Positions 1-64,000 of a stretch of DNA of 64,000 nucleotides are shown in pieces. The notes beneath the pieces were generated by a model, which was not told the origin of the DNA, ran no database searches, and saw only the letters and a program-made list of their open reading frames with translations. Position numbers and translations under genes: made by a program. Source of the stretch: Chloroflexota bacterium (GTDB lineage Bacteria > Chloroflexota > Anaerolineae > UBA1429). Where the stretch lies: NCBI GenBank assembly GCA_019873625.1, contig JAIOAW010000001.1:186001-250000 (forward strand), given 5' to 3'. Numbering within the stretch: position 1 is the stretch's first letter; every line of letters begins with the position of its first letter.

Positions 1-2
1 GC

Positions 3-887
3 GAGCATTGCGCCTCGTTTGAGGACCCCCTGCAACTCGATTACGATGACGAAGTGGGCGAGTGGCTCCCCTCCATCCTGCGAGAGATGGATGAAATCCG
101 CCTGGCCCACGAGAATGACATCCAGCACTATCGCTTGGCCCTGCGAGAGGCCCTCAGCGCCATAGATCGCCAATGGGCGCGCCTCGTGCGCCTGGAGCCT
201 CAGCGCCCCCCGCGCCCCGATGAGGATGTGTCGCAACTTGCCGCCGATCTCGACGCCTGGCGCGAAAAGGTCGAAAGCGCCCAGAACAACCCCTTGGCTA
301 TGCGCGACCTCTTGGGGCAAGAGGCGACGGCCCTTCAGCGGCGCATCGAGGCGGCGCAAAATCAGATCATCGAAGGGCGGCGCACGCTCGACACGTTAGC
401 GCGGCAGTACCGGCGGCTTTCGCGGAGCGTGCAGGACCTGCGCAGCACGGTGCGCACCCTGCGCACAAGCAGCCCCTGGCCCCAGTTAACGTGGGATGAG
501 CGCGAGGCCGAGGCCCTGTGGGAGGAGGCTACGGCCACCCAGCGCGAGGCCGATTCCGCCGAGCGCATCTCCTCGGCCATCAACACGCTCCAACGGGCCG
601 TGAACCTCGCCGAGCAGGCCGAACGCGCCTATGGCCGTTTGGAATACCAGATGCGCACGGCCCTGGCGCGCCTGAACGAGGAACTGGCCGCCGTGGCCGG
701 CCGCCTAGAAAAGCAGCAGCGCCTGGCCGATCAAATCCGCGAACTAGGCCCTTCCGATGATTTGGCGGCGCTCGACGCGCGCAACGAACGCGTCGAGGCG
801 CTCATTGATATGGCCCGCGCCGCCACCACGATGGACGATGCCCTGCGCCACCTGCGTGAGGCAGCTGACGTGCTCAGCGAAGCATAA
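3..887 (+). CDS. Coiled-coil protein of unknown function (5' partial)
   Basis: The reading frame is open from the first bases of the window, so the true start lies upstream; a GTG at 54 is an internal codon or an alternative start. The visible part, about 294 residues, is almost wholly charged alpha-helix with many Arg, Glu, Gln and Ala and a spacing suggestive of long coiled coils. I see no membrane segment, signal peptide or catalytic motif. It ends 39 bases before the convergent acyltransferase gene. I do not recognise the family; a structural or cytoskeleton-like role would be a guess. Confidence 0.7.
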   Translation, partial: EHCASFEDPLQLDYDDEVGEWLPSILREMDEIRLAHENDIQHYRLALREALSAIDRQWARLVRLEPQRPPRPDEDVSQLAADLDAWREKVESAQNNPLAMRDLLGQEATALQRRIEAAQNQIIEGRRTLDTLARQYRRLSRSVQDLRSTVRTLRTSSPWPQLTWDEREAEALWEEATATQREADSAERISSAINTLQRAVNLAEQAERAYGRLEYQMRTALARLNEELAAVAGRLEKQQRLADQIRELGPSDDLAALDARNERVEALIDMARAATTMDDALRHLREAADVLSEA

Positions 888-926
888 GGGGGCTATCTTT
901 CCGAATAAGCGCCCTGCGGCAGACCG

Positions 927-1874
927 TTAGGCCGTGGGGCCGTTTTCTTTTTCCTCAGGCCAAACGGGCACGAACATCAGCCACTGGTCGGGCGCCTGGC
1001 GGATCATCTCCTCAAGGAAGGCGAGCACCCGCAGGGCGTTGTGGCGAATGTCTCGTTGGCGATCGTAGGTGCGCTCCATCTCCAGCGGGGGAGACATAAC
1101 GAGCGCGTAACGCCCCGTCGGCTCTTGGATGCAGGCGGCCACGATGACGTGCGCGTTCGTCTGCAAGGCCAGGCGAATGTGCCCCGTGGGCAAGCGGGCA
1201 GGTTTGCCGAAAAAGGGCAGGGGTTCGTCATGGTCAGAGACCGGCCGATCCACCCCTGTGGCGATGACCCCGCCATTTTGGAGGCGCTTGAGCGCGGCGC
1301 GCAGGGAATCTATCCCCACGGGGGTCACGATGACCCCGCGCCGCCGGCGAATCTCGTTCACCACGCGGGTGCCAATATCGGGCTGAGCCAGGCTGAGGGC
1401 CTGAATCTCCACGCCCTGCGCCGCGATCCATTGGGCGGCCAGGTCAAAATTGCTCATATGGGCGCCGGCGATGATCACCCCCCGCCGATCTCGCAGGGCC
1501 GATTTCACCTGCTCCCACGTCTCGGGTGAAGCGCGCAGGGCGATGTCATACTGCCGTAGGCTATCGCGCCGCTGGCGGAACATATCGTAATAGGTGCAGC
1601 CCGCGTGATAGATGGCGCGCTCCGCCATATCGTCGAGCGCCTCATCGGGGGTGCCAGGGCCTACCACCTGGCGAATGTTCGCCCGGATGGTGGTGAATAG
1701 GTTATTGCGGCGTTTGCGCATCGCGCGCGCGATGCGCCGCGAAACCCAATACCCCACCCCAGGGGGCACGATGCGGGCCACGGCCATGCCTAGAAGGATA
1801 GCCGGGGGACTGCCTAAAACCTCTTGAACGCGCATGCCCAGCCTCAACGTGAATAGGATAGATAGGGGCCACAT
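927..1874 (-). CDS. Lysophospholipid acyltransferase family protein (LpxL/PatA-like)
   Basis: A 315-residue membrane-associated acyltransferase predicted to move a fatty acyl chain onto a lipid or glycolipid. The family signature H-x4-D is present as GAHMSNFD (His139, Asp144), followed by the typical downstream stretch around VDRP and FFGKPARLPTG. The N-terminus is hydrophobic. It is the last gene of the operon pfkA, RNase H, CDP-alcohol phosphatidyltransferase, acyltransferase, 13 bases after the third. A phosphatidyltransferase next to an LpxL-like acyltransferase recalls the actinobacterial pgsA-patA pair for phosphatidylinositol mannosides, so glycolipid synthesis is a reasonable inference. 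No lipid A genes are visible, so a true LpxL role is unlikely. A later ATG at codon 14 could also be the start. Confidence 0.85.
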   Translation of the reverse strand: MWPLSILFTLRLGMRVQEVLGSPPAILLGMAVARIVPPGVGYWVSRRIARAMRKRRNNLFTTIRANIRQVVGPGTPDEALDDMAERAIYHAGCTYYDMFRQRRDSLRQYDIALRASPETWEQVKSALRDRRGVIIAGAHMSNFDLAAQWIAAQGVEIQALSLAQPDIGTRVVNEIRRRRGVIVTPVGIDSLRAALKRLQNGGVIATGVDRPVSDHDEPLPFFGKPARLPTGHIRLALQTNAHVIVAACIQEPTGRYALVMSPPLEMERTYDRQRDIRHNALRVLAFLEEMIRQAPDQWLMFVPVWPEEKENGPTA

Positions 1875-1887
1875 CGTGGCCCCTGCC

Positions 1888-2508
1888 TCAAGCGGAGGGG
1901 CGGCTGCCGCGCAGGGCCGGCACGGCCTCCACCACCACGGGGATGCCCCTCGCCAGGCAAAAGGCCACCGAAATCCAACTGCTCACGAGAAAGACCAACC
2001 GCACCGTCTCCACCGCCTCGGCGCGCACCGCCCCTTGGGCGGCATACACCGCCAAGGCGTGAGCCACGGCCAAGCCAGAGAAGGAAAGGAGTTTGGAGAT
2101 GGCGTACCCCGTGCGCATCGCCGGGCTGACCACCAGCCAACGGCCCACCGCGGTGCGCATCACTTTAAAGGGCGCGGTGCCCTCGCCCACGTGAATGTTC
2201 CGCAGGCCATCCACCACGGTGCCGCGGATGATATAGATGATCGGGATGGCCACGGGGATAAGCCCCAGATCGGCATAGCACACCCACAGCACGAGTTCCA
2301 CAGCGCGGTCCGCCATAATATCGAGCAGGCTCCCCAATACGCTCTCCTCATGCCGTGCGCGGGCCACAATGCCATCCAAACTATCCATAATGATGATGGC
2401 CACGAGCAACCCGGCCGCGGCCAGCCGCGCCCCGGCCGAGGGCAAATAGAGCAGCACGGCGATGATGATGAGGAGCGGAAAGCGGGCTAGGGTAATCGCG
2501 TTAGCCAT
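1888..2508 (-). CDS. CDP-alcohol phosphatidyltransferase family protein
   Basis: A polytopic membrane enzyme that swaps CMP of a CDP-activated lipid for an alcohol such as glycerol phosphate or inositol phosphate. The full signature is readable: Asp42, Asp45-Gly46, Ala49-Arg50, Gly59, Asp63 and Asp67, matching D-x2-DG-x2-AR-x8-G-x3-D-x3-D. Hydrophobic segments lie at about residues 9-25, 30-42, 75-95 and in the C-terminal half. I chose the ATG at 2508 over upstream starts because a GAGAGG Shine-Dalgarno precedes it and the upstream extension overlaps the RNase H gene and is Arg/Pro-rich. The alcohol substrate cannot be read from sequence. At 206 residues it is the usual size for PgsA-like proteins. 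Confidence 0.9.
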   Translation of the reverse strand: MANAITLARFPLLIIIAVLLYLPSAGARLAAAGLLVAIIIMDSLDGIVARARHEESVLGSLLDIMADRAVELVLWVCYADLGLIPVAIPIIYIIRGTVVDGLRNIHVGEGTAPFKVMRTAVGRWLVVSPAMRTGYAISKLLSFSGLAVAHALAVYAAQGAVRAEAVETVRLVFLVSSWISVAFCLARGIPVVVEAVPALRGSRPSA

Positions 2509-2527
2509 ACAGGGCCTCTCATATGGT

Positions 2528-3454
2528 TTAGGTGGGCCGCCGAGTGGTGCGCAAGCCCTCCGCCTTTTGGCGGGCCAAGCGCGCCGCTTCGGCGCTGGGG
2601 CCATCCCCCTCCGGCGGCAAATGGCGCCACTGCACGCGGTGGCGCTCCATCAAGCGCGCCAACTCTTCCCAGGCCTCACGGTGCTTGACGGGTTCGCCGG
2701 TGCGCGTCTGCCAGCCGCTGCGGCGCCAGGCGGGCAGCCACTTGGTAGCGCCATCCAGCAAATATTTCGAAGGCGTGTAGATGGTCACCTCCGCAGGCTC
2801 GCCCACCGCCCGCAGCGCGGCGATGGCCGCCTGGAGTTCCATCTGGTTCGCCGTCGCCTGGCCCTGGGCGCCGACCACGGCCTGGGTCTCGCCGGAGGGG
2901 CGCCGCAAGATGGCGGCATAGCCCCCCGGCCCCGGCGCCCCGAGGGCGCACCCCCGTGTATAAATCTCGATGCGGGGCAGGGCGCCCCCATCTGGGGGGC
3001 GTTCGGCCTTCAGTAGGCGCTCGCGCGCCGCGCGGGCCAGGGCATCAGCCCGTTCATTCAAGGGGTGGCCGCTGTGCCCACGGATCCACCGCCACGAGAC
3101 GGTATGCCGCGCCAATTCTTCGGCGAGTTGGCGCCACAGGTCGGCATTTTCCACAGGCTGGCCGTGAGCGCGGCGCCAGCCTTTGGCCACCCAGCGGGGC
3201 AACCACTCCGTAACACCCCGCTTGAGGTACTCTGAATCGGTGGTGATTTCCACCTGGCAGGGGCGTTTGAGGGCGCGCAGGGCCTCGATGGCCGCCGTCA
3301 ATTCCATGCGGTTGTTCGTAGTGTGCGCCTCGGCGCCGCTCAATTCTTGGCGATGCGCACCGTAGACGAGCACGGCCCCCCAGCCGCCGGGGCCTGGGTT
3401 CGGGTCGCAGCCGCCATCGGTAAAGATATAAGTTACCGTGGGCGATGCGCTCAT
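2528..3454 (-). CDS. Tandem RNase HI-like protein: active N-domain, degenerate C-domain
   Basis: Two RNase HI folds in one 308-residue chain. Residues 1 to about 147 are a complete RNase HI with the catalytic acids Asp13 (FTDGGCD), Glu51 (NRMELT), Asp73 (TTDSEY) and the NERAD aspartate, plus the histidine of RGHSGH; it should cut RNA in RNA-DNA hybrids. Residues about 158-308 repeat the pattern, but the first Asp is Arg (YTRG), the third is Pro (YTPSKY) and the last His/Asp pair is gone; only the Glu of NQMEL remains. The second copy therefore looks catalytically dead and may bind nucleic acid. RNase HI is usually about 150 residues. The gene sits 11 bases after pfkA in the same operon. Confidence 0.92.
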
Positions 3455-3465
3455 ACGCGGCCCCG

Positions 3466-4437
3466 CTAGATGGCCATAATGCGCGCCAACTCGGCGAGTT
3501 CCGCATCGAGCGGCTTGGCGGTGTTCACCACCTCTTCGAGTGGCGTCGTCACCACATGGTTACCGCGCAGGCCGGTCAAAACGCCCGCCTCGCCGCGCGC
3601 TAGGGCGCGGATAGCCCCTTCCCCCAACCGCGTGGCGAGCAACCGATCGGCCGCCGTGGGCGCAGCGCCGCGCTGCACGTGGCCCAAGATGGTGGCGCGT
3701 ACGGCAAACCCGGTGGATTCCCGATGCTCCTCGAAATAGGCCATCAACTTGAGCGCGTTGTATGTGGCCCCCTCGGCGATGACGGCCAGGGCGTGGTTCT
3801 TGCCCCGATCGTAGGCCTCTCGAAAGGCCTGCGCGATCTCTTCCGGCCCCAGTTCCGCCTCGGGGATGGAGACCACTTCTGCCCCGCCGGCGATGCCCGA
3901 GATGAGCGCCACATAGCCGCACTTGCGGCCCATCGTCTCTACCAGGAAGGCGCGCCCGTGCGAAGAGGCCGTCACCTTCAGGCGGTCTATCGCCTCCAAG
4001 GCCACGTTGATGGCCGTATCCACACCGATGGTTACATCGGTACCGGCCAGGTCATTATCAATGGTGGAGGCTACCCCCACCACCGGGAACCCCATCTGGC
4101 TGAGGGCATAGGACCCCGTCTGCGAGCCGTTCCCACCGATGACGATGAGCGCCTCGATGCCGTGCTTTTCCATCTGGGCGATGGCCTCTTGCCGCCCGGA
4201 TACTTCGTAAAAGGCCTCGCAGCGGGCGCTCCCCAAAAAGGTGCCGCCCCACTGCATCACCTCGCTCACATCGCGCCGCCCCAGGGGGCGAAACTGCCCG
4301 GCGATCAACCCGGCATAGCCGTTCTCTACGCCGTACACCTCAAACCCCACTTCCAGGCCCGTGCGCACCACGGCGCGGATGGCGGCATTCATCCCTGGGG
4401 CATCGCCGCCGCTGGTCAAGACGGCCACTCGCTTCAT
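3466..4437 (-). CDS. pfkA: 6-phosphofructokinase
   Basis: Phosphorylates fructose 6-phosphate in glycolysis. The 323 residues align with E. coli PfkA almost without gaps: [10 protein letters not shown] at 8-17, GSAR at 69-72, TIDND at 125-129 with the catalytic base Asp127, and the MGR motif. Gly104 and Ser124 occupy the positions that separate ATP enzymes from pyrophosphate enzymes and point to ATP. Unusually, the aspartate of the GGDGS loop, which helps bind magnesium, is Asn103 here (GGNGS). First gene of a four-gene operon, with an AAGGAG ribosome site and a promoter at 4479-4506. Confidence 0.95.
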
Positions 4438-4478
4438 CTGACGCTCCTTCGCCCATCTGCACGCAATATCCGTACCTT

Positions 4479-4506
4479 ATTCTATGAGAGGCAGGAGGGC
4501 TGTCAA
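4479..4506 (-). promoter_or_regulatory. Promoter of the pfkA operon
   Basis: On the minus strand TTGACA (4506-4501), a 16-base spacer and TAGAAT (4484-4479), 42 bases before the pfkA start. It is back to back with the promoter of the DUF58 gene. Confidence 0.65.
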
Positions 4507-4516
4507 TCATCGCTAC

Positions 4517-4546
4517 TTGTGAGAACCGCTCCAATTATGGTATACT
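4517..4546 (+). promoter_or_regulatory. Promoter of the DUF58-transglutaminase pair
   Basis: TTGTGA (4517-4522), an 18-base spacer and TATACT (4541-4546). A GGAGG ribosome site follows at 4559, before the ATG at 4574. Confidence 0.5.
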
Positions 4547-4573
4547 GTTTGACGAATTGGAGGTGCCTTACCG

Positions 4574-5905
4574 ATGGTTACAAGTTCAGTGCGCATCAAT
4601 TCGCGGTTGCCCCTTTTGGCGGCAGCCGTGCTTTTACTTTTCCAGATCTTTTCGCCCTCGCGCGCGGTGATGTTTATGCTCGTCCTCCTCCTCGCCCTTT
4701 TGGGCGCTGCCTATGTGTGGGTGCGGCAACTCTCCAAAGGGGTGTACCTCGAAAGGCAGCGGCGTTACGGCTGGGCGCAGGTAGGGGATACTATCGAAGA
4801 GCGCTGGATTATGCATAACGAATCCTGGGTGCCCGTGCTGTGGGCTGAGATCTATGAAAAGAGCGACCTCGTCGGCTACAACGCCAGCCGCGCCGTGGGC
4901 TTTGGCATCCGCCAATCCATCCGCTGGACGACCTCTGGCACCTGCCAGCGTCGCGGCGTCTACACCCTGGGGCCGCTCACCATCACGATGGGAGACCCCT
5001 TTGGCCTCTTTACGGTGCAACTGCGCTACAACTATGTGGATACGTTCGTCGTCTATCCCCCCATCGCAGCCTTGCCGCCGCTTGTTACGATGCGCGGCTC
5101 GGCGCGCGGTTCGGGGCGGGCCAACGTGCGCAGCCCTGACCTGACGACGAATGCCGCCGCCGTGCGCGAGTACGCCCCTGGCGATGCCCTCAACCGCATT
5201 CACTGGCGCACCACGGCGCGCCGCACCACGGGCGAAAACGAAGACGATTTTTACGTCAAAGAGTTTGACCTGGAACCCTCCGGCGACCTGTGGATCATCC
5301 TCGATATGGATGCGCGCCTCCACGCGGGCGAGGGGCTGGAATCCACCGAGGAATATGGGGTGATCTTGGCAGCCTCGCTCGCTAACCAACTCTTGCGAGA
5401 GAACCACGCCGTGGGCCTCATCACCTATGATGAAAAACCCATCATCATCGCCCCTCAAAAAGGGCACCAGCAACTGTGGGAGGTATTACGGGCGCTTTCG
5501 GGGGTCCATGCGGAATCGCCCATCCCGCTCAAGGAACTGATGGAGATGCTGGAACCCGCCGCCGGTCGGGGGATGACGGCAGCGGTCATCACGCCTTCCG
5601 CCGAGGCGGAATGGGTGGAGGGGTTGACAATGCTCCTGCGCCGAGGCATCCATCCCACGGCCATCCTGCTCGACGCGCAGACCTTCGGCGCGGAGGTGGA
5701 CCTGCGCGGCATTCGGAACGCCCTGGCCGATTTGGGCGTGCCCTCACACACGATCGGTAAGGGGTTCCGCTTCCAACAGATCGTCCAGCGGCGCCAGCAG
5801 CGGCCCGAATACAAGGTGCTGGGCACGGGGCGCGTCATCGTCGCCAGCCCCGGCGAGCCGGCCTCTTGGGTGCCCGTGGTGGGCGGAAAGGCGAGGGAAT
5901 CATGA
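4574..5905 (+). CDS. DUF58 domain-containing membrane protein
   Basis: A 443-residue protein with two hydrophobic N-terminal helices (about residues 13-27 and 31-50) followed by a cytoplasmic domain with the DUF58 signature (REYAPGD, then NRIHWRTTARR, about residues 200-220) and a von Willebrand factor A-like C-terminal part. DUF58 proteins usually form a locus with a MoxR-type AAA ATPase and a TgpA-like transglutaminase. Here the transglutaminase follows with an ATGA overlap, but no moxR gene is adjacent because the upstream neighbour is the divergent pfkA operon. The molecular role is unknown; involvement in cell-envelope or protein-complex assembly is a family-level inference. Confidence 0.88.
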   Translation: MVTSSVRINSRLPLLAAAVLLLFQIFSPSRAVMFMLVLLLALLGAAYVWVRQLSKGVYLERQRRYGWAQVGDTIEERWIMHNESWVPVLWAEIYEKSDLVGYNASRAVGFGIRQSIRWTTSGTCQRRGVYTLGPLTITMGDPFGLFTVQLRYNYVDTFVVYPPIAALPPLVTMRGSARGSGRANVRSPDLTTNAAAVREYAPGDALNRIHWRTTARRTTGENEDDFYVKEFDLEPSGDLWIILDMDARLHAGEGLESTEEYGVILAASLANQLLRENHAVGLITYDEKPIIIAPQKGHQQLWEVLRALSGVHAESPIPLKELMEMLEPAAGRGMTAAVITPSAEAEWVEGLTMLLRRGIHPTAILLDAQTFGAEVDLRGIRNALADLGVPSHTIGKGFRFQQIVQRRQQRPEYKVLGTGRVIVASPGEPASWVPVVGGKARES

Positions 5906-8280
5906 GCGCCACCGCACGCGCCTTGCGCGCCGCCGCCCAACCGACCGAACAAACCCGCCGCCGACGGGTGGACCTCCTCCTCCTAGCGCTCCTCGCGGGG
6001 GCCTCGCTCTGCCTGCCGCTCTCCATCCAGCAGAGCCGCTGGGTGCCCGAGGCGGGGCGGCTCATCTACCCCCTCTTTTGGGCCTTGCTCGCGGGCATCC
6101 TTATGGCCCGCAGCAAGATGAAGCCCTGGTTAGCCTGGATGCTCGGCATCATCTTGGGCCTTGAATATGCCCTCCAGTTCGCGGGCAAACTCCTGCCCCG
6201 CTTGGGGCTGGTGTTGGGCGACGTGGGGCGCGCCGTAGGGTGGCTCTGGAACCTCGCGCGTTACCGCACCGTGGGGCCGGAGTGGCCCTTCTCGCGCAGT
6301 GCGGCGCACCTCATCTCCCGATCTACGGAGATGGTCGCCAACGTGAGCGAGTGGATCGCCACGACCCGGGCCGGCGGCGTCAGCCGAGATAACACCGTCC
6401 TGTGGTTCCTCACCGCCTTCGCCGTGTGGCTCCTCGCTTGGTTTGCCGCCTACGAACTCTTTAGGGCGCGTCGCTCCTTCCTGGCTATGCTCCCGATGGG
6501 CGTGGCTATCGTGGCGAACGTCTCCATCACCTACATCGGCTTGAGCTACGTGCACGCCTTTTTGGGGCTGACGCTCCTCGTGATGGTCGTGGCCAACGTC
6601 GAGCGCCTGCAAGACCTCTGGCAGACCATCGGCCTCGACTTTTCGCCCGAATTGCGGCGCGATACGCTCTTAGCCGGGACGGGCATCTCGGCGCTCATCT
6701 TGGTGGTGGCGCTCCTGATGCCCTACATCACCTACAACCGCGCCGTATTCGCCTTTTGGGATCGCTACGGCCCCACCCTCACCGAGTTCTACAACCGGCT
6801 GGATCGCACGTTCGCTGGGCGCAACCCCGTGCCCACCCCCAAGCCCAACCCGAAGGAATACGCCGGCCATGTCGTAACGCGGGGAACCATCCCCCGCGAG
6901 GATGTGCTCCTGACGGTCAAAATCAGCGACCCGCGCCCACCCACGCCCGAGGAAATCGAATCCTTCTTGGCGCATGGCGAAATCCCGCAGATTGCGATGC
7001 CGCCCAAGCATTACTGGCGCGAGCGCACTTACGATGTATACACCGGCCACGGCTGGGAAAGCAGCGAGCGGCAAGTGGTGGAGGTGGCCGCCGAGACCCT
7101 GTGGCGCGAGCCGGCCTTCCCACACACCGTGCTCACGCAGACCTACACCCTTGAAAAGGAACTGGGCGAACTGGCCTTTGGCGTGAACGAACCCGTGATA
7201 GTCGATAAGCCCTACCGCGTGGTTACGCGCGGCCCGGAGGATTTCAGCGCCTTGAGCGTAGAGGGGCTGGAGTACACCGTCGTCTCCTATGTGCCCTCGC
7301 CCACGGTGGAGCAACTGCGCGCTGCCGAGGGGGAGTATCCCGATTGGGTGCGCGAGCGCTATCTGCAACTGCCCCCCGATATTCCCCAGCGCGTGTTGGA
7401 TAAGGCGCGCGAAGTGGTGGAGGCCGCCGGCGCCACCACGCGTTATGACAAGGCGCGCGCCATCGAGGCCTACATCCGCAACTTCGATTACGACCTGAAT
7501 GTGGACCCGCCCCCCCTCGATGTGGACTTGGTGGATTATTTTCTCTTTACCATCCAACGCGGCTACTGCGACTATTCGGCCACGGCGATGACCGTGATGC
7601 TGCGGGCCGTAGGCGTGGCGGCGCGGTATGCCTCGGGCTTTGGTATGGGCGAGTATGACTATGCCCAGGGCGCCTATGTGGTAACAGCCAAGAACGCCCA
7701 CGCCTGGGTGGAGGTGTACTTCCCCGAGTACGGCTGGGTCGAGTTCGAGCCGACGCCCACGGAGCGCATCTTTGAGTATACGGGGTCGAGCGGCGCCTCT
7801 CCGCAGGATCTCTCCGCGCTATTGGAAGAGATGAAGGCCAAAGAGCGACGCGGCCTTCAAGTGCCGCTGTGGGGATGGGGCCTGGTGCTCCTGGCGGTGA
7901 TCGCTTTTATCATCGTATGGCCGCCCAAGTGGTTCCGCCGCAAGCGGCCGGAGGCGCGCCGCGTGGTGCGCGGCGTGTATCGCAGGCTCCTCAGGGCGGC
8001 GCGTTGGGCCGGCCTGGAACCCGCCCCCGGGCAGACGCCCAGCGAGTTCCTGAATGCCCTCGAGGCGGCCCTAGAGGCGCGCCTGGCGCTCAGCGTGACG
8101 GCCATCGAGGGGCTAAGGCTCATCCAGCGGTTGTATCCTTTGGCTTGCTACAGCGCGCTCCCCATCAGCGAGGAAGATGGCTACCGCGCCGAGATGGCCT
8201 GGAAGCACCTGCGCCCTGCGATGTGGCGCTTCGCCCTCAGCCGCCCGCCCCGCCGGGCAGCCGAGGTCGGCGCTTCGTAA
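5902..8280 (+). CDS. TgpA-like transglutaminase with membrane domain and DUF4129 tail
   Basis: A membrane protein of 792 residues. The N-terminal 270 residues contain about six hydrophobic helices (DUF3488/TgpA type). An extracellular transglutaminase core follows with Cys in RGYCDYSA and His in KNAHAWVEV; the third triad position, normally Asp, is Glu in WVEFEPTP. Another membrane helix precedes a C-terminal DUF4129 segment with a PGQTPSEF motif. The start was placed at the ATG at 5902 because its A overlaps the stop of the DUF58 gene (ATGA), which indicates translational coupling. Known relatives are exported cysteine-protease or transglutaminase-like enzymes; the substrate is unknown. A terminator hairpin follows directly. 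Confidence 0.88.
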   Translation: MSATARALRAAAQPTEQTRRRRVDLLLLALLAGASLCLPLSIQQSRWVPEAGRLIYPLFWALLAGILMARSKMKPWLAWMLGIILGLEYALQFAGKLLPRLGLVLGDVGRAVGWLWNLARYRTVGPEWPFSRSAAHLISRSTEMVANVSEWIATTRAGGVSRDNTVLWFLTAFAVWLLAWFAAYELFRARRSFLAMLPMGVAIVANVSITYIGLSYVHAFLGLTLLVMVVANVERLQDLWQTIGLDFSPELRRDTLLAGTGISALILVVALLMPYITYNRAVFAFWDRYGPTLTEFYNRLDRTFAGRNPVPTPKPNPKEYAGHVVTRGTIPREDVLLTVKISDPRPPTPEEIESFLAHGEIPQIAMPPKHYWRERTYDVYTGHGWESSERQVVEVAAETLWREPAFPHTVLTQTYTLEKELGELAFGVNEPVIVDKPYRVVTRGPEDFSALSVEGLEYTVVSYVPSPTVEQLRAAEGEYPDWVRERYLQLPPDIPQRVLDKAREVVEAAGATTRYDKARAIEAYIRNFDYDLNVDPPPLDVDLVDYFLFTIQRGYCDYSATAMTVMLRAVGVAARYASGFGMGEYDYAQGAYVVTAKNAHAWVEVYFPEYGWVEFEPTPTERIFEYTGSSGASPQDLSALLEEMKAKERRGLQVPLWGWGLVLLAVIAFIIVWPPKWFRRKRPEARRVVRGVYRRLLRAARWAGLEPAPGQTPSEFLNALEAALEARLALSVTAIEGLRLIQRLYPLACYSALPISEEDGYRAEMAWKHLRPAMWRFALSRPPRRAAEVGAS

Positions 8281-8290
8281 ATCGCCTTTT

Positions 8291-8323
8291 GGGGCGCGAG
8301 GCTCCTGCCTCGCGCCCCTTTTT
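8291..8323 (+). terminator. Terminator hairpin, GCGAGGC-tcct-GCCTCGC type
   Basis: A perfect 12-base stem (8291-8302 with 8307-8318), a 4-base loop TCCT and five T residues, 10 bases after the transglutaminase stop. The stem core recurs in the repeat elements at 11458 and 17720, so the terminator may derive from a dispersed repeat. Confidence 0.85.
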
Positions 8324-8361
8324 CCCTCTCCCACATCACGTGGGAGAGGGCCAGGGTGAGG
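8324..8361. repeat. CCCTCTCCC/GGGAGAGGG palindromic repeat
   Basis: Inverted repeat CCCTCTCCCAC (8324-8334), loop ATCAC, GTGGGAGAGGG (8340-8350), then CCAGGGTGAGGG. This wording resembles a palindromic repeat found dispersed in many bacterial genomes. It directly abuts the preceding terminator. Confidence 0.6.
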
Positions 8362-8386
8362 GCCGAAGGGGGTTAGACTTTGCCGT

Positions 8387-8415
8387 TTGCCCTCTTCGAA
8401 CGCGTGTGCTATGAT
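8387..8415 (+). promoter_or_regulatory. Promoter of uvrB
   Basis: TTGCCC (8387-8392), 17 bases, TATGAT (8410-8415), 36 bases before the uvrB start. No LexA-type operator that I can recognise overlaps it. Confidence 0.5.
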
Positions 8416-8451
8416 TTCCCTTAGAACGGCCCCACCCAAGGAGGGTGCCCT

Positions 8452-10482
8452 ATGCCCGAGTTCAAACTCGTCTCTGACTTTGTGCCCACGGGCGACCAGC
8501 CCGAGGCCATCGCCAAACTGGTGGAAGGCGTGTTGCGCGGCGACCGCTTTCAAACGCTCTTGGGCGTCACCGGCTCGGGCAAGACGTTCGTTATGGCGAA
8601 CATCATCCAGGCCGTGCAAAGGCCCACGCTGGTCATCGCCCATAACAAGACGCTCGCCGCCCAACTCTATGCCGAGTTCCGCGAGTTCTTTCCGCACAAC
8701 GCGGTGGCCTATTTTGTAAGTTATTACGACTACTACCAGCCCGAGGCCTACATCCCGCGCACCGATACCTACATCGAAAAAGACGCGATGATCAACGAGG
8801 AGATCGAGCGCCTGCGCCTGGCGGCCACCTCCGCCCTCCTTAGCCGGCGCGACGTGATCATCGTGGCCTCCGTCTCCTGCATTTACGGCTTGGGCGACCC
8901 GCAAGAATACGGCAAGGTGGTCATCTCGCTGCACAAGGGCGAGCGCATCCACCGCGAACGCATCCTGCGGCACCTGGTGAACATCTTTTACGAGCGCAAC
9001 GACGCGGCCCTCTCGCCGGGCAAGTTCCGCGTGCGGGGCGATACGCTCGAGGTGATGCCCGCCTACGGCGATACGGTGTACCGCATCGAATTCTGGGGCG
9101 ATGAGATCGAACGCCTCACCGAGGTGGATTCCCTCACCGGCGAGATCCTCGTCGAGCATCGCAACCTGGAGATTTACCCAGCGCGCCACTTTATCACCCC
9201 ACAGGAGAAACTCGTCCTTGCCTTGCAAGATATCGAAAAGGAGTTGGAAGAGCGCCTGGCCGAGTTGCGCCGCGAGGAGAAACTCCTGGAGGCCCAGCGC
9301 CTGGAACAGCGCACGCGCTACGATATCGAGATGATGCGCGAGGTGGGCTATTGCTCGGGCATCGAGAACTATTCGCGCCACCTAACGCGCCGCCAGCCCG
9401 GCGAGCCGCCGTGGACGCTCCTCGATTACTTCCCGCCCGATTATTTGATGTTCATTGACGAATCGCATATGACGGTGCCGCAACTCCACGGGATGTACAA
9501 CGGCGACCGCAGCCGCAAAGAGATCCTCGTGCAGTACGGCTTCCGCCTGCCCTCGGCGCTCGATAACCGCCCCCTGACCTTCGCCGAGTTCGAGGAGCGC
9601 ATCAACCAGTGCATCTTTGTCTCGGCCACGCCCAGGGAATACGAGCGCAGCGTGAGCACCCAGGTGGTGGAGCAGGTCATCCGGCCGACGGGGCTGGTGG
9701 ATCCGGAGGTCGTCGTCAAGCCCATCGAAGGGCAGATTGACGATCTCATCGGCGAGTTACGGCGGGTCATCGCGCGTGGCGAACGTGCCCTAGTCACCAC
9801 CCTCACCAAGCGGATGGCCGAAGACCTGGCCGACTATCTCCGCGAGGCCGGGTTCAATGTGCATTATCTCCACTCCGAAATCGGCACCATCGAACGGGTG
9901 GATATCTTGCGAGACCTGCGCGCTGGCGTGTATGACGTGGTGGTGGGCGTCAACCTCCTGCGCGAGGGGCTAGACCTGCCCGAAGTGTCGCTCGTGGCCA
10001 TTTTGGATGCCGATAAGGAGGGCTTCCTGCGCTCCGGAGATTCGCTCATCCAGACCATTGGCCGCGCGGCGCGCAACGTGAACGGCCGCGTGGTGATGTA
10101 TGCCGATGCCATCACCGATTCGATGCGCCACGCCATCGAAGAGACGAACCGCCGCCGGCAGATTCAGATGGCCTATAACGAAAAGCACGGCATCGTGCCC
10201 ACCACCATCGTCAAAGAGATTCGCACCCTGGCGGAGAGCCTGGGCGTCTCGGCAGAGGCCGGCGGGGCGCACTATGTGGGCACCGAAATCCCCAAGGATG
10301 AACTCGTGCGCATCATCAAAGACCTGGAAACCCAGATGAAGCGGGCCGCGCAGGATCTCGAGTTCGAAAAGGCCGCGCTCCTGCGCGACCAGATTTTGGA
10401 AATGCGCCGCCGTATGCGCGAGGAAGATGATGTGCCCGAATGGGAAAGGTTCCGCCAACTTGAGCGCCAAACCCGGCGATAA
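8452..10482 (+). CDS. uvrB: Excinuclease ABC subunit B
   Basis: Damage-recognition helicase of nucleotide excision repair, acting with UvrA and UvrC. The 676 residues carry Walker A GVTGSGKT (about residues 40-47), the beta-hairpin region around [10 protein letters not shown], the DEAD-like FIDESH box, helicase motifs V and VI ([18 protein letters not shown]) and the C-terminal UVR motif that binds UvrC. Full length. An AAGGAGGG ribosome site lies 7 bases before the ATG. No uvrA or uvrC is visible in the window. Its end overlaps the annotated start of the radical-SAM gene. Confidence 0.98.
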
Positions 10483-11419
10483 GGCAACGGACGTTTGGCC
10501 CTCCTACCTGGCGCTCGCCGCCTCGGGGGAATTGCACCGGCGCGCCGAGGCAGCCTGGGAACGCCTCCGGGCCTGCGACCTCTGCCCTCGGCGCTGCGGA
10601 GTAGATCGCCTCTCCGGCCAGGTGGGCTTCTGCCGCGCCGGCGCTCAAGCGCGCGTGGCCAGCCACAACACCCACCGCTGGGAAGAACCCCCCATCAGCG
10701 GCAGCCGCGGCTCGGGGACGATCTTTTTTTCGTACTGCACGGGGCGGTGCCTGTTTTGCCAGAACTACCCCATCAGCCAACTTGGCGTGGGCGAGGATGT
10801 AACGAACGAACGCCTGGCGCAGATGATGCTCACGCTCCAGCGTTGGGGGTGCCACAACATTAACCTCGTCACGCCCACGCACTATGTGCCGCAATTCCTG
10901 GCGGCATTGGAGATGGCCGCGGCCAGGGGGCTGCGCATCCCCATCGTGTACAACACGAGCGGCTACGAGCGTGTCGAGACGCTCCGCCTGCTCGATGGCG
11001 TGGTGGATATCTACCTGCCCGATGCGAAATATGCGGACGATGCGATCGCGCGCCGCTTGAGCGGCTTTGTGGATTACGTCGCCCATAACCGCGCCGCCCT
11101 GTTAGAGATGGCGCGGCAGGTGGGCGTTACTTTGCAACGCGATGCGGAGGGCATCGCCGTGCGGGGGATGGTCATTCGCCATCTCGTATTGCCCAATGGC
11201 CTGGCCGGCACCGAGGAGGTGCTCCGCTGGATCGCCGAAAACCTCTCGACCTCAGCCTACATCAGCCTGATGTCGCAGTATTTTCCCGCCTATCGCGCTG
11301 TGGGAGACCCCGAACTGGGCCGCTCCATCACTTTTGACGAGTATGATGAAGCGCTGGATGCCCTGGAACGGCTGGGCTTCGAAAATGGCTGGCGCCAAGA
11401 GATAGACGATATGGAATAG
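10427..11419 (+). CDS. Radical SAM protein, pyruvate-formate-lyase-activase-like
   Basis: A 330-residue radical SAM enzyme of the COG1313 type. It has the CxxxCxxC cluster as CTGRCLFC (about residues 103-110) for the 4Fe-4S centre and an N-terminal set of cysteines (CDLCPRRC, then GFCRAG) that could bind a second metal centre. No glycyl-radical enzyme is in the window, so the partner is unknown. The ATG at 10427 overlaps uvrB by 56 bases; a TTG at 10460 preceded by GGAAAGG would remove most of the overlap and is an equally good start. Co-transcription with uvrB is likely. Confidence 0.85.
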
Positions 11420-11457
11420 CCCCCCTCGATTATGCCGTGTGGGTGTTTATTCCCCCC

Positions 11458-11513
11458 ATATGGAACGCGAGGCTCCTGCCTCGCGCCGTGGGCCAGGAGG
11501 CCTGCGCTCCATA
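11458..11513. repeat. GCGAGGCTCCTGCCTCGC-type palindromic element
   Basis: About 56 bases flanked by inverted ends (TATGGA at the left, TCCATA at the right), with an internal hairpin CGCGAGGC-tcct-GCCTCGCG (11466-11485) and a right half GGAGGCCTGCGC. The same core occurs at 8291-8318 and a diverged copy at 17720-17771. It has no poly-T tail, so it is better read as a repeat than as a terminator. Confidence 0.6.
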
Positions 11514-11528
11514 GAATGGCGTGCCCCT

Positions 11529-11557
11529 TTGACATCCCCCGCGCTGCCCGCTAGAAT
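11529..11557 (+). promoter_or_regulatory. Promoter of the alpha/beta hydrolase gene
   Basis: TTGACA (11529-11534), 17 bases, TAGAAT (11552-11557), 36 bases before the start codon. Confidence 0.7.
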
Positions 11558-11592
11558 GCACCCCTAGCCGAGCCTTCCGGGAGTTCATACGA

Positions 11593-12540
11593 ATGCCCCT
11601 CTTGCGCTTCTTGGGCAACCTCATCCTGGCCATCCTCATCATCGCCCTGGCTGCTGCCATCCTCGGCACGGCCTACGGCGCCACGATGGTGCGCGTGCAG
11701 GAGCACAGGGGCCTGGATGAGGGCGCCACGGCGGGCGGTTGGCTCTGGTTGGAGGGCCAACCCATCTACTACCGCACGTGGGGGCCTCAGGAGGGGCGCG
11801 CCGTCGTGCTGGTGCACGGCTACCAGGTGGAAGGCTCCGAAACCTGGGTGCCCCTTGCCGAGGCCCTAGCCAAGGCCGGCCTGCGCGTGGTGGCCGTGGA
11901 TCTCAAAGGGTTTGGCCGTTCTTCGCGCGAGGCGCCTTACGAGGGCCTTCAGGGGCAGGCGAATATCCTCGGCGCAGCGCTCAACCAGATGGGCCTGTAT
12001 AGGAACCTTATCGTCGCGCACGGCTGGGGGGCGGCTGTCGTCGCGCAACTTGCCGCCGAGCAGCCCCAATTCGTGCGCCAGGTGGTGCTCATCGCCCCCG
12101 AAGCGCCCACACCTCTCCCCCGTTGGAAGGAGATGCTCCTGAAAGCGCCTTATGTGGGGCATGCCCTCATCTGGGCAGAAGAGGACGGCGGCCCCTTGTG
12201 GAAGGCCCGGCACCGCCGAGCCTTTGCCGACCCCACGCTCATCCCCCAGGATTATTGGAAGCGCCTCGCCATGCCGACGCAAATCGCCGGCACGGCAGAG
12301 GCCCTGCGGGCAATGTCCCTCGCGCCTCAAGGCGAAACGGTGCCGTTGGCCTTCCGCGTGCCCACGCTCATCCTCGTGGGCGAGCGCGACCGCACCTTCA
12401 CAGAAGGAGAGGCCCAGGCCCTGGCCCAAACGATGCCCCAGGCCACGGTGCGCGTCATCCCCCAAGGGGGGAAGGCCCTGCACGTCGAACAGCGCGCGTC
12501 GGTAAGCCGCCTCATCGCCCAATGGGCGCTTTCGCCATAA
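11593..12540 (+). CDS. Membrane-anchored alpha/beta hydrolase lacking the nucleophile
   Basis: A 315-residue alpha/beta-hydrolase fold protein with an N-terminal hydrophobic anchor (about residues 5-29). The oxyanion-side motif LVHGYQ lies at about 73-78, and the acid and base regions are visible as GERD and ALHVEQ. The nucleophile elbow reads VAHGWGAAV, so residue 144, normally Ser or Asp, is Gly. The following Trp resembles the DWGG elbow of epoxide hydrolases and dehalogenases; the codon GGC is one transition from GAC. The protein may be a non-catalytic homologue, or the base may be wrong. It has its own promoter and a GGGAG ribosome site. Confidence 0.85.
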   Translation: MPLLRFLGNLILAILIIALAAAILGTAYGATMVRVQEHRGLDEGATAGGWLWLEGQPIYYRTWGPQEGRAVVLVHGYQVEGSETWVPLAEALAKAGLRVVAVDLKGFGRSSREAPYEGLQGQANILGAALNQMGLYRNLIVAHGWGAAVVAQLAAEQPQFVRQVVLIAPEAPTPLPRWKEMLLKAPYVGHALIWAEEDGGPLWKARHRRAFADPTLIPQDYWKRLAMPTQIAGTAEALRAMSLAPQGETVPLAFRVPTLILVGERDRTFTEGEAQALAQTMPQATVRVIPQGGKALHVEQRASVSRLIAQWALSP

Positions 12541-12570
12541 ACCCCATTCAGCCAGGAGGAGAAAGGCCCT

Positions 12571-13695
12571 ATGTTTGCCCTCAAGCCCGATTACGAAAAG
12601 ACGCGCGAGCGCATCGCTGCCTTTTGGGAGCGCGAGCTTATCGACCGGCCCGTCGTCCAGTTCACGCTCTACAAGCCGCGCGAAGAGTGGGTGCCGGTGC
12701 CCGAATCTCACCACGCCTCGCCCGAAGCACGTTGGACGGATGCCCAGTTCCAGGCCGAATACGCCTTGGCCACCCTCTCTAACCAAGAGTTTTTGGGGGA
12801 TACGCTGCCCATTGCCTTCCCCAACCTGGGGCCGGAGATCTTTTCGGCCTTTTACGGTTGCCCCATCCACTTTGGAGATTACGGCACGAGTTGGACGGAT
12901 CCCATCCTCTATGATTGGGCCGAGATGGACTCCATCCGCCTGGATTGGAATAGCCCTTGGCTGAAAAAACTGCACGAGATGACCGACGCCCTCTTGGAGG
13001 TGGGCAAGGATACGTTCATCGTGGGGATGACGGATTGGCACCCCGGCGGAGATTGGCTCGCCGCCCTGCGAGATCCCCAAAACCTGGCCGTGGACCTCAT
13101 CACCCACCCCGATGAGGTCAAGGCGATGCTGAAGCGCGGCGAGGCGGACTATTTCGCCGTGTACGATATGTTCTATGAAAAACTTCGCGCCGCCGGCCAG
13201 CCCATCACCACCTGGCTGCACCTCTTGCACGATGGTAAATACTACGTCCCCTCGAACGACTTTTCGTGTATGATCAGCAACCGTATGTTCGTCGAATTCT
13301 TTTTGCCGGGCATCATCCACGAGTGCCGCTTCCTCGAGCGTTCCATCTACCATTTGGATGGCCCCAACGCCCTTCGGCACCTGGATACCATCCTCAGCAT
13401 CCCCGAACTGAACGCCGTGCAGTGGGTGTTCGGCGCGGGGAATGAGGGGTTCCATCGCTGGGTGGAGGTCTATCGGCGCATTCAGGCGGCCAAGAAGGGG
13501 GTGCAGGTCATCTGCGAATACGACGAGGTGGAGGCCGTGATGGAGACGCTCGACCCCCACGGGCTGTATCTCACGGTGGGGGGCGTGCCTTCGCGCGAGG
13601 CGGGTTTGGATATGCTCCGCCGTTTGGAGAAATGGTGCGCGGGCCGGGTCTTTAGCCTGGGCAGCCCCGCCAAAGGCGCCCCAGGCGCACCGTAA
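12571..13695 (+). CDS. Uroporphyrinogen-decarboxylase-family protein
   Basis: A 374-residue TIM-barrel protein of the UROD/methylcobamide methyltransferase superfamily. The RQAGR motif of genuine HemE is absent and no haem genes are nearby, so haem synthesis is unlikely. Where corrinoid methyltransferases such as MtaA have a zinc-binding HxC, this protein has HLDG. It has a strong GGAGG ribosome site 30 bases after the hydrolase gene, suggesting co-transcription. The C-terminus overlaps the convergent glycosyltransferase gene by 44 bases. Two more family members lie at 59.6-62.4 kb. The substrate is unknown. Confidence 0.8.
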   Translation: MFALKPDYEKTRERIAAFWERELIDRPVVQFTLYKPREEWVPVPESHHASPEARWTDAQFQAEYALATLSNQEFLGDTLPIAFPNLGPEIFSAFYGCPIHFGDYGTSWTDPILYDWAEMDSIRLDWNSPWLKKLHEMTDALLEVGKDTFIVGMTDWHPGGDWLAALRDPQNLAVDLITHPDEVKAMLKRGEADYFAVYDMFYEKLRAAGQPITTWLHLLHDGKYYVPSNDFSCMISNRMFVEFFLPGIIHECRFLERSIYHLDGPNALRHLDTILSIPELNAVQWVFGAGNEGFHRWVEVYRRIQAAKKGVQVICEYDEVEAVMETLDPHGLYLTVGGVPSREAGLDMLRRLEKWCAGRVFSLGSPAKGAPGAP

Positions 13696-14416
13696 CGGCA
13701 AACCCGTAGTAATAGGCCACCAGGGCGCAGAGCCTTAGCCCGTGCAGGCCATCTCGGTAGCCCTGCAAGGTTATGTAGCGCCGCCAGAACTCGCGCCAGG
13801 GCTGGAGGAAGTAGGTCCACGGCTTTGGGCGGATTCCGCGCTGGTAGCGAATCTGCGCCTCATAGGCGACGTATTGCCGCTGTTTGGCCCTGAACTGGGC
13901 CATAGTGCGGTAATTGTAATGGAGCAGAGGCTGGGCCAGGTACCCCGCCGCGCCTTGGAGGAGGACGACCTCGTGCACCGGCCGCGAGAGGTCATATTGG
14001 GCGCGGCCCCGGCGCAGCAGCCGCAATTGATAATCGGGGTACCAGCCCCCGTGGCGCACCTCTCGCCCCAAGATGATGTTCCGCCTTGGCACCCACCAGC
14101 CCTCGTATTCGCCGCGCCGAGTGGCCTCTCGAATTTCCTCAGCGAGGGCGGGCGTACAGCGCTCGTCCGTATCAATATAAAAGACCCACTCCCCCTCGGC
14201 GATGCTCAGGCCGAAATTGCGCTGGCGGGCGAAATCCTCAAACACGTGCGGCACCACGCGCGCCCCCAGGCGCTGGGCGATTTCACCCGTGGCATCGGCG
14301 CTGCGCGTATCCAGGATGACCAGGCGCTCATCGGCCCAAGAAACGCTCTCGAGGCACTCGGCAATATCGTGTTCGGCGTTGGCGGCGATAATGCCCGCCG
14401 TGATAGAGGGAGCCAT
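13652..14416 (-). CDS. GT2 glycosyltransferase (WaaE/KdtX-like)
   Basis: A family 2 glycosyltransferase of 254 residues. Near the N-terminus it has SITAGIIAANAE and the LDTRSADAT nucleotide-sugar region, and YIDTDER supplies the DxD metal site. The C-terminal part, rich in aromatic residues and Arg, resembles WaaE-type enzymes that add sugars to cell-surface polymers. The ATG at 14416 begins 2 bases after the stop of the preceding glycosyltransferase, so the pair is an operon with the lipoprotein gene at 15386-16603. The 3' end overlaps the convergent UROD-family gene by 44 bases. Confidence 0.88.
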   Translation of the reverse strand: MAPSITAGIIAANAEHDIAECLESVSWADERLVILDTRSADATGEIAQRLGARVVPHVFEDFARQRNFGLSIAEGEWVFYIDTDERCTPALAEEIREATRRGEYEGWWVPRRNIILGREVRHGGWYPDYQLRLLRRGRAQYDLSRPVHEVVLLQGAAGYLAQPLLHYNYRTMAQFRAKQRQYVAYEAQIRYQRGIRPKPWTYFLQPWREFWRRYITLQGYRDGLHGLRLCALVAYYYGFAVTVRLGRLWRGCPG

Positions 14417-14418
14417 CT

Positions 14419-15384
14419 CTACATCTCCAGCACGTGGTGGTAGGCCACAAAACGGCATTCGGCCTCCTCCGCCGAAAGATGGCCCCTTTTGAGGGCGCGC
14501 GCGACGCGGCCCATTTCACGGCGCACCCCAGCGCGCACGATTCGCCGCACGGCCCAGCGATAGAACGGGCCATAGTGTTTGGCAAACAAGCGGTAGCGGC
14601 TCTGCCACAGGGCCACGAACATCTTTTCTCGAAACTGCCCTGCACTTTGGCCGCCCAGGTGGACGATGCGCGCCTTGGGCACGCAGTAAATCTCCCAGCC
14701 GGCGGCCTTGGCCCGCAGGCACCAGTCAATCTCCTCGCAGTACATAAAGAACCCCTCGTCGAACCAGCCCACCTCTTCCAGGGCCTCCCAGCGCACCATC
14801 ATCGCGGCGCCAAGGGGGTGATCAATGGGGAACGGCTCGCCCTTGGCATAGAGCCGAAGGGGATAGCGCCCGTTGAGGGGCGAATCGAGCAGGCGGTGGT
14901 GCACCGTCCAAAAGTCAAAAAAGGCCATGGCCAAGGTGGGGAAGCGAAAGGCCCCATGCTGAAAGCGCCCATCCCCGTAAAAGAGTTGGGCGCCCACGGC
15001 CCCCACGCGGGGGTGCGTTTGCAAGAAAGAGGCCATCTCTCCCAGCGCGCCAGGCTGGACGACCGTATCCGGGTTCAAAAAGAGCACCAAGGCGGGCCGT
15101 TCGCCCCCTTGGGCGATGTGCCTTAGGGCCAAGTTCGTGCCCCCCGCAAAACCGAGGTTCGTTTCGCTCCGAATGAGGTGCCACGCGGGGTGCGCTTGCG
15201 GCGGAAAGTGCGCCGCGATGGCCTCGGCGCTCCCATCCGAAGAGGCATTATCCACCACCCACACGCCCGCCGAAAAGGGCGCCCTCGCGAGTTCTTCTCG
15301 CACCGATTCCAGGCAGTTGAGCGTAATCTGGCGCGTGTTGTAACTCACGACGATTACGGCCAGCGTGAGGGGTTGCGCCGCCAT
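14419..15384 (-). CDS. GT2 glycosyltransferase (rhamnosyltransferase-like)
   Basis: A 321-residue family 2 glycosyltransferase. Motifs are VIVVSYNTR at the N-terminus, VVDNASSDGS for nucleotide binding, FLNPDT as the DxD-equivalent site and the EEIDWCLRAK stretch typical of WbbL-like rhamnosyl- and mannosyltransferases. It starts one base after the stop of the lipoprotein gene and is followed 2 bases later by a second glycosyltransferase. The tight spacing indicates a three-gene transcription unit acting on a surface or extracellular glycan; the glycan cannot be identified here. Confidence 0.9.
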   Translation of the reverse strand: MAAQPLTLAVIVVSYNTRQITLNCLESVREELARAPFSAGVWVVDNASSDGSAEAIAAHFPPQAHPAWHLIRSETNLGFAGGTNLALRHIAQGGERPALVLFLNPDTVVQPGALGEMASFLQTHPRVGAVGAQLFYGDGRFQHGAFRFPTLAMAFFDFWTVHHRLLDSPLNGRYPLRLYAKGEPFPIDHPLGAAMMVRWEALEEVGWFDEGFFMYCEEIDWCLRAKAAGWEIYCVPKARIVHLGGQSAGQFREKMFVALWQSRYRLFAKHYGPFYRWAVRRIVRAGVRREMGRVARALKRGHLSAEEAECRFVAYHHVLEM

Positions 15385-15385
15385 A

Positions 15386-16603
15386 CTAAAACCCTATGGA
15401 GATGGGCGTCGGCTCGACGCGATCCTGCACGATCCACACCTGCTCGTGGATGAGGCCAACCCAGTAATACGGCTCGACCTTGGGGGGCGGGTCATCAATG
15501 CGCAGATGGCCGACGACGGTAACCGATTGGCCGGGCATCAGGTATTTTTGTGGGCCGACTTCCGTCTCGATGACGGTCAATTCGTCATCCTTGCCCAACT
15601 GCCAGCGGAAGGGATAGACCCGCCCGGCGCTGTTCCCCTCGAAATCCAGCCCGATGCGAAAGATACCCGGCTCCTCATAAGCGCCGAGGGTGTTATAATT
15701 CTCGCTCGTCGAATACGTCGTGCCGGATTCAGGCCCCTTGGTGCGGACGGGCACGGTGCCGATGTTCCGCACGGTGCAAGTGAAGGTGAGCGTGCCATGC
15801 AACGGCACCACCGTGGGCGAAAACACCGCCGCGCGGTTGACGATTTCCACCTGGGGCACGCCGCCGCCTTGGATTTCCAGCGTGCCCTCGGCGCGAGCCA
15901 GGTTGCCCACGGCGTCTTCGGCCTCCACCACCACGGTATAGAGGCCATCGGGCGGGGGCGTTGCACCCAGGTCCACGCCGGCGTCGTAATCGTGCTCGTG
16001 GGTGCCCGGGGCGCCCATCTCGCGGATCTTGTCCTCCGGCACGGGATATTTGTTCCCGGCCGCATCGAGGAGGTAGACCTCCACGCGCGTGGCCTTTTTG
16101 CTCAGATCATAGCCGATGGTCACGCGGTCGGTGATGCCATCTCGGTTCGGCGTGAAGGATTTCGGCCAGATGCTCAAATGCCGAATCTCCAGCGGGATCT
16201 TATCGCCCTCCACCAGGGTGATCGTCTTAGTAATTTGTTGAGAGCGCCCCTTTGCGTCGCGCGCCTCGAACACCACCGTATAGACCCCATCGGGCAGCAA
16301 ACGGCCGTCAATCACCCCGCCAAAGTAGGCCGTGCGCTTGCCGGGGGAGCGGCGCAGATCCTTGCGAAAGTCATATCGTTTGCCCGCCGCATCGAGGAGA
16401 TAGATGGAGATGGTGCCCGGCCGCAGGAGGGTGTAGCGCATCTCGGCGATGTCATCCACCCCGTCGGCATTGGGAGAGATGATCTCCGGGCGGATGGACA
16501 CCTCTTTGAGCAGGGTTTGCGGCGCACAACCACCGAGAATAAGCAGGGCGAACGCGCCCAAAGCCACCCCGAGGGCACGCCCCCACGATCGCCTCACCAA
16601 CAC
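15386..16603 (-). CDS. Exported lipoprotein with FlgD-like / PNxDG repeat domains
   Basis: A predicted lipoprotein of 405 residues. A basic N-terminus and hydrophobic core end in LILGGC, a plausible lipobox. Two related domains follow, each opening with a calcium-binding-like loop (SPNADGVDD and TPNRDGITD) and closing with PDGVYTVV or PDGLYTVV, typical of FlgD-like immunoglobulin folds. A C-terminal beta-rich domain completes it. I chose the GTG at 16603 because GGGAGG lies 5 bases upstream; the reading frame stays open far upstream, but that part is antisense to the kinase gene. It heads the operon with two glycosyltransferases, which suggests a surface-glycan or adhesion context. Confidence 0.8.
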   Translation of the reverse strand: MLVRRSWGRALGVALGAFALLILGGCAPQTLLKEVSIRPEIISPNADGVDDIAEMRYTLLRPGTISIYLLDAAGKRYDFRKDLRRSPGKRTAYFGGVIDGRLLPDGVYTVVFEARDAKGRSQQITKTITLVEGDKIPLEIRHLSIWPKSFTPNRDGITDRVTIGYDLSKKATRVEVYLLDAAGNKYPVPEDKIREMGAPGTHEHDYDAGVDLGATPPPDGLYTVVVEAEDAVGNLARAEGTLEIQGGGVPQVEIVNRAAVFSPTVVPLHGTLTFTCTVRNIGTVPVRTKGPESGTTYSTSENYNTLGAYEEPGIFRIGLDFEGNSAGRVYPFRWQLGKDDELTVIETEVGPQKYLMPGQSVTVVGHLRIDDPPPKVEPYYWVGLIHEQVWIVQDRVEPTPISIGF

Positions 16604-16651
16604 GTCAACCTCCCAGGGAGAATAGTCTCGGCCTTTGGGTAGACGCTTGCG

Positions 16652-16680
16652 AGTGTAGCAGAGGGGGATGGGCTGGTCAA
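16652..16680 (-). promoter_or_regulatory. Promoter of the lipoprotein-glycosyltransferase operon
   Basis: On the minus strand TTGACC (16680-16675), 17 bases, TACACT (16657-16652), 49 bases before the GTG at 16603. Confidence 0.5.
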
Positions 16681-16713
16681 ATAAGGGCCTACGAATACAG
16701 AAAGCGCGCCCGC

Positions 16714-16743
16714 TTGGACAGAAACGTCCCGCGCGTGTATCAT
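16714..16743 (+). promoter_or_regulatory. Promoter of the APH-type kinase gene
   Basis: TTGGAC (16714-16719), 18 bases, TATCAT (16738-16743), about 50 bases before the kinase start. It is divergent from the lipoprotein promoter. Confidence 0.4.
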
Positions 16744-16792
16744 CGGGTGCTCGCTTGACCGCACGCTGAATATTCCGAGTGGGGTACGCCCA

Positions 16793-17707
16793 TTGGACTA
16801 TCGAGACCCTATGGAAGACGTCCTTTCTTGGTGCAAAGGCGCCCTTGGCCCTTACCGCCTCCTTTCGGGCGATGCGCGCTTCCACGGGCGCACGTCCGTC
16901 CTCGCCTTGGAGGCGCGGAAGGAGCGCTATTACGTCAAAATTTATCGCGAACGGTCGGATTGGGAGGTCGAAGCCCACGGCTACCTCCATTGGGCGCCGG
17001 CCTTCGAGGGCCGAGCACCTCGGCTGATCGCCTTGCGCGAGGAAGACCCTCCGGCCCTCGTGGTGAGCGCCCTCCCCGGCCGACCTATGGCGGAAGTGCG
17101 CCTCACGCCCGACCAGGAACGGGCTGTGTGGCGCGCGGCCGGCCAGGCCCTCGTGAACCTTCACGAATGGGCCAGGGGAACCTTTTTCGGCCCCTGCCGC
17201 TGGGATGGCCGCCCCATCCTCACGCCGCCCATAGAGGATGCCACAACCTACACCTTGGCTGACCTGGCACATTGGGTCGAGCGGGGCAAACGGGCGGGCT
17301 GCCTGGCAGCCGAAGAATTGGCCCTGGTAGAAGCCGCGCAGCCCTTGGCCGCGGCCTTTGCCGGGGAACCGCCCGTCCCCTGTCACCGCGACTATGGCCC
17401 GGCGAATTGGCTCATCGAAGAAGGCACCTGGGCCGGCGTGATAGACTTTGAGTTCTCTCGCTGGGATGTGCGCGTGGCCGATTTCACCCGCTATCCAGAT
17501 TGGGAATGGCTCCGCCGCCCAGACCTCATCCAAGCCTTTTTCGAAGGATACGGCCGAACGCTCACGCCGCAGGAAGAAGTGCAGTGCCTGTTTGGGCACG
17601 TGCAATACGCCGTAGCGGCCATCGTGTGGGGATATGAGAATGGGTTCCACGGTTTTGAGGCCGAGGGGCGAGAGGCCCTGCGACGTTTGAGGCCTCGGTT
17701 GAAATAA
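16793..17707 (+). CDS. Aminoglycoside-phosphotransferase-family kinase
   Basis: A 304-residue protein kinase-like small-molecule kinase. The catalytic loop CHRDYGPANW has the HxD aspartate and the metal-binding Asn, and VIDFEFS carries the second metal aspartate. The N-lobe has YYVKIY with the ATP-binding lysine. APH-family proteins phosphorylate antibiotics, choline, homoserine, fructosamines and other small molecules, and the sequence does not reveal which. The TTG at 16793 follows GGGG at good spacing; the ATG at 16811 is the alternative start. The gene is monocistronic with repeat elements downstream. Confidence 0.85.
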   Translation: MDYRDPMEDVLSWCKGALGPYRLLSGDARFHGRTSVLALEARKERYYVKIYRERSDWEVEAHGYLHWAPAFEGRAPRLIALREEDPPALVVSALPGRPMAEVRLTPDQERAVWRAAGQALVNLHEWARGTFFGPCRWDGRPILTPPIEDATTYTLADLAHWVERGKRAGCLAAEELALVEAAQPLAAAFAGEPPVPCHRDYGPANWLIEEGTWAGVIDFEFSRWDVRVADFTRYPDWEWLRRPDLIQAFFEGYGRTLTPQEEVQCLFGHVQYAVAAIVWGYENGFHGFEAEGREALRRLRPRLK

Positions 17708-17719
17708 GCCTTCGGCGAT

Positions 17720-17771
17720 CGGCGCGCGAGGCTCTCGCTTGGGGCACGCGAGCCGGGAGGCCCGCGCTCCC
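17720..17771. repeat. Diverged GCGAGGCTC palindromic element
   Basis: GGCGCGCGAGGCTC at the left, an inner GAGCC partner (17750-17754) and a right end GGGAGGCCCGCGCTCC. The architecture matches the element at 11458-11513, with a diverged centre. Confidence 0.5.
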
Positions 17772-17782
17772 CTCTTTTGTCT

Positions 17783-17819
17783 AACACTCCCGCAGGTTCA
17801 AAGCCTGCGGGAGGGTGTT
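17783..17819. repeat. CTCCCGCAGG-ttcaaag-CCTGCGGGAG palindrome, copy A
   Basis: Arms AACAC-TCCCGCAGG and CCTGCGGGA-GGGTGTT around a 7-base loop. The same core is found at 53602-53629 and 58041-58069, always between genes. It probably acts as a transcription stop after the kinase gene, but no poly-T follows. Confidence 0.7.
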
Positions 17820-17846
17820 GTGGCGCCCTTCAACTCGCACGCCCGT

Positions 17847-17875
17847 TTGACGCGGCTACCCGCTTTGTGGTAACG
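17847..17875 (+). promoter_or_regulatory. Possible promoter of the GH57 gene
   Basis: TTGACG (17847-17852), 17 bases, then GTAACG (17870-17875), or TAACGT one base later. The -10 match is weak; the start codon is at 17908. Confidence 0.35.
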
Positions 17876-17907
17876 TAACGGCACTTTACGAACCTTGGGG
17901 GTGCTCT

Positions 17908-19638
17908 GTGGCAGACGAGGGTGAGATAAAGCAAGGGGCGATAGGAGCCTTTTCGTTGGTGCTCCACACGCATTTGCCCTATTGCCGCAAGGCGGGGCGC
18001 TGGCCTCACGGCGAAGAATGGCTCCACGAGGCCCTCGCCGAGACCTATGTGCCGCTCCTCGATGCCCTGTATGACCTCCGCGATGAGGGCATCCCTTTCC
18101 GGCTCACGATCAACCTGACGCCCGTCCTCCTCGAGCAACTGGCCGACGCTGATGTGCAGGCGCATTTCGTCGAGTTCCTCGACCAAGAGATTGCTGCGGC
18201 CCAAAACGACCAGGCGCGCTTTACCGCCTCCGGCGAGGCCCACTTGGCCTACTTGGCCCGCTTTTATGAGGCCTTCTACCAGCGCGTGCGCACCACGTTC
18301 GTCGAGCGGTTTGAGGGCGATGTGGTGAGGGCCTTTCGCAACCTCCAGGATGCGGGGTTCATCGAAATCATCACCTGCGCCGCCACGCACGGCTATTTGC
18401 CCTTGTTGAGCCGCGATTCCTCCATCTATGCCCAACTCAAGGCGGCTGTGGAGAGTTATGAGCGCCATTTCGGCAGGCGGCCGCGCGCCGTGTGGCTGCC
18501 CGAGTGCGCCTACCGCCCCGCCAAGCAGGATGACGACGGCACCTGGCGCCCCGGGTTAGAGGAGTTCCTCGCCGGGTTGGGGCTGCGCTGCTTTTTCGCC
18601 GAGACCAAGGCCATCGTCGGCGTGCGCACCGTGGAGGCGGAGGTAGAGGTCGAATCTTTGCCCCTCGGCCCCTATGGCGAGGCGGAACGGCGCTATCGCG
18701 TCACGGTGGGCAAGGGCACCGTCTCCAAAGGGACGACGTTTTCGGCCTATTACGTCGTCAACCACGAGGGCGAGGTAACCGATCCGCCCGTTGCCGTCAT
18801 CGGGCGCAATGAGCGCACCGGGATGCAGGTATGGTCGGCCTCATGGGGGTACCCGGGCGACCCCGATTACCGCGAGTTCCATCGCAAAGACCCCGTCTCG
18901 GGCCTGCAATATTGGCGCGTCACGGGGCCGAACGTGGATTTGGGGCAAAAGGACCTCTACCACCCCGATTGGGCCGCGGCCAAAGTGCGCCAGCATGCCG
19001 CCCACTTTGCCGGCCTCGTCAAAGGCCTTCTCCGCGAATATCACGACCAATCCGGCGAGTATGGGCTGATCTCTTCGAATTACGATACGGAACTCTTTGG
19101 CCACTGGTGGTTCGAGGGCATTTCTTGGATCCAAGAGATGCTCAGGGCCTTGGCGCACGATGAGGCGGTGCATCTGACGACGGCAAGCGAGTATTTGGAA
19201 GCCCACCCTCCGCGCGAGACCATCGCGCTCGCCGAAGGCTCCTGGGGGGCCGGGGGCACCCATTGGACCTGGGATAACGACGATACGCACTGGGTGTGGC
19301 CTCTCATCCATGAGGCCGAGCGGCGTATGGAGGGCCTGGTGGCGCGTTACCCGCGCCCCGAGCCGGAGGCGGAGGCCGCGCTCAACCAAGCCGGGCGCGA
19401 ATTACTGCTCCTCGAGGCGAGCGATTGGCCGTTCCTGATCACCACCGGCCAGGCCCGCGAGTACGCCACGGAGCGATTTCGCACCCATTTAGACCGTTTT
19501 CAGCGCTTGGCCTCCCTCCTAGAGGAGGGAGATGTGGCCGCCGCGTACGCCTTGGCGGGCGAGTGGTACGAATTGGATAAAGTCTTTCCAGATTTGGACT
19601 ATCGGTGGTTTGCGGCGCGGCAAGGGCAGGCGCGATGA
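17908..19638 (+). CDS. GH57 1,4-alpha-glucan branching enzyme-like protein
   Basis: A glycoside hydrolase family 57 protein of 576 residues, most like thermophile branching enzymes that create alpha-1,6 branches in glycogen. Motif 1 is HTHLPY (20-25), the nucleophile Glu199 is in WLPECAY, and the acid Asp393 is in YDTELFGHWW, followed by a helical C-terminal domain. The start is a GTG at 17908. It probably works with the glucan phosphorylase at 40.5 kb. Amylase or amylopullulanase activity is possible within the family, but length and motif 3 favour branching. A regulator gene follows 51 bases downstream. Confidence 0.9.
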   Translation: MADEGEIKQGAIGAFSLVLHTHLPYCRKAGRWPHGEEWLHEALAETYVPLLDALYDLRDEGIPFRLTINLTPVLLEQLADADVQAHFVEFLDQEIAAAQNDQARFTASGEAHLAYLARFYEAFYQRVRTTFVERFEGDVVRAFRNLQDAGFIEIITCAATHGYLPLLSRDSSIYAQLKAAVESYERHFGRRPRAVWLPECAYRPAKQDDDGTWRPGLEEFLAGLGLRCFFAETKAIVGVRTVEAEVEVESLPLGPYGEAERRYRVTVGKGTVSKGTTFSAYYVVNHEGEVTDPPVAVIGRNERTGMQVWSASWGYPGDPDYREFHRKDPVSGLQYWRVTGPNVDLGQKDLYHPDWAAAKVRQHAAHFAGLVKGLLREYHDQSGEYGLISSNYDTELFGHWWFEGISWIQEMLRALAHDEAVHLTTASEYLEAHPPRETIALAEGSWGAGGTHWTWDNDDTHWVWPLIHEAERRMEGLVARYPRPEPEAEAALNQAGRELLLLEASDWPFLITTGQAREYATERFRTHLDRFQRLASLLEEGDVAAAYALAGEWYELDKVFPDLDYRWFAARQGQAR

Positions 19639-19689
19639 GCCACCCCCTTTATGTCGCGCAAGGGGATTGGGCAAGGAGGCCTTGTGGCC

Positions 19690-20778
19690 ATGAGAAGTAG
19701 ACAGGCAAAGCCGCTTTATTCCCTCATCGTCGAGGATATCGTCCAAAAGATCGCCTCGGGCGCCCTCAAGCCCGGCGAGAAACTGGCCAGCGAGCGGATG
19801 CTGTGCGACCAGTACGGCGTGAGCCAAATCACCGTCCGCCGCGCCTTGCGCGAACTCGCCCTGGATGGCTACCTTTACCCGCGCCACGGGCTGGGGTGGT
19901 TCGTCAACGAACGACACGAGGCGGAACCCTTTGGCCGCCACGCCGCGCTCTTGGCGAGCGGCTTGGATGCGCCCCTCGCGGAGATTGTCCGGCGCGTTTC
20001 CGAAGAGTTAATGCCTCAGCAAGTGCCCCTGCGGGTGGCCTTTGCGCCGGACGATTTGGCCTCGCGCAAGAACCTCCTTGATCAGGTGGCCGCCAGCGGG
20101 GCCGCCCTGATCCTCCTCGCCGTGGAAGGAGAAGAGCGCTCCCTGGCCAAGCGATATGCCTACTTTTTGTCAGGGCTAGATGTGCCCACCCTCCTTTTGC
20201 TGCGCGATGTGCCCGATTTGCCCGTGCCCGCCGTGGTGCTCGACGAACAGGCCGCTATGGAACGCCTGACGCACCACGTGCTCGATTTGGGGCACCGCCG
20301 CATCGTCTATGTGGGCACCGATCCCTCGACCACGGCGGGGTGGCGCCGCTACCGTGGGTTCGCCAGCACTCTATGGGCCGAAGGCCTCGAACTGCCGCTC
20401 GATTGGGTTTTCTCGGCCCCTCTTACAGATAGGGCCGAAGCGGCGCGTTTTTGCCAGGCGATGGAAGCGCCCCAGCGCCCCACAGCCATCGTATGCGCCA
20501 CCGATACCCAAGCTGCCCAGGCCATGGCCCTCTTGCGCACGCTCGGCCTGCGTTGCCCGCATGATGTCGCCATCGCCGCCCTGGGAGATAGCCCCTTTGC
20601 CGCCTGGCTGCCCTCGCCGCTCACCGCCTTCCGCTTTGACCTGGAGGCGCTGGCCGCCCAAACGGCGGCCCTCGCCCGAGAGATCCTCGCTGGCCGCGCC
20701 GTACAAAGCGTGCGCATTACCGGCGAACTCATCGTGCGCGAGAGTTGCGGCGCGGCGCTCAAAGGCCGCCCTTCGTAA
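19690..20778 (+). CDS. GntR-type repressor with LacI-like sensor domain
   Basis: A transcription regulator of about 362 residues. An N-terminal GntR winged helix-turn-helix (ERMLCDQYGVSQITVRRAL, about residues 36-54) binds DNA, and the remainder is a periplasmic-binding-protein-like sensor as in LacI and AraR, with VVLDEQ, LGHRRIVYVG and ICATDTQA landmarks. Such proteins usually respond to sugars. AAGGAGG lies 10 bases before the ATG at 19690 and 4 before the GTG at 19684; the upstream ATG at 19651 lacks a ribosome site. Its position after a glucan enzyme suggests carbohydrate control. No operator pair could be identified. Confidence 0.9.
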   Translation: MRSRQAKPLYSLIVEDIVQKIASGALKPGEKLASERMLCDQYGVSQITVRRALRELALDGYLYPRHGLGWFVNERHEAEPFGRHAALLASGLDAPLAEIVRRVSEELMPQQVPLRVAFAPDDLASRKNLLDQVAASGAALILLAVEGEERSLAKRYAYFLSGLDVPTLLLLRDVPDLPVPAVVLDEQAAMERLTHHVLDLGHRRIVYVGTDPSTTAGWRRYRGFASTLWAEGLELPLDWVFSAPLTDRAEAARFCQAMEAPQRPTAIVCATDTQAAQAMALLRTLGLRCPHDVAIAALGDSPFAAWLPSPLTAFRFDLEALAAQTAALAREILAGRAVQSVRITGELIVRESCGAALKGRPS

Positions 20779-20800
20779 GCCATTCTCCCTGGGAGGGTTG

Positions 20801-22084
20801 ATGCAGGCCCCCGAACCTCACCTTGTTGATTGCGCCTTGCCCCCAGGCTTGCACCTGCGCCGCGCTGCCACACCCGAGGATGTGCACGCCGTGCTCGAGG
20901 CCCACCTCGCCTCTTTCGATGAGGAAGATCGGCTCGGCCTGGAGTGGAAACTGCTCCATCGCCCCCAGCACGACCCCGCCGACCTCCTTTTGGTGGAGGA
21001 TACCTCAACGGGCCAGGTGGTTTCTTCCGTCAGCCTCGTCAAAGAGACGTGGACCTATGAGGGGATTCCCCTGAGGGTGGGGGAGGTGGGCATCGTCTCC
21101 ACCCGGCCAGACTACCGCAAACAGGGCCTAGTGCGCACCCTGTTCAAGGCGTATCATCACCTCGCGCTCCGCGAGGGGTGCCTCCTCTCGGTCATCGCGG
21201 GGATTCCCTATTTCTACCGCCAATTCGGCTACGCCTACGCCCTGCCGATGGGCGGCGGCTGGCGGCTGTATGCGGAGCAAATCCCCGCGCCGCAAGAAGG
21301 GGAGCCAAGCCGTTACGCAGTGCGCCGGGCAGGCGAGGGGGATATGCCGGCCCTCCAGGCGCTTTACCGCGCCGCTACGCAGGGCCTCTGTGTGGCCCCT
21401 GTGTTGGAGGGGGATATCTGGGCTTACCAAGATAACCTGCCTGAAGCAGCCTCCGAGCGTAAGGAGACCTATCTCCTCGAGGAAAATGGCCGCCCTTGCG
21501 GTTATTGGCGCATCAATGCGAACGAGGGGGGATGGGATAAGGGCGTGGTCTTTCAGGCAGTTTACCTCCCTCACCGCGAGATGTGCCTAGAGGCCCTGCG
21601 CTTCGCCAGGGCGCTCGCCCTCACGCGCCAAGAGCATACCATCACGCTCCAAGTGCCACTCGATATCCCTCTGGCGCAAACGATGCGCGATTTCGGCGCG
21701 CAGGCCGTGCGCGGCTATGCCTGGTATGTGCGCGTGCTCGACCCGGTGCGCTTGATGTTCACCATCGCCCCGGCCCTCGAGGCGAGGCTGGCGCAATCGC
21801 CCTTTGCGGGGTTCGATGGCGCCCTACGCCTTAGCCTCTACCGGGAGGCGCTCCTCCTTCGCTTTCGCCAGGGGAGGCTCCATTCGGTTTCTCTCTCGCC
21901 CGATACGCACAACGCGGATATCCGCCTCCCGCCCGAGGTCGCGCCGATGGAGTGGTTGGGGTATCGGAGCATAGAAGAGATCCTCTCTTGGTGGCCCGAT
22001 GCCAGTTGCCGCGACCGCACCAAAGAGCGGCTGGCAGATATCCTCTTCCCCAAAAGGCCCTCGTGGGTGCCCTCCACCCTATAA
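20801..22084 (+). CDS. Eis-like GNAT N-acetyltransferase
   Basis: A 427-residue member of the Eis family: an N-terminal GNAT domain with the acetyl-CoA loop in RPDYRKQGLVRTL (about residues 107-119) and the PYFYRQFGY segment, a second degenerate GNAT region and a C-terminal sterol-carrier-like domain. Eis proteins acetylate amines, including aminoglycosides and lysine side chains; the physiological substrate here is unknown. The frame is open upstream inside the regulator gene, but the ATG at 20801 with GGGAGG 5 bases before it is the clear start. It lies 22 bases after the GntR gene and is likely co-transcribed with it. Confidence 0.88.
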   Translation: MQAPEPHLVDCALPPGLHLRRAATPEDVHAVLEAHLASFDEEDRLGLEWKLLHRPQHDPADLLLVEDTSTGQVVSSVSLVKETWTYEGIPLRVGEVGIVSTRPDYRKQGLVRTLFKAYHHLALREGCLLSVIAGIPYFYRQFGYAYALPMGGGWRLYAEQIPAPQEGEPSRYAVRRAGEGDMPALQALYRAATQGLCVAPVLEGDIWAYQDNLPEAASERKETYLLEENGRPCGYWRINANEGGWDKGVVFQAVYLPHREMCLEALRFARALALTRQEHTITLQVPLDIPLAQTMRDFGAQAVRGYAWYVRVLDPVRLMFTIAPALEARLAQSPFAGFDGALRLSLYREALLLRFRQGRLHSVSLSPDTHNADIRLPPEVAPMEWLGYRSIEEILSWWPDASCRDRTKERLADILFPKRPSWVPSTL

Positions 22085-22122
22085 TCGAACCGTATGCGCA
22101 CAGGTTGAGGGAGTAACCGGAG

Positions 22123-23874
22123 ATGTTCACGACACCTCGACGCCCTGACATGCTCTTGCGCCTCATCTTGGCGGCGTTGTGCGCCCTGCTCCTCGTCTCG
22201 CCGGCGCGCCCTTTGGCGGCCGGCCCAGCGGAGCCGCCCATAGCGCTCTCCGAGGCCCTTCCCAATCGCCCCACGAAAATGGATTCCGCCATCGCCCGCG
22301 TGGCGCGCTGGAGCGCTTCCCCCGCCCTGGCCGAAGAAGCGGCCCGCGCCGCCGGGTTGCCCCTCGAAGGGGGGCGAGTTCAAGTTCACCTGGTCATCGC
22401 CGAAGGCGCGCGGGAGGCCGTATCCAAAGCCATCGAACAGGCCGGCGGTGTGGTTACCGGCCAAACCGAGGGCGGCCGGCGCTTGCAGGCTTGGCTCCCC
22501 GTCGGGGCGCTTGCGCCTCTGGCCGCCCGCGAAGACGTCTATATGATCCGCCAGGCCACGTTCGCCGAGCCGCTGGAAGGGGCCTTTACCTCCGAAGGGG
22601 TGGCGGCAAGCGGGGCTGAGGCCTGGCACGCCGAGGGGTGGCTGGGGCAAGGGGTGCGCATCGGCATCATTGACGTGGGGTTCCAGGGCTACCAGAGCCT
22701 CTTGGGGAGCGAACTCCCGGCGAGCGTCGTCGCCAAGAATTTTGTAGATGGCCAAACGGACGCCCAAGTGGATGGGACCACCCCGCACGGCACGGCCTGC
22801 GCCGAAATTGTGCACGATATGGCCCCTGGCGCGGCGCTCTATTTGGCCAAAATCCTCACAGACGTGGACCTGGCCGAGGCCGTGGCCTGGCTGAAGGATG
22901 TGCAACACGTGCGGATCATCTCGACTTCGCTGGGGTTCTTCAACCTCTCCCCCGGCGATGGCACAGGGCCTCTTGCGGATTTGGCGCGCTCCGCCGAACA
23001 GGCGGGCATCCTTTGGGTTACGGCGGCGGGCAACTACCGCGAAACGCACTGGGGCGGACCGTGGCTGGACCAAGATGGCGATTTGAAATTGGAATTCGGC
23101 CCCAACCTAGAGACGAACCGCATCCAAATCGCGGGGACATACTATTTGCCGGGCGGAACCCACCTGCGCGCCTATTTGCGCTGGAGCGACTGGACGACCG
23201 CCAACCAGGATTACGATCTTTTCATCTTCCGATGGACCGGCAGTTACTGGGATTCCGAACACCCAATAGCCTCAAGCACCAACCCACAGACGGGCGCGCC
23301 TGGGCAAACCCCCACGGAATACGCCGAGGGGTGGACTTATGGCGTGCCCACGGAATATGCGGTGGTCATCCAGCGGTATAACGCCTCGCGGGCTGTACAA
23401 TTCGAGTTGTTCGTGCCCGATGCGGATAGGCTGCAATCTTCCGTCTACGCCCGCAGCCTCGCCAACTTGGCAGATGCCCCTTCGGCGCTCACCGTGGGCG
23501 CGGTGTGGCGCAGCGCCCCCTATGGTCAGGAACCCTATAGTTCCGAGGGGCCGACGAACGGCCCGGGCGGGTCAGCGAGCGGCGGATTCCCCAAGCCGGA
23601 CCTCGCCGCCTATGACGCCGTCTCCACCCTTTCGTGGGGAGAGTTCGCCGGCACCTCGGCCTCGACGCCGCACGTGGCCGGGGCGGCGGCCATCGTGATG
23701 AGCGCCTACCCAACCTGGTCGGCGGCGCAGATTCGCGCCTTTCTCGAGGGGCGCGCCGTAGATATGGGCAGCCCCGGCCGAGATACCCAATATGGCTACG
23801 GGCGCCTTTACCTCGGCGCGCCTCCTCTTGTGAACATCAAGATGCGCCTCTGGCTGCCCTTGATTCGGCGCTAG
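22123..23874 (+). CDS. Secreted subtilisin-like serine protease (S8) with LWLPLIRR tail
   Basis: A 583-residue exported protease. The signal peptide spans about residues 1-33, and a propeptide-like region reaches to about 150. The catalytic triad is Asp184 (IIDVGFQ), His222 (PHGTACAEI) and Ser512 (GTSASTPH), with the oxyanion Asn in VTAAGNY. An insertion of about 100 residues between the Asn and the Ser forms a beta-rich pre-peptidase-like domain. The last residues are MRLWLPLIRR after a short linker. Very similar endings occur on two other exported proteins in the window (25131-27038 and 48740-51004), suggesting a shared sorting or anchoring signal. Confidence 0.92.
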   Translation: MFTTPRRPDMLLRLILAALCALLLVSPARPLAAGPAEPPIALSEALPNRPTKMDSAIARVARWSASPALAEEAARAAGLPLEGGRVQVHLVIAEGAREAVSKAIEQAGGVVTGQTEGGRRLQAWLPVGALAPLAAREDVYMIRQATFAEPLEGAFTSEGVAASGAEAWHAEGWLGQGVRIGIIDVGFQGYQSLLGSELPASVVAKNFVDGQTDAQVDGTTPHGTACAEIVHDMAPGAALYLAKILTDVDLAEAVAWLKDVQHVRIISTSLGFFNLSPGDGTGPLADLARSAEQAGILWVTAAGNYRETHWGGPWLDQDGDLKLEFGPNLETNRIQIAGTYYLPGGTHLRAYLRWSDWTTANQDYDLFIFRWTGSYWDSEHPIASSTNPQTGAPGQTPTEYAEGWTYGVPTEYAVVIQRYNASRAVQFELFVPDADRLQSSVYARSLANLADAPSALTVGAVWRSAPYGQEPYSSEGPTNGPGGSASGGFPKPDLAAYDAVSTLSWGEFAGTSASTPHVAGAAAIVMSAYPTWSAAQIRAFLEGRAVDMGSPGRDTQYGYGRLYLGAPPLVNIKMRLWLPLIRR

Positions 23875-23880
23875 GCGCCC

Positions 23881-25029
23881 TTAGCGGCGCATCCCCGGCG
23901 GCATAGGCGGCATCGGGTAGGGCCTGGGCGGGTTCAAGATCGGCCCACGGGTGATCTCGAGTGCATCCCGATCCGGCAAAGGCGGGAAGGGCGCCGTGGG
24001 CAGCGTCTGATACCAGTAGGCCACCGAGGCGATATCGTCCTGCAAGGGCAGATACCGAAAGCCCGAACGCCACCCTAGGGCCTGGATGGTGACGCGCAGG
24101 TCGCGCTCGAAGCGGATGGGGTCGGTGATGTGCCAGCGGTACATCCCAAAGCGCGTCTGCGAATCATACAGGCCGTCTGGGCGGATCACCTGGCACAGGC
24201 CGGAGTAGGGCGTGGTGAACTCCTCGTACTGGTGCGTTTCGCGGTTCTCAAAGTTGTAAGAGCCGCAGAAATAGTCCTCCGTGCCCGTGCCGCAGATGGT
24301 GGGCCACTCGTCGTCGCCATCAATGTAGAACTTGATCTCCCCTTCGCCCCACCAGCCCGCGCTGTTAGACCCCCAGGCCATATAGGTGCCCACATAGTGC
24401 CCTTGACCTTTGACGCCATCGAGGATGGTATAGACCTCTTTATAGGGCAAGGGGTTCACGCGGCGGAACTGGGCGTGAAAGTAGGCGCAATCCTCCGGTA
24501 CCTCGGTGAGGGTGTAGTTGATCTGGTAATACAGGGTTTGGCGGTCGTCATCCAGGTTGGTCATCGTGATGCGGCAGCGCTTGCGGAAGGGCATCTCCCA
24601 ATAGCAGTTGAAGGCCGAGCCGGGGTTCACGCACACGGCGAGCGATCGCACCGGCGCATAGCGGCACCAGCCGTTGGCAAAGAAATCCCCCAGGGGCACC
24701 TCCACCGAAGGCTGCTCCTGGTCATCCCAATAGATGCGCAGGATGAAAAAGCGCCAGTGGCCGGTGGGGGTCATCCAAATCTGCTGGATGGCGCCTTGCC
24801 CCTGGATATCCGCCAGGGTAAAGGTCTCGCCCGGCTCGATGCGGATGGAGGGCGAAATCTTCCAGCCGCGGCCCAGGTCGCGGGCGCAGGGGGCGCCGGT
24901 GCCATCGGTGGCCATGCCGCCCGCGCCCTTTTCGCCCGTAAAGTTTTCAGGGCTGATGGAGCGCGTTTGCGCCTTGGAAAGGCGCGAGAGGTTGCCAAGG
25001 TGCATACCGAGGCCGTTAAAGGGAGACAT
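23881..25029 (-). CDS. GH172 (DUF2961) family glycosidase
   Basis: A 382-residue protein of the former DUF2961 group, now glycoside hydrolase family 172, whose characterised members act on fructofuranose or arabinofuranose linkages. The conserved acid pair appears in EGEIKFYIDGD and GTGTEDYF (about residues 231-260), with WGSNSAGWWGEG before them. It has no signal peptide, so it acts inside the cell or leaves by another route. An AAGGAGG ribosome site precedes the ATG at 25029. It follows the LVIVD gene on the same strand after 101 bases. The exact substrate is not readable. Confidence 0.88.
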   Translation of the reverse strand: MSPFNGLGMHLGNLSRLSKAQTRSISPENFTGEKGAGGMATDGTGAPCARDLGRGWKISPSIRIEPGETFTLADIQGQGAIQQIWMTPTGHWRFFILRIYWDDQEQPSVEVPLGDFFANGWCRYAPVRSLAVCVNPGSAFNCYWEMPFRKRCRITMTNLDDDRQTLYYQINYTLTEVPEDCAYFHAQFRRVNPLPYKEVYTILDGVKGQGHYVGTYMAWGSNSAGWWGEGEIKFYIDGDDEWPTICGTGTEDYFCGSYNFENRETHQYEEFTTPYSGLCQVIRPDGLYDSQTRFGMYRWHITDPIRFERDLRVTIQALGWRSGFRYLPLQDDIASVAYWYQTLPTAPFPPLPDRDALEITRGPILNPPRPYPMPPMPPGMRR

Positions 25030-25130
25030 AGGCAGTTACCTCCTTCTCTGAGTTGGGGGCATTATGCCGTGAAGGAGAGTGGGTGGCAAGGGAGGAAAGG
25101 CCATACAACGCCTCTCGTTATTGGATTGTC

Positions 25131-27038
25131 TCAGTACCCGGAGGATATAGCGGGCAGATAGGCTCTTTTCCCAACTTCCCCCGCAAAACGCAAGATAGCA
25201 AGCCCTCCTGCCTCGAGGGTTACGTAGATATAGCCCGCCCTGATCGCCACGCCAAGAGCAGCCCCTGGCGTTTTATAAGTGTCTATGAGTTTCGGCTGCG
25301 CCGGGTTAGAGACATCAATCACCCAAAGAACCTCGGATCCGTCCGCGACATACGCATATCCTCTTCCTACAACCACATCCTCGGCAAATCCTTCAAAATC
25401 ATAAGCGCCCACTCCCATTGGGTGTGCCGGATCTGAAATGTCAACGATCCACAAGCCTTCACTTCCGTTAGCGATATAGGCATACCCTCCTGCAACCGTT
25501 ATACCTTCTCCACGGCCAGGCATGGCATAAGCCCCCACCTCCTGTGGATGCATCGGGTTTGAAACGTCAATCACTCGCAAGCCCAAGCCGTAACCCGTTA
25601 CGTAAGCGTAGTGATTCGAAACGGCGATAGCCGTGGCCCAATTCACCCCTTCGTACCATCCCACTTCAAAGGGGTTTGCCGGATCCGAGACATCAATAAT
25701 CCTCAAGCCCGAGGCTTCGGCCACGACATAAGCATAATTGTCTTCTAAGGCCACATCCAAAGTGGGAGACGGCGGAACATAGGCCCCTATTTCAAACGGA
25801 TCCGCCGGACTCGAAATATCAATAATCCGTAACCCCTGTTCATAAGCCGTCACGTAAGCATAATCTCCGCGCACAGCCACACTGAAGAAAGCAGAGGTAG
25901 CGTAGAACCCTATCTTTATCGGATTTTTTGGATCCAGCACTGAAAACACATAGAGACCTCTATCATCCGTAAGATAGGCATAACCCTTTGCGATCGCCAC
26001 TCCATGTGCATAAGCCGGCACTTCATAGGAAGACAACTCCATTGGTTGTGCGCGGTTCGAGATATCTATCACTCGCAATCCCGCCTCACCGTCTGCAACA
26101 TAAGCGTACTCTCCCGCAATTGTTGCACCATAGACAAAACTCGGCATCTCGCTCAGACCTTCTCGTATAGGATGGGCGGGGTCCGAGACGTCAATCACAT
26201 AAAATTGATCATAATCCGTTATGTAAATGTAATTGTCTCTGACGATCATCGAGGTTATGAAAGCGCTGCCCGAAGGTACTGTATAACATCCCACTTCTAT
26301 TGGCATTGTGGGATTGGAGATATCCAAAATATGGAAGCCCATCCCATTCGATACATAAGCGTATTTCCCAGCGATGACTACCTTGGATGGAATTTCCGGC
26401 ATATCATAGAAGCCAATCTCTACCGGATGCGCGGGGTCCGAGATATCCAGCACTCGCAAACCTGCATCCCAATCCGCCACATACGCATAAGCCCCTGATA
26501 CGGCCACCCCTGTTGCCATTGCCGGCAGGTCATAACTTCCTACCTCCGTAGGATTTAGCGGATCAACAACCGAAAGTACTCGCAGCCTATTCGTCGTATT
26601 CACCAAAAAGGCAAAACTTTTCGCCAACGCCATACAAGTGTAACCCAATGTCTCGAATTCTCTCACGATCTCAGGGTGTTGCGGATCGATAATATCTAGT
26701 ACGTACAGATCGCTACCCGAACTGGCATAGATATAACCTCTTACCATCGTTACATTAAAGATAGGGTTGGGAAGAAGGTGACTCTGCCCTACCACGAAGG
26801 GATGGGTCGGATCCGAAATATCCAGAACGACCACCCTATGTCCTATCCCCATATAGACATAATCCCCCCGAACCGTCGCGGAATATGCCAATCCCCCAAT
26901 CTGCCCCACGAACTCCACGTTGTGCCCGCTTTGGGCCGCCTCTGGCCCTCCCTTCGGCTCCTGTGCTGCCACCGCCCCGCTGATGACAAGCCCAACCACA
27001 ACCCATAAGGTCAGAAAGATTGCCCCGCGTTTTTTCAT
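25131..27038 (-). CDS. Secreted LVIVD-repeat beta-propeller protein
   Basis: A 635-residue exported protein with a signal peptide at about residues 1-25. It contains 14 tandem repeats of about 42 residues with the LVIVD pattern (for example YAYVADWDAGLRVLDISDP), the last one partial; 14 would suit two seven-bladed propellers. The tail is KRAYLPAISSGY, resembling the endings of the subtilase and the SpoIID protein. No catalytic residues are evident, so binding or adhesion is likely. The DNA is clearly less GC-rich than its neighbours and uses more A/T-ending codons, which suggests a different history or relaxed selection. It has its own promoter. Confidence 0.88.
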   Translation of the reverse strand: MKKRGAIFLTLWVVVGLVISGAVAAQEPKGGPEAAQSGHNVEFVGQIGGLAYSATVRGDYVYMGIGHRVVVLDISDPTHPFVVGQSHLLPNPIFNVTMVRGYIYASSGSDLYVLDIIDPQHPEIVREFETLGYTCMALAKSFAFLVNTTNRLRVLSVVDPLNPTEVGSYDLPAMATGVAVSGAYAYVADWDAGLRVLDISDPAHPVEIGFYDMPEIPSKVVIAGKYAYVSNGMGFHILDISNPTMPIEVGCYTVPSGSAFITSMIVRDNYIYITDYDQFYVIDVSDPAHPIREGLSEMPSFVYGATIAGEYAYVADGEAGLRVIDISNRAQPMELSSYEVPAYAHGVAIAKGYAYLTDDRGLYVFSVLDPKNPIKIGFYATSAFFSVAVRGDYAYVTAYEQGLRIIDISSPADPFEIGAYVPPSPTLDVALEDNYAYVVAEASGLRIIDVSDPANPFEVGWYEGVNWATAIAVSNHYAYVTGYGLGLRVIDVSNPMHPQEVGAYAMPGRGEGITVAGGYAYIANGSEGLWIVDISDPAHPMGVGAYDFEGFAEDVVVGRGYAYVADGSEVLWVIDVSNPAQPKLIDTYKTPGAALGVAIRAGYIYVTLEAGGLAILRFAGEVGKRAYLPAISSGY

Positions 27039-27135
27039 CGTTGGCCCCCTATAAAAAGCCTTGCGGACACCAAACCTCTATGCAAAAAAACAACGCAACA
27101 AAGGGATTACGAAAGTAGCCACCTTTCTGGTTGGG

Positions 27136-27164
27136 AAAATAGACAGAAAAGAGAGGAATGTCAA
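27136..27164 (-). promoter_or_regulatory. Promoter of the LVIVD gene
   Basis: On the minus strand TTGACA (27164-27159), 17 bases, TATTTT (27141-27136), in an A/T-rich gap of 205 bases that otherwise shows no gene. The untranslated leader is about 90 bases. Confidence 0.6.
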
Positions 27165-27243
27165 GCGAAAAGGGGCCTATAAAGGTGTGGCGAACCCTAT
27201 TTTTTCCTTAGGGGGTGTAAGAATTTAGAAAATGCCGTTAAGG

Positions 27244-27990
27244 TTAGGGCACACCCCGCCTTCGCCACACCTCATACAGCACCAGGCTCCCCGCCACGGC
27301 CACGTTCAGCGAACTCACCTGGCCCCGCATAGGGATGAAGACGAGCCAATCGCAGGCCTCGAGGATGAGCCGGCCCAGGCCGCGCCCCTCGCTCCCCACC
27401 ACGAGCACGAGCGGCCCTGCGAGGTCGGCCGTGCGGTAATCTTGCGCATGGGGGTGGTGCTCCACTCCCACGATCCACAGCCCCTGGCGTTTGAGGTCTT
27501 CGAGGGCGCGGCGCAGGTTCGTGACGGCGGCGACGAGGAGATGTTCCACCGCGCCGGCCGAGGCGCGGCTCACCGCCGGGGTGATGGGCGCCGCCCGATG
27601 CTGGGGGATGAGGATGCCATGCACGCCCACGGCCTCCGCCGTGCGCAAGAGCGAGCCGACGTTCTGAGGGTCTTGGACGGAATCGAGTGCGAGGAGCAAA
27701 GGGGGTTCGCCCCGCTCGGCGGCGCGTGTTATGAGCGCCTCCAGGCTCACCAACGGGTAGGGAGAAACCTCCGCCGCGACGCCTTGATGGGGCATCGCGG
27801 CGGCCAGTTCGTCGAGCGTGCGCCGCGGCACCGAGACGACGGGGATGCCCCTTTCGCGGCAGAGCGCCTTGATCTCCCCAACTGTGCCCCCCTCCTCGGC
27901 GCCCTCGGCGATGAGGAGACGCGCCACGCGGCGCCGGCCGGCCCGCAGGGCCTCTCGCACGGCCTGGCGCCCCGCCAAAACCTCGATCAT
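27244..27990 (-). CDS. rlmB: 23S rRNA 2'-O-ribose methyltransferase, TrmH/RlmB family
   Basis: A SPOUT-class methyltransferase of 248 residues. The N-terminal substrate-binding domain begins EVLAGRQAVREAL. The knotted C-terminal domain carries the SPOUT motifs LDSVQDPQNVGSLLRTAEA, LVVGSEGRGLG and SLNVAVAGSLVLYE. RlmB methylates G2251 of 23S rRNA. It is the last gene of the operon PIN/TRAM, gltX-like, cysS, rlmB, 12 bases after cysS, an order matching the Firmicutes yacL-gltX-cysS-rlmB neighbourhood and supporting RlmB over other TrmH-family members. Confidence 0.92.
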   Translation of the reverse strand: MIEVLAGRQAVREALRAGRRRVARLLIAEGAEEGGTVGEIKALCRERGIPVVSVPRRTLDELAAAMPHQGVAAEVSPYPLVSLEALITRAAERGEPPLLLALDSVQDPQNVGSLLRTAEAVGVHGILIPQHRAAPITPAVSRASAGAVEHLLVAAVTNLRRALEDLKRQGLWIVGVEHHPHAQDYRTADLAGPLVLVVGSEGRGLGRLILEACDWLVFIPMRGQVSSLNVAVAGSLVLYEVWRRRGVP

Positions 27991-28002
27991 CTCCCTTTGC
28001 CC

Positions 28003-29445
28003 CTACCGCAAGGCCCAGGTGGTGCCCTGCGGGCCATCCTGCAGTTGGATGCCCAAGGCCGCCAACCGCTCCCGGATTTGGTCGGCCAGGGCATATTGCT
28101 TGGCCTGGCGGAGCGCAGCGCGCGTCTCGATGAGGAGGGCAATGAGGTCCTGCGCCATCCCTGCTACCGCATCTTCTTCCAATGAGGCGGGCAGCACCCC
28201 CAGCACGTCGCCCGCTAAGCGGCGATAGAGGGCATCCACCGCTTGGAGCGTGCCCTGGGTAGGGGATGTGCTTTGGTTCAGGAGGGCGTTCACCTCGCGG
28301 GTCATCTCAAACAGGGCGGCGATGGCGCCGGGCGTATTGAAATCATCATCCATGCTCTCTTCAAAGGCGCGGCGCGCCCCCTCCAGCATCTCGAGGACGG
28401 CGGGGTCGGCCTCACCTTCTGGCGCGGCAGCCAGATGGCGGCGCACAGCGCGCACCGCCCCGTAGAGGCGTTCCAGGCCTTTGGCCGCGCTATCCAGGGC
28501 CTCGTCCGTAACATCGAGGGGGCTGCGATAGTGGCTCTGGAGGATGAAAAAGCGGATGGCCATCGGCTCCCAACGTTCAAAAGCCTGCTGGAGGGTGATG
28601 AAATTCCCCAGCGATTTGTGCATCTCTTCGCCGCGGATCATCAACATCCCGTTGTGCAGCCAGTAGCGCGCGAAAGGCAGCCCCGTGGCCGCCTCGGCCT
28701 GGGCGATCTCGCACTCGTGGTGGGGGAACTTGTTCTCCACCCCGCCGCCGTGGATATCAAAGGGTTGGCCGAGATACTTGGTGGACATCACCGTGCACTC
28801 GATGTGCCACCCGGGGAAGCCCTCTCCCCACGGGCTGGGCCAGCGCATAATGTGCTCGGGTTCGGCGCGCTTCCACAGGGCGAAATCGGCGGGGTCGCGC
28901 TTTTCGTCGAGCACCTCCACGCGCGCCCCGGCCCGCAGTTCCTCCACGCGCCGGCCGGAGAGTTTGCCGTATTCGGGGAAGCGGCTCACCGAGAAATAGA
29001 CCGAGCCGTTCACCTCGTAAGCGTACCCGCGTTCGATGAGGCGCTGAATCCAGACGATCATCTCGGGGATGTGCCCCGTAGCGCGCGGTGAGATATCGGG
29101 CCGGGTGACATTCAGCCGATCCATATCGGCAAAGTAGCGGCGGGTATAGTATTCGGCCAACTGCATCGGGTGCATCCGTTCGCGGCGCGCCCCCTGGATG
29201 ATGCGGTCCTCGCCCGTATCGAGCATATGCCCCACGTCCGTGATGTTCTGCACGTAGAGTACCTGGTAACCCAAGTACCGCAAATACCGCACGATGGTAT
29301 CGAAATTCACATAGGTCTTGCCGTGGCCCAGGTGCGCGTCGTTATAGACGGTCGGCCCGCAGACGTACATATGCACCCGCCCTGGATGGAGGGGTTCGAA
29401 CGCCTCTTTTTGGCGAGATAGGGAATTATAAACCATCAAGGCCAT
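28003..29445 (-). CDS. cysS: Cysteinyl-tRNA synthetase
   Basis: Charges tRNA-Cys with cysteine. 480 residues, the normal length. It has [15 protein letters not shown], containing a zinc cysteine and the HIGH motif as HLGH (about residues 29-43), the zinc-ligand region WHIECTVMS, the [10 protein letters not shown] stretch and the KMSKS loop as EEMHKSLGN. It is the third gene of the yacL-like operon, 64 bases after the gltX-like fragment. No cysE gene is present between them, unlike in Bacillus. Confidence 0.97.
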
Positions 29446-29509
29446 CGCAGGCTCTCCTTAGCATAAGGGGTGGTGAACATAGATGAACGAGGCGGCTCAG
29501 GGGCGGGCC

Positions 29510-30058
29510 TCAAAGGGCGCGCCCCATAAGACAGATGCAGGGGCTTTCCGTCTTGCGCTCGAGGGCTTGAATGGCCTCTTCCAGCCGTTGGGCGGCGCGC
29601 CGCGCCCCCAAAAGGGAGGCCACGACGCCCAGGCAAGGCCCGACCATCGTGCCCGTGAGCGCCGCACGGATGGGGAACATCACCAACTTGCCGCGCAGGC
29701 CGGCCGCATCGCGAAAGTGGTGGCGCAACACCCGAAAGTACGCATTGGCCGATTCGGGCGTGGCCAAGGCCTCTTCCGTGAGCGCCTCACGGGCGCGGCG
29801 AAGGACCTCCAAGGCCATCGGCCCCTGGAGCGCCTCAACGGCCTCGGGCGTGTAGGCGGTGAGGCGCTCGACAAAGGCAAAGGCACTGAGCGCCACCATC
29901 TCCTCGAGCGTTTTGGCCTCTTGGGCCACCGCCTCGCAAAGGATGGCGAACCAGGCCTCCGGCGTGTGGACCGTGCCCTCGGCGCGCTCCCAGCGGCCGT
30001 AGGCGGCCTCTAGGCCAGCCCGGTAGGCCTCTCGAACGGATTCATCGCACGCGATCAT
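29510..30058 (-). CDS. Stand-alone GltX C-terminal (anticodon-binding) domain
   Basis: A protein of about 182 residues matching only the C-terminal helical anticodon-binding part of glutamyl-tRNA synthetase. YTPEAVEAL, then GKLVMFPIRAALTGTMVGP and GVVASLLGARRAAQRLEE follow the order and wording of the GltX C-terminus (GKKLFMPLRVALTG, GP, LLGKE, RL). The catalytic Rossmann domain with HIGH and KMSKS is absent, and the upstream space is filled by the PIN/TRAM gene 21 bases away. It occupies the position gltX holds in Firmicutes operons. The reading frame is intact, so it is probably expressed. Either a relic or a tRNA-binding accessory protein. Confidence 0.82.
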   Translation of the reverse strand: MIACDESVREAYRAGLEAAYGRWERAEGTVHTPEAWFAILCEAVAQEAKTLEEMVALSAFAFVERLTAYTPEAVEALQGPMALEVLRRAREALTEEALATPESANAYFRVLRHHFRDAAGLRGKLVMFPIRAALTGTMVGPCLGVVASLLGARRAAQRLEEAIQALERKTESPCICLMGRAL

Positions 30059-30079
30059 CAAACCCCACTTTGGGGCGCG

Positions 30080-31135
30080 CTAATGGCGCGCCTCCGGGAA
30101 ATGGCAAAAGATCATCCGCCCGGCCGCCGTCTGCAGGACGCGCGTGACCACCACGTTCACCGTCATATTCAGGTAGCGCCGCCCGTCCTCCACCACCACC
30201 ATCGTGCCATCATCCAGGTAGCCCACGCCTTGGCCAAGTTCGCGCCCCTCCTGGATGATGCGCACGCGGAGGCTCTCGCCGGGCAATACCACCGCCTTGA
30301 CGGCATTGGCCAGTTCGTTGATGTTTAGCACCTGCACGCCCTGCAACTCGGCCACGCGGTTGAGATTATAATCGTTCGTCACGATTGGGCAATCCAGTTC
30401 CTGGGCCAGGTGGATGAGTTTCGCATCCACCTCGCGGATCTCGTGCGGGTCGCGCTCCAGGATCTCCAGACGGATGTGGTTATCCTTCTGCAAGCGGTTG
30501 AGCACGTCCAAGCCGCGCCGGCCCCGGTTGCGGCGCAGTTCATCGGTAGAATCCGCCACGTGCTGGAGTTCGTTCAGCACAAAGCGGGGCACCACCAGAG
30601 TGCCCGTGATGAACCCTGTCTGGCAGATATCGGCGATGCGCCCATCAATGATGGCGCTCGTATCGAGCAAAAAGAGGTTCCGCCGGTAGCGGATGGCCTC
30701 TCGCACCACGGTGAGGCCGAGCGCCGCCAGGATATCCCGATCTCGCAGGGAGGTTACCAGCGCACCAAAGGCGGCCAAAAGGATCGCCGCGACGATGGGC
30801 GTGATCTCCCCCCAACGCCCTGGCAACATCGAGAGGGGAATCGCCAACAGCGCGGCCATCACCAAGCCGATGACGACCCCGCCCACGCCCATCACGAGCG
30901 TTTGCGCAGGCACCTTGCGTAGCCATCGGCAGAGGGCGCGGTACAACCCCCCGAGCGCATAGGGTGCCCCGGCGAACCCGATGATGGCACCGCCCAAAAC
31001 GCCGATGAACAGATAATATTCCTTCGGCCAGGGAATGCGCTGGCCCAGCCCTTCTGCCACAGAAAGGCTCAGCGCCCAGCCCGCGAGGCCCAAGATAATC
31101 ATAAGAAAAAGGCGCAAAAGAAGATGAACGGACAT
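30080..31135 (-). CDS. PIN/TRAM domain membrane protein, YacL-like
   Basis: A 351-residue protein: four hydrophobic helices in the first 130 residues, a PIN nuclease-like domain starting at FLLDTSAIIDGR (about 154-165) with further acidic residues (NELQHVAD, EVDAKL, TNDYN), and a C-terminal TRAM domain that should bind RNA (about 285-345). The YacL family is linked to RNA metabolism, but its substrate is not established. It is the first gene of the cysS-rlmB operon, with an AAGGAG ribosome site. Confidence 0.92.
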   Translation of the reverse strand: MSVHLLLRLFLMIILGLAGWALSLSVAEGLGQRIPWPKEYYLFIGVLGGAIIGFAGAPYALGGLYRALCRWLRKVPAQTLVMGVGGVVIGLVMAALLAIPLSMLPGRWGEITPIVAAILLAAFGALVTSLRDRDILAALGLTVVREAIRYRRNLFLLDTSAIIDGRIADICQTGFITGTLVVPRFVLNELQHVADSTDELRRNRGRRGLDVLNRLQKDNHIRLEILERDPHEIREVDAKLIHLAQELDCPIVTNDYNLNRVAELQGVQVLNINELANAVKAVVLPGESLRVRIIQEGRELGQGVGYLDDGTMVVVEDGRRYLNMTVNVVVTRVLQTAAGRMIFCHFPEARH

Positions 31136-31281
31136 AAGAACTCCTTATCTCAGCGGGCGCCCAAAGGACTGGCTATCTCCATTTTCGGTTGGCCACACCA
31201 CTTGGCCTGCTCGACGCGCCTCCTTTCGATGGCGTGAAAGGCTAATAAAAGAACACAAAGAATGCCCAATGGATTTGTTTT

Positions 31282-31311
31282 ATGGTATCATCCCTGCGGG
31301 CCATTTGTCAA
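31282..31311 (-). promoter_or_regulatory. Promoter of the PIN/TRAM-gltX'-cysS-rlmB operon
   Basis: On the minus strand TTGACA (31311-31306), 18 bases, TACCAT (31287-31282). It leaves a leader of about 140 bases before the ATG at 31135 containing a short hairpin (GGCCA, 7-base loop, TGGCC). I see no T-box consensus in this leader. Confidence 0.45.
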
Positions 31312-31366
31312 CTCCATATGAAGATGGAAAATGGCTCGGCAAAATCTTTTCCGCAGGGGGCACACG

Positions 31367-32188
31367 ATGCGCGTAACCTGTTTGGTGAATAACTGCGTGG
31401 CGCAAGGCTCCTCCCTTTGGGGAGAGCACGGCCTATCCTTTCTCATCGAGGCCGCGGGGGCGAATATCCTCTGGGATGCGGGGCAGAGCGGCACCGTCTT
31501 GCGGCATAATCTGCACGCGCTGGGGCTAGAGGAGACCCCTGTGCATACAATTGCCTTGAGCCACGCCCACTATGATCACACCGGCGGGTTGGCAGCCGCT
31601 CGGGCGTGCTTCCCCCAGGCCAAGATCGTGGCCCACCCGGCCATCTTGGAGCCGCGCTACAGCCTCCATAAGGGCAAGCGCCGCGCCATCGGGCTGACGG
31701 AGGAGGCCAGGGGGTTGCTCGTCGGCGCCGACGCCTCGCTGGTCGAAGGCCCTGCGGCCCTGGCCGAAGACGTCTGGACAAGCGGGGAGATCCGCAAGCG
31801 ACCCTTTGCCGAGGGGCGCAGCACCCATCATCTCGCTTGGCGCGAAGGCCGGGCCGTGCCCGATGACTATCGAGACGACCTCTCCCTCATCCTCAAGGTG
31901 ACCGGGGGAATCGTCCTCCTCTGCGGGTGCTGCCATGCGGGGCTGCGCAACGTGCTCCTGGCGGTGCAAGCGCAGTATCGCGAGCCAATCGTCGCCATCA
32001 TCGGCGGCACCCACCTGATAGACGCCTCTCCCGCGGAATGTGCCGCCCTCATCGAGGCGCTCCGCGCCCTCGGCTCGCCGCGCCTCTACCTGAACCACTG
32101 CACGGGGGAGCGCGCCTTGCATATCCTGGCCCAAGCTTTCGGCGAGGCCGCCCAAGGGTGCCCAGCGGGCACTGTGCTCACCTTCTAA
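31367..32188 (+). CDS. MBL-fold metallohydrolase (COG1237 type)
   Basis: A 273-residue metallo-beta-lactamase-fold protein. The metal site HAHYDHTGG is at about residues 67-75, with later ligands in CGCCHAG and GGTHL. The N-terminus TCLVNN and the LWGEHGLSFLIE stretch are typical of proteins annotated as 7,8-dihydropterin-6-methyl-4-(beta-D-ribofuranosyl)aminobenzene-5'-phosphate synthase, whose bacterial role is unclear. I prefer the ATG at 31367, preceded by GCAGGGGGC, over the in-frame ATG at 31331. It is monocistronic and convergent with the DAHP synthase gene. Confidence 0.85.
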   Translation: MRVTCLVNNCVAQGSSLWGEHGLSFLIEAAGANILWDAGQSGTVLRHNLHALGLEETPVHTIALSHAHYDHTGGLAAARACFPQAKIVAHPAILEPRYSLHKGKRRAIGLTEEARGLLVGADASLVEGPAALAEDVWTSGEIRKRPFAEGRSTHHLAWREGRAVPDDYRDDLSLILKVTGGIVLLCGCCHAGLRNVLLAVQAQYREPIVAIIGGTHLIDASPAECAALIEALRALGSPRLYLNHCTGERALHILAQAFGEAAQGCPAGTVLTF

Positions 32189-32197
32189 ACGTTGGCC

Positions 32198-33211
32198 CTA
32201 GATGCTCCGCCCGATGGCCGCGGCGATGGCCTTCATTTCGAGCATCAAGCGGGCAAAGTCGCTAAAAGTGAGGCTCTGCAGCCCGTCTGACAGGGCGTTC
32301 GTGGGGTCGGGGTGCACCTCGATGAGGAGGCCATCTGCCCCGGCGGCCACGGCCGCGCGGGCCAGGGTGGGCACGATCTCATAATGCCCAGCGGCATGGC
32401 TAGGGTCTATGATGACGGGCAGGTGCGAATTGCGCTTGACGACCCCCACCGCGGCGATATCCAGCGTAAAACGTGTGCTCGGCTCAAACGTGCGGATGCC
32501 CCGCTCGCAGAGGATGACGCTCCCGCCCACGGCGAGGAGGTAATCCGCCGCCTGGAGCCATTCCGTGATGGTGGCGGCGAGGCCGCGCTTGAGGATACAG
32601 GGCTTGCCGCTCTGGCCTACGGCGCGCAGGAGGGTATAGTTCTGCATATTGCGCGCGCCGATTTGCAAGAGGTCCACGTGCTCGACCATCACGTCGAGGT
32701 GGCGCACGTCCATAATCTCACTCACCACGGGCACATGCATCTCCTGGCGCAATTGCCCAAGGAGGCGCACGCCCTCTTCGCCCAACCCTTGAAAACTAAA
32801 AGGCGACGTGCGCGGTTTGAAGGCGCCCCCGCGGATGATGGAGGCACCGTGCTGCTTCACGTGCCGAGCCGTGGCGCGCAGTTGCTCCGGAGATTCGATG
32901 GAGCACGGCCCCGCCATAACGATGACGCGCTTCCCGCCCACGATGACGTCGCCCACCTGCACCTGGGTTGGTTCGCTCTTGAACTCCAGCGAGGCCAGTT
33001 TGTAGGGGCGCATAATCCGCGTGACGGATTCGACGCCCGGCAACACGCCAAAGACCTCGGTGGGCACCATGCCCGTGTCGCTCCCCAAGATCGCCACCAC
33101 CACCTTGTCGGTGCCGATGTTGAGTTGTGTATCAAACCCATATTTGCGCGCCCGTTCGATGACGGCGTCAATCTGCTCCTGTGTGGCCCCGCGGCGCATC
33201 TCGACAATCAT
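32198..33211 (-). CDS. aroF: 3-deoxy-7-phosphoheptulonate (DAHP) synthase
   Basis: First enzyme of the shikimate pathway, joining phosphoenolpyruvate and erythrose 4-phosphate. A 337-residue class I-beta enzyme. The first 70 or so residues form a ferredoxin-like regulatory domain as in Thermotoga, where it mediates feedback inhibition. The barrel has [35 protein letters not shown] and [10 protein letters not shown]. The ATG at 33211 is preceded by AGGAGG 7 bases away, and a hairpin sits directly upstream of that site. No other aro gene is in the window. Confidence 0.95.
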
Positions 33212-33224
33212 AATCGTCCCTCCT

Positions 33225-33240
33225 GGGCGCTCTAGCGCCC
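33225..33240 (-). promoter_or_regulatory. Leader hairpin next to the aroF ribosome site
   Basis: GGGCGC, loop TCTA, GCGCCC: a 16-base hairpin inside the short aroF leader that ends just before AGGAGG. It could limit ribosome access or stabilise the message. There is no poly-U tract. Confidence 0.5.
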
Positions 33241-33256
33241 CTTTCATCTGATGCGG

Positions 33257-33284
33257 AGTATAAAGCACTCGAACGCTTCTTCAA
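33257..33284 (-). promoter_or_regulatory. Promoter of aroF
   Basis: On the minus strand TTGAAG (33284-33279), 16 bases, TATACT (33262-33257), about 46 bases before the start codon. Divergent from the rplU promoter. Confidence 0.5.
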
Positions 33285-33335
33285 AACGCCCTGGCCCCGT
33301 CAAGGCCGAAACACCGTGGGCCTTACCTCACCTGT

Positions 33336-33364
33336 TTGACATTCCAACCCGACCCTTGTATAAT
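33336..33364 (+). promoter_or_regulatory. Consensus promoter of rplU-rpmA-rpmE
   Basis: TTGACA (33336-33341), exactly 17 bases, TATAAT (33359-33364): a full consensus promoter, fitting strong ribosomal-protein expression. The leader to the rplU start is about 75 bases. Confidence 0.85.
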
Positions 33365-33445
33365 GGGCGCTTGCTGGGCCGGGGGCCTTTCCTTCTGGGA
33401 GGCGCCGCTTGCGCCCTGCGAAGCAAGGTTCCCGGAGGGGTCGGG

Positions 33446-33757
33446 ATGTACGCAATCGTAGAATCCGGTGGAAAGCAATATAAACTCGAAGTTGGGCAGA
33501 CGGTAGACGTCGAACGCCTGGACGCGAACGTGGGCGATCTCGTCGAGTTGGATCGCGTCCTCCTGGTGGCCGATGGCGAGACGTTGCACATCGGCAAGCC
33601 CGTGCTGGAATCGGCCCGCGTCGCGGCGCGCGTCGTCGAGCATGGGAAGGGGCGCAAGGTGATCATCTTTAAATACAAGCCCAAGGAGCGCTACCGCGTC
33701 AAGAAGGGGCATCGCCAGGCTTACACCCGTCTGCGCATCGAGGCTATCGAAGCATAA
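33446..33757 (+). CDS. rplU: 50S ribosomal protein L21
   Basis: 103 residues, the usual L21 length, beginning MYAIVESGGKQYKLEVGQ and ending with the KKGHRQAYTRLRI signature. The frame is open upstream, but the ATG at 33446 is fixed by homology and by the GGAGGGG ribosome site. L21 binds 23S rRNA domain VI. It leads the operon rplU-rpmA-rpmE behind a consensus promoter. Confidence 0.98.
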   Translation: MYAIVESGGKQYKLEVGQTVDVERLDANVGDLVELDRVLLVADGETLHIGKPVLESARVAARVVEHGKGRKVIIFKYKPKERYRVKKGHRQAYTRLRIEAIEA

Positions 33758-33785
33758 TCACCCCACGGTGTAAGGAGAGAACATT

Positions 33786-34055
33786 ATGGCGCACAAAAAG
33801 GGCGGCGGCAGCACCGCCAATAACCGAGACAGCCGGGGTAAGCGCCTAGGCGTCAAGCGGTATGATGGCCAGTTGGTGAATAGCGGCACGATCATCGTGC
33901 GTCAGCGCGGTATGACCATCCTCCCCGGCACGAACGTGGGTATGGGCAAAGATTATACCCTCTTTGCCACGGTGGATGGTTACGTCAAATTCGAGCACCA
34001 TTCCAAAGACCGGAAGCGCGTTTCCGTGTACCCGGTAAAGGTCGAAGCGGTATGA
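33786..34055 (+). CDS. rpmA: 50S ribosomal protein L27
   Basis: 89 residues. [16 protein letters not shown] at the N-terminus reaches the peptidyl-transferase centre and starts directly with the short mature form, without the cleaved N-terminal extension known from Firmicutes. AAGGAG precedes the ATG. Its stop overlaps the rpmE start by 4 bases (ATGA). Confidence 0.98.
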
Positions 34056-34393
34056 AGCAAGGAATTCATCCCAAATACTATCCCAAAGCGCGGGTGATCT
34101 GCGCCTGCGGCAACACCTGGGAGACGGGCTCCACCCTCCCGGAGATTCACACCGACGTGTGCAGTAAATGCCACCCCTTCTTCACGGGCGAGGTTCAGCG
34201 CATCGTGGATCGGGCCGGCCAGGTAGAGCGGTTCGCGCGTCGCCTCGAGACCTCTCGCACCCGCCGCGAAGAGCATCAAGAGCGGCAGGTAGCCAAGGCC
34301 CGCCGTGCGCGCGAGCGCCAACTGATCGAAGTGGTGGATGAAAGCGAAGATATCGAGCCGATCGAGGGCGTGGGTACCGAACCCAAGTCCTAG
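34052..34393 (+). CDS. rpmE: 50S ribosomal protein L31 with long charged C-terminus
   Basis: Residues 1 to about 68 are a zinc-type L31 with the four cysteines in CACGN and [10 protein letters not shown]. The remaining 45 residues are a highly charged Arg/Glu-rich extension not found in the usual 66-70 residue protein. The start codon overlaps the rpmA stop (ATGA), so the two are translationally coupled. A strong terminator follows at 34462. Confidence 0.96.
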
Positions 34394-34461
34394 CCTTTTG
34401 CCAAAGGCCGTGGTTGCATCCTGCGGCCTGCATCAGGGCTTGGCCTATTGGCGATGATCGG

Positions 34462-34489
34462 GGGCAGAGTGGCGCCACTCTGCCCTTTT
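34462..34489 (+). terminator. Rho-independent terminator after rpmE
   Basis: A perfectly self-complementary 24-base sequence GGGCAGAGTGGC/GCCACTCTGCCC followed by TTTT, 68 bases after the rpmE stop and 22 bases before the tdk start. Confidence 0.85.
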
Positions 34490-34511
34490 CCTTATCGGGG
34501 GAGGAGGGGCC

Positions 34512-35117
34512 TTGCTGCACCAACGCTACAACGGGGGCTGGATCGAGGTCATCGCGGGGTGTATGTTTAGCGGCAAGTCAGAGGAACTGATTCGCCGCGT
34601 GCGCCGCGCGCAGATCGCCCGCCAACGCGTGCAGGTGTTCCACCACGCCCTGGACGAGCGGTACGGCGGCGCACGCGTGGCCTCTCATTCCGGCGCAGCC
34701 ATTGATGCCATCGCGGTGCGTTCCGCAGCGGATATCGCCGCGCGGCTCCTCCCAGAGACGCAGGTCGTCGCCATTGATGAGGTGCAGTTCTTCGATTGGA
34801 CCGTGGCCGAACTGGCCAACCGCCTGGCAGACCAAGGGCTGCGCGTCATCGTGGCCGGGCTGGATTTGGACTTTCGCGGCGAGCCGTTCGGGCCGATGCC
34901 CCTTCTGATGGCCGAAGCCGAAGATGTGAGCAAACTCCACGCCATCTGTATGCGCTGCGGTGCGCCAGCCACGCGCACCCAACGGCTCATTGACGGCCGC
35001 CCAGCCTATTATGAGGACCCCATCATCCTCGTGGGCGCAAGCGAGGTCTATGAGGCGCGGTGCCGCGCCTGCCATGAGGTACCCCATCGGCCTGACCCCC
35101 TCCAGGAGGGGAGATGA
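34512..35117 (+). CDS. tdk: Thymidine kinase
   Basis: Salvage enzyme phosphorylating thymidine, type II. 201 residues with the P-loop [11 protein letters not shown] (about 16-26), the [10 protein letters not shown] box with the catalytic Glu, the lasso-loop zinc cysteines CMRCG and CRACH, and [11 protein letters not shown]. The start is a TTG at 34512 with GGAGGAGGGG just upstream. It is coupled by ATGA overlap to the DUF1385 gene. The grouping of rpmE, tdk and a DUF1385 gene is common in Gram-positive-type bacteria, where prfA often follows; here malic enzyme follows instead. Confidence 0.96.
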
Positions 35118-36037
35118 GCCGCCTCAACTACGGCGGGCAGGCCGTGATAGAGGGCGTGATGATGCGCGGTCAGCGCGAATGGGCCGTATGCGTCCGCGCG
35201 CCCTCCGGCGAGATCGTAACCCACCGCGAGGCCCTGCCTGCCGCCTTGTATCGCAGCCGCTGGTCGCGGCTCCCCTTCTTGCGCGGCCTCGTCCTCCTGT
35301 GGGATGCGCTGGGCCTGGGCGTGCGCGCCTTGATGTGGTCGGCTGATGTGGCCTTGGGAGAGCAGGAAGAGGTGCGCCTGCAAGGCCCCGTAGGCTGGGC
35401 GACTCTGGCGGCCTCGCTGGCCTTTGGCGTCGGCCTCTTTTTCCTCCTGCCGATGTTCTTGGTGAGCCTCCTCGACCGCGCCATTCCCTCGGCCCTGTGG
35501 AGCAACGTGGCCGAGGGCGTTTTGCGCTTGGCCTTTTTTGTGGGCTACCTCTGGGCCATCGGCCAGATGCCCGATATTCGTCGCGTGTTTGCCTATCACG
35601 GCGCCGAGCACAAGACCATCAACGCCTACGAGGCCGGCGCCTCGCTCGAACCGCCCGTGGTGGCGCGCTTTCCTCGCGCCCACACGCGCTGCGGCACGGG
35701 GTTCTTGCTCTTGGTGATCGTCCTCTTTGTGCTCATCGCCGCCCTGATGGGCCGGCCCCCGATTTGGGCGCGCATCGCCTCGCGGGTGGTGCTCATCCCG
35801 CTCGTGGCGGGCCTCTCGTATGAGGTGATCCGCCTAGCGGCCAAGTATTACGACCGGAGCGCCCTCGTGCGCTGGATGATGGCCCCCGGCCTGGCGCTTC
35901 AGCGCCTCACCACGCGCGAGCCAGATGCCGCTATGCTCGAAGTGAGCATCTATGCCCTCCAACAGGTCCTACAGGCCGAGGGCCTGCAAGAACAGCCTAC
36001 CGAGAAAGGAGCGCCTCAAGATGACGCAACCCCTTAG
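35114..36037 (+). CDS. DUF1385 (YqhQ-like) membrane protein
   Basis: A 307-residue integral membrane protein. The family motifs are [13 protein letters not shown] at the N-terminus, the [14 protein letters not shown] segment (about 173-186) and the THTRCGT-like [10 protein letters not shown]. Four or five hydrophobic helices are visible. The function is unknown; the conserved His/Glu/Cys residues hint at metal binding. It overlaps tdk by 4 bases and malic enzyme by 17 bases, so the three are one operon. Confidence 0.9.
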
Positions 36038-37391
36038 CCCTCAGGAAATCGAGGCGATGCTGGCCAAGGCGAACCAGCCCTCCGCCGAGGCCTTACGCCT
36101 GCACCCCTATTATCACGGCAAAGTACAGACGGTGCCCAAGGTGCCCGTGCGCCATTTCGATGATTTCGCCATTTGGTACACGCCCGGCGTAGCCGCGCCC
36201 TGCCGCGCCATTGCCCAAGATCCGGCGCTCGTCTATGAACACACGAACAAGGGGAATACCGTGGCCATCGTAACCGATGGCACGCGCGTGCTGGGTCTGG
36301 GAGATATCGGCCCCAAGGCTGCCCTGCCCGTGATGGAGGGCAAGGCGCTCCTTTTCAAATACCTGGGCGGGGTGGATGCCGTGCCCATCTGCCTGAACAC
36401 GAAATCCGCCGAGGAGATCATCCTCGCCGTACGGCTCCTCCAGCCCGCCTACGGGGGCATCAACCTGGAGGATATCGCCCAGCCCAAATGCTTCGCCGTG
36501 TTAGATGCCCTCCGCGCCGACCCCGCCATCGAGATCCCCGTCTTCCACGATGACCAGCAGGGGACGGCCACCGTCCTTCTGGCGGGGCTGATCAACGCCC
36601 TGCGGCTCACCGGGCGCACCTTGCAGAACACGCGGTTTGCGTTGGTGGGTATGGGCGCGGCGAACGTGGCCACCGTGCGCCTTTTGGAGGCGAGCGGCGT
36701 CAGCCTCGAGCAGATCATCGCCACAGATAGCCGTGGCATCCTGCACCCCGGGCGCGATGACATCGCCCGCAGCGCCCACGAGTTCCCCGACAAATGGCGC
36801 CTGTGCCAAGAGAGCAACCCCGAGCGACGCACGGGGGGCATTGCCGAGGCCCTGCGGGGTGCAGATGTGTGCATCGCCTTCGCCAGGCCAGGGCCAGGCA
36901 CCATCCAGCCGGAATGGGTGGCCGGTATGGCTAAAGATGCCATCGTCTTTGCCTGTTCCAACCCCGTGCCGGAGATTTGGCCGTGGGAAGCCAAGGCGGC
37001 CGGTGCGCGCATCGTGGGGACGGGGCGCTCCGATTTTCCCAATCAGTTGAACAATTCGCTAGGGTTCCCGGGCATCTTTCGCGGGGCACTCGATGTGCGC
37101 GCCCGCACCATTACGGATGAGATGTGCCTGGCCGCCGCCGAAGAGATCGCCGCGGTGGGCGTGGAGCGCGGCCTGGATGAGGAGCACCTCGTGCCCGATA
37201 TGCAGGATGCGGAGGTCTTTCCCCGCGAGGCGACCGCCGTGGGGATGAAGGCCCAGGAACAAGGGCTAGCCGGCCTCACCCTTTCGCGCGAGGCGCTCTA
37301 TGCCCAGGCCGATGCGCAGATCCGCGCTGCCCGCGAATTGGTGCATCTGATGATGGCCGAAGGCGCCATCCGCCCAGTGCCCACCCTATGA
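36021..37391 (+). CDS. Malic enzyme (oxaloacetate-decarboxylating malate dehydrogenase)
   Basis: Converts malate to pyruvate and CO2 with NAD(P). 456 residues. The N-terminal half has [25 protein letters not shown] with a catalytic region, and [10 protein letters not shown], supplying the metal acids. The C-terminal Rossmann domain has GMGAANVA and is followed by [11 protein letters not shown]. The ATG at 36021 has AAAGGAG upstream, and earlier in-frame starts lie within the DUF1385 gene. NAD or NADP preference is not determined. The lack of a phosphotransacetylase tail distinguishes it from the long MaeB type. Confidence 0.94.
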
Positions 37392-37873
37392 GGATAGGGT
37401 GAGGGGGCGAGGCTCCTAGCCCGCTGGAACCGTAGGTTTATGATGAGAGGGGCGTCAGGCCGTAGCAGGGCATCCAATACGGCGTAATGCCTCACCCATT
37501 GGCCGTCTTGCCACTTTTCGCCCTCGAAATGGGGCGTGATGCGCCAGAGGGTGCACGGCTTCATATAAGCCCTATCGTCTGGGTTATGCGGGCACCAATA
37601 ATAATATTGGTAGGCTTAATGCCATTCCCTCATCGGTGCTCGCTCCTCTCTTGTGCCCAAGGCATAGAAGAGGTTCCACCCCCTCGTGGCGGATTGTTCA
37701 CATAGGCCCAACCCCTCATAGCACGGCGCCGGCGTCTTGCCAAGGGCAAGGGCAAAGGCCCGCGCAATGCCCTTTGAATCCACCTCCTCATCGCCTCTCG
37801 CCCTTCGAGGCATTGCGCCCCAGCCGTTATGCGTGTAGAATAGGCCCGCAACGAACCTAGAAAGGAAGCACCG
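37392..37873. other. 482-base intergenic region without a confident gene
   Basis: It contains a partial GCGAGGCTCCT repeat at 37408-37426, an A/T-rich patch (37590-37620) with AATAATAATATT, and a promoter for the GH2 gene at its right end. On the minus strand two short open stretches look protein-like: one of about 60 codons beginning at 37564 and one of about 60 codons ending at 37616. Neither has a ribosome site nor a recognisable family, so they may be remnants of a decayed gene. Confidence 0.4.
37813..37841 (+). promoter_or_regulatory. Promoter of the GH2 gene
   Basis: TTGCGC (37813-37818), 17 bases, TAGAAT (37836-37841), 32 bases before the ATG at 37874. AAAGGAAG serves as the ribosome site. 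Confidence 0.5.
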
Positions 37874-39613
37874 ATGGAGATCCCCCGCCCTGAATATCCC
37901 CGGCCTCAATGCGTGCGTTCCCAATGGCTCAACTTGAACGGCCCCTGGGAATTCGCCTTTGACCCCGGCCGCAGCGGCCTGGCTCGCGGCTTGCCGAACG
38001 CGGAGCGCCTCGAACGCGAGATTCTCGTGCCCTTTTGCCCCGAAAGCGCCCTCTCGGGCCTGGGCGATGTGGATTTTCACCCCGGCGTGTGGTACCGCCG
38101 CTCCTTCACCGTGCCCGAAGATTGGCAAGGGGGCCGCATCCTCCTCCACGTGGGCGCGTGCGACTATGAGGCTGTGGTGTGGCTGAACAGCCAAGAGGTG
38201 GGCCGCCACCGCGGGGGTTATACGCCGTTTTCCTGCGACCTTACGCCCTATCTCCGGCGCGGTGAAAACGTCCTCGTCATCAATGCCGAAGACGATACGC
38301 GCTCTCCGTGGGTGCCGAGCGGCAAGCAGTGCCCAGAATACCGTTCTTATGGCTGTTTCTACACCCGCACCACCGGCCTTTGGCAGACGGTCTGGCTGGA
38401 ACCTGTGCCGGAAACCTACATCCGTTCGGTGCGCCTTACGCCTAACCCCGAAGCGGGGACGGTGCACATCGAACTCGCCCTCGGGGGTCGCCCCTCGCGC
38501 GGCAACCTTCTCGCCCAGGCCTGGTTAGATGGCCGGCCCGTGGGGAGCGCGCAGGCGCCCTTCGCCGGGGGCCGCGTCGAGGCGACCCTCCGCCTGGAGG
38601 CCGTGCTCCCTTGGGAACCGGGCCGCCCCACGCTTTATGATCTCACGCTCACGCTGAATACCCCTGCGGGCCGACCGGACGTAGTGCAAAGTTACTTCGG
38701 CCTGCGTTCGGTGGCCCTCTCGGAGCGCGCTATCCTCCTGAACGGCCGGTCGCTCTTCCAGCGCTTGGTGTTGGACCAGGGCTACTACCCTGAGGGCCTC
38801 TATACCGCCCCCAGCGATGAAGCCTTGCGCCGAGATATCGAGATCGCCCTCGGTTTGGGGTTCAACGGGGCGCGCCTGCACCAAAAGGTGTTCGAGCCGC
38901 GCTTTCTCTATTGGGCCGACCGCCTTGGCTACTTGGTGTGGGGCGAGTTCCCCAGTTGGGGGCTGAACCTGCGCGACCCCAAGGCCTTGGAGGTCTTTGC
39001 GCCCCAATGGCTGGAGGCGCTCGAGCGCGACTACAGCCACCCCGCCCTGGTGGGCTGGTGCCCCTTCAACGAGACCCAACCCGACCAAGATCCGGAAGTC
39101 GTGCGCACCATTTACCGCCTCACCAAGGCCGTAGATGGCACCCGGCCGGTGATTGATACGAGCGGCTATCAGCACGTCGAGACGGATATCTATGACGTGC
39201 ACAACTATGAGCAAGATGTGGCACGTTTCGCCTCTTTCTTTGCCGAGTTTGCCCAAGGCGGCGAACCCTTCCGCAACCGCCCTCGCCTCGATGCGCTCTA
39301 TCAGGGCCAGCCCTATTTTGTGAGCGAATATGGGGGCATTTGGTGGAACCCCGGCCAGCGCGATGAGGCCGGCTGGGGCTATGGCGGGGTGGAAGGGCGC
39401 CCCAAGAGCGAACAAGAGTTCCTGGCGCGCTACCGGGGCCTGACGGAGGCGCTCCTCTTCCACCCTCGGATGTGCGCCTTTTGCTACACCCAGTTGTACG
39501 ATATCGAACAGGAGGTAAACGGACTATACACGTATGACCGCCGCCCCAAGTTTGACCCGGCCCTGATCCGTGCCATCAACACCCAAACTGCGGCTATCGA
39601 GGCCGCCCCATAG
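37874..39613 (+). CDS. GH2-family beta-glycosidase
   Basis: A 579-residue intracellular glycoside hydrolase family 2 enzyme. The N-terminal sugar-binding jelly roll starts with LNGPWEFAFD; GVWYRRSFTVP and the immunoglobulin-like middle domain follow. The barrel has the acid/base Glu in CPFNETQPD and the nucleophile Glu in FVSEYGG. There is no signal peptide. Family members cleave beta-galactosides, beta-mannosides or beta-glucuronides; the short length favours a beta-glucuronidase-type or simple beta-galactosidase architecture. Substrate unresolved. Confidence 0.92.
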   Translation: MEIPRPEYPRPQCVRSQWLNLNGPWEFAFDPGRSGLARGLPNAERLEREILVPFCPESALSGLGDVDFHPGVWYRRSFTVPEDWQGGRILLHVGACDYEAVVWLNSQEVGRHRGGYTPFSCDLTPYLRRGENVLVINAEDDTRSPWVPSGKQCPEYRSYGCFYTRTTGLWQTVWLEPVPETYIRSVRLTPNPEAGTVHIELALGGRPSRGNLLAQAWLDGRPVGSAQAPFAGGRVEATLRLEAVLPWEPGRPTLYDLTLTLNTPAGRPDVVQSYFGLRSVALSERAILLNGRSLFQRLVLDQGYYPEGLYTAPSDEALRRDIEIALGLGFNGARLHQKVFEPRFLYWADRLGYLVWGEFPSWGLNLRDPKALEVFAPQWLEALERDYSHPALVGWCPFNETQPDQDPEVVRTIYRLTKAVDGTRPVIDTSGYQHVETDIYDVHNYEQDVARFASFFAEFAQGGEPFRNRPRLDALYQGQPYFVSEYGGIWWNPGQRDEAGWGYGGVEGRPKSEQEFLARYRGLTEALLFHPRMCAFCYTQLYDIEQEVNGLYTYDRRPKFDPALIRAINTQTAAIEAAP

Positions 39614-39635
39614 CGTATGTAAGGAGGAACCCCAT

Positions 39636-40343
39636 ATGCCACTCCTGAGCCAAAAAGATCGCGATTTTTTGAAGGGCCACCTAGCGCACAGCATGGTGCA
39701 CCCGGTCACGTTGCTCTTTTTCACCCAGAACATCGCCTGCCAGTTCTGCAAAGAGACGGAACAAGTCCTCAAGGAACTTGCCGATCTCTCGGACAAAATC
39801 ACCCTGGAGGTGCACAACTTTGTTACCGACCGGGATCTCGCCATCCAATACGGCATTGACAAGATCCCTGCCACCGTGGTGATGGGCGAGGTGGATTACG
39901 GCATCCGCTTCTATGGCATCCCCTCCGGTTATGAGTTCACCTCGTTGGTGGAGGACGTCATAGACGTTTCTCAGCGCAAGGCGAACCTCTCCGCCGAATC
40001 GCTGGAAAAGATCGCGGCCATCCAGGTGCCCATTCACATCCAGGTGTTCGTCACGCCCACCTGCCCGTACTGCCCCTCTGCCGTGCGCCTGGCGCATAGC
40101 CTGGCCCTCGCCTCGGATAAAATCCGCGCCGATATGATCGAGGCCATCGAGTTCCCGCAGCTGGCGAACAAATACGGCGTGCAGGGCGTGCCGCAGACGG
40201 TTATCAACGAGCACGTCCGCCTAGAAGGGGCCGCGCCGGAGCCGCTCTTTGTGGCCAAGGTGCTCCAGGCCGCCGGCCTGATGACCGCCCAGGCGGTGGA
40301 TCAACTCTTGATTGATCTGGAAAAGGCCGCGCGGGGATCATAA
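39636..40343 (+). CDS. Protein disulfide oxidoreductase with two thioredoxin folds
   Basis: A glutaredoxin-like PDO of 235 residues. Each half is a thioredoxin fold with its own redox centre: Cys35-x-x-Cys38 (CQFC) and Cys143-x-x-Cys146 (CPYC). This layout is typical of thermophilic archaea and bacteria, where it forms or rearranges disulfides in cytoplasmic proteins. No signal peptide. AAGGAGG lies 7 bases before the ATG at 39636, 22 bases after the GH2 stop. Its presence supports a thermophilic host. Confidence 0.9.
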   Translation: MPLLSQKDRDFLKGHLAHSMVHPVTLLFFTQNIACQFCKETEQVLKELADLSDKITLEVHNFVTDRDLAIQYGIDKIPATVVMGEVDYGIRFYGIPSGYEFTSLVEDVIDVSQRKANLSAESLEKIAAIQVPIHIQVFVTPTCPYCPSAVRLAHSLALASDKIRADMIEAIEFPQLANKYGVQGVPQTVINEHVRLEGAAPEPLFVAKVLQAAGLMTAQAVDQLLIDLEKAARGS

Positions 40344-40372
40344 CACAAGGCCGGCCTTGAATCGCCTTTCGT

Positions 40373-40424
40373 GGAGTGCGGAGGCCCGCTTCGCAGATAT
40401 GCGAAAGTAAAGCCTCCGCACTCC
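40373..40424. repeat. Nested palindrome between PDO and glgP
   Basis: Perfect 13-base arms GGAGTGCGGAGGC (40373-40385) and GCCTCCGCACTCC (40412-40424) enclose a second inverted pair TTCGCA/TGCGAA. No poly-T follows, so it may be a REP-like element that also ends transcription. Confidence 0.65.
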
Positions 40425-40438
40425 ATATTGATTCACAG

Positions 40439-40466
40439 TTGATAAACTGCCCGATCTTGCTATAAT
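40439..40466 (+). promoter_or_regulatory. Promoter of glgP
   Basis: TTGATA (40439-40444), 16 bases, TATAAT (40461-40466), 36 bases before the ATG at 40502. AAAAGGAG is the ribosome site. Confidence 0.75.
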
Positions 40467-40501
40467 CTCCCTCGTTTGAGACGCTCAAAAGGAGCCTGTG
40501 T

Positions 40502-43069
40502 ATGCCTCGACCGTATCGGACCTTTGCCGTCATCCCTGCTCTCCCCAAGAACCTCCAGCCCCTCACCGAAATCGCCTACAACCTCTGGTGGTGTTGGAAC
40601 CGAGACGCCATTGACCTGTTTCGCCGGCTGGATCGCGACCTGTGGGAGAGCACCCATCATAACCCCGTCCTAATGTTGGGCCAGGTGTCGCAGGCGCGCC
40701 TTGAAGAGGCGGCCCACGATGAGGGCTTTTTGGGGCATATGCGGCGCGTGGCCCAAGAATTGCACGAATACCTCCACACCCGCGAGACGTGGTTCGAGGG
40801 CCGCCACGGCGAGCGCCACAAGGGGTTGACCATCGCCTACTTTTCGATGGAATTCGGCTTGACGGATTGCATCCCGATTTATTCCGGTGGCTTGGGGGTC
40901 CTCGCGGGAGATCACCTTCGTTCGGCGAGCGACCTCGGCGTGCCGCTCGTAGGCGTGAGCCTCGTCTATCAATTCGGCTACTTTCAGCAGTACCTCAACG
41001 CCGACGGCTGGCAGGGCGAAACCTACCCCACGAATGACCTGCACAATATGCCCCTCAAACTGGTCAAAGGGGCAGATGGCCAACCCGTCACGGTGGAGGT
41101 GGCCTTCCCCGGCCGCACGGTGGCGGCGCGCGTGTGGTGCGCCCAGGTGGGCCGCGTGCCCCTTTACCTTCTGGATGCGAACCTCCCCACCAACCGCGAG
41201 GAGGATCGCGCCATCACCGAGAGGCTCTATGGGGGAGACCTGGAGATGCGCATCCGCCAGGAGATTCTCCTGGGGATCGGTGGCTACCGCGCCTTGCGGC
41301 AGTTGGGCCTTTCGCCCACCATCTGCCATATGAACGAAGGGCATTCGGCCTTCCTCGCCCTGGAACGCATCCGCTGGACAATGCGCGAAGAGGGCCTCTC
41401 GTTCGAGGAGGCGCGCACCCTCACCTCGGCAGGGAACGTCTTTACCACGCATACCATCGTCCCCGCGGGGATTGACCTCTTCCCCCCAGAGATGATGGGG
41501 CGCTATTTTGGCGACTATATCCGCGAGTTGGGCATCTCGTGGGATGACTTTATGCGCTTGGGCCGCGCCCCCAATGCCGGCCCGAACGATCCCTTCTCGA
41601 TGGCCGTGCTGGCGCTCTCGCTTTCGGGCGCGGCCAACGGCGTGAGCGGCCTCCATGGCGAGGTGGCCCGCCGCCTGTGGCAGCCCCTCTGGCCGGGCCT
41701 CGGCGCGGAGGAGGTGCCCATCGGCGTAGTGGCCAATGGGGTGCACCACCGCACCTGGGTCTCGCGCGATATGGCCGAACTCTACCGCAACTATTGCGGG
41801 CCAGATTGGCTAAGCCGCCCCGAGACCCCCTCCAGTTGGGAACCCATCCGCCAGATTCCCGATGAGGAGTTGTGGCGCATCCACGAGCGGCGGCGCAACC
41901 GCCTGGTGGCGGTGGCCCGCCAGCGCCTGCGCCAGCAGGCCGAGCGGCGCGGTGCCTCTCCGCAAGAGGTCGCCCAGGCCGGGGGCGCGCTGGACCCGAA
42001 CGCCCTCACCATCGGGTTTGCGCGTCGGTTCGCCACGTACAAACGCGCCCTGCTCCTCTTTCGCGATCCCGATCGGCTATCGCGCATCTTGAACAACCCC
42101 GAGCGCCCCGTGCAGATCATCTTTTCGGGCAAGGCCCACCCCAACGATACGCCGGCCAAGGAATTCATCCGCCAACTCATCCACCTCTCGCGCCGGCCTG
42201 ATTTGCAAAACCGCGTCATCTTTTTGGAGAATTACGATCTCGAGATCGCGCGCTACCTCGTGCAAGGGGTGGATGTATGGCTGAACACGCCCCGCCGTGG
42301 CCTGGAGGCTAGCGGCACGAGCGGTATGAAGGCTTGTATGAACGGCGTCATCCACCTGAGCACGCTGGACGGCTGGTGGGAGGAGGGATATTCCCCCGAG
42401 GCCGGCTGGCGCATCGGGAGCGGCGAGACGTATGCTGACGAGAACTATGGCGATGAGGTGGAGGCCAACGCTCTCTATGACCTCCTCGAAAAGGAGATCG
42501 TGCCCCTTTTCTACGATCGGGGGCACAACCACGTGCCCCACGGCTGGGTGGCTAAAATGAAAAACGCCATCTGCCACGTGGGGCCGCGCTACAACACGCA
42601 TCGTATGGTCCAAGAATATGTGGAGGGCTTTTATCTGCGCGGCGCGGAACGCTATGCGATGCTCCACGAGGGGAATAACCAGGGGGCGCGCGACCTGGCC
42701 GCTGCCCTCAAGCGGATGCGCGCGAATTGGGGCAATATCCACATCCGTGCCATCGAGGCCGAGGCGCCGGAAACCCTCACCGTGCGAGACCAGGTTACGA
42801 TCACCGTCCATCTGGATTTGGGGGCGCTCACGCCGGATGAGGTGCTCGTACAGGCTTACTATGGCCCCACGACCCCTCAAGGGGAATTGGATGGCCACGA
42901 CCTCTGCGCCTTGAGCTACGAGGGCACCGACGATATGGGCTACCCCGTCTTCAAGGGCACCATCACCTACCGCTCAAGCGGGCTGAACGGGTTCACCGTG
43001 CGCATCTTGCCGCGCCATCCGATGTTGGGGTGCCCCTTCGTGCCGGGCCTTATCCTTTGGGCGAGTTGA
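40502..43069 (+). CDS. glgP: Alpha-glucan phosphorylase (GT35)
   Basis: Releases glucose 1-phosphate from glycogen or maltodextrin. 855 residues in the short bacterial/archaeal form with an N-terminal DUF3417 region. Landmarks are YFSMEFGL, YSGGLGVLAGDH, HMNEGHSAF, the IGFARRFATYKRA phosphate site and GTSGMKACMNG with the pyridoxal-phosphate lysine. It forms a coherent glycogen pair with the GH57 branching enzyme. Its stop is 1 base before the tRNA promoter. Confidence 0.96.
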   Translation: MPRPYRTFAVIPALPKNLQPLTEIAYNLWWCWNRDAIDLFRRLDRDLWESTHHNPVLMLGQVSQARLEEAAHDEGFLGHMRRVAQELHEYLHTRETWFEGRHGERHKGLTIAYFSMEFGLTDCIPIYSGGLGVLAGDHLRSASDLGVPLVGVSLVYQFGYFQQYLNADGWQGETYPTNDLHNMPLKLVKGADGQPVTVEVAFPGRTVAARVWCAQVGRVPLYLLDANLPTNREEDRAITERLYGGDLEMRIRQEILLGIGGYRALRQLGLSPTICHMNEGHSAFLALERIRWTMREEGLSFEEARTLTSAGNVFTTHTIVPAGIDLFPPEMMGRYFGDYIRELGISWDDFMRLGRAPNAGPNDPFSMAVLALSLSGAANGVSGLHGEVARRLWQPLWPGLGAEEVPIGVVANGVHHRTWVSRDMAELYRNYCGPDWLSRPETPSSWEPIRQIPDEELWRIHERRRNRLVAVARQRLRQQAERRGASPQEVAQAGGALDPNALTIGFARRFATYKRALLLFRDPDRLSRILNNPERPVQIIFSGKAHPNDTPAKEFIRQLIHLSRRPDLQNRVIFLENYDLEIARYLVQGVDVWLNTPRRGLEASGTSGMKACMNGVIHLSTLDGWWEEGYSPEAGWRIGSGETYADENYGDEVEANALYDLLEKEIVPLFYDRGHNHVPHGWVAKMKNAICHVGPRYNTHRMVQEYVEGFYLRGAERYAMLHEGNNQGARDLAAALKRMRANWGNIHIRAIEAEAPETLTVRDQVTITVHLDLGALTPDEVLVQAYYGPTTPQGELDGHDLCALSYEGTDDMGYPVFKGTITYRSSGLNGFTVRILPRHPMLGCPFVPGLILWAS

Positions 43070-43070
43070 T

Positions 43071-43099
43071 TTGACAGGCTGGCCCCTTCGCCTTATACT
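43071..43099 (+). promoter_or_regulatory. Promoter of the tRNA-Ala pair
   Basis: TTGACA (43071-43076), 17 bases, TATACT (43094-43099), 16 bases before the first tRNA. Confidence 0.75.
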
Positions 43100-43114
43100 T
43101 TCGAATGTTCACGG

Positions 43115-43188
<74 letters not shown>

Positions 43189-43201
43189 TGGTGAGGGGTT
43201 C

Positions 43202-43275
<74 letters not shown>

Positions 43276-43281
43276 TCGCGC

Positions 43282-43310
43282 TTGACATCTCTTTTTTGGG
43301 GAGATAAAAA
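43282..43310 (+). promoter_or_regulatory. Possible promoter of leuS
   Basis: TTGACA (43282-43287), 17 bases, TAAAAA (43305-43310). The -35 box is perfect and the -10 box weak. It places transcription start near 43317 and leaves a structured leader of about 180 bases. Confidence 0.5.
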
Positions 43311-43316
43311 GCGCCT

Positions 43317-43487
43317 AATCAAAAGCCCATTCGGCCCCGGCCCGCTGAGGTTCGGGGTATGGGATGTGGGGGTGGGGCCACCGGATCTTTGGGGGAGCAT
43401 AGAAAGTGAAGGTGGTTCCCTCCCCTCCACAAGAAATCCTTTCCGCACCCGCCGTTGTCTTGGGGCTTCAGGTGGGTGCGGTTTTTT
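43317..43487 (+). promoter_or_regulatory. leuS attenuation leader, T-box candidate
   Basis: The leader contains AAGGTGGTTCC (43411-43421), close to the T-box core GGTGGNACC. Its TGGT would pair with the ACCA end of tRNA-Leu (discriminator A). CCTT (43437-43440) can pair with AAGG to form an antiterminator just before the terminator hairpin at 43443. GGCCCC and GGGGCC arms upstream could close a stem I. I could not assign a leucine specifier codon with confidence. Confidence 0.4.
43443..43487 (+). terminator. Attenuator hairpin directly upstream of leuS
   Basis: Arms CCGCACCC (43443-43450) and GGGTGCGG (43474-43481), then six T residues, then the GGAGG ribosome site of leuS at 43488. A terminator this close to the start codon implies regulated read-through. 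Confidence 0.8.
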
Positions 43488-43499
43488 GGAGGTTCCAGC

Positions 43500-46313
43500 A
43501 TGGCCACCGAACAGCCCAAAGAGATGCGCTACATCCCCACGGAGATCGAGCGCAAATGGCAGAAGCGATGGGAGGAGACCGGCCTCTACCGGCGCGTCGA
43601 GGACCCCACCCGCCCCAAGCATTACGCGCTCACCATGCTACCCTATACCTCCGGAGATATCCACGCCGGCCACTGGTATGCGATGACCCCTTCCGACGCG
43701 GCGGCGCGCTTTAAGCGGATGAACGGCTATAACGTCTTCTTCCCCATCGGGTTTGACGCCTTTGGCCTGCCCGCCGAAAACGCCGCCATCCAGCGCGGCA
43801 TCCACCCCCACACGTGGACGATGCGCAACATCGAAAATATGCGCCGCCAACTGCGCGCGATGGGCGCTATGTGGGATTGGGAACATGAGGCCATCACCTG
43901 CCTGCCCGGTTACTACAAGTGGACCCAGTGGTTCTTCTTAAAGTTCTACGAGGCCGGCCTGGCCTACCGCCAAGGCGGTATGGTGGATTTTTGCCCCACC
44001 TGCAATACGACGTTGGCCCGCGAGCAAGTCAAAGGAGACGACCGCCACTGCGAACGCTGCGGCACGCCCGTCATCCGCAAAGATTTGGAACAGTGGTTCT
44101 TCCGCATCACGCAATATGCCCAAGAACTCTTGGATGGCCTGGAGACCATTGATTGGCCCGAGGCCGTCAAGATTCAACAGCGCAACTGGATTGGGCGCAC
44201 CGAGGGCGCTCGCGTAACCTTCAAGAGCGAACAGGGCGACCCCATCGAGGTCTATACCACGCGGCCCGATACCCTCTGGGGCGCGAGTTTTATGGTGCTC
44301 GCCCCCGAGCACCCCTTGGTAGATCGCCTTGCCGCCCCCGAATATCGCCAGGCGGTGGAGGAATATCGCTTCCAGGCCTTGCGGCAGAGCGATATCGTAC
44401 GCCAAGCGGCGGACCGCGAAAAGACGGGTGTCTTTATCGGCGCTTATGCGGTGAACCCTGTGAACGGCAAGCGCCTGCCCATCTGGGTGGGAGATTACGT
44501 CCTGATGACCTCCGGCACCGGGGCCATTATGGGCGTGCCCTCGCACGATGAGCGCGATTTCGCCTTCGCCCTCAAATATGGGTTGCCCATCTTGCCGGTC
44601 ATCGCCCGGCCCGATGGCCTGGCCAAGAGCGAAGTGCGCCCCGGTTGGGCCAAGCCCGGCCTGCCCGAGGCCCTCAAAGGGGCAGGAATCCCCTTTGAGG
44701 AGGTGGATGGCGCCCTGCGCCTCACGCTCCACGGCCAAGAGGAGATAGACCGCTACGTGGCCGTGGCCCAGCGCTTCGTAGCGCCGGGCAGGTGGATCGA
44801 GGTGGTCGGCGGGGGCTGGATGTTCCTCTTTGCCGAGGGGACGGCGGCCTTTGACTCCTTCGAGGCGGATGAGGCCATCTTGGCGCGCTGCCAGGCGCTC
44901 GCGCCCGAGGTCCCTTGGGTGCAAGGGGCGCGCACCACGATGGAACTCCTCTATGCCACGCCCTGGTATCGAGACGTGCTCTTGCACGTCGAATACGGCG
45001 AGATGATCCATTCGGGCGAATTTTCCGGCACGCCGGGCGACCGGGCCAAGGCCGAGGTTACCAAGTGGCTGGAGGAAAAGGGCCTGGGCCACTTTGCCGT
45101 GAACTACCGCCTGCACGATTGGCTCATCAGCCGCCAGCGGTATTGGGGCGCGCCCATCCCTATCATCTATTGCGACAAGTGCGGCATTGTGCCCGTCCCC
45201 TACAAGGACCTGCCCGTGCTCTTGCCGGAGGATGCCGAATTCCTGCCCACGGGCGAATCGCCGCTCAAATATCACGAGGGGTTCCTCCACACCACTTGCC
45301 CGCGCTGCGGCGGCCCCGCCACGCGCGAGACGGATACGATGGATACCTTCGTCTGCTCCTCGTGGTATCAATACGCCTACCTCAGCCCATATTACGAAGG
45401 CGATGTGCCCTTTGACCCCGAAATCGGCAAATATTGGCTGCCGGTGGATCAATATACGGGGGGCATCGAGCACGCCACGATGCACCTCCTCTACACGCGC
45501 TTTTTCACCAAGGCGATGCGCGACCTCGGCTTGGTGGATTTCGACGAGCCGATGAAGCGCCTCTTCTGCCAAGGGATGATCCTGGGCGAAGACGGCGAAA
45601 AGATGAGCAAATCGCGCGGGAATGTGGTCAACCCGGATGATTACGTCTACACCCTGGGGGCCGATTCGGTGCGCGCCTTCCTGATGTTCATCGGCCCGTG
45701 GGAATTGGGCGGCAACTGGAGCACTACGGGCATCGAGGGCATCTCGCGGTTCCTCAACCGGGTGTGGGGCGTGGTCGTGGAGCCGCGCGAGGGTGCACCG
45801 GCCCAGGCTCCTACGGAGGCGGAGATGCGCGCCCTGCGGCGGCTGACGCACCAGACCATCCGCGAGGTCACGCGAGATTTCGAGTCCTTCCGCTTCAATA
45901 CGGCCATCGCCGCGCTGATGAAATTCGTGAACGGCCTCGTCAAGGCCAAAGAGACCTCCCTTTATGGCACGGAGGCCTGGCAAGAGGCCGTGCACAGCCT
46001 GGTGTTGATGCTCGCGCCCATCACGCCGCACATCGCCGAAGAGATGTGGGAGCGCCTTGGCCAGCCGTACAGCGTGCACCTGCAAAAATGGCCTACGTGG
46101 GATGAGGACCTGGCCAAAGAGGAGACCATCACCTTGGTGGCCCAGGTGAATAACCGCGTGCGGGCGCGCCTGGAGGTGCCGGCCGAGATCACGGAGGAAG
46201 AAGCGCGCGCCGCCGCCTTGGCCAATGAGAACGTCCAGCGGCACATCGCCGGCAAAGAAATCGTCCAGGTCATCTATGTGCCTGGGCGGCTGGTGAACAT
46301 CATCGTCAAATAG
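43500..46313 (+). CDS. leuS: Leucyl-tRNA synthetase
   Basis: Charges tRNA-Leu with leucine. 937 residues with the HIGH motif as HAGH in GDIHAGHWYA, the CP1 editing domain (TRPDTLWGA, GTGAIMGVPSHDERD), the zinc-knuckle cysteines (CPTC, CERC) and KMSKS in GEKMSKSRGN. The ATG at 43500 is 7 bases after GGAGG. Upstream in-frame codons lie inside the attenuator hairpin and are excluded. A perfect palindrome follows 7 bases after the stop. Confidence 0.98.
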   Translation: MATEQPKEMRYIPTEIERKWQKRWEETGLYRRVEDPTRPKHYALTMLPYTSGDIHAGHWYAMTPSDAAARFKRMNGYNVFFPIGFDAFGLPAENAAIQRGIHPHTWTMRNIENMRRQLRAMGAMWDWEHEAITCLPGYYKWTQWFFLKFYEAGLAYRQGGMVDFCPTCNTTLAREQVKGDDRHCERCGTPVIRKDLEQWFFRITQYAQELLDGLETIDWPEAVKIQQRNWIGRTEGARVTFKSEQGDPIEVYTTRPDTLWGASFMVLAPEHPLVDRLAAPEYRQAVEEYRFQALRQSDIVRQAADREKTGVFIGAYAVNPVNGKRLPIWVGDYVLMTSGTGAIMGVPSHDERDFAFALKYGLPILPVIARPDGLAKSEVRPGWAKPGLPEALKGAGIPFEEVDGALRLTLHGQEEIDRYVAVAQRFVAPGRWIEVVGGGWMFLFAEGTAAFDSFEADEAILARCQALAPEVPWVQGARTTMELLYATPWYRDVLLHVEYGEMIHSGEFSGTPGDRAKAEVTKWLEEKGLGHFAVNYRLHDWLISRQRYWGAPIPIIYCDKCGIVPVPYKDLPVLLPEDAEFLPTGESPLKYHEGFLHTTCPRCGGPATRETDTMDTFVCSSWYQYAYLSPYYEGDVPFDPEIGKYWLPVDQYTGGIEHATMHLLYTRFFTKAMRDLGLVDFDEPMKRLFCQGMILGEDGEKMSKSRGNVVNPDDYVYTLGADSVRAFLMFIGPWELGGNWSTTGIEGISRFLNRVWGVVVEPREGAPAQAPTEAEMRALRRLTHQTIREVTRDFESFRFNTAIAALMKFVNGLVKAKETSLYGTEAWQEAVHSLVLMLAPITPHIAEEMWERLGQPYSVHLQKWPTWDEDLAKEETITLVAQVNNRVRARLEVPAEITEEEARAAALANENVQRHIAGKEIVQVIYVPGRLVNIIVK

Positions 46314-46320
46314 GATGTTT

Positions 46321-46356
46321 AACCCTCTCGCAGGGCCTAGGCCCTGCGAGAGGGTT
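46321..46356. repeat. Perfect 36-base palindrome after leuS
   Basis: The two 18-base arms AACCCTCTCGCAGGGCCT and AGGCCCTGCGAGAGGGTT are exactly complementary with no loop. The CTCNCGCAGG core is related to the palindromes at 17783, 53602 and 58041. It may terminate transcription in both directions, although no long T tract flanks it. Confidence 0.7.
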
Positions 46357-46514
46357 CGTTGAGGCCCCCTGCATACCCCATCGGGCACGCCGCCTTGACG
46401 GTGCGGCCGCTTGGCGGCACACTAGGGCGCGATGAGAGACCTTCATTTGCCCACTCCCACGGTTTTCAATATATGCGCCCCTTTGCCCCCGGCGGCGCGA
46501 CCAGAGGGCGCCCA

Positions 46515-46886
46515 ATGAGCGCCCCTCGCCAGCGGTTGGGCGCCTGGGGAGAGGCGCTCGCGGAACGGGCGCTCGCGGCGCGCGGCTACACCATCTTGGC
46601 GCGAAACTGGCGCTGTGCTCGCGGCGAGATAGACCTCGTCGCACAGGATGGGGATTGCTACGTCTTTGTAGAGGTCAAGGCGCGGCGCGGGCACGCCACG
46701 CAAGCTCCGGAGGAGGCGTTGACCCCGGCAAAAGCGCAGCGCCTGGCCGATTTGGCCCAGATGTACCTAGCCGAGCAGGGCCTGGGTGAGGTAACCTGGC
46801 GCATTGACCTCGTGGCCATCGAACTGGATGGGCGCGGCAGCGTGGCTCGGCTGGAGATTCTCCCCGGCGTGGGGGTCGCGCGATGA
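46515..46886 (+). CDS. YraN family (UPF0102) predicted endonuclease
   Basis: A 123-residue protein of the PD-(D/E)XK nuclease superfamily. LGAWGEALAERAL (about 7-19) holds the first acid, and RGEIDLVA and VFVEVKAR give the D...ExK core. Members are conserved in most bacteria with an uncertain role in DNA processing. The ATG at 46515 fits the family length; an in-frame ATG at 46473 is a less likely start. Its stop overlaps the miaA start by 4 bases (ATGA). Confidence 0.9.
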   Translation: MSAPRQRLGAWGEALAERALAARGYTILARNWRCARGEIDLVAQDGDCYVFVEVKARRGHATQAPEEALTPAKAQRLADLAQMYLAEQGLGEVTWRIDLVAIELDGRGSVARLEILPGVGVAR

Positions 46887-47806
46887 GCGCCGAGCCACCC
46901 CGCGTGTTGGTCATCGTCGGGCCGACGGCCGTGGGCAAAACGGCCCTCGCCCTGAGGCTCGGCCAGCGCTTCGGCGGAGAGGTCATCTCGGCCGATTCTC
47001 GCCAAGTATACCGCTATATGGATATCGGCACGGCCAAGGCCACGCCCCAAGAGCGCGCCCTCGTGCCGCACCACTTGGTGGATATCGTAGACCCCGATGA
47101 GGAGTTGACCCTGGCGCACTACCGCGCCTTGGCCACAGAGGCCATCGAGGCGGTGTGGGCGCGCGGGCGGCTGCCTATGCTCGTGGGGGGCACGGGCCTT
47201 TACATCTGGGCCGTACTCGAGGGGTGGACCATCCCCGAAGTGCCGCCCGATCCCTCTTTGCGCGCCGCGCTGGAGGAAGAGGCCCGCCAAAAGGGCTACG
47301 CCGCGCTCCATACCCGCCTGGCCGAGGTAGATCCCACCGCCGCGGCGCGCATTGACCCGCGCAACGTGCGGCGGGTGATCCGCGCCTTGGAGGTGTATTA
47401 TCGCGCGGGCGCGCCCATTTCGCGCCTTCAGCGGCGCGAACCGCCCCCCTACCGCACCTTTATCCTGGGGTTGACGATGCCGCGCCCAGCACTCTATGCG
47501 CGCATTGACGCCCGCGTGGATCGGATGATCGCCCAGGGGTTAGTGGAAGAGGTGCGCTGGCTGAGGGCACGCTATGCGGATGACCTACCGGCAATGTCCG
47601 CCCTAGGGTACCGACAGATCGTGCAATATCTGCGCGGCGAAGTCAGCCTAGAGGAGGCTATTGCGCTCATCAAACGGCACACCCGGCGCTTTGTGCGCCA
47701 GCAGTATAATTGGTTCCGCCTGAATGACCCGCGCATCGCCTGGATAGATGCCCAAGAGGCCGATTGGCCCGCGCTAGAGGCGCGCCTGGCGCAGTTCTTG
47801 GAGTAA
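46883..47806 (+). CDS. miaA: tRNA dimethylallyltransferase
   Basis: Transfers a dimethylallyl group to A37 of tRNAs reading UNN codons. 307 residues with P-loop GPTAVGKTALA, SADSRQVYRYMDIGTAK, VGGTGLYIWA and the C-terminal SALGYRQIVQYLRG and RQQYNWFR motifs. Translationally coupled to yraN. The next gene starts 2 bases after the stop, so the FecR-LysM gene is in the same transcription unit. Confidence 0.96.
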   Translation: MSAEPPRVLVIVGPTAVGKTALALRLGQRFGGEVISADSRQVYRYMDIGTAKATPQERALVPHHLVDIVDPDEELTLAHYRALATEAIEAVWARGRLPMLVGGTGLYIWAVLEGWTIPEVPPDPSLRAALEEEARQKGYAALHTRLAEVDPTAAARIDPRNVRRVIRALEVYYRAGAPISRLQRREPPPYRTFILGLTMPRPALYARIDARVDRMIAQGLVEEVRWLRARYADDLPAMSALGYRQIVQYLRGEVSLEEAIALIKRHTRRFVRQQYNWFRLNDPRIAWIDAQEADWPALEARLAQFLE

Positions 47807-47808
47807 TT

Positions 47809-48762
47809 ATGCCGAGCAAAACGCCCTTTCAGCCCCCTCGCCCGAGGCGCCGCGCCGCTTCGCTTGGGCTTATCGCCCTGAGCCTCATCGCCCTCGTGGG
47901 CATTTGGCAGTGGCTGGCTCAGCGCAACCGCCCTTTGCCCATCGCAGCGGAACTGCGCGTCCTCCAAGGGCAAGCCATCGTCTCCCGCGCCGACGCGGGC
48001 CAAGATCCGCCCTACACGGCGGGCGCCGCCACCCGCCTTCAACGCGGCGATGAGGTCCATACCTCGGCAGATGGCCAAGCGGAACTCGACTTTGGCGAAG
48101 GAGAGACGATCGCCCTTGGCCCCCAGGCGCACCTCATCATCCTGGAATTGTATCGCAGCCCCATCGTGCGCGGGCTGATGGCCTCGCTGGCCCTCGAGCA
48201 AGGCAAGGTCATCGTGCGCCTTCCTCGCTGGCGGCCAGAGGGGATGCGCGTGGCCATCGAAACGCGCATTGCCACCGTAGAGGCGAGCGGGACGGCCTTT
48301 CAATGCGAGGTGCTCGATAAGGAACGCATCGAGGTGATCGTCCAAGAGGGGAAGGTCACCGTCTCGATGGGGGAGCAAAGCCTGACGCTTCAGGCCGGGC
48401 AGGCCGTCGAGGCGCGTTTGGGCCAGCCCCTGGTCGCAATAGGCGCGCCAGCCCTTCCTTCGCCCATCCCTACCCCCTCCCGATCGGGCACGGCGCAAAC
48501 GCCGCCCTCTCAGGCCATCCCCACGGCCACTGCGACGTTGACGGACCTCCAAAAGACCCTCTTCCCACCAGCGCGCACGCCTACCCGCCCAGGCGACGAC
48601 CGCATTTACTACACCGTGCAACCGGGAGACACCCTTTATAGCATCGCTCGCCGCTACGGCCTCCCCTGGGAGGCAATTTGGGAGGCCAACAAGGCCACCC
48701 TCCCCCGGCCGGAGGATCTGCGCGCCGGCCAACAGTTGCTCATCCCCCGGCCTTCGCCGTGA
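47809..48762 (+). CDS. Membrane-anchored FecR-domain protein with C-terminal LysM
   Basis: A 317-residue protein. One hydrophobic helix (about residues 15-33) anchors it. The extracytoplasmic part is a FecR-type beta domain (about 45-210, with LQRGDEVHTSADGQAELDF and VEASGTAFQCEV), a Pro/Thr-rich linker and a LysM motif (YTVQPGDTLYSIARRYGL, about 265-310) that should bind peptidoglycan. FecR domains usually signal to sigma factors, but no sigma gene is adjacent, so a structural role is more likely. The 3' end overlaps the convergent SpoIID-domain gene by 23 bases. Confidence 0.88.
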   Translation: MPSKTPFQPPRPRRRAASLGLIALSLIALVGIWQWLAQRNRPLPIAAELRVLQGQAIVSRADAGQDPPYTAGAATRLQRGDEVHTSADGQAELDFGEGETIALGPQAHLIILELYRSPIVRGLMASLALEQGKVIVRLPRWRPEGMRVAIETRIATVEASGTAFQCEVLDKERIEVIVQEGKVTVSMGEQSLTLQAGQAVEARLGQPLVAIGAPALPSPIPTPSRSGTAQTPPSQAIPTATATLTDLQKTLFPPARTPTRPGDDRIYYTVQPGDTLYSIARRYGLPWEAIWEANKATLPRPEDLRAGQQLLIPRPSP

Positions 48763-51004
48763 TGAGGGGTAGCCACAGTTTGGGCGGCAAATCAAGGGGG
48801 ATGAGCAGCGGGGCGCTCTCCACCCAATTTCCAGCCACATCGCGGATGCGGTAACGAAGGTGCGTCCGCGCGGAGGAGCCTTCCGGCGGCGCAGGGGCCT
48901 CAAGCTGCACCGGCGCCGTGATGCCGACGCTTGCCTCCACCGTAAGGGGTTGCCAGGGGGCCCACGTCTTGCCCCCGTCATATGAGGCGGCCCAGGCCGC
49001 TGATGCGGGATCCAGGCCGGAGAGCGCATCCTGCACCCAAAGGGCGGGGGGCGTAACCGTCAACCACTGCGGAGGGGTGAGATCCACCCCCACGGTGAGG
49101 GGGAAATCGGCGCTATTGCCGGCGACATCGCGCAAACGCACGGTGAGGGGATGCAGCCCTTCTTGGGGCAAGGGCCAAGAGGCCGTCATCGCCGCAGTCA
49201 ACGTGATGGGCGCGCTAAAGGCCGCGATGCGGTCGAGATACAGGTCTCCCGCGCCGCTGTACCAGGTGCGGAATTCCAGGCCGTCTCCGCTCGTGGGCGT
49301 GGCGCAGGTGGGCGCCTGCGCGCCGTAAGAGAAGCGTAGAGAGAACTCCTCATAAACGCCACTTGCGGAAAATTCCTGGGCCGCAAGGGGGCGTTCGGCA
49401 TAGCGCCGAGCGCCCTGGGCATCGGCGACATCTATGGTCAAAAGGCCGATGGATCGGGTGCGGTCGGAGGTCTTGAAGCGATAAAAGACCTCATAATCGC
49501 GCCCGGGCGGGAGCGCGCAGGTATAGGGGCCGTACCAAGCGCCGGGGCTATTCTGCCCGGCCAAGCCGGCGAGCGCCAGCCCGCCGGAAGCGGCGGGGTC
49601 GGCCACTACCTGCGCCGTGCCCGCCCAATAGGGGAGGGATTCGCCCTCCCAGGCCCATCCCTCGCTGAATTGGATGGCCGTGGCCTCTGACCCGGAGATG
49701 GTTACCGTGACAAAGGGCGTAATGCTCCAAGGCGCAGAGGAGACCGCCCCTGTGGGCGGCGTGTTATCCACCCACACTAGAATGCTCACTTCGCCCTGCC
49801 CTTGCGAACCATTGACCACGGCGCGCAGGGTATGGGGGCCTTCGGTTTCGGCGGCTGTGTTCCAATACCAAACCAGCGAGGCATCCCCTTGGGCACGGAG
49901 GGCGCCATCTACATAGTAGGCGAGGTAGGTTATGTTCCCGCTCCCCGTTACCGCCGGGCGGATGACCCCTCTCACCCGTTGCCCATCTTGCGGCGTGAGG
50001 AACGTTAGGCTAGGGGGCACCTCGATGCCTGTATAGTAATGCGTGAGAATATCCACGTAGGAATACCCTTGGAGCGCCATAGCGCGCGCCCCCTCTTGGC
50101 ACATCCCCACGCCGTGGCCCCACATAAAGGTATATCCACAGGAGCAGGGCACGCTCCGCAAATAGGGCACCGGCGCGCCGGCCCACACTTCCTCGTTATT
50201 GCGCGTGCGGCCGTCGCAATGCGCAAAAAAGAAGGCGTAGATGATGTTCCCCTGGTAGCGCCCCACGATGCCTCGCGTATCGGCCACGGCGCGGTCTGTG
50301 GTATCGTAATAGCGGTTGTTCCACACCTGGCAATGGGTGGTGGTGCATATATCGGCGCCCACGTCGAGGTGGGCGTGGCGGGTGGCCGCGTAACTGCGGG
50401 CCGCCACGGCCTGGGCGCGCAGGGCCTCCCGCGGCCAAGTGGGGGGCATTTCGCTCGGCACCACGCCGCGCAGATACTCTTCCAGGGCCATCACCACCAC
50501 AGCCCCATCCGGCATCAGGACGCGAATCGTCTCCGGCACCTGCGTGACGGCGGCCGCGCCCACAGCGCCGGGCAAATCCTCCGGATGTTGCACGGTGGAG
50601 ACATCCTGCGCCAAACCGCGCAGTTTGGCCTCGATCTTGGCCTCCGCGCGCTCATCGGGCGCTTCGGGCACCATCTCCCAATCGAGGGGCCGGGCCTCTT
50701 CGGCGCGGACGAGGACAAAGGCCTGGGTCATCCCAATGTAACCGGGGGCCTCGGCGCGAATGTGGTAACGCCCTTCGGGGAGCGCGAGGAGGTAATGCCC
50801 ATTTGCATCGGTGCGCGCGGCATAGCCCGCCGCACTCACGAGCACCCCTGGGAGCGGTTCCTCGGTTACGATATCGGTAACGCGCCCTTCCAGCCGGCCA
50901 TAGGGGGGCGCCCCGCCCGCCACAAGCGGCGAGGGGACGCGAACGAGCCAGGCCATCGTCACGAGGGCGATGGCCGCAAGAAGCCCTGTCAAGCATCGAA
51001 CCAC
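48740..51004 (-). CDS. Exported SpoIID/LytB-domain protein with LWLPLI tail
   Basis: A 754-residue exported protein. After a signal sequence (about 1-30) comes a carboxypeptidase-regulatory-like domain (GRVTDIVTEEPLPGVLVSA, about 40-110), then a SpoIID/LytB catalytic domain (LEEYLRGVVPSEMP, ALRAQAVAARSYA, GHGVGMCQEGA), known in sporulation as a peptidoglycan lytic transglycosylase, then several beta-sandwich domains. The C-terminus PKLWLPLITAKAGG resembles the tails of the subtilase and LVIVD proteins. I prefer the GTG at 51004, 5 bases after GGAGG, over the ATG at 51037. It lies 43 bases after the endonuclease V gene. Confidence 0.88.
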   Translation of the reverse strand: MVRCLTGLLAAIALVTMAWLVRVPSPLVAGGAPPYGRLEGRVTDIVTEEPLPGVLVSAAGYAARTDANGHYLLALPEGRYHIRAEAPGYIGMTQAFVLVRAEEARPLDWEMVPEAPDERAEAKIEAKLRGLAQDVSTVQHPEDLPGAVGAAAVTQVPETIRVLMPDGAVVVMALEEYLRGVVPSEMPPTWPREALRAQAVAARSYAATRHAHLDVGADICTTTHCQVWNNRYYDTTDRAVADTRGIVGRYQGNIIYAFFFAHCDGRTRNNEEVWAGAPVPYLRSVPCSCGYTFMWGHGVGMCQEGARAMALQGYSYVDILTHYYTGIEVPPSLTFLTPQDGQRVRGVIRPAVTGSGNITYLAYYVDGALRAQGDASLVWYWNTAAETEGPHTLRAVVNGSQGQGEVSILVWVDNTPPTGAVSSAPWSITPFVTVTISGSEATAIQFSEGWAWEGESLPYWAGTAQVVADPAASGGLALAGLAGQNSPGAWYGPYTCALPPGRDYEVFYRFKTSDRTRSIGLLTIDVADAQGARRYAERPLAAQEFSASGVYEEFSLRFSYGAQAPTCATPTSGDGLEFRTWYSGAGDLYLDRIAAFSAPITLTAAMTASWPLPQEGLHPLTVRLRDVAGNSADFPLTVGVDLTPPQWLTVTPPALWVQDALSGLDPASAAWAASYDGGKTWAPWQPLTVEASVGITAPVQLEAPAPPEGSSARTHLRYRIRDVAGNWVESAPLLIPLDLPPKLWLPLITAKAGG

Positions 51005-51046
51005 GCGCACCTCCTCAATAGAGCGGGGAGATTCCATGCTTCAACC

Positions 51047-51706
51047 CTACGATAGCCCAGCGGCGCGGTGCGCCCGGCGAATCGGCTCCGGCAGGCGAAA
51101 CCCGGCCGCGCACGTGAGGACGAGTTCCACCGCGCTCTGGAGCGACACACGGTGCCCAACTGAGACATACACCGGCTTGACGCCCGCGCGCGTGCGCACC
51201 ACCGCGCCGATGACCTCCTCGCCATCCACCAGCGGCACCTGGCTCCCGCGCTCCGGGGCCAATGCGCCGTGGCTGCCCCACAGGCGAGATTTGGCGCATC
51301 CCATCGAGGGGTGATCGAGCAATACGCCGATATGGCTGGCGATGCCCAGCCGCCGGGGGTGGGCATACCCCTGGCCATCGAAAAGGAGCACATCGGGCAC
51401 CCCTTCGAGGCGCGCCAGCGCCTCGAGCACGACGGGGGCCTCTCGAAAGGAGAGCAGCCCCGGCACATAGGGGAACTCGACGGGCCGCTCGGCCAAGGCC
51501 CGGGCGATCTCCTCCAGGCTGGGGTAGGCGAGCACGACCACCGCGGCCCGCGCCAACCCTCGCTTCACGCTCACATCCACCCCCGCCACGGTTCGCCAAG
51601 GGCCGTGGGCATCCTCCAAAATGAGGCGGCGCGCCAGGTCTCGCTGAAGGGCATAGGCCTCGGCGGGGGAGAGATCCCAGCGATGGGTTAGGACGGGTTT
51701 GAGCAT
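51047..51706 (-). CDS. nfi: Endonuclease V
   Basis: Repairs deaminated bases, chiefly hypoxanthine, by nicking one base beyond the lesion. 219 residues with the first catalytic acid in VAGVDVSV, the wedge motif FPYVPGLLSFRE with the second acid, and LFDGQGYAHPRRLG with the third. The length is normal. The ATG at 51706 lies 19 bases inside the end of the upstream alkaline-phosphatase-superfamily gene, so the two are coupled. Repair of deamination would suit a hot habitat. Confidence 0.93.
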   Translation of the reverse strand: MLKPVLTHRWDLSPAEAYALQRDLARRLILEDAHGPWRTVAGVDVSVKRGLARAAVVVLAYPSLEEIARALAERPVEFPYVPGLLSFREAPVVLEALARLEGVPDVLLFDGQGYAHPRRLGIASHIGVLLDHPSMGCAKSRLWGSHGALAPERGSQVPLVDGEEVIGAVVRTRAGVKPVYVSVGHRVSLQSAVELVLTCAAGFRLPEPIRRAHRAAGLS

Positions 51707-53484
51707 AGCGCGCCCACTCGCTCTAGCGCGGGAACGGGGATGGCGTAACGCTCCACGAAAAAGGGATAGATATCGGTCGCCTGTTCCACGGCCGATACAT
51801 CCCAGCCGAGGTCGGCCGGGGCCATCAGAAAGGCCTGGCCTTGCAGCCCGCCCAGGCCCCCGTGGCAGGCCCATTGCTCCTCAAAACAGACGATGCTTTG
51901 CTTCTCCGGGTCATAATGGCCCATCAAGATCAGGTCTCCAGAGTTGGCAAAGCCGGCCACGCGGGCAATCTGCCGGGCGGCCCAATGGGGGTCTTCGAGG
52001 GAGGCTAGGGGATCTTCCCCTTCTACCGCCCCCTCCAGAAGGTCTCCGCGAGGAGAGAGGACGCGCATCCCCCGCGCGTTCATAATGACGACCTGGCCAT
52101 CTTGCCGCGCCGCCAGCCACCCGATGCCCGGGTGGGCCAAAAGCCCCGCGATGAGCGAAGGATAGTAGACCATCAACTCATTCAAATCCATCGGCTCTTC
52201 GCGGAGGTTGAAATAGACGTGCGAAAGCGGCCCCGAATTGCGCACCACGAGGTCGGTGGCGCGTGCCAAATCGGGCGGAGGTTCCTCGCCTAGCGGCATA
52301 CGCCGCTCGATAAAAGTCCCCAAGTGCCGAGGGATGCGATCCAACGGGGGGTGCAGATTCCCGGCAATGGCCTCCAATTCGCCCTGCACGTAGACGCTCT
52401 GAAGCACCTCGTGATAAGCGGCCCCTAACCCCTCATAGAGGGCGGCACGCCCCCCGGCGAGAGCGCGCAAGAGTTCGCCGAGGCTTTGGCCGAAAAAGGT
52501 TCGGAAGGGGCGCGCGGCGGTCATCCCGTGGTCCGAAAGGATCAAGAGATCATAGGCGCACGTAGGCACCCGCCGCCGAAAGGTGTCAATCTGGCGGATG
52601 CGCGCGTCAATGGCTCGCAAGGCGCGCAGGGCCGGTTTCGAAAGTTCGCCGTACTGGTGGGCGACCTCATCATAGCCGTAGTAGGTGGTGTAGATGGCCG
52701 GCACGCCGCGATAGATATCCAAAAGCACGGCAAAAGTTTGGATTTCGCGGAGGATGACATTGCTCACCACGCGCATAAAGGGGAAAACCCGGCCGAAGGG
52801 CCGAGGCGTGCGCCGGCGCCATGCCGCCCACGCGCGCTGGATGAGGTCCGTCAGATATTCCCACACCGCCAAAAGGAAGGTCTTGACGGTGCGAAAGGGG
52901 TTCAGAAGAAAGAGGAGCAGGAACCCCAAGCCCCGCACGCGTTCGAAAAACCGCTGGCGGTTCCAGGCGCTGAGCGTGAAGAAGGCCAGCGAGGCATCTC
53001 CATCGAACAAGTTCATATAACTGGAGCCGCCCCGCAAGATGCCGCGTGCCCCGCGCGAGAGCCGCTCTTGGATGGCCTGCACCACACCGGGCAGGGAGCA
53101 GACCATCGTCTGCCCGGAGCGCTTTTCATACCAGCGAAAGGCCGGGATATCCTCGTTATTCCCGAACATAATGCCCGCCTGGGCGGCGGGCGTGTTGCTC
53201 GGCAGGCCCACGCGCCAGGGCTGGAGCGAGAACTCGCCGCGCCTCAAAAGGCGCGAGAGGTAGGGCGCATAGCCGCGCGCCATCGCCGTGCGCAAATGAT
53301 CGCACGAGAGACCATCTATCTGAATGGCGATGAACCCCCGCCGACCCTCTGAGGCCAGGCGCGGCAGGCCCAAGCGCCGCGCCAACGCCGCATACTTGGT
53401 GGTGTAATAAATCCCCAAAATGGCGGCAAGCAGGTCCAAGAGGGTGCGCAGGATATTCCCCAAGAACACGACGATGCGTTTCAT
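51688..53484 (-). CDS. Alkaline-phosphatase-superfamily membrane phosphodiesterase
   Basis: A 598-residue protein with a hydrophobic N-terminal helix (about 5-25) and further hydrophobic stretches near 190-215. The superfamily metal sites are visible: IQIDGLSCDHL, the nucleophile region PSNTPAAQAG, YYGYDEVAHQYG, LILSDHGM and the late His in CHGGLGG. Related proteins are nucleotide pyrophosphatases/phosphodiesterases or lipid head-group transferases; the substrate is unknown. Own promoter at 53537-53565; the ribosome site is weak. Confidence 0.85.
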   Translation of the reverse strand: MKRIVVFLGNILRTLLDLLAAILGIYYTTKYAALARRLGLPRLASEGRRGFIAIQIDGLSCDHLRTAMARGYAPYLSRLLRRGEFSLQPWRVGLPSNTPAAQAGIMFGNNEDIPAFRWYEKRSGQTMVCSLPGVVQAIQERLSRGARGILRGGSSYMNLFDGDASLAFFTLSAWNRQRFFERVRGLGFLLLFLLNPFRTVKTFLLAVWEYLTDLIQRAWAAWRRRTPRPFGRVFPFMRVVSNVILREIQTFAVLLDIYRGVPAIYTTYYGYDEVAHQYGELSKPALRALRAIDARIRQIDTFRRRVPTCAYDLLILSDHGMTAARPFRTFFGQSLGELLRALAGGRAALYEGLGAAYHEVLQSVYVQGELEAIAGNLHPPLDRIPRHLGTFIERRMPLGEEPPPDLARATDLVVRNSGPLSHVYFNLREEPMDLNELMVYYPSLIAGLLAHPGIGWLAARQDGQVVIMNARGMRVLSPRGDLLEGAVEGEDPLASLEDPHWAARQIARVAGFANSGDLILMGHYDPEKQSIVCFEEQWACHGGLGGLQGQAFLMAPADLGWDVSAVEQATDIYPFFVERYAIPVPALERVGALCSNPS

Positions 53485-53536
53485 AGCGGGCGGCCTTTAG
53501 CCTATGGGTGAAAAGGGAGGGTTACTCAGCAGGCGG

Positions 53537-53565
53537 ATTATACCGACGCGAGGACGTTTGCGCAA
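53537..53565 (-). promoter_or_regulatory. Promoter of the phosphodiesterase-nfi unit
   Basis: On the minus strand TTGCGC (53565-53560), 17 bases, TATAAT (53542-53537), 53 bases before the start codon. Confidence 0.65.
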
Positions 53566-53601
53566 AAGGTCGTGCTCGCTAGAGTGCGCAAGCCCCCGCC
53601 C

Positions 53602-53629
53602 CCTCCGCAGGGCTTGAACCTGCGGGAGG
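53602..53629. repeat. CTCCCGCAGG-type palindrome, copy B
   Basis: CCTCCGCAGG, loop GCTTGAA, CCTGCGGGAGG; one arm has lost a C relative to copies A and C. It lies 45 bases beyond the stop of the transporter ATPase gene. Confidence 0.7.
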
Positions 53630-53673
53630 GTCGGGAGCAAAGATTCCCCCTACAAGGGCAAACCGATATGCCC

Positions 53674-54780
53674 CTACCCCGTCAGTGGCCGCGCATCCTC
53701 CGCGGCCCACAGGAGTTTGACGCGGTCGCCTGCCGCGAACTCGCCAAGCCCGTGGCCACCGATATTCTGTAGCCGCGCCACGACCGTCTCCCCCGAAGGG
53801 AGGATGACCACAAAGCGCGTATCGGTGCCAAGGTAAACCACCTCGCGCACGACGCCGGTGAGCGCGGCGCCGTTGGCTTGCGCCGCGCTCAAAAGGTCTA
53901 TCTTTTCCGGGCGGATGGCCAAAGTTACCTCTTGGCCCTCGCGGAGCGGTTCTTCCGTGGCGCCCGCCCATACGCGCTCCCCCGCCACACAAAGGCATAT
54001 CCGGTCGCGCTCTTTGCCCACCACCTGCGCCCTGAGGAAATTCGTTTCGCCGATGAAATCGGCCACAAAGCGGCACGAGGGGCGTTCATAGATGGTCACC
54101 GGGTCGCCCACCTGGAGCACCTGGCCTTCATTCATCACGGCGATGCGATCCGACATCGTGAGCGCCTCTTCTTGGTCGTGGGTGACGTAGATAAAGGTAA
54201 TGCCCACCTGCTGTTGCAGGTGCTTGAGTTCGCTCTGCATCTGTTTGCGCAATTTGAGGTCCAACGCGCCCAGCGGTTCATCCAAGAGGAGCACCGCCGG
54301 CTCGTTGATGAGCGCCCGCGCCAGGGCTACGCGCTGCTGCTGGCCGCCCGAAAGCTGGCTGGGTTTGCGGTTCCCGATATTGGGCAAGCGCACAAGGGCC
54401 AGCGCCTCTTGCACGCGCCGCTCGCGCTCGGCACGGGGCACCCCTTTGATGGTGGGGCCAAAAGCCACGTTCTGCGCCACCGTCAAATGAGGGAAAAGGG
54501 CATAGTTTTGAAAGACGATATTGACCGGCCGCCGATAGGGCGGCACGTGGCTCATCGGCTCGCCCTCGATAAAGATTTCGCCGCGCGTAGGCATCTCAAA
54601 CCCACCGATGAGGCGCAAGGTCGTGGTCTTCCCACAGCCCGATGGCCCCAACAGCGTAAAGAACTCCCCTGGATGGATCCCCAGGTTGACGTCTCGCACG
54701 GCTACCACTTCGTTCCCTGGCCCGTGCGATGTGCCAAAGACCTTGGTTAACTCTCGTAACTCGACCGAAAACCCGCTCAC
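53674..54780 (-). CDS. ABC importer ATPase, PotA-like
   Basis: A 368-residue ATPase of the spermidine/putrescine-type import family. Walker [10 protein letters not shown] (about 38-46), signature LSGGQQQR, Walker B LLLDEP and the switch HDQEEAL are intact. A C-terminal TOBE domain (about 280-365) is typical of importers that sense substrate. Last gene of the transport operon potD-potB-potC-potA, 21 bases after potC. Solute identity is not shown by this subunit. Confidence 0.93.
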
Positions 54781-54801
54781 CGTACCCCTCCGTGCACCGG
54801 G

Positions 54802-55578
54802 CTAACCTTTGCGCCGCAGTGACTCGGCAAAGAGCAACAGCGCCACCGAGCCTGTCATCACGATGGCCGAAAGGGTGATGACCACGGGCAGGCGGCTCGG
54901 GAAGCGCAGTTGAGAATAGACATAGATCGGCAAAGTAACTTCCGTCCCCGTGAGGAAAAAACTCACGGCGAACTCATCGAACGAGGTGGTAAAAGAGGTG
55001 AGAAAGGCCGCGACAATGGCCGGCATCGCGATGGGGATGGTTACACGGCGAAGAGTTCCCCAATAGGTGGCGCCGAGGTCCATAGCGGCCTCCTCTAGGC
55101 TGGAGGGGAACCCCACCAGCCGCGCTCCGACGATGAGCATCACATAGGGGATGTTGATGACGATATGCCCAATCCCCACCGTAAAGAGCGAGCGCTCGAT
55201 GTTGAACGTGCTGAACAGGATGAGCAGAGCCACGCCGAGGACGACGTAGGGGATGACGAGCGGCATCGCCGAGACGGCCATAAAAACCCCACGGCCTGGG
55301 AAGCGGTAACGCACCGCCGCCAGGGCGGCCATCGTCCCCAGAAAGGTGGCCACCGCAGAACTCGCCAGGCCGAGGATCAGGCTGTTGCGCAAGGCGGCCA
55401 GCATCTCGCGCGCCTGCGCCAAAGCGCCGTACCATTTGAGCGTGAACCCCTTTAGGGGGAAGACCACCATAGGTGAATCGTTGAACGAAAAGACGATGAG
55501 AAGCCCTATGGGGAGATACAAAAAGATCACGAGGAGGATGTAATACGCCCAGGCAGCAGAAAAGAAGCGGCGCCTCAT
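54802..55578 (-). CDS. ABC importer permease, PotC-like
   Basis: A 258-residue membrane permease with six hydrophobic helices. The EAA-loop EEAAMDLGATYWGTLRRVTIP (read here in two parts, EEAAMDLGAT and WGTLRRVTIP) contacts the ATPase. The ATG at 55578 overlaps the stop of the PotB-like gene by 4 bases; longer upstream readings fall inside that gene. It pairs with the PotB-like protein to form the channel. Confidence 0.92.
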   Translation of the reverse strand: MRRRFFSAAWAYYILLVIFLYLPIGLLIVFSFNDSPMVVFPLKGFTLKWYGALAQAREMLAALRNSLILGLASSAVATFLGTMAALAAVRYRFPGRGVFMAVSAMPLVIPYVVLGVALLILFSTFNIERSLFTVGIGHIVINIPYVMLIVGARLVGFPSSLEEAAMDLGATYWGTLRRVTIPIAMPAIVAAFLTSFTTSFDEFAVSFFLTGTEVTLPIYVYSQLRFPSRLPVVITLSAIVMTGSVALLLFAESLRRKG

Positions 55579-56441
55579 CCGATAAGGTCCCCCAACTCCA
55601 CGTGGAGCGCCTTCAAAAGCCAAACGAGCAGCCCCAAAAGGACGAGCATCGCCAGGAGCATCACGAGGCTCATCAGCGCCCCCATCGGCCAGTTCAACCC
55701 GCGGACGAATTGATCCTGAATGATATTGCCGTACATAATGCCATCCACGCCCCCCACGAGGGCCGGCGTAACCCATTCGCCAAGCGTCGGGATAAAGACG
55801 AAGAAGAACCCCGCCACTACCCCCGGCAAACTGAGCGGCAATGTAACGCGCAAAAAGGCGCGCCACGGGGGGCAGCCCAGGTCTGCCGCGGCCTCCAAGA
55901 GGTGGGGGTCAATGCGTTCCAGCGCGGCAAAGATGGGGAGCGCGACAAAAGGCAACCAGGAATAGGTCAGGGCCACCACCACGGCCGCGCGAGAGTAGAG
56001 GAGCACGGGCTTTGGCTCGGCCAAAAGGCCGACGGCTTGCAAAAGGCCGCTCAACAACCCTTCTGAACTCAAGATCAACTTCCAGGCCAAGATGCGCAAA
56101 AGGAAACTCGTCCAGGCCGGCACGAGAACCAGCGTAAGGAGCGCCACGCGCCGCTCTCCTGCGCGAAAGATCAGGAAATAGGCCAAGGGATAGGCGAGGA
56201 TGATGCAGTAGAGCGACGTCTCGAAGGCCATAGCAATGGAGCGGCCGAGCAGGCGTTGGAAGGCCGTATTCCGAAGGAATTCGCGGTAATGCGCCAACGT
56301 CCACATATGGCGTTCCTCGCCAAAGGCCCCTTGGCGAAAACTGAACGTGGCCATATTGAGCATTGGGAGCACGAAAAACATAATGAGCAAAAGCGCCGGC
56401 GGCGTGATCAAGATCAACAGGCGAGATCGCGTATCGCGCAT
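55575..56441 (-). CDS. ABC importer permease, PotB-like
   Basis: A 288-residue permease with six helices and the ATPase-binding loop LEAAADLGCPPWRAF. The family features FVLPMLNM and PTLGEWVTPAL match PotB-type proteins. It begins 77 bases after potD, beyond a long hairpin, and overlaps potC by 4 bases. Confidence 0.92.
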   Translation of the reverse strand: MRDTRSRLLILITPPALLLIMFFVLPMLNMATFSFRQGAFGEERHMWTLAHYREFLRNTAFQRLLGRSIAMAFETSLYCIILAYPLAYFLIFRAGERRVALLTLVLVPAWTSFLLRILAWKLILSSEGLLSGLLQAVGLLAEPKPVLLYSRAAVVVALTYSWLPFVALPIFAALERIDPHLLEAAADLGCPPWRAFLRVTLPLSLPGVVAGFFFVFIPTLGEWVTPALVGGVDGIMYGNIIQDQFVRGLNWPMGALMSLVMLLAMLVLLGLLVWLLKALHVELGDLIG

Positions 56442-56469
56442 CGCGTGCTATGCCTCAAGGGCTGATATA

Positions 56470-56511
56470 GTGCGGGCGGTGCCCAGGCCAAGGCCTGAAC
56501 ACCGCCCGTGC
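56470..56511 (-). other. Intercistronic hairpin between potD and potB
   Basis: GGGCGGTG/CACCGCCC arms and an inner CAGGCC/GGCCTG pair make an almost continuous stem of about 18 pairs around a 2-base loop, starting 8 bases after the potD stop. No T tract follows, so it may stabilise the potD message and lower expression of the permeases. Confidence 0.65.
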
Positions 56512-56518
56512 GTTTCGT

Positions 56519-57595
56519 TCAGGGTGCGGCCTTCACATCATCCCAGACTTTGGTCCACTTGGTGCGCTGTTCTTCGGTGAGCGGTTTCATAAACACCGTC
56601 GTCTTGACGAGATCGGGGTTATCCAACTGCATCACGCGCACCACGTCGGGGTCAAGTGTTTTGACGATCTCTTGGTTGGCGGCCAGGTTCGCCGCGCCGT
56701 AGCCATATTGCCTGGCCATCTCCACCATCGCCGCCTTGGAAATCACCGCGTCAATGTAAGCATGGGCGAGGCCGGGGTTCTTGCTCGACTTAGGGATACA
56801 GTAGCCGTACACCCAGCCGATCCGCCCCTCTTTGGGGGTGATGTAATCCACAGCGATGCCTTCGGCCTTGAGGGCCACATACGCATCGGGCCAGGTATTT
56901 GCGGCCACCCACACCTCGCCGGAGGCCACCTGCTGGTTGATTTCCGTGTAATCCGTCCAATATCCGAGGAGGTTCGGCTTGAGGGCGATGAGTTTTTGCT
57001 TGACCTCTTCCAACTGCTGATCGGTCATATTGTAGGGGTCATACCCCAAGGCCAGAGCGCCCACCACGATGGACGATTCAGCGGAATCAAAGATGGAGAC
57101 GTGCCCCTGGTAGCGTGGGTCCCACAGGTCGGCCCAAGAGTCGGGCATTTCCGGCACTTTATCGGTGCGGACGAGGATGGAATCATATCCCCATTCCCAA
57201 GGGGCCATATATTGCTTCCCGTTCACTTGGCCCATCTTGGCCAATGGCTCCATAATCTGCGGCCAGTTCTTGAGTTTCGAGGTATCAATGGGCTGCAGGA
57301 GGTCGTTATCCACGTACAGTTGGAGCCAACTCGAGTTGGGGTGCACCAAATCGGCCACGAAGCCGCTTTGGAGTTTGGCAAAGGCCTCGGCATCTTCGGC
57401 AAAAAAGGTGTGCTGAACCTGAACGTTCGGGTGGGCCTGTTTGAACTCTTGCCAAAAGACCTCCTGCTCATAGCCGGACCAGTCAAGCACGATGAGCGGG
57501 CCGGAGGCCTTTTGGCCTGCGCAAGCCGCGAGGGCCAACGCCATCGCGAGGGCCAGGACGCGACAGAGCCAACGGACGATTCGATGCGGTTGCAT
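56519..57595 (-). CDS. ABC importer solute-binding lipoprotein, PotD-like
   Basis: A 358-residue extracytoplasmic solute-binding protein. The signal peptide ends in a lipobox LALAAC (Cys at about 25), so it is lipid-anchored. VLDWSGYEQEVFW and later WEWGYDSILVRTD, SWADLWDPRYQGHVSI and ANTWPD are typical of the PotD/PotF family. AGGAGG precedes the ATG. It heads the operon after a leader of nearly 390 bases. Polyamine is the default annotation, but the neighbouring glycosidase genes make another organic solute possible. Confidence 0.92.
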   Translation of the reverse strand: MQPHRIVRWLCRVLALAMALALAACAGQKASGPLIVLDWSGYEQEVFWQEFKQAHPNVQVQHTFFAEDAEAFAKLQSGFVADLVHPNSSWLQLYVDNDLLQPIDTSKLKNWPQIMEPLAKMGQVNGKQYMAPWEWGYDSILVRTDKVPEMPDSWADLWDPRYQGHVSIFDSAESSIVVGALALGYDPYNMTDQQLEEVKQKLIALKPNLLGYWTDYTEINQQVASGEVWVAANTWPDAYVALKAEGIAVDYITPKEGRIGWVYGYCIPKSSKNPGLAHAYIDAVISKAAMVEMARQYGYGAANLAANQEIVKTLDPDVVRVMQLDNPDLVKTTVFMKPLTEEQRTKWTKVWDDVKAAP

Positions 57596-57990
57596 ATCTC
57601 AAGATCCTCCTACACGTGTTCCCATATGTGGTCATTCCTGCATCACGACGCACCCCTCCTTGGGGCTTGGCAAGAGGCGGTGCGGCGCACAGGCCCCCAA
57701 AAGCAAAGGCCGTTCGTCACGCGGCAACGGGCTTTAAGGCGCACATGCACAAGATGGGCTGGGGACGGATGGAGGGCGCTTCGTCGCGTCACAGCCGGAG
57801 CCACATCACATCATATTGAGCCGAGTCCATCTGGCGATAGGAGAGGAAGGCCTGGGTGGGCTACTAAGCGCCCTTCCCCAGAACCTCGGGCCATTCGAGC
57901 GCGGCCGGCGCCGCGAGGATGTGAACGGGCGGTGCGCCGAATGACAACGGGGAACCTATTCTCTACATCTCACTCGCTGAACGCACTCGT

Positions 57991-58018
57991 ATTATAACGC
58001 GCTTCCAAAAGGGTGCAA
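57991..58018 (-). promoter_or_regulatory. Promoter of the PotDBCA-type operon
   Basis: On the minus strand TTGCAC (58018-58013), 16 bases, TATAAT (57996-57991). Transcription would begin near 57984, about 390 bases before potD. Confidence 0.65.
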
Positions 58019-58034
58019 TTTTCGCCCATTGTAT

Positions 58035-58069
58035 AAAAAACCTCCCGCAGGGTTTGAACCTGCGGGAGG
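58035..58069 (-). terminator. Terminator of the GH4 gene (palindrome copy C)
   Basis: On the minus strand CCTCCCGCAGG, loop TTCAAAC, CCTGCGGGAGG, then six T residues (58040-58035), 12 bases after the GH4 stop. The stem is the same repeat as at 17783 and 53602, but only this copy has the poly-T tail. Confidence 0.85.
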
Positions 58070-58080
58070 GGCCGAGAAGT

Positions 58081-59463
58081 TCAGCGGTAGCGCGGCAAAT
58101 AGTGGCCGTGCGCCTCGATGAGTTCGTCGCACATCGCCACGATCTCATCAATGGTCAATTCGGCGGCCGTATGCGGGTCCAACAAGGCCGCCTGATAGAT
58201 GTAATCTCGCTTCTTCGTGAGGGCGGCGAGGATGGTCAACTCTTGCACATTGATGCTCGTGCGGTTGAGCGCGGCGAGTTGCGGCGGCAGGTCGCCCACG
58301 TAGGTGGGTGTAACGCCGCTGCGGTCGGCCACGCACATCACCTCCACGCAGCAATTGTAGGGCAAATTCGTGATGAGGCCCGTGTTGAGGACGTTCCCGC
58401 CGAAGGTAAAGGGGTTGCCCGTCTCCATCGCCTCCATAATGTACGAGGCATATTCGTGCGTCCGCTGGTGTTGGTTGAGGTACTGCTCCAGCGCCTCGCG
58501 CGTGATGGGCACGCCGAACAGCGTGAGCGGCTCGCCGGTATCGGGGTCGCGCGCGTCCACTTCTTCGCCGGCTAGCACGGCCCGCATCGCCTCCCACGCG
58601 GCAATCTGCACGCGGCAGCGGCGCGGATACTCGTCCAACGGAATGTGGAAGCGCTCGATGAGTTCCGGGTTGCGCGCCTTGATGAACCAGGGAAAGTACT
58701 CGGCGCTGTGCTCGGAGGATTCTGTCACGTAATAGCCAAAGCGCCTCATAATCTCAAAGCGCACGGCATCCTTGTAGTTATATTCGGGGAGTTGGGCGCG
58801 GCGCTTGATCTCTGGGTAGAGGTCTTCGCCGTGGCGCTTGATCTCCAGGAGCCACCCCTGATGGTTGATGCCGGCCACCTTCCACTGCAAATCATCGGTG
58901 GGCAGGTCCAACTCGCGGCAGAGGTGCGGCGCGCACACCTGCACGCTGTGGCACAACCCCACTGTCTTGACGCCCGTCGCCTTGAGGATGGCCCCCGTGA
59001 GCATAGCCATCGGGTTAGAATAGTTCAGGAGCCACGCATCGGGCGCCACGCGTTCGATGATGTGGCAGTAGTCGAGCATCACGGGGATGGTGCGCAGGGC
59101 GCGAAAGATGCCGCCGATCCCTAACGTGTCGCCGATCGTCTGGCGCAGGCCGTACTTTTTGGGAACCTCAAAGTCAATGACGGTAGCCGGCTCATAGCCG
59201 CCCACCTGGATGGCGTTCACAAAATAGTTCGCCCCGCGAAAGGCCTCCTCGGCCTGATCCGCCAGGTAGCCCTTGATGGTGGCCCTGGCGCCTAGGGTGC
59301 GGTTTAGGTTCTCTACCAGTTGTTGAGATTCCTTGAGCCGCTGAGGATCAATATCCACCAGAGCGATTTCGGCATCTTTGAAGGCATCTACACACAAGCA
59401 GTCTCCGAGCACCGTCTTGGCAAAGATGGTGCTGCCGGCCCCGAGAAAGCATATTTTGGCCAT
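58081..59463 (-). CDS. GH4-family glycosidase, alpha-galactosidase (MelA)-like
   Basis: A 460-residue NAD- and metal-dependent glycosidase. The Rossmann motif GAGSTIFAK is at about residues 7-15, LNYSNPMAML and the metal-binding GLCHSVQ (about 165-175) follow, then GINHQGW and the SEHSAEYFPW stretch. CHSVQ is the form seen in MelA-type alpha-galactosidases, though alpha-glucuronidases of the family can look similar. The ATG at 59463 is preceded by AAGGAGG at 5 bases. Cytoplasmic; it fits sugars brought in by a neighbouring importer. Divergent from the UROD/PurO operon. Confidence 0.92.
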   Translation of the reverse strand: MAKICFLGAGSTIFAKTVLGDCLCVDAFKDAEIALVDIDPQRLKESQQLVENLNRTLGARATIKGYLADQAEEAFRGANYFVNAIQVGGYEPATVIDFEVPKKYGLRQTIGDTLGIGGIFRALRTIPVMLDYCHIIERVAPDAWLLNYSNPMAMLTGAILKATGVKTVGLCHSVQVCAPHLCRELDLPTDDLQWKVAGINHQGWLLEIKRHGEDLYPEIKRRAQLPEYNYKDAVRFEIMRRFGYYVTESSEHSAEYFPWFIKARNPELIERFHIPLDEYPRRCRVQIAAWEAMRAVLAGEEVDARDPDTGEPLTLFGVPITREALEQYLNQHQRTHEYASYIMEAMETGNPFTFGGNVLNTGLITNLPYNCCVEVMCVADRSGVTPTYVGDLPPQLAALNRTSINVQELTILAALTKKRDYIYQAALLDPHTAAELTIDEIVAMCDELIEAHGHYLPRYR

Positions 59464-59533
59464 AAAGACCTCCTTTTTCAAAAAGAATCTTCGCGCGTAT
59501 GCTAGGGGCTTGCCGCGGAATTGTCAAGGCGCG

Positions 59534-59562
59534 TTGACATACCCCCTCCCCACCGCTAGAAT
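59534..59562 (+). promoter_or_regulatory. Promoter of the UROD-PurO-UROD-GH38 operon
   Basis: TTGACA (59534-59539), 17 bases, TAGAAT (59557-59562), 34 bases before the ATG at 59597. Confidence 0.75.
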
Positions 59563-59596
59563 AGCGCCGACACACCACGCCTTTCAGGAGCGAACG

Positions 59597-60655
59597 ATGC
59601 CCCGCGAGACGATGACCCCTCGCGAACGCTGGTTGGCCGTCCTCCAGCGCCAAACGCCAGACCGCCTGCCGATGGATTACTGGACGACCCCCGAAGCCCG
59701 CGCCAAACTGATGGCCTACCTCGGCGTGGAGGACGACCTCGCGCTCTACCGCCGCCTGCACATCGATAAACCCTTTGCCGTAACGCCGCGCTACATCGGG
59801 CCGCCCATCCCGGAAGATAAGGATGTGTTCGGCATCACCTATCGCTGGGTAGATTACGGCTCTGGCGCCTACCGCGAGGCCGTCGAGCACCCCTTAGCCG
59901 ACTACCAGAGCGTGGAAGAGATCGAGGCGAACTATCGCTGGCCCAGCCCCGATTGGTGGGCGTATGATGATCTCGCCGAACAGATCGCCCCTTACCACGA
60001 GTACCCCATCCAAGGGGGCGGGTCGGAGCCGTTTCTCATCTACAAGAACTTGCGCGGGCAGGAACAGGCCTTTATGGACCTTATCCTGCACCCCGACATT
60101 GTCCACTACTGCCTAGATAAACTGTTTGACCTGGCCTACCAGAACACCCTGCGCATCTTTGAGAGCATCCCCGGCCAGGTGATGATCAGTTATGTCGCCG
60201 AGGATATGGGCAGCCAGCAGGGCTTGCTCTTTTCGCCGGAGCAGATCCATACCTTCCTCTTGCCGCGGATGAAGCGTATGATGGACCTCGTCCACCAGGC
60301 GGGGGCCTATGTCTTTTTTCACAGCGATGGCGCGGTGCGGCGCATCCTGCCCGATATGATCGCGGCGGGCATTGACGTGCTCAACCCCATCCAGTGGCGC
60401 TGCCGGGGGATGGAACGAGAGGCCCTCAAGCGCGATTTCGGCCCCTATGTGGTCTTTCACGGCGGGGTAGATAACCAGTACACCCTGGCCTTCGGCACGG
60501 TGGAAGAGGTACGCCAAGAGGTCATCGAGAATATCCGCATACTCGGCGCGGGCGGGGGGTACATCCTGGCGCCTTGCCATAACATCCAGGCCATCAGCCC
60601 GCCGGAGAACATCGTCGCTATGTATGAAACGGGTTACGAATACGGCTGGCCATAA
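59597..60655 (+). CDS. Uroporphyrinogen-decarboxylase-family protein
   Basis: A 352-residue TIM-barrel protein of the UROD/corrinoid methyltransferase superfamily. It starts TPRERWLAVLQRQTPDRLP, and the late part has FHSDGAVRRILPDM and ILAPCHNIQ. The RQAGR motif of true HemE is missing. The zinc-site HxC of MtaA-like enzymes is HSD here, while the late Cys is kept. First gene of the operon, with a CAGGAG ribosome site. With no corrinoid protein nearby its substrate is unknown. Confidence 0.85.
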   Translation: MPRETMTPRERWLAVLQRQTPDRLPMDYWTTPEARAKLMAYLGVEDDLALYRRLHIDKPFAVTPRYIGPPIPEDKDVFGITYRWVDYGSGAYREAVEHPLADYQSVEEIEANYRWPSPDWWAYDDLAEQIAPYHEYPIQGGGSEPFLIYKNLRGQEQAFMDLILHPDIVHYCLDKLFDLAYQNTLRIFESIPGQVMISYVAEDMGSQQGLLFSPEQIHTFLLPRMKRMMDLVHQAGAYVFFHSDGAVRRILPDMIAAGIDVLNPIQWRCRGMEREALKRDFGPYVVFHGGVDNQYTLAFGTVEEVRQEVIENIRILGAGGGYILAPCHNIQAISPPENIVAMYETGYEYGWP

Positions 60656-60684
60656 GGCCGGCCGCCTGCAACGAAAGGAGCGCT

Positions 60685-61296
60685 ATGTACATCGGACGGT
60701 TTGTCGTCATAGGCCGCACGGCCCAGGGGGCGTGGTATTTGGGTTACCGCGTCTCCTCGCGATCCTTCCCCAACCGTAAGATCGTCACCCGAGCCGACCG
60801 GGCTATGGTGGTGCCCACGGCAGACGCCGCGCCCACCGATAACCCCTACATTTCCTACAACTGCCTGCGCACCTGCGAGGGCGCCCTCGTAGTGGCCAAT
60901 GGCAGCCATGTGGACCCCATCATCGAAAAGATCGCCCACGGCTACCCCGTGCGAGATGCCCTGGCCCTCGGCCTCCTCGCTATGGATTACGAGCATGACC
61001 AATATAACACGCCGCGCATCGCCGCCGCCTTCGACCGGCGCACCGAGGCGGGCTATCTGGGCATCGTGGGCGAGGGGTACCTCCTCGTCCGCCGGATGAC
61101 GCCCCTCTCCGGTCAGGCCTACCTCCTGGCCACCTACGAACTCACCGAACCCACGCCCATCGCCCTTCCCGGCGAGACGGTGGAGGCCCTTTGCCAGGCG
61201 CTTTTCGAGTGCGAATATGAGCACCCCGTCGCCGCCCTGGCGGCGATGCCCACGCCCAGCGGCCTTTCGCTGGCCGCCCGATCGGCCCGCGAATAA
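60685..61296 (+). CDS. Archaeal-type IMP cyclohydrolase (PurO-like)
   Basis: A 203-residue protein strongly resembling archaeal PurO, which closes the ring of FAICAR to give IMP using an Ntn-hydrolase-like fold. The family wording is visible: YIGRFVVIGRT, YRVSSRSFPNR (about residues 21-31), NPYISYNCLR, VVANGSHVD, IAHGYPVRDAL, MDYEHDQYNTPRI. Bacteria normally use the unrelated PurH. No purine gene is adjacent; the neighbours are two UROD-family genes and a GH38 gene. It may replace the PurH cyclohydrolase or have been recruited to another reaction. AAAGGAG precedes the ATG. Confidence 0.85.
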   Translation: MYIGRFVVIGRTAQGAWYLGYRVSSRSFPNRKIVTRADRAMVVPTADAAPTDNPYISYNCLRTCEGALVVANGSHVDPIIEKIAHGYPVRDALALGLLAMDYEHDQYNTPRIAAAFDRRTEAGYLGIVGEGYLLVRRMTPLSGQAYLLATYELTEPTPIALPGETVEALCQALFECEYEHPVAALAAMPTPSGLSLAARSARE

Positions 61297-61310
61297 GAGG
61301 AGAGCAACGT

Positions 61311-62351
61311 ATGGCGCTCACGCAAAAAGAACGGGTCATCGCGCAGATTCAGCACCGCGAGACGGATCATATCCCCTATACCCTCGCCTTTGAGGGGGAT
61401 GTGGCCGAGCGGTTGGATGGATACTATGGCACGCCCACCTGGCGAGACCGGCTCGATAACGCCATCCGGAGCGTGCCTACGCCGCCCTTTGGCCTGCCCA
61501 CGAGCGATACGGAGCGCTACGTGGTGGACCTTTACGGCACCCGCTGGCAGGTGGATCGCCGCCCCGCGCACCTCGTCGAGGCGCCCCTGCGCGAGCCGGA
61601 CCTCTCAAAATTCACGTTCCCCGACCCCAATCTCTATTTCGACGACGCCTGGCGAGAGATGGCCCTGCACGCCATCGAAGATCGCCCCGACCACTTTTGG
61701 GTGGCCGGCTATGGCTTTGGCCTATTCGAGCGTACCTGGACGTTGCGCGGCTTCACCGAGGCCCTGGCCGATGCAGCCGGCGACCCCGGCTTTTATGACG
61801 CCCTCGTCGAGGCCATCGCCGAGCACCAATTGGCCATCATCGAGCACCTCCTCACACTCCCCATAGATGGCATTATGGGGTCGGACGATTGGGGCTACCA
61901 GCAGGGCGTCCTTTTAGGGCCCAAGTTGTGGCGCAAGTATCTCAAGCCGCGCCTGGCGCGCATCTATGAGCGCATCCATGCCGCCGGAAAATACACCTTG
62001 AGCCACTGCTGCGGGAGCGTGGCGGATATCCTGCCCGACCTCATCGAGATCGGCCTGGACGTGTTGGAAAGCGTCCAGCCCGAGGCGCGGGGGATGAACC
62101 CCTATGAACTCAAACGCGCCTTTGGCGACCAGATCACCTTCTGGGGTGGGTTGGGGTCGCAATCCACCATCCCCTTTGGCACGCCCGAGGAGATCAAGGC
62201 CGAGGTCAAGCGCCTTTGCCGCGAGATGGGCTGCGGCGGCGGGTACATCCTCGCGCCGGCCAAGGCGCTCCAGCCCGAAACGCCCACCGAGAACGCCGCC
62301 GCCGTGGTCGAGGCCTTCTTGGCCGAGGCCGGCATCATCTGGCCCGCATAA
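61311..62351 (+). CDS. Uroporphyrinogen-decarboxylase-family protein, HxC form
   Basis: A 346-residue paralogue of the gene at 59597. It opens LTQKERVIAQIQHRETDHIPY and keeps a methyltransferase-like zinc site as SHCCGSV (HxC), but the late cysteine position reads LAPAKALQP. No HemE signature. It lies 14 bases after the PurO-like gene with GAGGAG upstream. The pairing of two diverged UROD-family proteins around PurO suggests a common pathway of unknown chemistry. Confidence 0.85.
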   Translation: MALTQKERVIAQIQHRETDHIPYTLAFEGDVAERLDGYYGTPTWRDRLDNAIRSVPTPPFGLPTSDTERYVVDLYGTRWQVDRRPAHLVEAPLREPDLSKFTFPDPNLYFDDAWREMALHAIEDRPDHFWVAGYGFGLFERTWTLRGFTEALADAAGDPGFYDALVEAIAEHQLAIIEHLLTLPIDGIMGSDDWGYQQGVLLGPKLWRKYLKPRLARIYERIHAAGKYTLSHCCGSVADILPDLIEIGLDVLESVQPEARGMNPYELKRAFGDQITFWGGLGSQSTIPFGTPEEIKAEVKRLCREMGCGGGYILAPAKALQPETPTENAAAVVEAFLAEAGIIWPA

Positions 62352-62372
62352 CGCCGAACGAAGGAGCCGAGG

Positions 62373-64000
62373 ATGGGAACGCGCCGCCTGCATTACGTGC
62401 TCAGCACCCATTGGGATCGCGAGTGGTACCAAACCTTTCAAGACTACCGCTATCGCCTAGTGCACCTGTTGGATCGCGTCTTTGAGGGGTTGGCTTCGGG
62501 CGAATTGGCCGGCCCCTTTACCACGGATGGGCAGGCCATCATCTTGGAAGATTACCTAGAGGTGCGCCCCGAGCGCCGCGAGGAGGTTTGCCAACTCGCC
62601 CGCGAGGGGAAACTCGTCATCGGCCCCTGGTACGTTATGCCCGATGAGTTCCTCGTCTCCGGCGAGGCGCTCATCCGCAACCTGCGCCTAGGGCGCCAAG
62701 TGGCGCGATCGTTCGGCGCCGAGCCTTCCAATGCCGGGTTCGTGTGCGATATTTTTGGCCATACGAGCCAACTCCCCCAGATTTTGGCGGGGTTCGGCAT
62801 TCGGGGCGCCTTCATCTGGCGCGGCTGCAACGTGACGGAAAAGCGCCAACTCCTATGGCGCGGCGCCGATGGGACCGTTCTACCCGCCTACCGCTTCGGC
62901 CGGCGGGGCTATTGCAGTTATGCCTTTTCGGTGCGGCACGCCTTTACCCCAGGGCGCCTCTTTGACCCCGAAGAGGCTGACCAGGACCTCTTTACGTACA
63001 TTCAAGAGGAACTCGCTGCCACCGATACGGATGCTGTGCTCCTCTTTGACGGGGGTGACCACCAAGAGTGGGATCGCGACGTGTACAACGTCCTCAAACG
63101 GCGCATCGCCCTCCCTTATGAGGAGGGGATGGAGATCGTGCACTCTTCGCTCGATGCCTACCTCGAGGAGATGCTCGCCCAGGTGGAGCGCCTCCAAACC
63201 CAGGTGGAGGGCGAACTGCGCGAGCCGGGCCGCGAGCCGCTCCCCTTTGACAGCCAGTGGCTCATCCCCGGCGTCCTTTCCAGCCGGGTTTGGATCAAAC
63301 AGGCCAACGCGGCCTGCCAGGCGCTCCTGTGCCACTGGGCCGAGCCGATGGCCTCCCTCGCGGCTTGCGCCCTGGGCCGCGAATACCCCCAGGGGTTCTT
63401 GAACGTAGCCTGGCGCTGGCTCTTGCAGAACCACCCGCATGATTCCATCTGTGGCTGCAGCATCGATGCCGTTCACGAGGATATGACATTCCGCTTTGCC
63501 CAATGCCAGCGCATCGGCGAGCGCCTCACCACCGAGGCCACGCGCCAACTGGCCGCCTACGTCGCGGGCGACGTGGGGCCGTGCGAACTGCGCGTCGTCG
63601 TCTTCAATCCCCTGCCCTACCCCTGGGAAGGGACGACCGAACTGACCCTGGGCATTCCCCCCGATTGGAACACCTTCAACGAGTTCTTTGGCTATGAGCC
63701 GAAACCGGCCTTCCGCATCTATGATGAGGAGGGGCGCGAAATCCCTTACCAGCGGTTGGCGCAGGCCAACCGCCGCAGCCGCTTTCGCACCTACCGGGTG
63801 CGCTTCCCCGAGCATTATACGACGAACGACGTCCGCGTGAGCCTGCCCCTCTCCTTGCCGCCGATGGGCTACGCCACGCTCACCGTGCGCGAAGGTGAAC
63901 CGGGCCTGCCCACGCGCCACCCGGAGGCGCCGGGCTTGGCCACGAGCGAACGTTCTATGGCGAATGAGAACCTCGAGGTAACCATCGAGGAGAATGGCTC
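62373..64000 (+). CDS. GH38 alpha-mannosidase (3' partial)
   Basis: The frame runs off the window after 542 codons. The N-terminal catalytic domain has the zinc ligands His13 and Asp15 (STHWDREW), the nucleophile Asp126 (VCDIFGHTSQ) and the later HDSICGCSID motif; a beta-rich domain follows. Family 38 enzymes remove alpha-linked mannose, and some bacterial members act on short mannosides or mannosylglycerate. No signal peptide. AAGGAG lies 7 bases before the ATG at 62373. Fourth visible gene of the operon. Confidence 0.93.
   Translation, partial: MGTRRLHYVLSTHWDREWYQTFQDYRYRLVHLLDRVFEGLASGELAGPFTTDGQAIILEDYLEVRPERREEVCQLAREGKLVIGPWYVMPDEFLVSGEALIRNLRLGRQVARSFGAEPSNAGFVCDIFGHTSQLPQILAGFGIRGAFIWRGCNVTEKRQLLWRGADGTVLPAYRFGRRGYCSYAFSVRHAFTPGRLFDPEEADQDLFTYIQEELAATDTDAVLLFDGGDHQEWDRDVYNVLKRRIALPYEEGMEIVHSSLDAYLEEMLAQVERLQTQVEGELREPGREPLPFDSQWLIPGVLSSRVWIKQANAACQALLCHWAEPMASLAACALGREYPQGFLNVAWRWLLQNHPHDSICGCSIDAVHEDMTFRFAQCQRIGERLTTEATRQLAAYVAGDVGPCELRVVVFNPLPYPWEGTTELTLGIPPDWNTFNEFFGYEPKPAFRIYDEEGREIPYQRLAQANRRSRFRTYRVRFPEHYTTNDVRVSLPLSLPPMGYATLTVREGEPGLPTRHPEAPGLATSERSMANENLEVTIEENG

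Follow-up and report, generated by a model that had tools for sequence, protein, structure and literature searches.

A short C-terminal tail on exported Chloroflexota proteins as a probable envelope-sorting tag, and its divergent YLP-box-like variant

We identified a short tail at the extreme C-terminus of three predicted exported proteins encoded in the window (the whole 64,000-nucleotide stretch of Chloroflexota DNA analysed here), and we propose, with a probability of roughly 70%, that it acts after Sec export as an address tag, keeping proteins in the multilayered Chloroflexota envelope via a putative dedicated partner. A carrier would cross the membrane through Sec, guided by its signal peptide, whereupon a dedicated extracytoplasmic partner, either a receptor or an enzyme, would read the short hydrophobic-basic core. 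The carrier would then be held in the outer layers of the envelope, the partner either binding the tail as it stands or cutting it off and attaching the protein, two modes that we consider about equally likely. A sequence-only reading of the same DNA had proposed a sorting, anchoring or processing signal; we favor the sorting or anchoring part because carriers are exported, unrelated in fold and devoid of other recognizable anchors, while the tail itself is modular, following variable linkers, and phylum-specific. Although considered monoderm, Chloroflexota have an envelope of several layers that includes an S-layer-like lattice (PMC13319060), and in Litorilinea aerophila the envelope consists of a cytoplasmic membrane, peptidoglycan, an inner layer, an outer layer and an S-layer-like lattice of unknown make-up (PMC13319060). 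Such an envelope therefore offers something to which a tag could attach, and a phylum-specific, anchor-excluding tag hints at a dedicated route for envelope proteins.

The genes, signal sequences and tails of the three carriers are as follows (window positions).

22123..23874, + strand: S8 subtilase gene, 583 aa, with N-terminal signal sequence and YLP-box-like C-terminal tail (open reading frame; PF00082, E=3.9e-26)
22123..22218, + strand: subtilase signal sequence, approximate (hydrophobic N-terminus)
23839..23874, + strand: subtilase tail KMRLWLPLIRR and stop (codons; pLDDT <50 at residues 571-583)
25131..27038, - strand: LVIVD-repeat beta-propeller gene, 635 aa, with signal sequence and tail (PF08309, E=1e-111)
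26961..27038, - strand: LVIVD protein signal sequence, approximate (MKKRGAIFLTLWVVVGLVISGAVAAQ, read directly)
25131..25169, - strand: LVIVD protein tail KRAYLPAISSGY and stop (codons; pLDDT <50 at residues 619-635)
48740..51037, - strand: SpoIID/LytB protein gene, 765 aa, with carboxypeptidase-regulatory-like and Ig-like domains, signal sequence and tail (TIGR02669, E=1.1e-53; PF08486, PF13620, PF17957)
50915..51037, - strand: SpoIID protein signal sequence, approximate (hydrophobic N-terminus)
48740..48784, - strand: SpoIID protein tail PKLWLPLITAKAGG and stop (codons; orthologs)

All three endings that the sequence-only reading had likened to one another are present in the sequence. Its further claims also held, in that hydrophobic N-termini predict a signal sequence on each carrier and the domain matches (S8, LVIVD beta-propeller and SpoIID/LytB) assign them to unrelated folds; the codon spans that it gave for the LVIVD and SpoIID tails correctly took in the stop but left out the first tail codon. 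With only 4-8 residues between the Pro and the end, these tails leave no room for a transmembrane (TM) helix. The LVIVD gene was probably acquired by transfer, tail included, because its GC3 is 0.51 as compared to 0.79 +/- 0.04 for the genome.

Beyond the window, we counted the pattern [YWF][LM]P[LIVA][IVMLF] within 12 residues of the C-terminus in 864 kb of the 2.76 Mb source genome, taken in stretches. With classes predicted by a crude hydropathy rule for signal peptides and anchors, the terminal pattern occurs in 5/97 exported, 0/430 cytoplasmic and 2/143 membrane proteins, and the five exported occurrences stand against 0.03 expected from the internal frequency in the exported set. Three of these five are the window's own, picked after the fact, and two are independent: a 1228-aa protein (C2:142290-145973) ending KYYLPIVRR and a cohesin-like protein (C11:16600-17400) ending KFIYMPLMFKLKTVTFFTP, a YMP tail. 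A commoner occurrence at exported than at cytoplasmic C-termini, for which the sequence-only reading had proposed a test, is thus borne out in a genome that is itself low in tails (5 in 864 kb). That the three window tails resemble one another by chance might be suspected of a short motif, particularly as the three cases were chosen after reading and the NCBI model for the motif does not match them; given this enrichment, the persistence of the tail in subtilase and SpoIID orthologs, and the all-taxa search described below, we regard chance as close to negligible. A DUF58 protein (window:4574-5905) ends WVPVVGGKARES and fits a relaxed pattern; we judged this ending to be fortuitous because the domain is not of a secreted-protein type.

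Comparison of orthologs describes how the tail is kept. The closest subtilase orthologs, at 47-48% identity, end FRVFLPRLYR (genome G094), SRVFMPTLQR (G230) and LEVYLPRLQR (G198), and that of G137 ends YRLYLPAVLR, while more distant subtilase homologs with other C-terminal domains have no tail. Within the window's own family, subtilases end RVWLPVALRP, QYWLPLARR and RAYLPMTTR, and the SpoIID orthologs with readable C-termini end QELPLVFNQK, NLPLVLRQC, FLQLPLLFK, RLFLPLALRPAP, AWAQIPLVLK, VTFVPLARR, RVYLPAVLR, LTFVPLASR and PVLLPLILSVTP. The family thus keeps the Pro and a Leu/Val/Ile neighbor and relaxes the Tyr (to Trp, Phe and even Glu, Asn or Gln). SpoIID homologs from other families end TYFPRTDKN.., IRFPSIYNK.., THLPYVVK and VYLPLVLHQF, and no tail-like ending was found on those of the tail-poor family f21. 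For the LVIVD protein, the evidence of conservation comes from one homolog, in G011, which ends HHLYLPLVLRSSQSP.

The linker between catalytic domain and tail in the subtilase orthologs ranges from a few to ~60 residues, with Ser-Pro (SPSPSP) repeats in two, and linkers spanning this range of lengths in subtilase and SpoIID orthologs are often Ser/Thr-Pro repeats. AlphaFold assigns pLDDT <50 to subtilase residues 571-583 and LVIVD residues 619-635, outside the fold, in models that are both of medium quality, the LVIVD model being built from two sequences. These predictions and ortholog comparisons show the tail as a module, predicted to lie outside the folded domain, placed behind a linker of variable length and surviving where ortholog linkers have diverged. 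The sequence-only reading had allowed that the tails might prove to be the last strand of an ordinary fold, and a short hydrophobic stretch ending beta-rich proteins could indeed serve as a strand or cap. The low pLDDT, the variable linkers and the unrelated domains of the carriers (S8, beta-propeller, Ig-like, RCC1, CAP, laminin-G and beta-helix) make this very improbable.

The tail is also associated with export and with the exclusion of other anchors. Of 47 complete-ORF carriers recovered with the DNA pattern described below, 41 show a signal peptide, with no lipobox among them; the others are apparently truncated, frame-shifted or non-coding. Across eight genomes, with signal peptides and anchors called by the crude hydropathy rule, 44/145 tail-less exported proteins and 0/25 tail carriers have a lipobox or C-terminal TM helix (p=0.0003); for the lipobox alone, the counts are 33/145 and 0/25, respectively (p=0.003). 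The observation that proteins with another anchor have no tail, first made within the window, therefore extends beyond it. Moreover, an 18-residue stretch of mean hydropathy >=1.6 was found in 1/103 tails, such that a TM helix is generally absent. The choice-of-anchor families of NCBI take their name from a shared domain paired with different C-terminal anchors; one choice-of-anchor Q protein elsewhere bears the tail, and the LVIVD protein falls just short of the threshold for choice-of-anchor B (TIGR04312; 97.7 bits, cut-off 100). On contig C11 of the source genome, two adjacent cohesin-like proteins share a common plan (signal, cohesin and Thr/Pro linker), ending in a TM helix in one and in the YMP tail in the other. 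No solved structure was found for the cohesin-like carrier. Next to this pair lies a beta-helix protein that weakly matches dockerin. As a resource, the analysis provides a substrate list, genomes with and without the tail, and this adjacent paralog pair in which a TM anchor can be set against a tail.

The canonical form of the tail is [VIL]-Y-L-P-L-[VI]-x-[RK]-(0-5)-end. This form summarizes 103 distinct tails, most with 4-6 residues after the Pro, in a set partly selected with the motif, which inflates the position frequencies; the core is coded in 17 different ways among the loci of G011. We scanned GTDB genomes of all taxa (257 Gb) with an exact DNA pattern for YLPLV-x-R-..-stop, TACCTGCCNCTGGTNNTGCG..TGA, and obtained 54 matching stretches, 49 of them from Chloroflexota with titles of Chloroflexi, Anaerolineae, Thermoflexia, Caldilineales, Ardenticatenales or Oscillochloris. 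The Chloroflexota matches lie in frame at the C-termini of unrelated proteins, while the other five (Hymenobacter, Bdellovibrionales, Edwardsiella and two from Mucilaginibacter) are internal or in tiny ORFs. A degenerate pattern far exceeded its reversed control in G011 (95 vs 8) and in other genomes (34/4, 29/4 and 27/4), a stricter pattern gave 39 vs 1 in G011, and in some other Chloroflexota genomes the degenerate pattern showed no such excess. The canonical pattern was unmatched in the viral contigs scanned. The canonical tail is therefore specific to Chloroflexota, where hundreds of exported proteins bear it and where it occurs in many lineages but not in all, families f21, f31 and f54 being tail-poor.

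These features bear on two further ways in which such a tail could act. Aromatic, hydrophobic and basic residues might bind the membrane surface directly, with no dedicated partner, as the hydrophobic core and the Lys or Arg at the fourth residue after the Pro would permit (99/103 tails, a frequency inflated by sets that are partly motif-selected). We consider such passive anchoring rather unlikely because 5-6 hydrophobic residues are too few for a membrane span; moreover, conservation of the Leu-Pro pair and of the spacing to the end goes far past what composition would need, and the tail is altogether absent from other Chloroflexota lineages. Alternatively, an extracytoplasmic protease or chaperone could recognize the tail during quality control or maturation, rather than in sorting or anchoring. 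A tail that is short, terminal, basic and predicted to be unstructured would suit such a role, but the final residue is highly variable (R, P, Y, N, D, S), unlike in the C-terminal degrons of PDZ or Tsp-type proteases, and readers of a free C-terminus are disfavored because of this variation. The exclusion of other anchors would also be unexpected for a degradation tag, and we deem this explanation unlikely as well, if a little less so than direct membrane binding.

A dedicated partner for the proposed sorting tag was sought among gene neighbors and known sorting enzymes. No recurrent neighbor of tail genes was found, an all-against-all comparison returning only other carriers or housekeeping families. 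The source genome and most of the tail-rich genomes examined lack exosortase (PF09721), which is absent from G000, G168, G166, G238, G110 and all genomes of family f23 that were tested, a distribution that does not match the tails. A sortase is present in the source genome and in most tail-rich genomes; G000 has one, but the tail-rich G168, ~97% complete, carries many tails and gave no sortase match, although an assembly gap is possible. We rejected both enzymes; the putative partner is neither exosortase nor, in at least one tail-rich genome, an ordinary sortase.

We also compared the tail with the tags of known systems. The LPXTG tag resembles the YLP-type tail as a C-terminal tag on Sec-exported proteins with a Leu-Pro core and a basic residue after it; however, its motif is followed by a TM helix and a basic cluster, while the window tails have no TM helix after the core, and its use entails a sortase, for which G168 gave no match. 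PEP-CTERM and the archaeosortase, rhombosortase and myxosortase tags likewise place one C-terminal tag on many unrelated exported proteins per genome. The tags LPXTG, PEP-CTERM, PGF-CTERM, GlyGly-CTERM and MYXO-CTERM are all tripartite and include a TM helix (PMC11980579), whereas the YLP-type tail has no such helix and, in the case of PEP-CTERM, the exosortase is missing from the source genome and most of the tail-rich ones tested. The C-terminal domain of type IX secretion is likewise a soluble signal without a TM helix, read after Sec export and directing proteins toward the cell surface. This signal, however, is a whole Ig-like domain (PMC4804311) of Bacteroidota, in contrast to ~10 apparently unstructured residues (pLDDT <50) in Chloroflexota. 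The tail is thus a member of none of these systems, though it may work in a similar manner. We hypothesize, tentatively and at slightly less than even odds, that the YLP-box serves as the address in a protein-sorting pathway with no relation to sortase, exosortase, rhombosortase, myxosortase or type IX secretion, in which a membrane-free tag of ten residues would direct up to >100 proteins per cell to the outer layers of the multilayered envelope by means of a Chloroflexota-specific extracytoplasmic machine, with the window's family using a relaxed tag.

The nearest known relative of the tail is the motif registered at NCBI. The sequence-only reading knew of no described machinery, and we too found none; the motif itself, however, already has a name in NCBIfam (release 20.0), where NF050076.1 (sort_motif_YLP) and NF053834.1 (ultrashort_CTERM) are both entitled "YLP-box putative sorting motif-containing protein". 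A search of the open literature, with subscription journals outside its scope, found no paper on the YLP-box. In ten tail-rich Chloroflexota, NF050076 has 119, 48, 41, 38, 34, 23, 21, 17, 16 and 15 matches, as compared to 0-2 in tail-poor Chloroflexota and one in the window's genome; the model was run in six frames and finds chance matches in control genomes too, so that counts were used and single matches carry little weight. Neither model picks up any of the three proteins of the window, even at E values as high as 10; tail-rich relatives repeatedly reach the curated cut-off. The window tails nevertheless share with the registered motif its YLP core, hydrophobic pair and basic residue, its place at the extreme C-terminus of predicted exported proteins, its brevity and invariant Pro, and its phylum, and in tail-rich genomes the proteins homologous to those of the window bear the canonical YLP-box. 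They differ in that the window's family has a relaxed Tyr and a relaxed ending, which fall below the models; this divergent form reads hydrophobic or aromatic residue, Leu/Met/Val, invariant Pro, Leu/Ala/Met, hydrophobic residue, x, Lys/Arg, 0-6 residues and end. Judged by sequence, the window tails are a divergent variant of the YLP-box already registered at NCBI. Relative to that registration, what is new is this variant, which the NCBI models miss across the window's family, together with evidence on the modularity of the tail, its exclusion of other anchors and its independence from the classical sorting enzymes.

We noted two genes in the window, one of them a carrier of the tail and the other a look-alike:

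window:25131-27038, minus strand, LVIVD-repeat gene
window:4574-5905, plus strand, DUF58 protein gene

The LVIVD-repeat gene has a GC of 0.51 and a GC3 of 0.51, against a gene GC3 of 0.79 +/- 0.04 for the genome. A search of 251 Chloroflexota genomes recovered a strong homolog (E <= 1e-60) in just one besides the window's own. From its deviant GC3 and this restricted distribution, the gene probably originated by recent horizontal transfer. The DUF58 protein ends in WVPVVGGKARES, which is similar to the relaxed tail, though this likeness was judged to be chance and the protein rejected as a carrier, DUF58 not being a domain of secreted proteins.

Carriers elsewhere include:

G238:C1:815000-834000 (L228), RCC1-repeat tandem array in another Chloroflexota genome
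L140:2706-3281, doubled tail motif
L021:11896-17403, three-gene cohesin cluster on contig C11 of the window's own genome (G000)

The array comprises approximately four near-identical exported proteins, each terminating in YLPMI[VI]R. The single C-terminus at L140 has two consecutive motifs (SLPLVVRDYRPPVGKPMLYLPLVLRGP), with the frame broken upstream in the source MAG. Members of one family of exported proteins of ~100 aa with GGGYxLxGGFWGG motifs (loci L141, L143, L155, L174, L175, and L180) run straight into terminal tails (e.g. YRVYLPLVLRNY), and their genes in some cases adjoin other tail carriers.

The cohesin cluster encodes a beta-helix protein that matches cohesin and, weakly, dockerin, together with two cohesin-like proteins, one bearing a C-terminal transmembrane helix and the other the YMP tail. 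The cluster looks like a small cellulosome-like scaffold.
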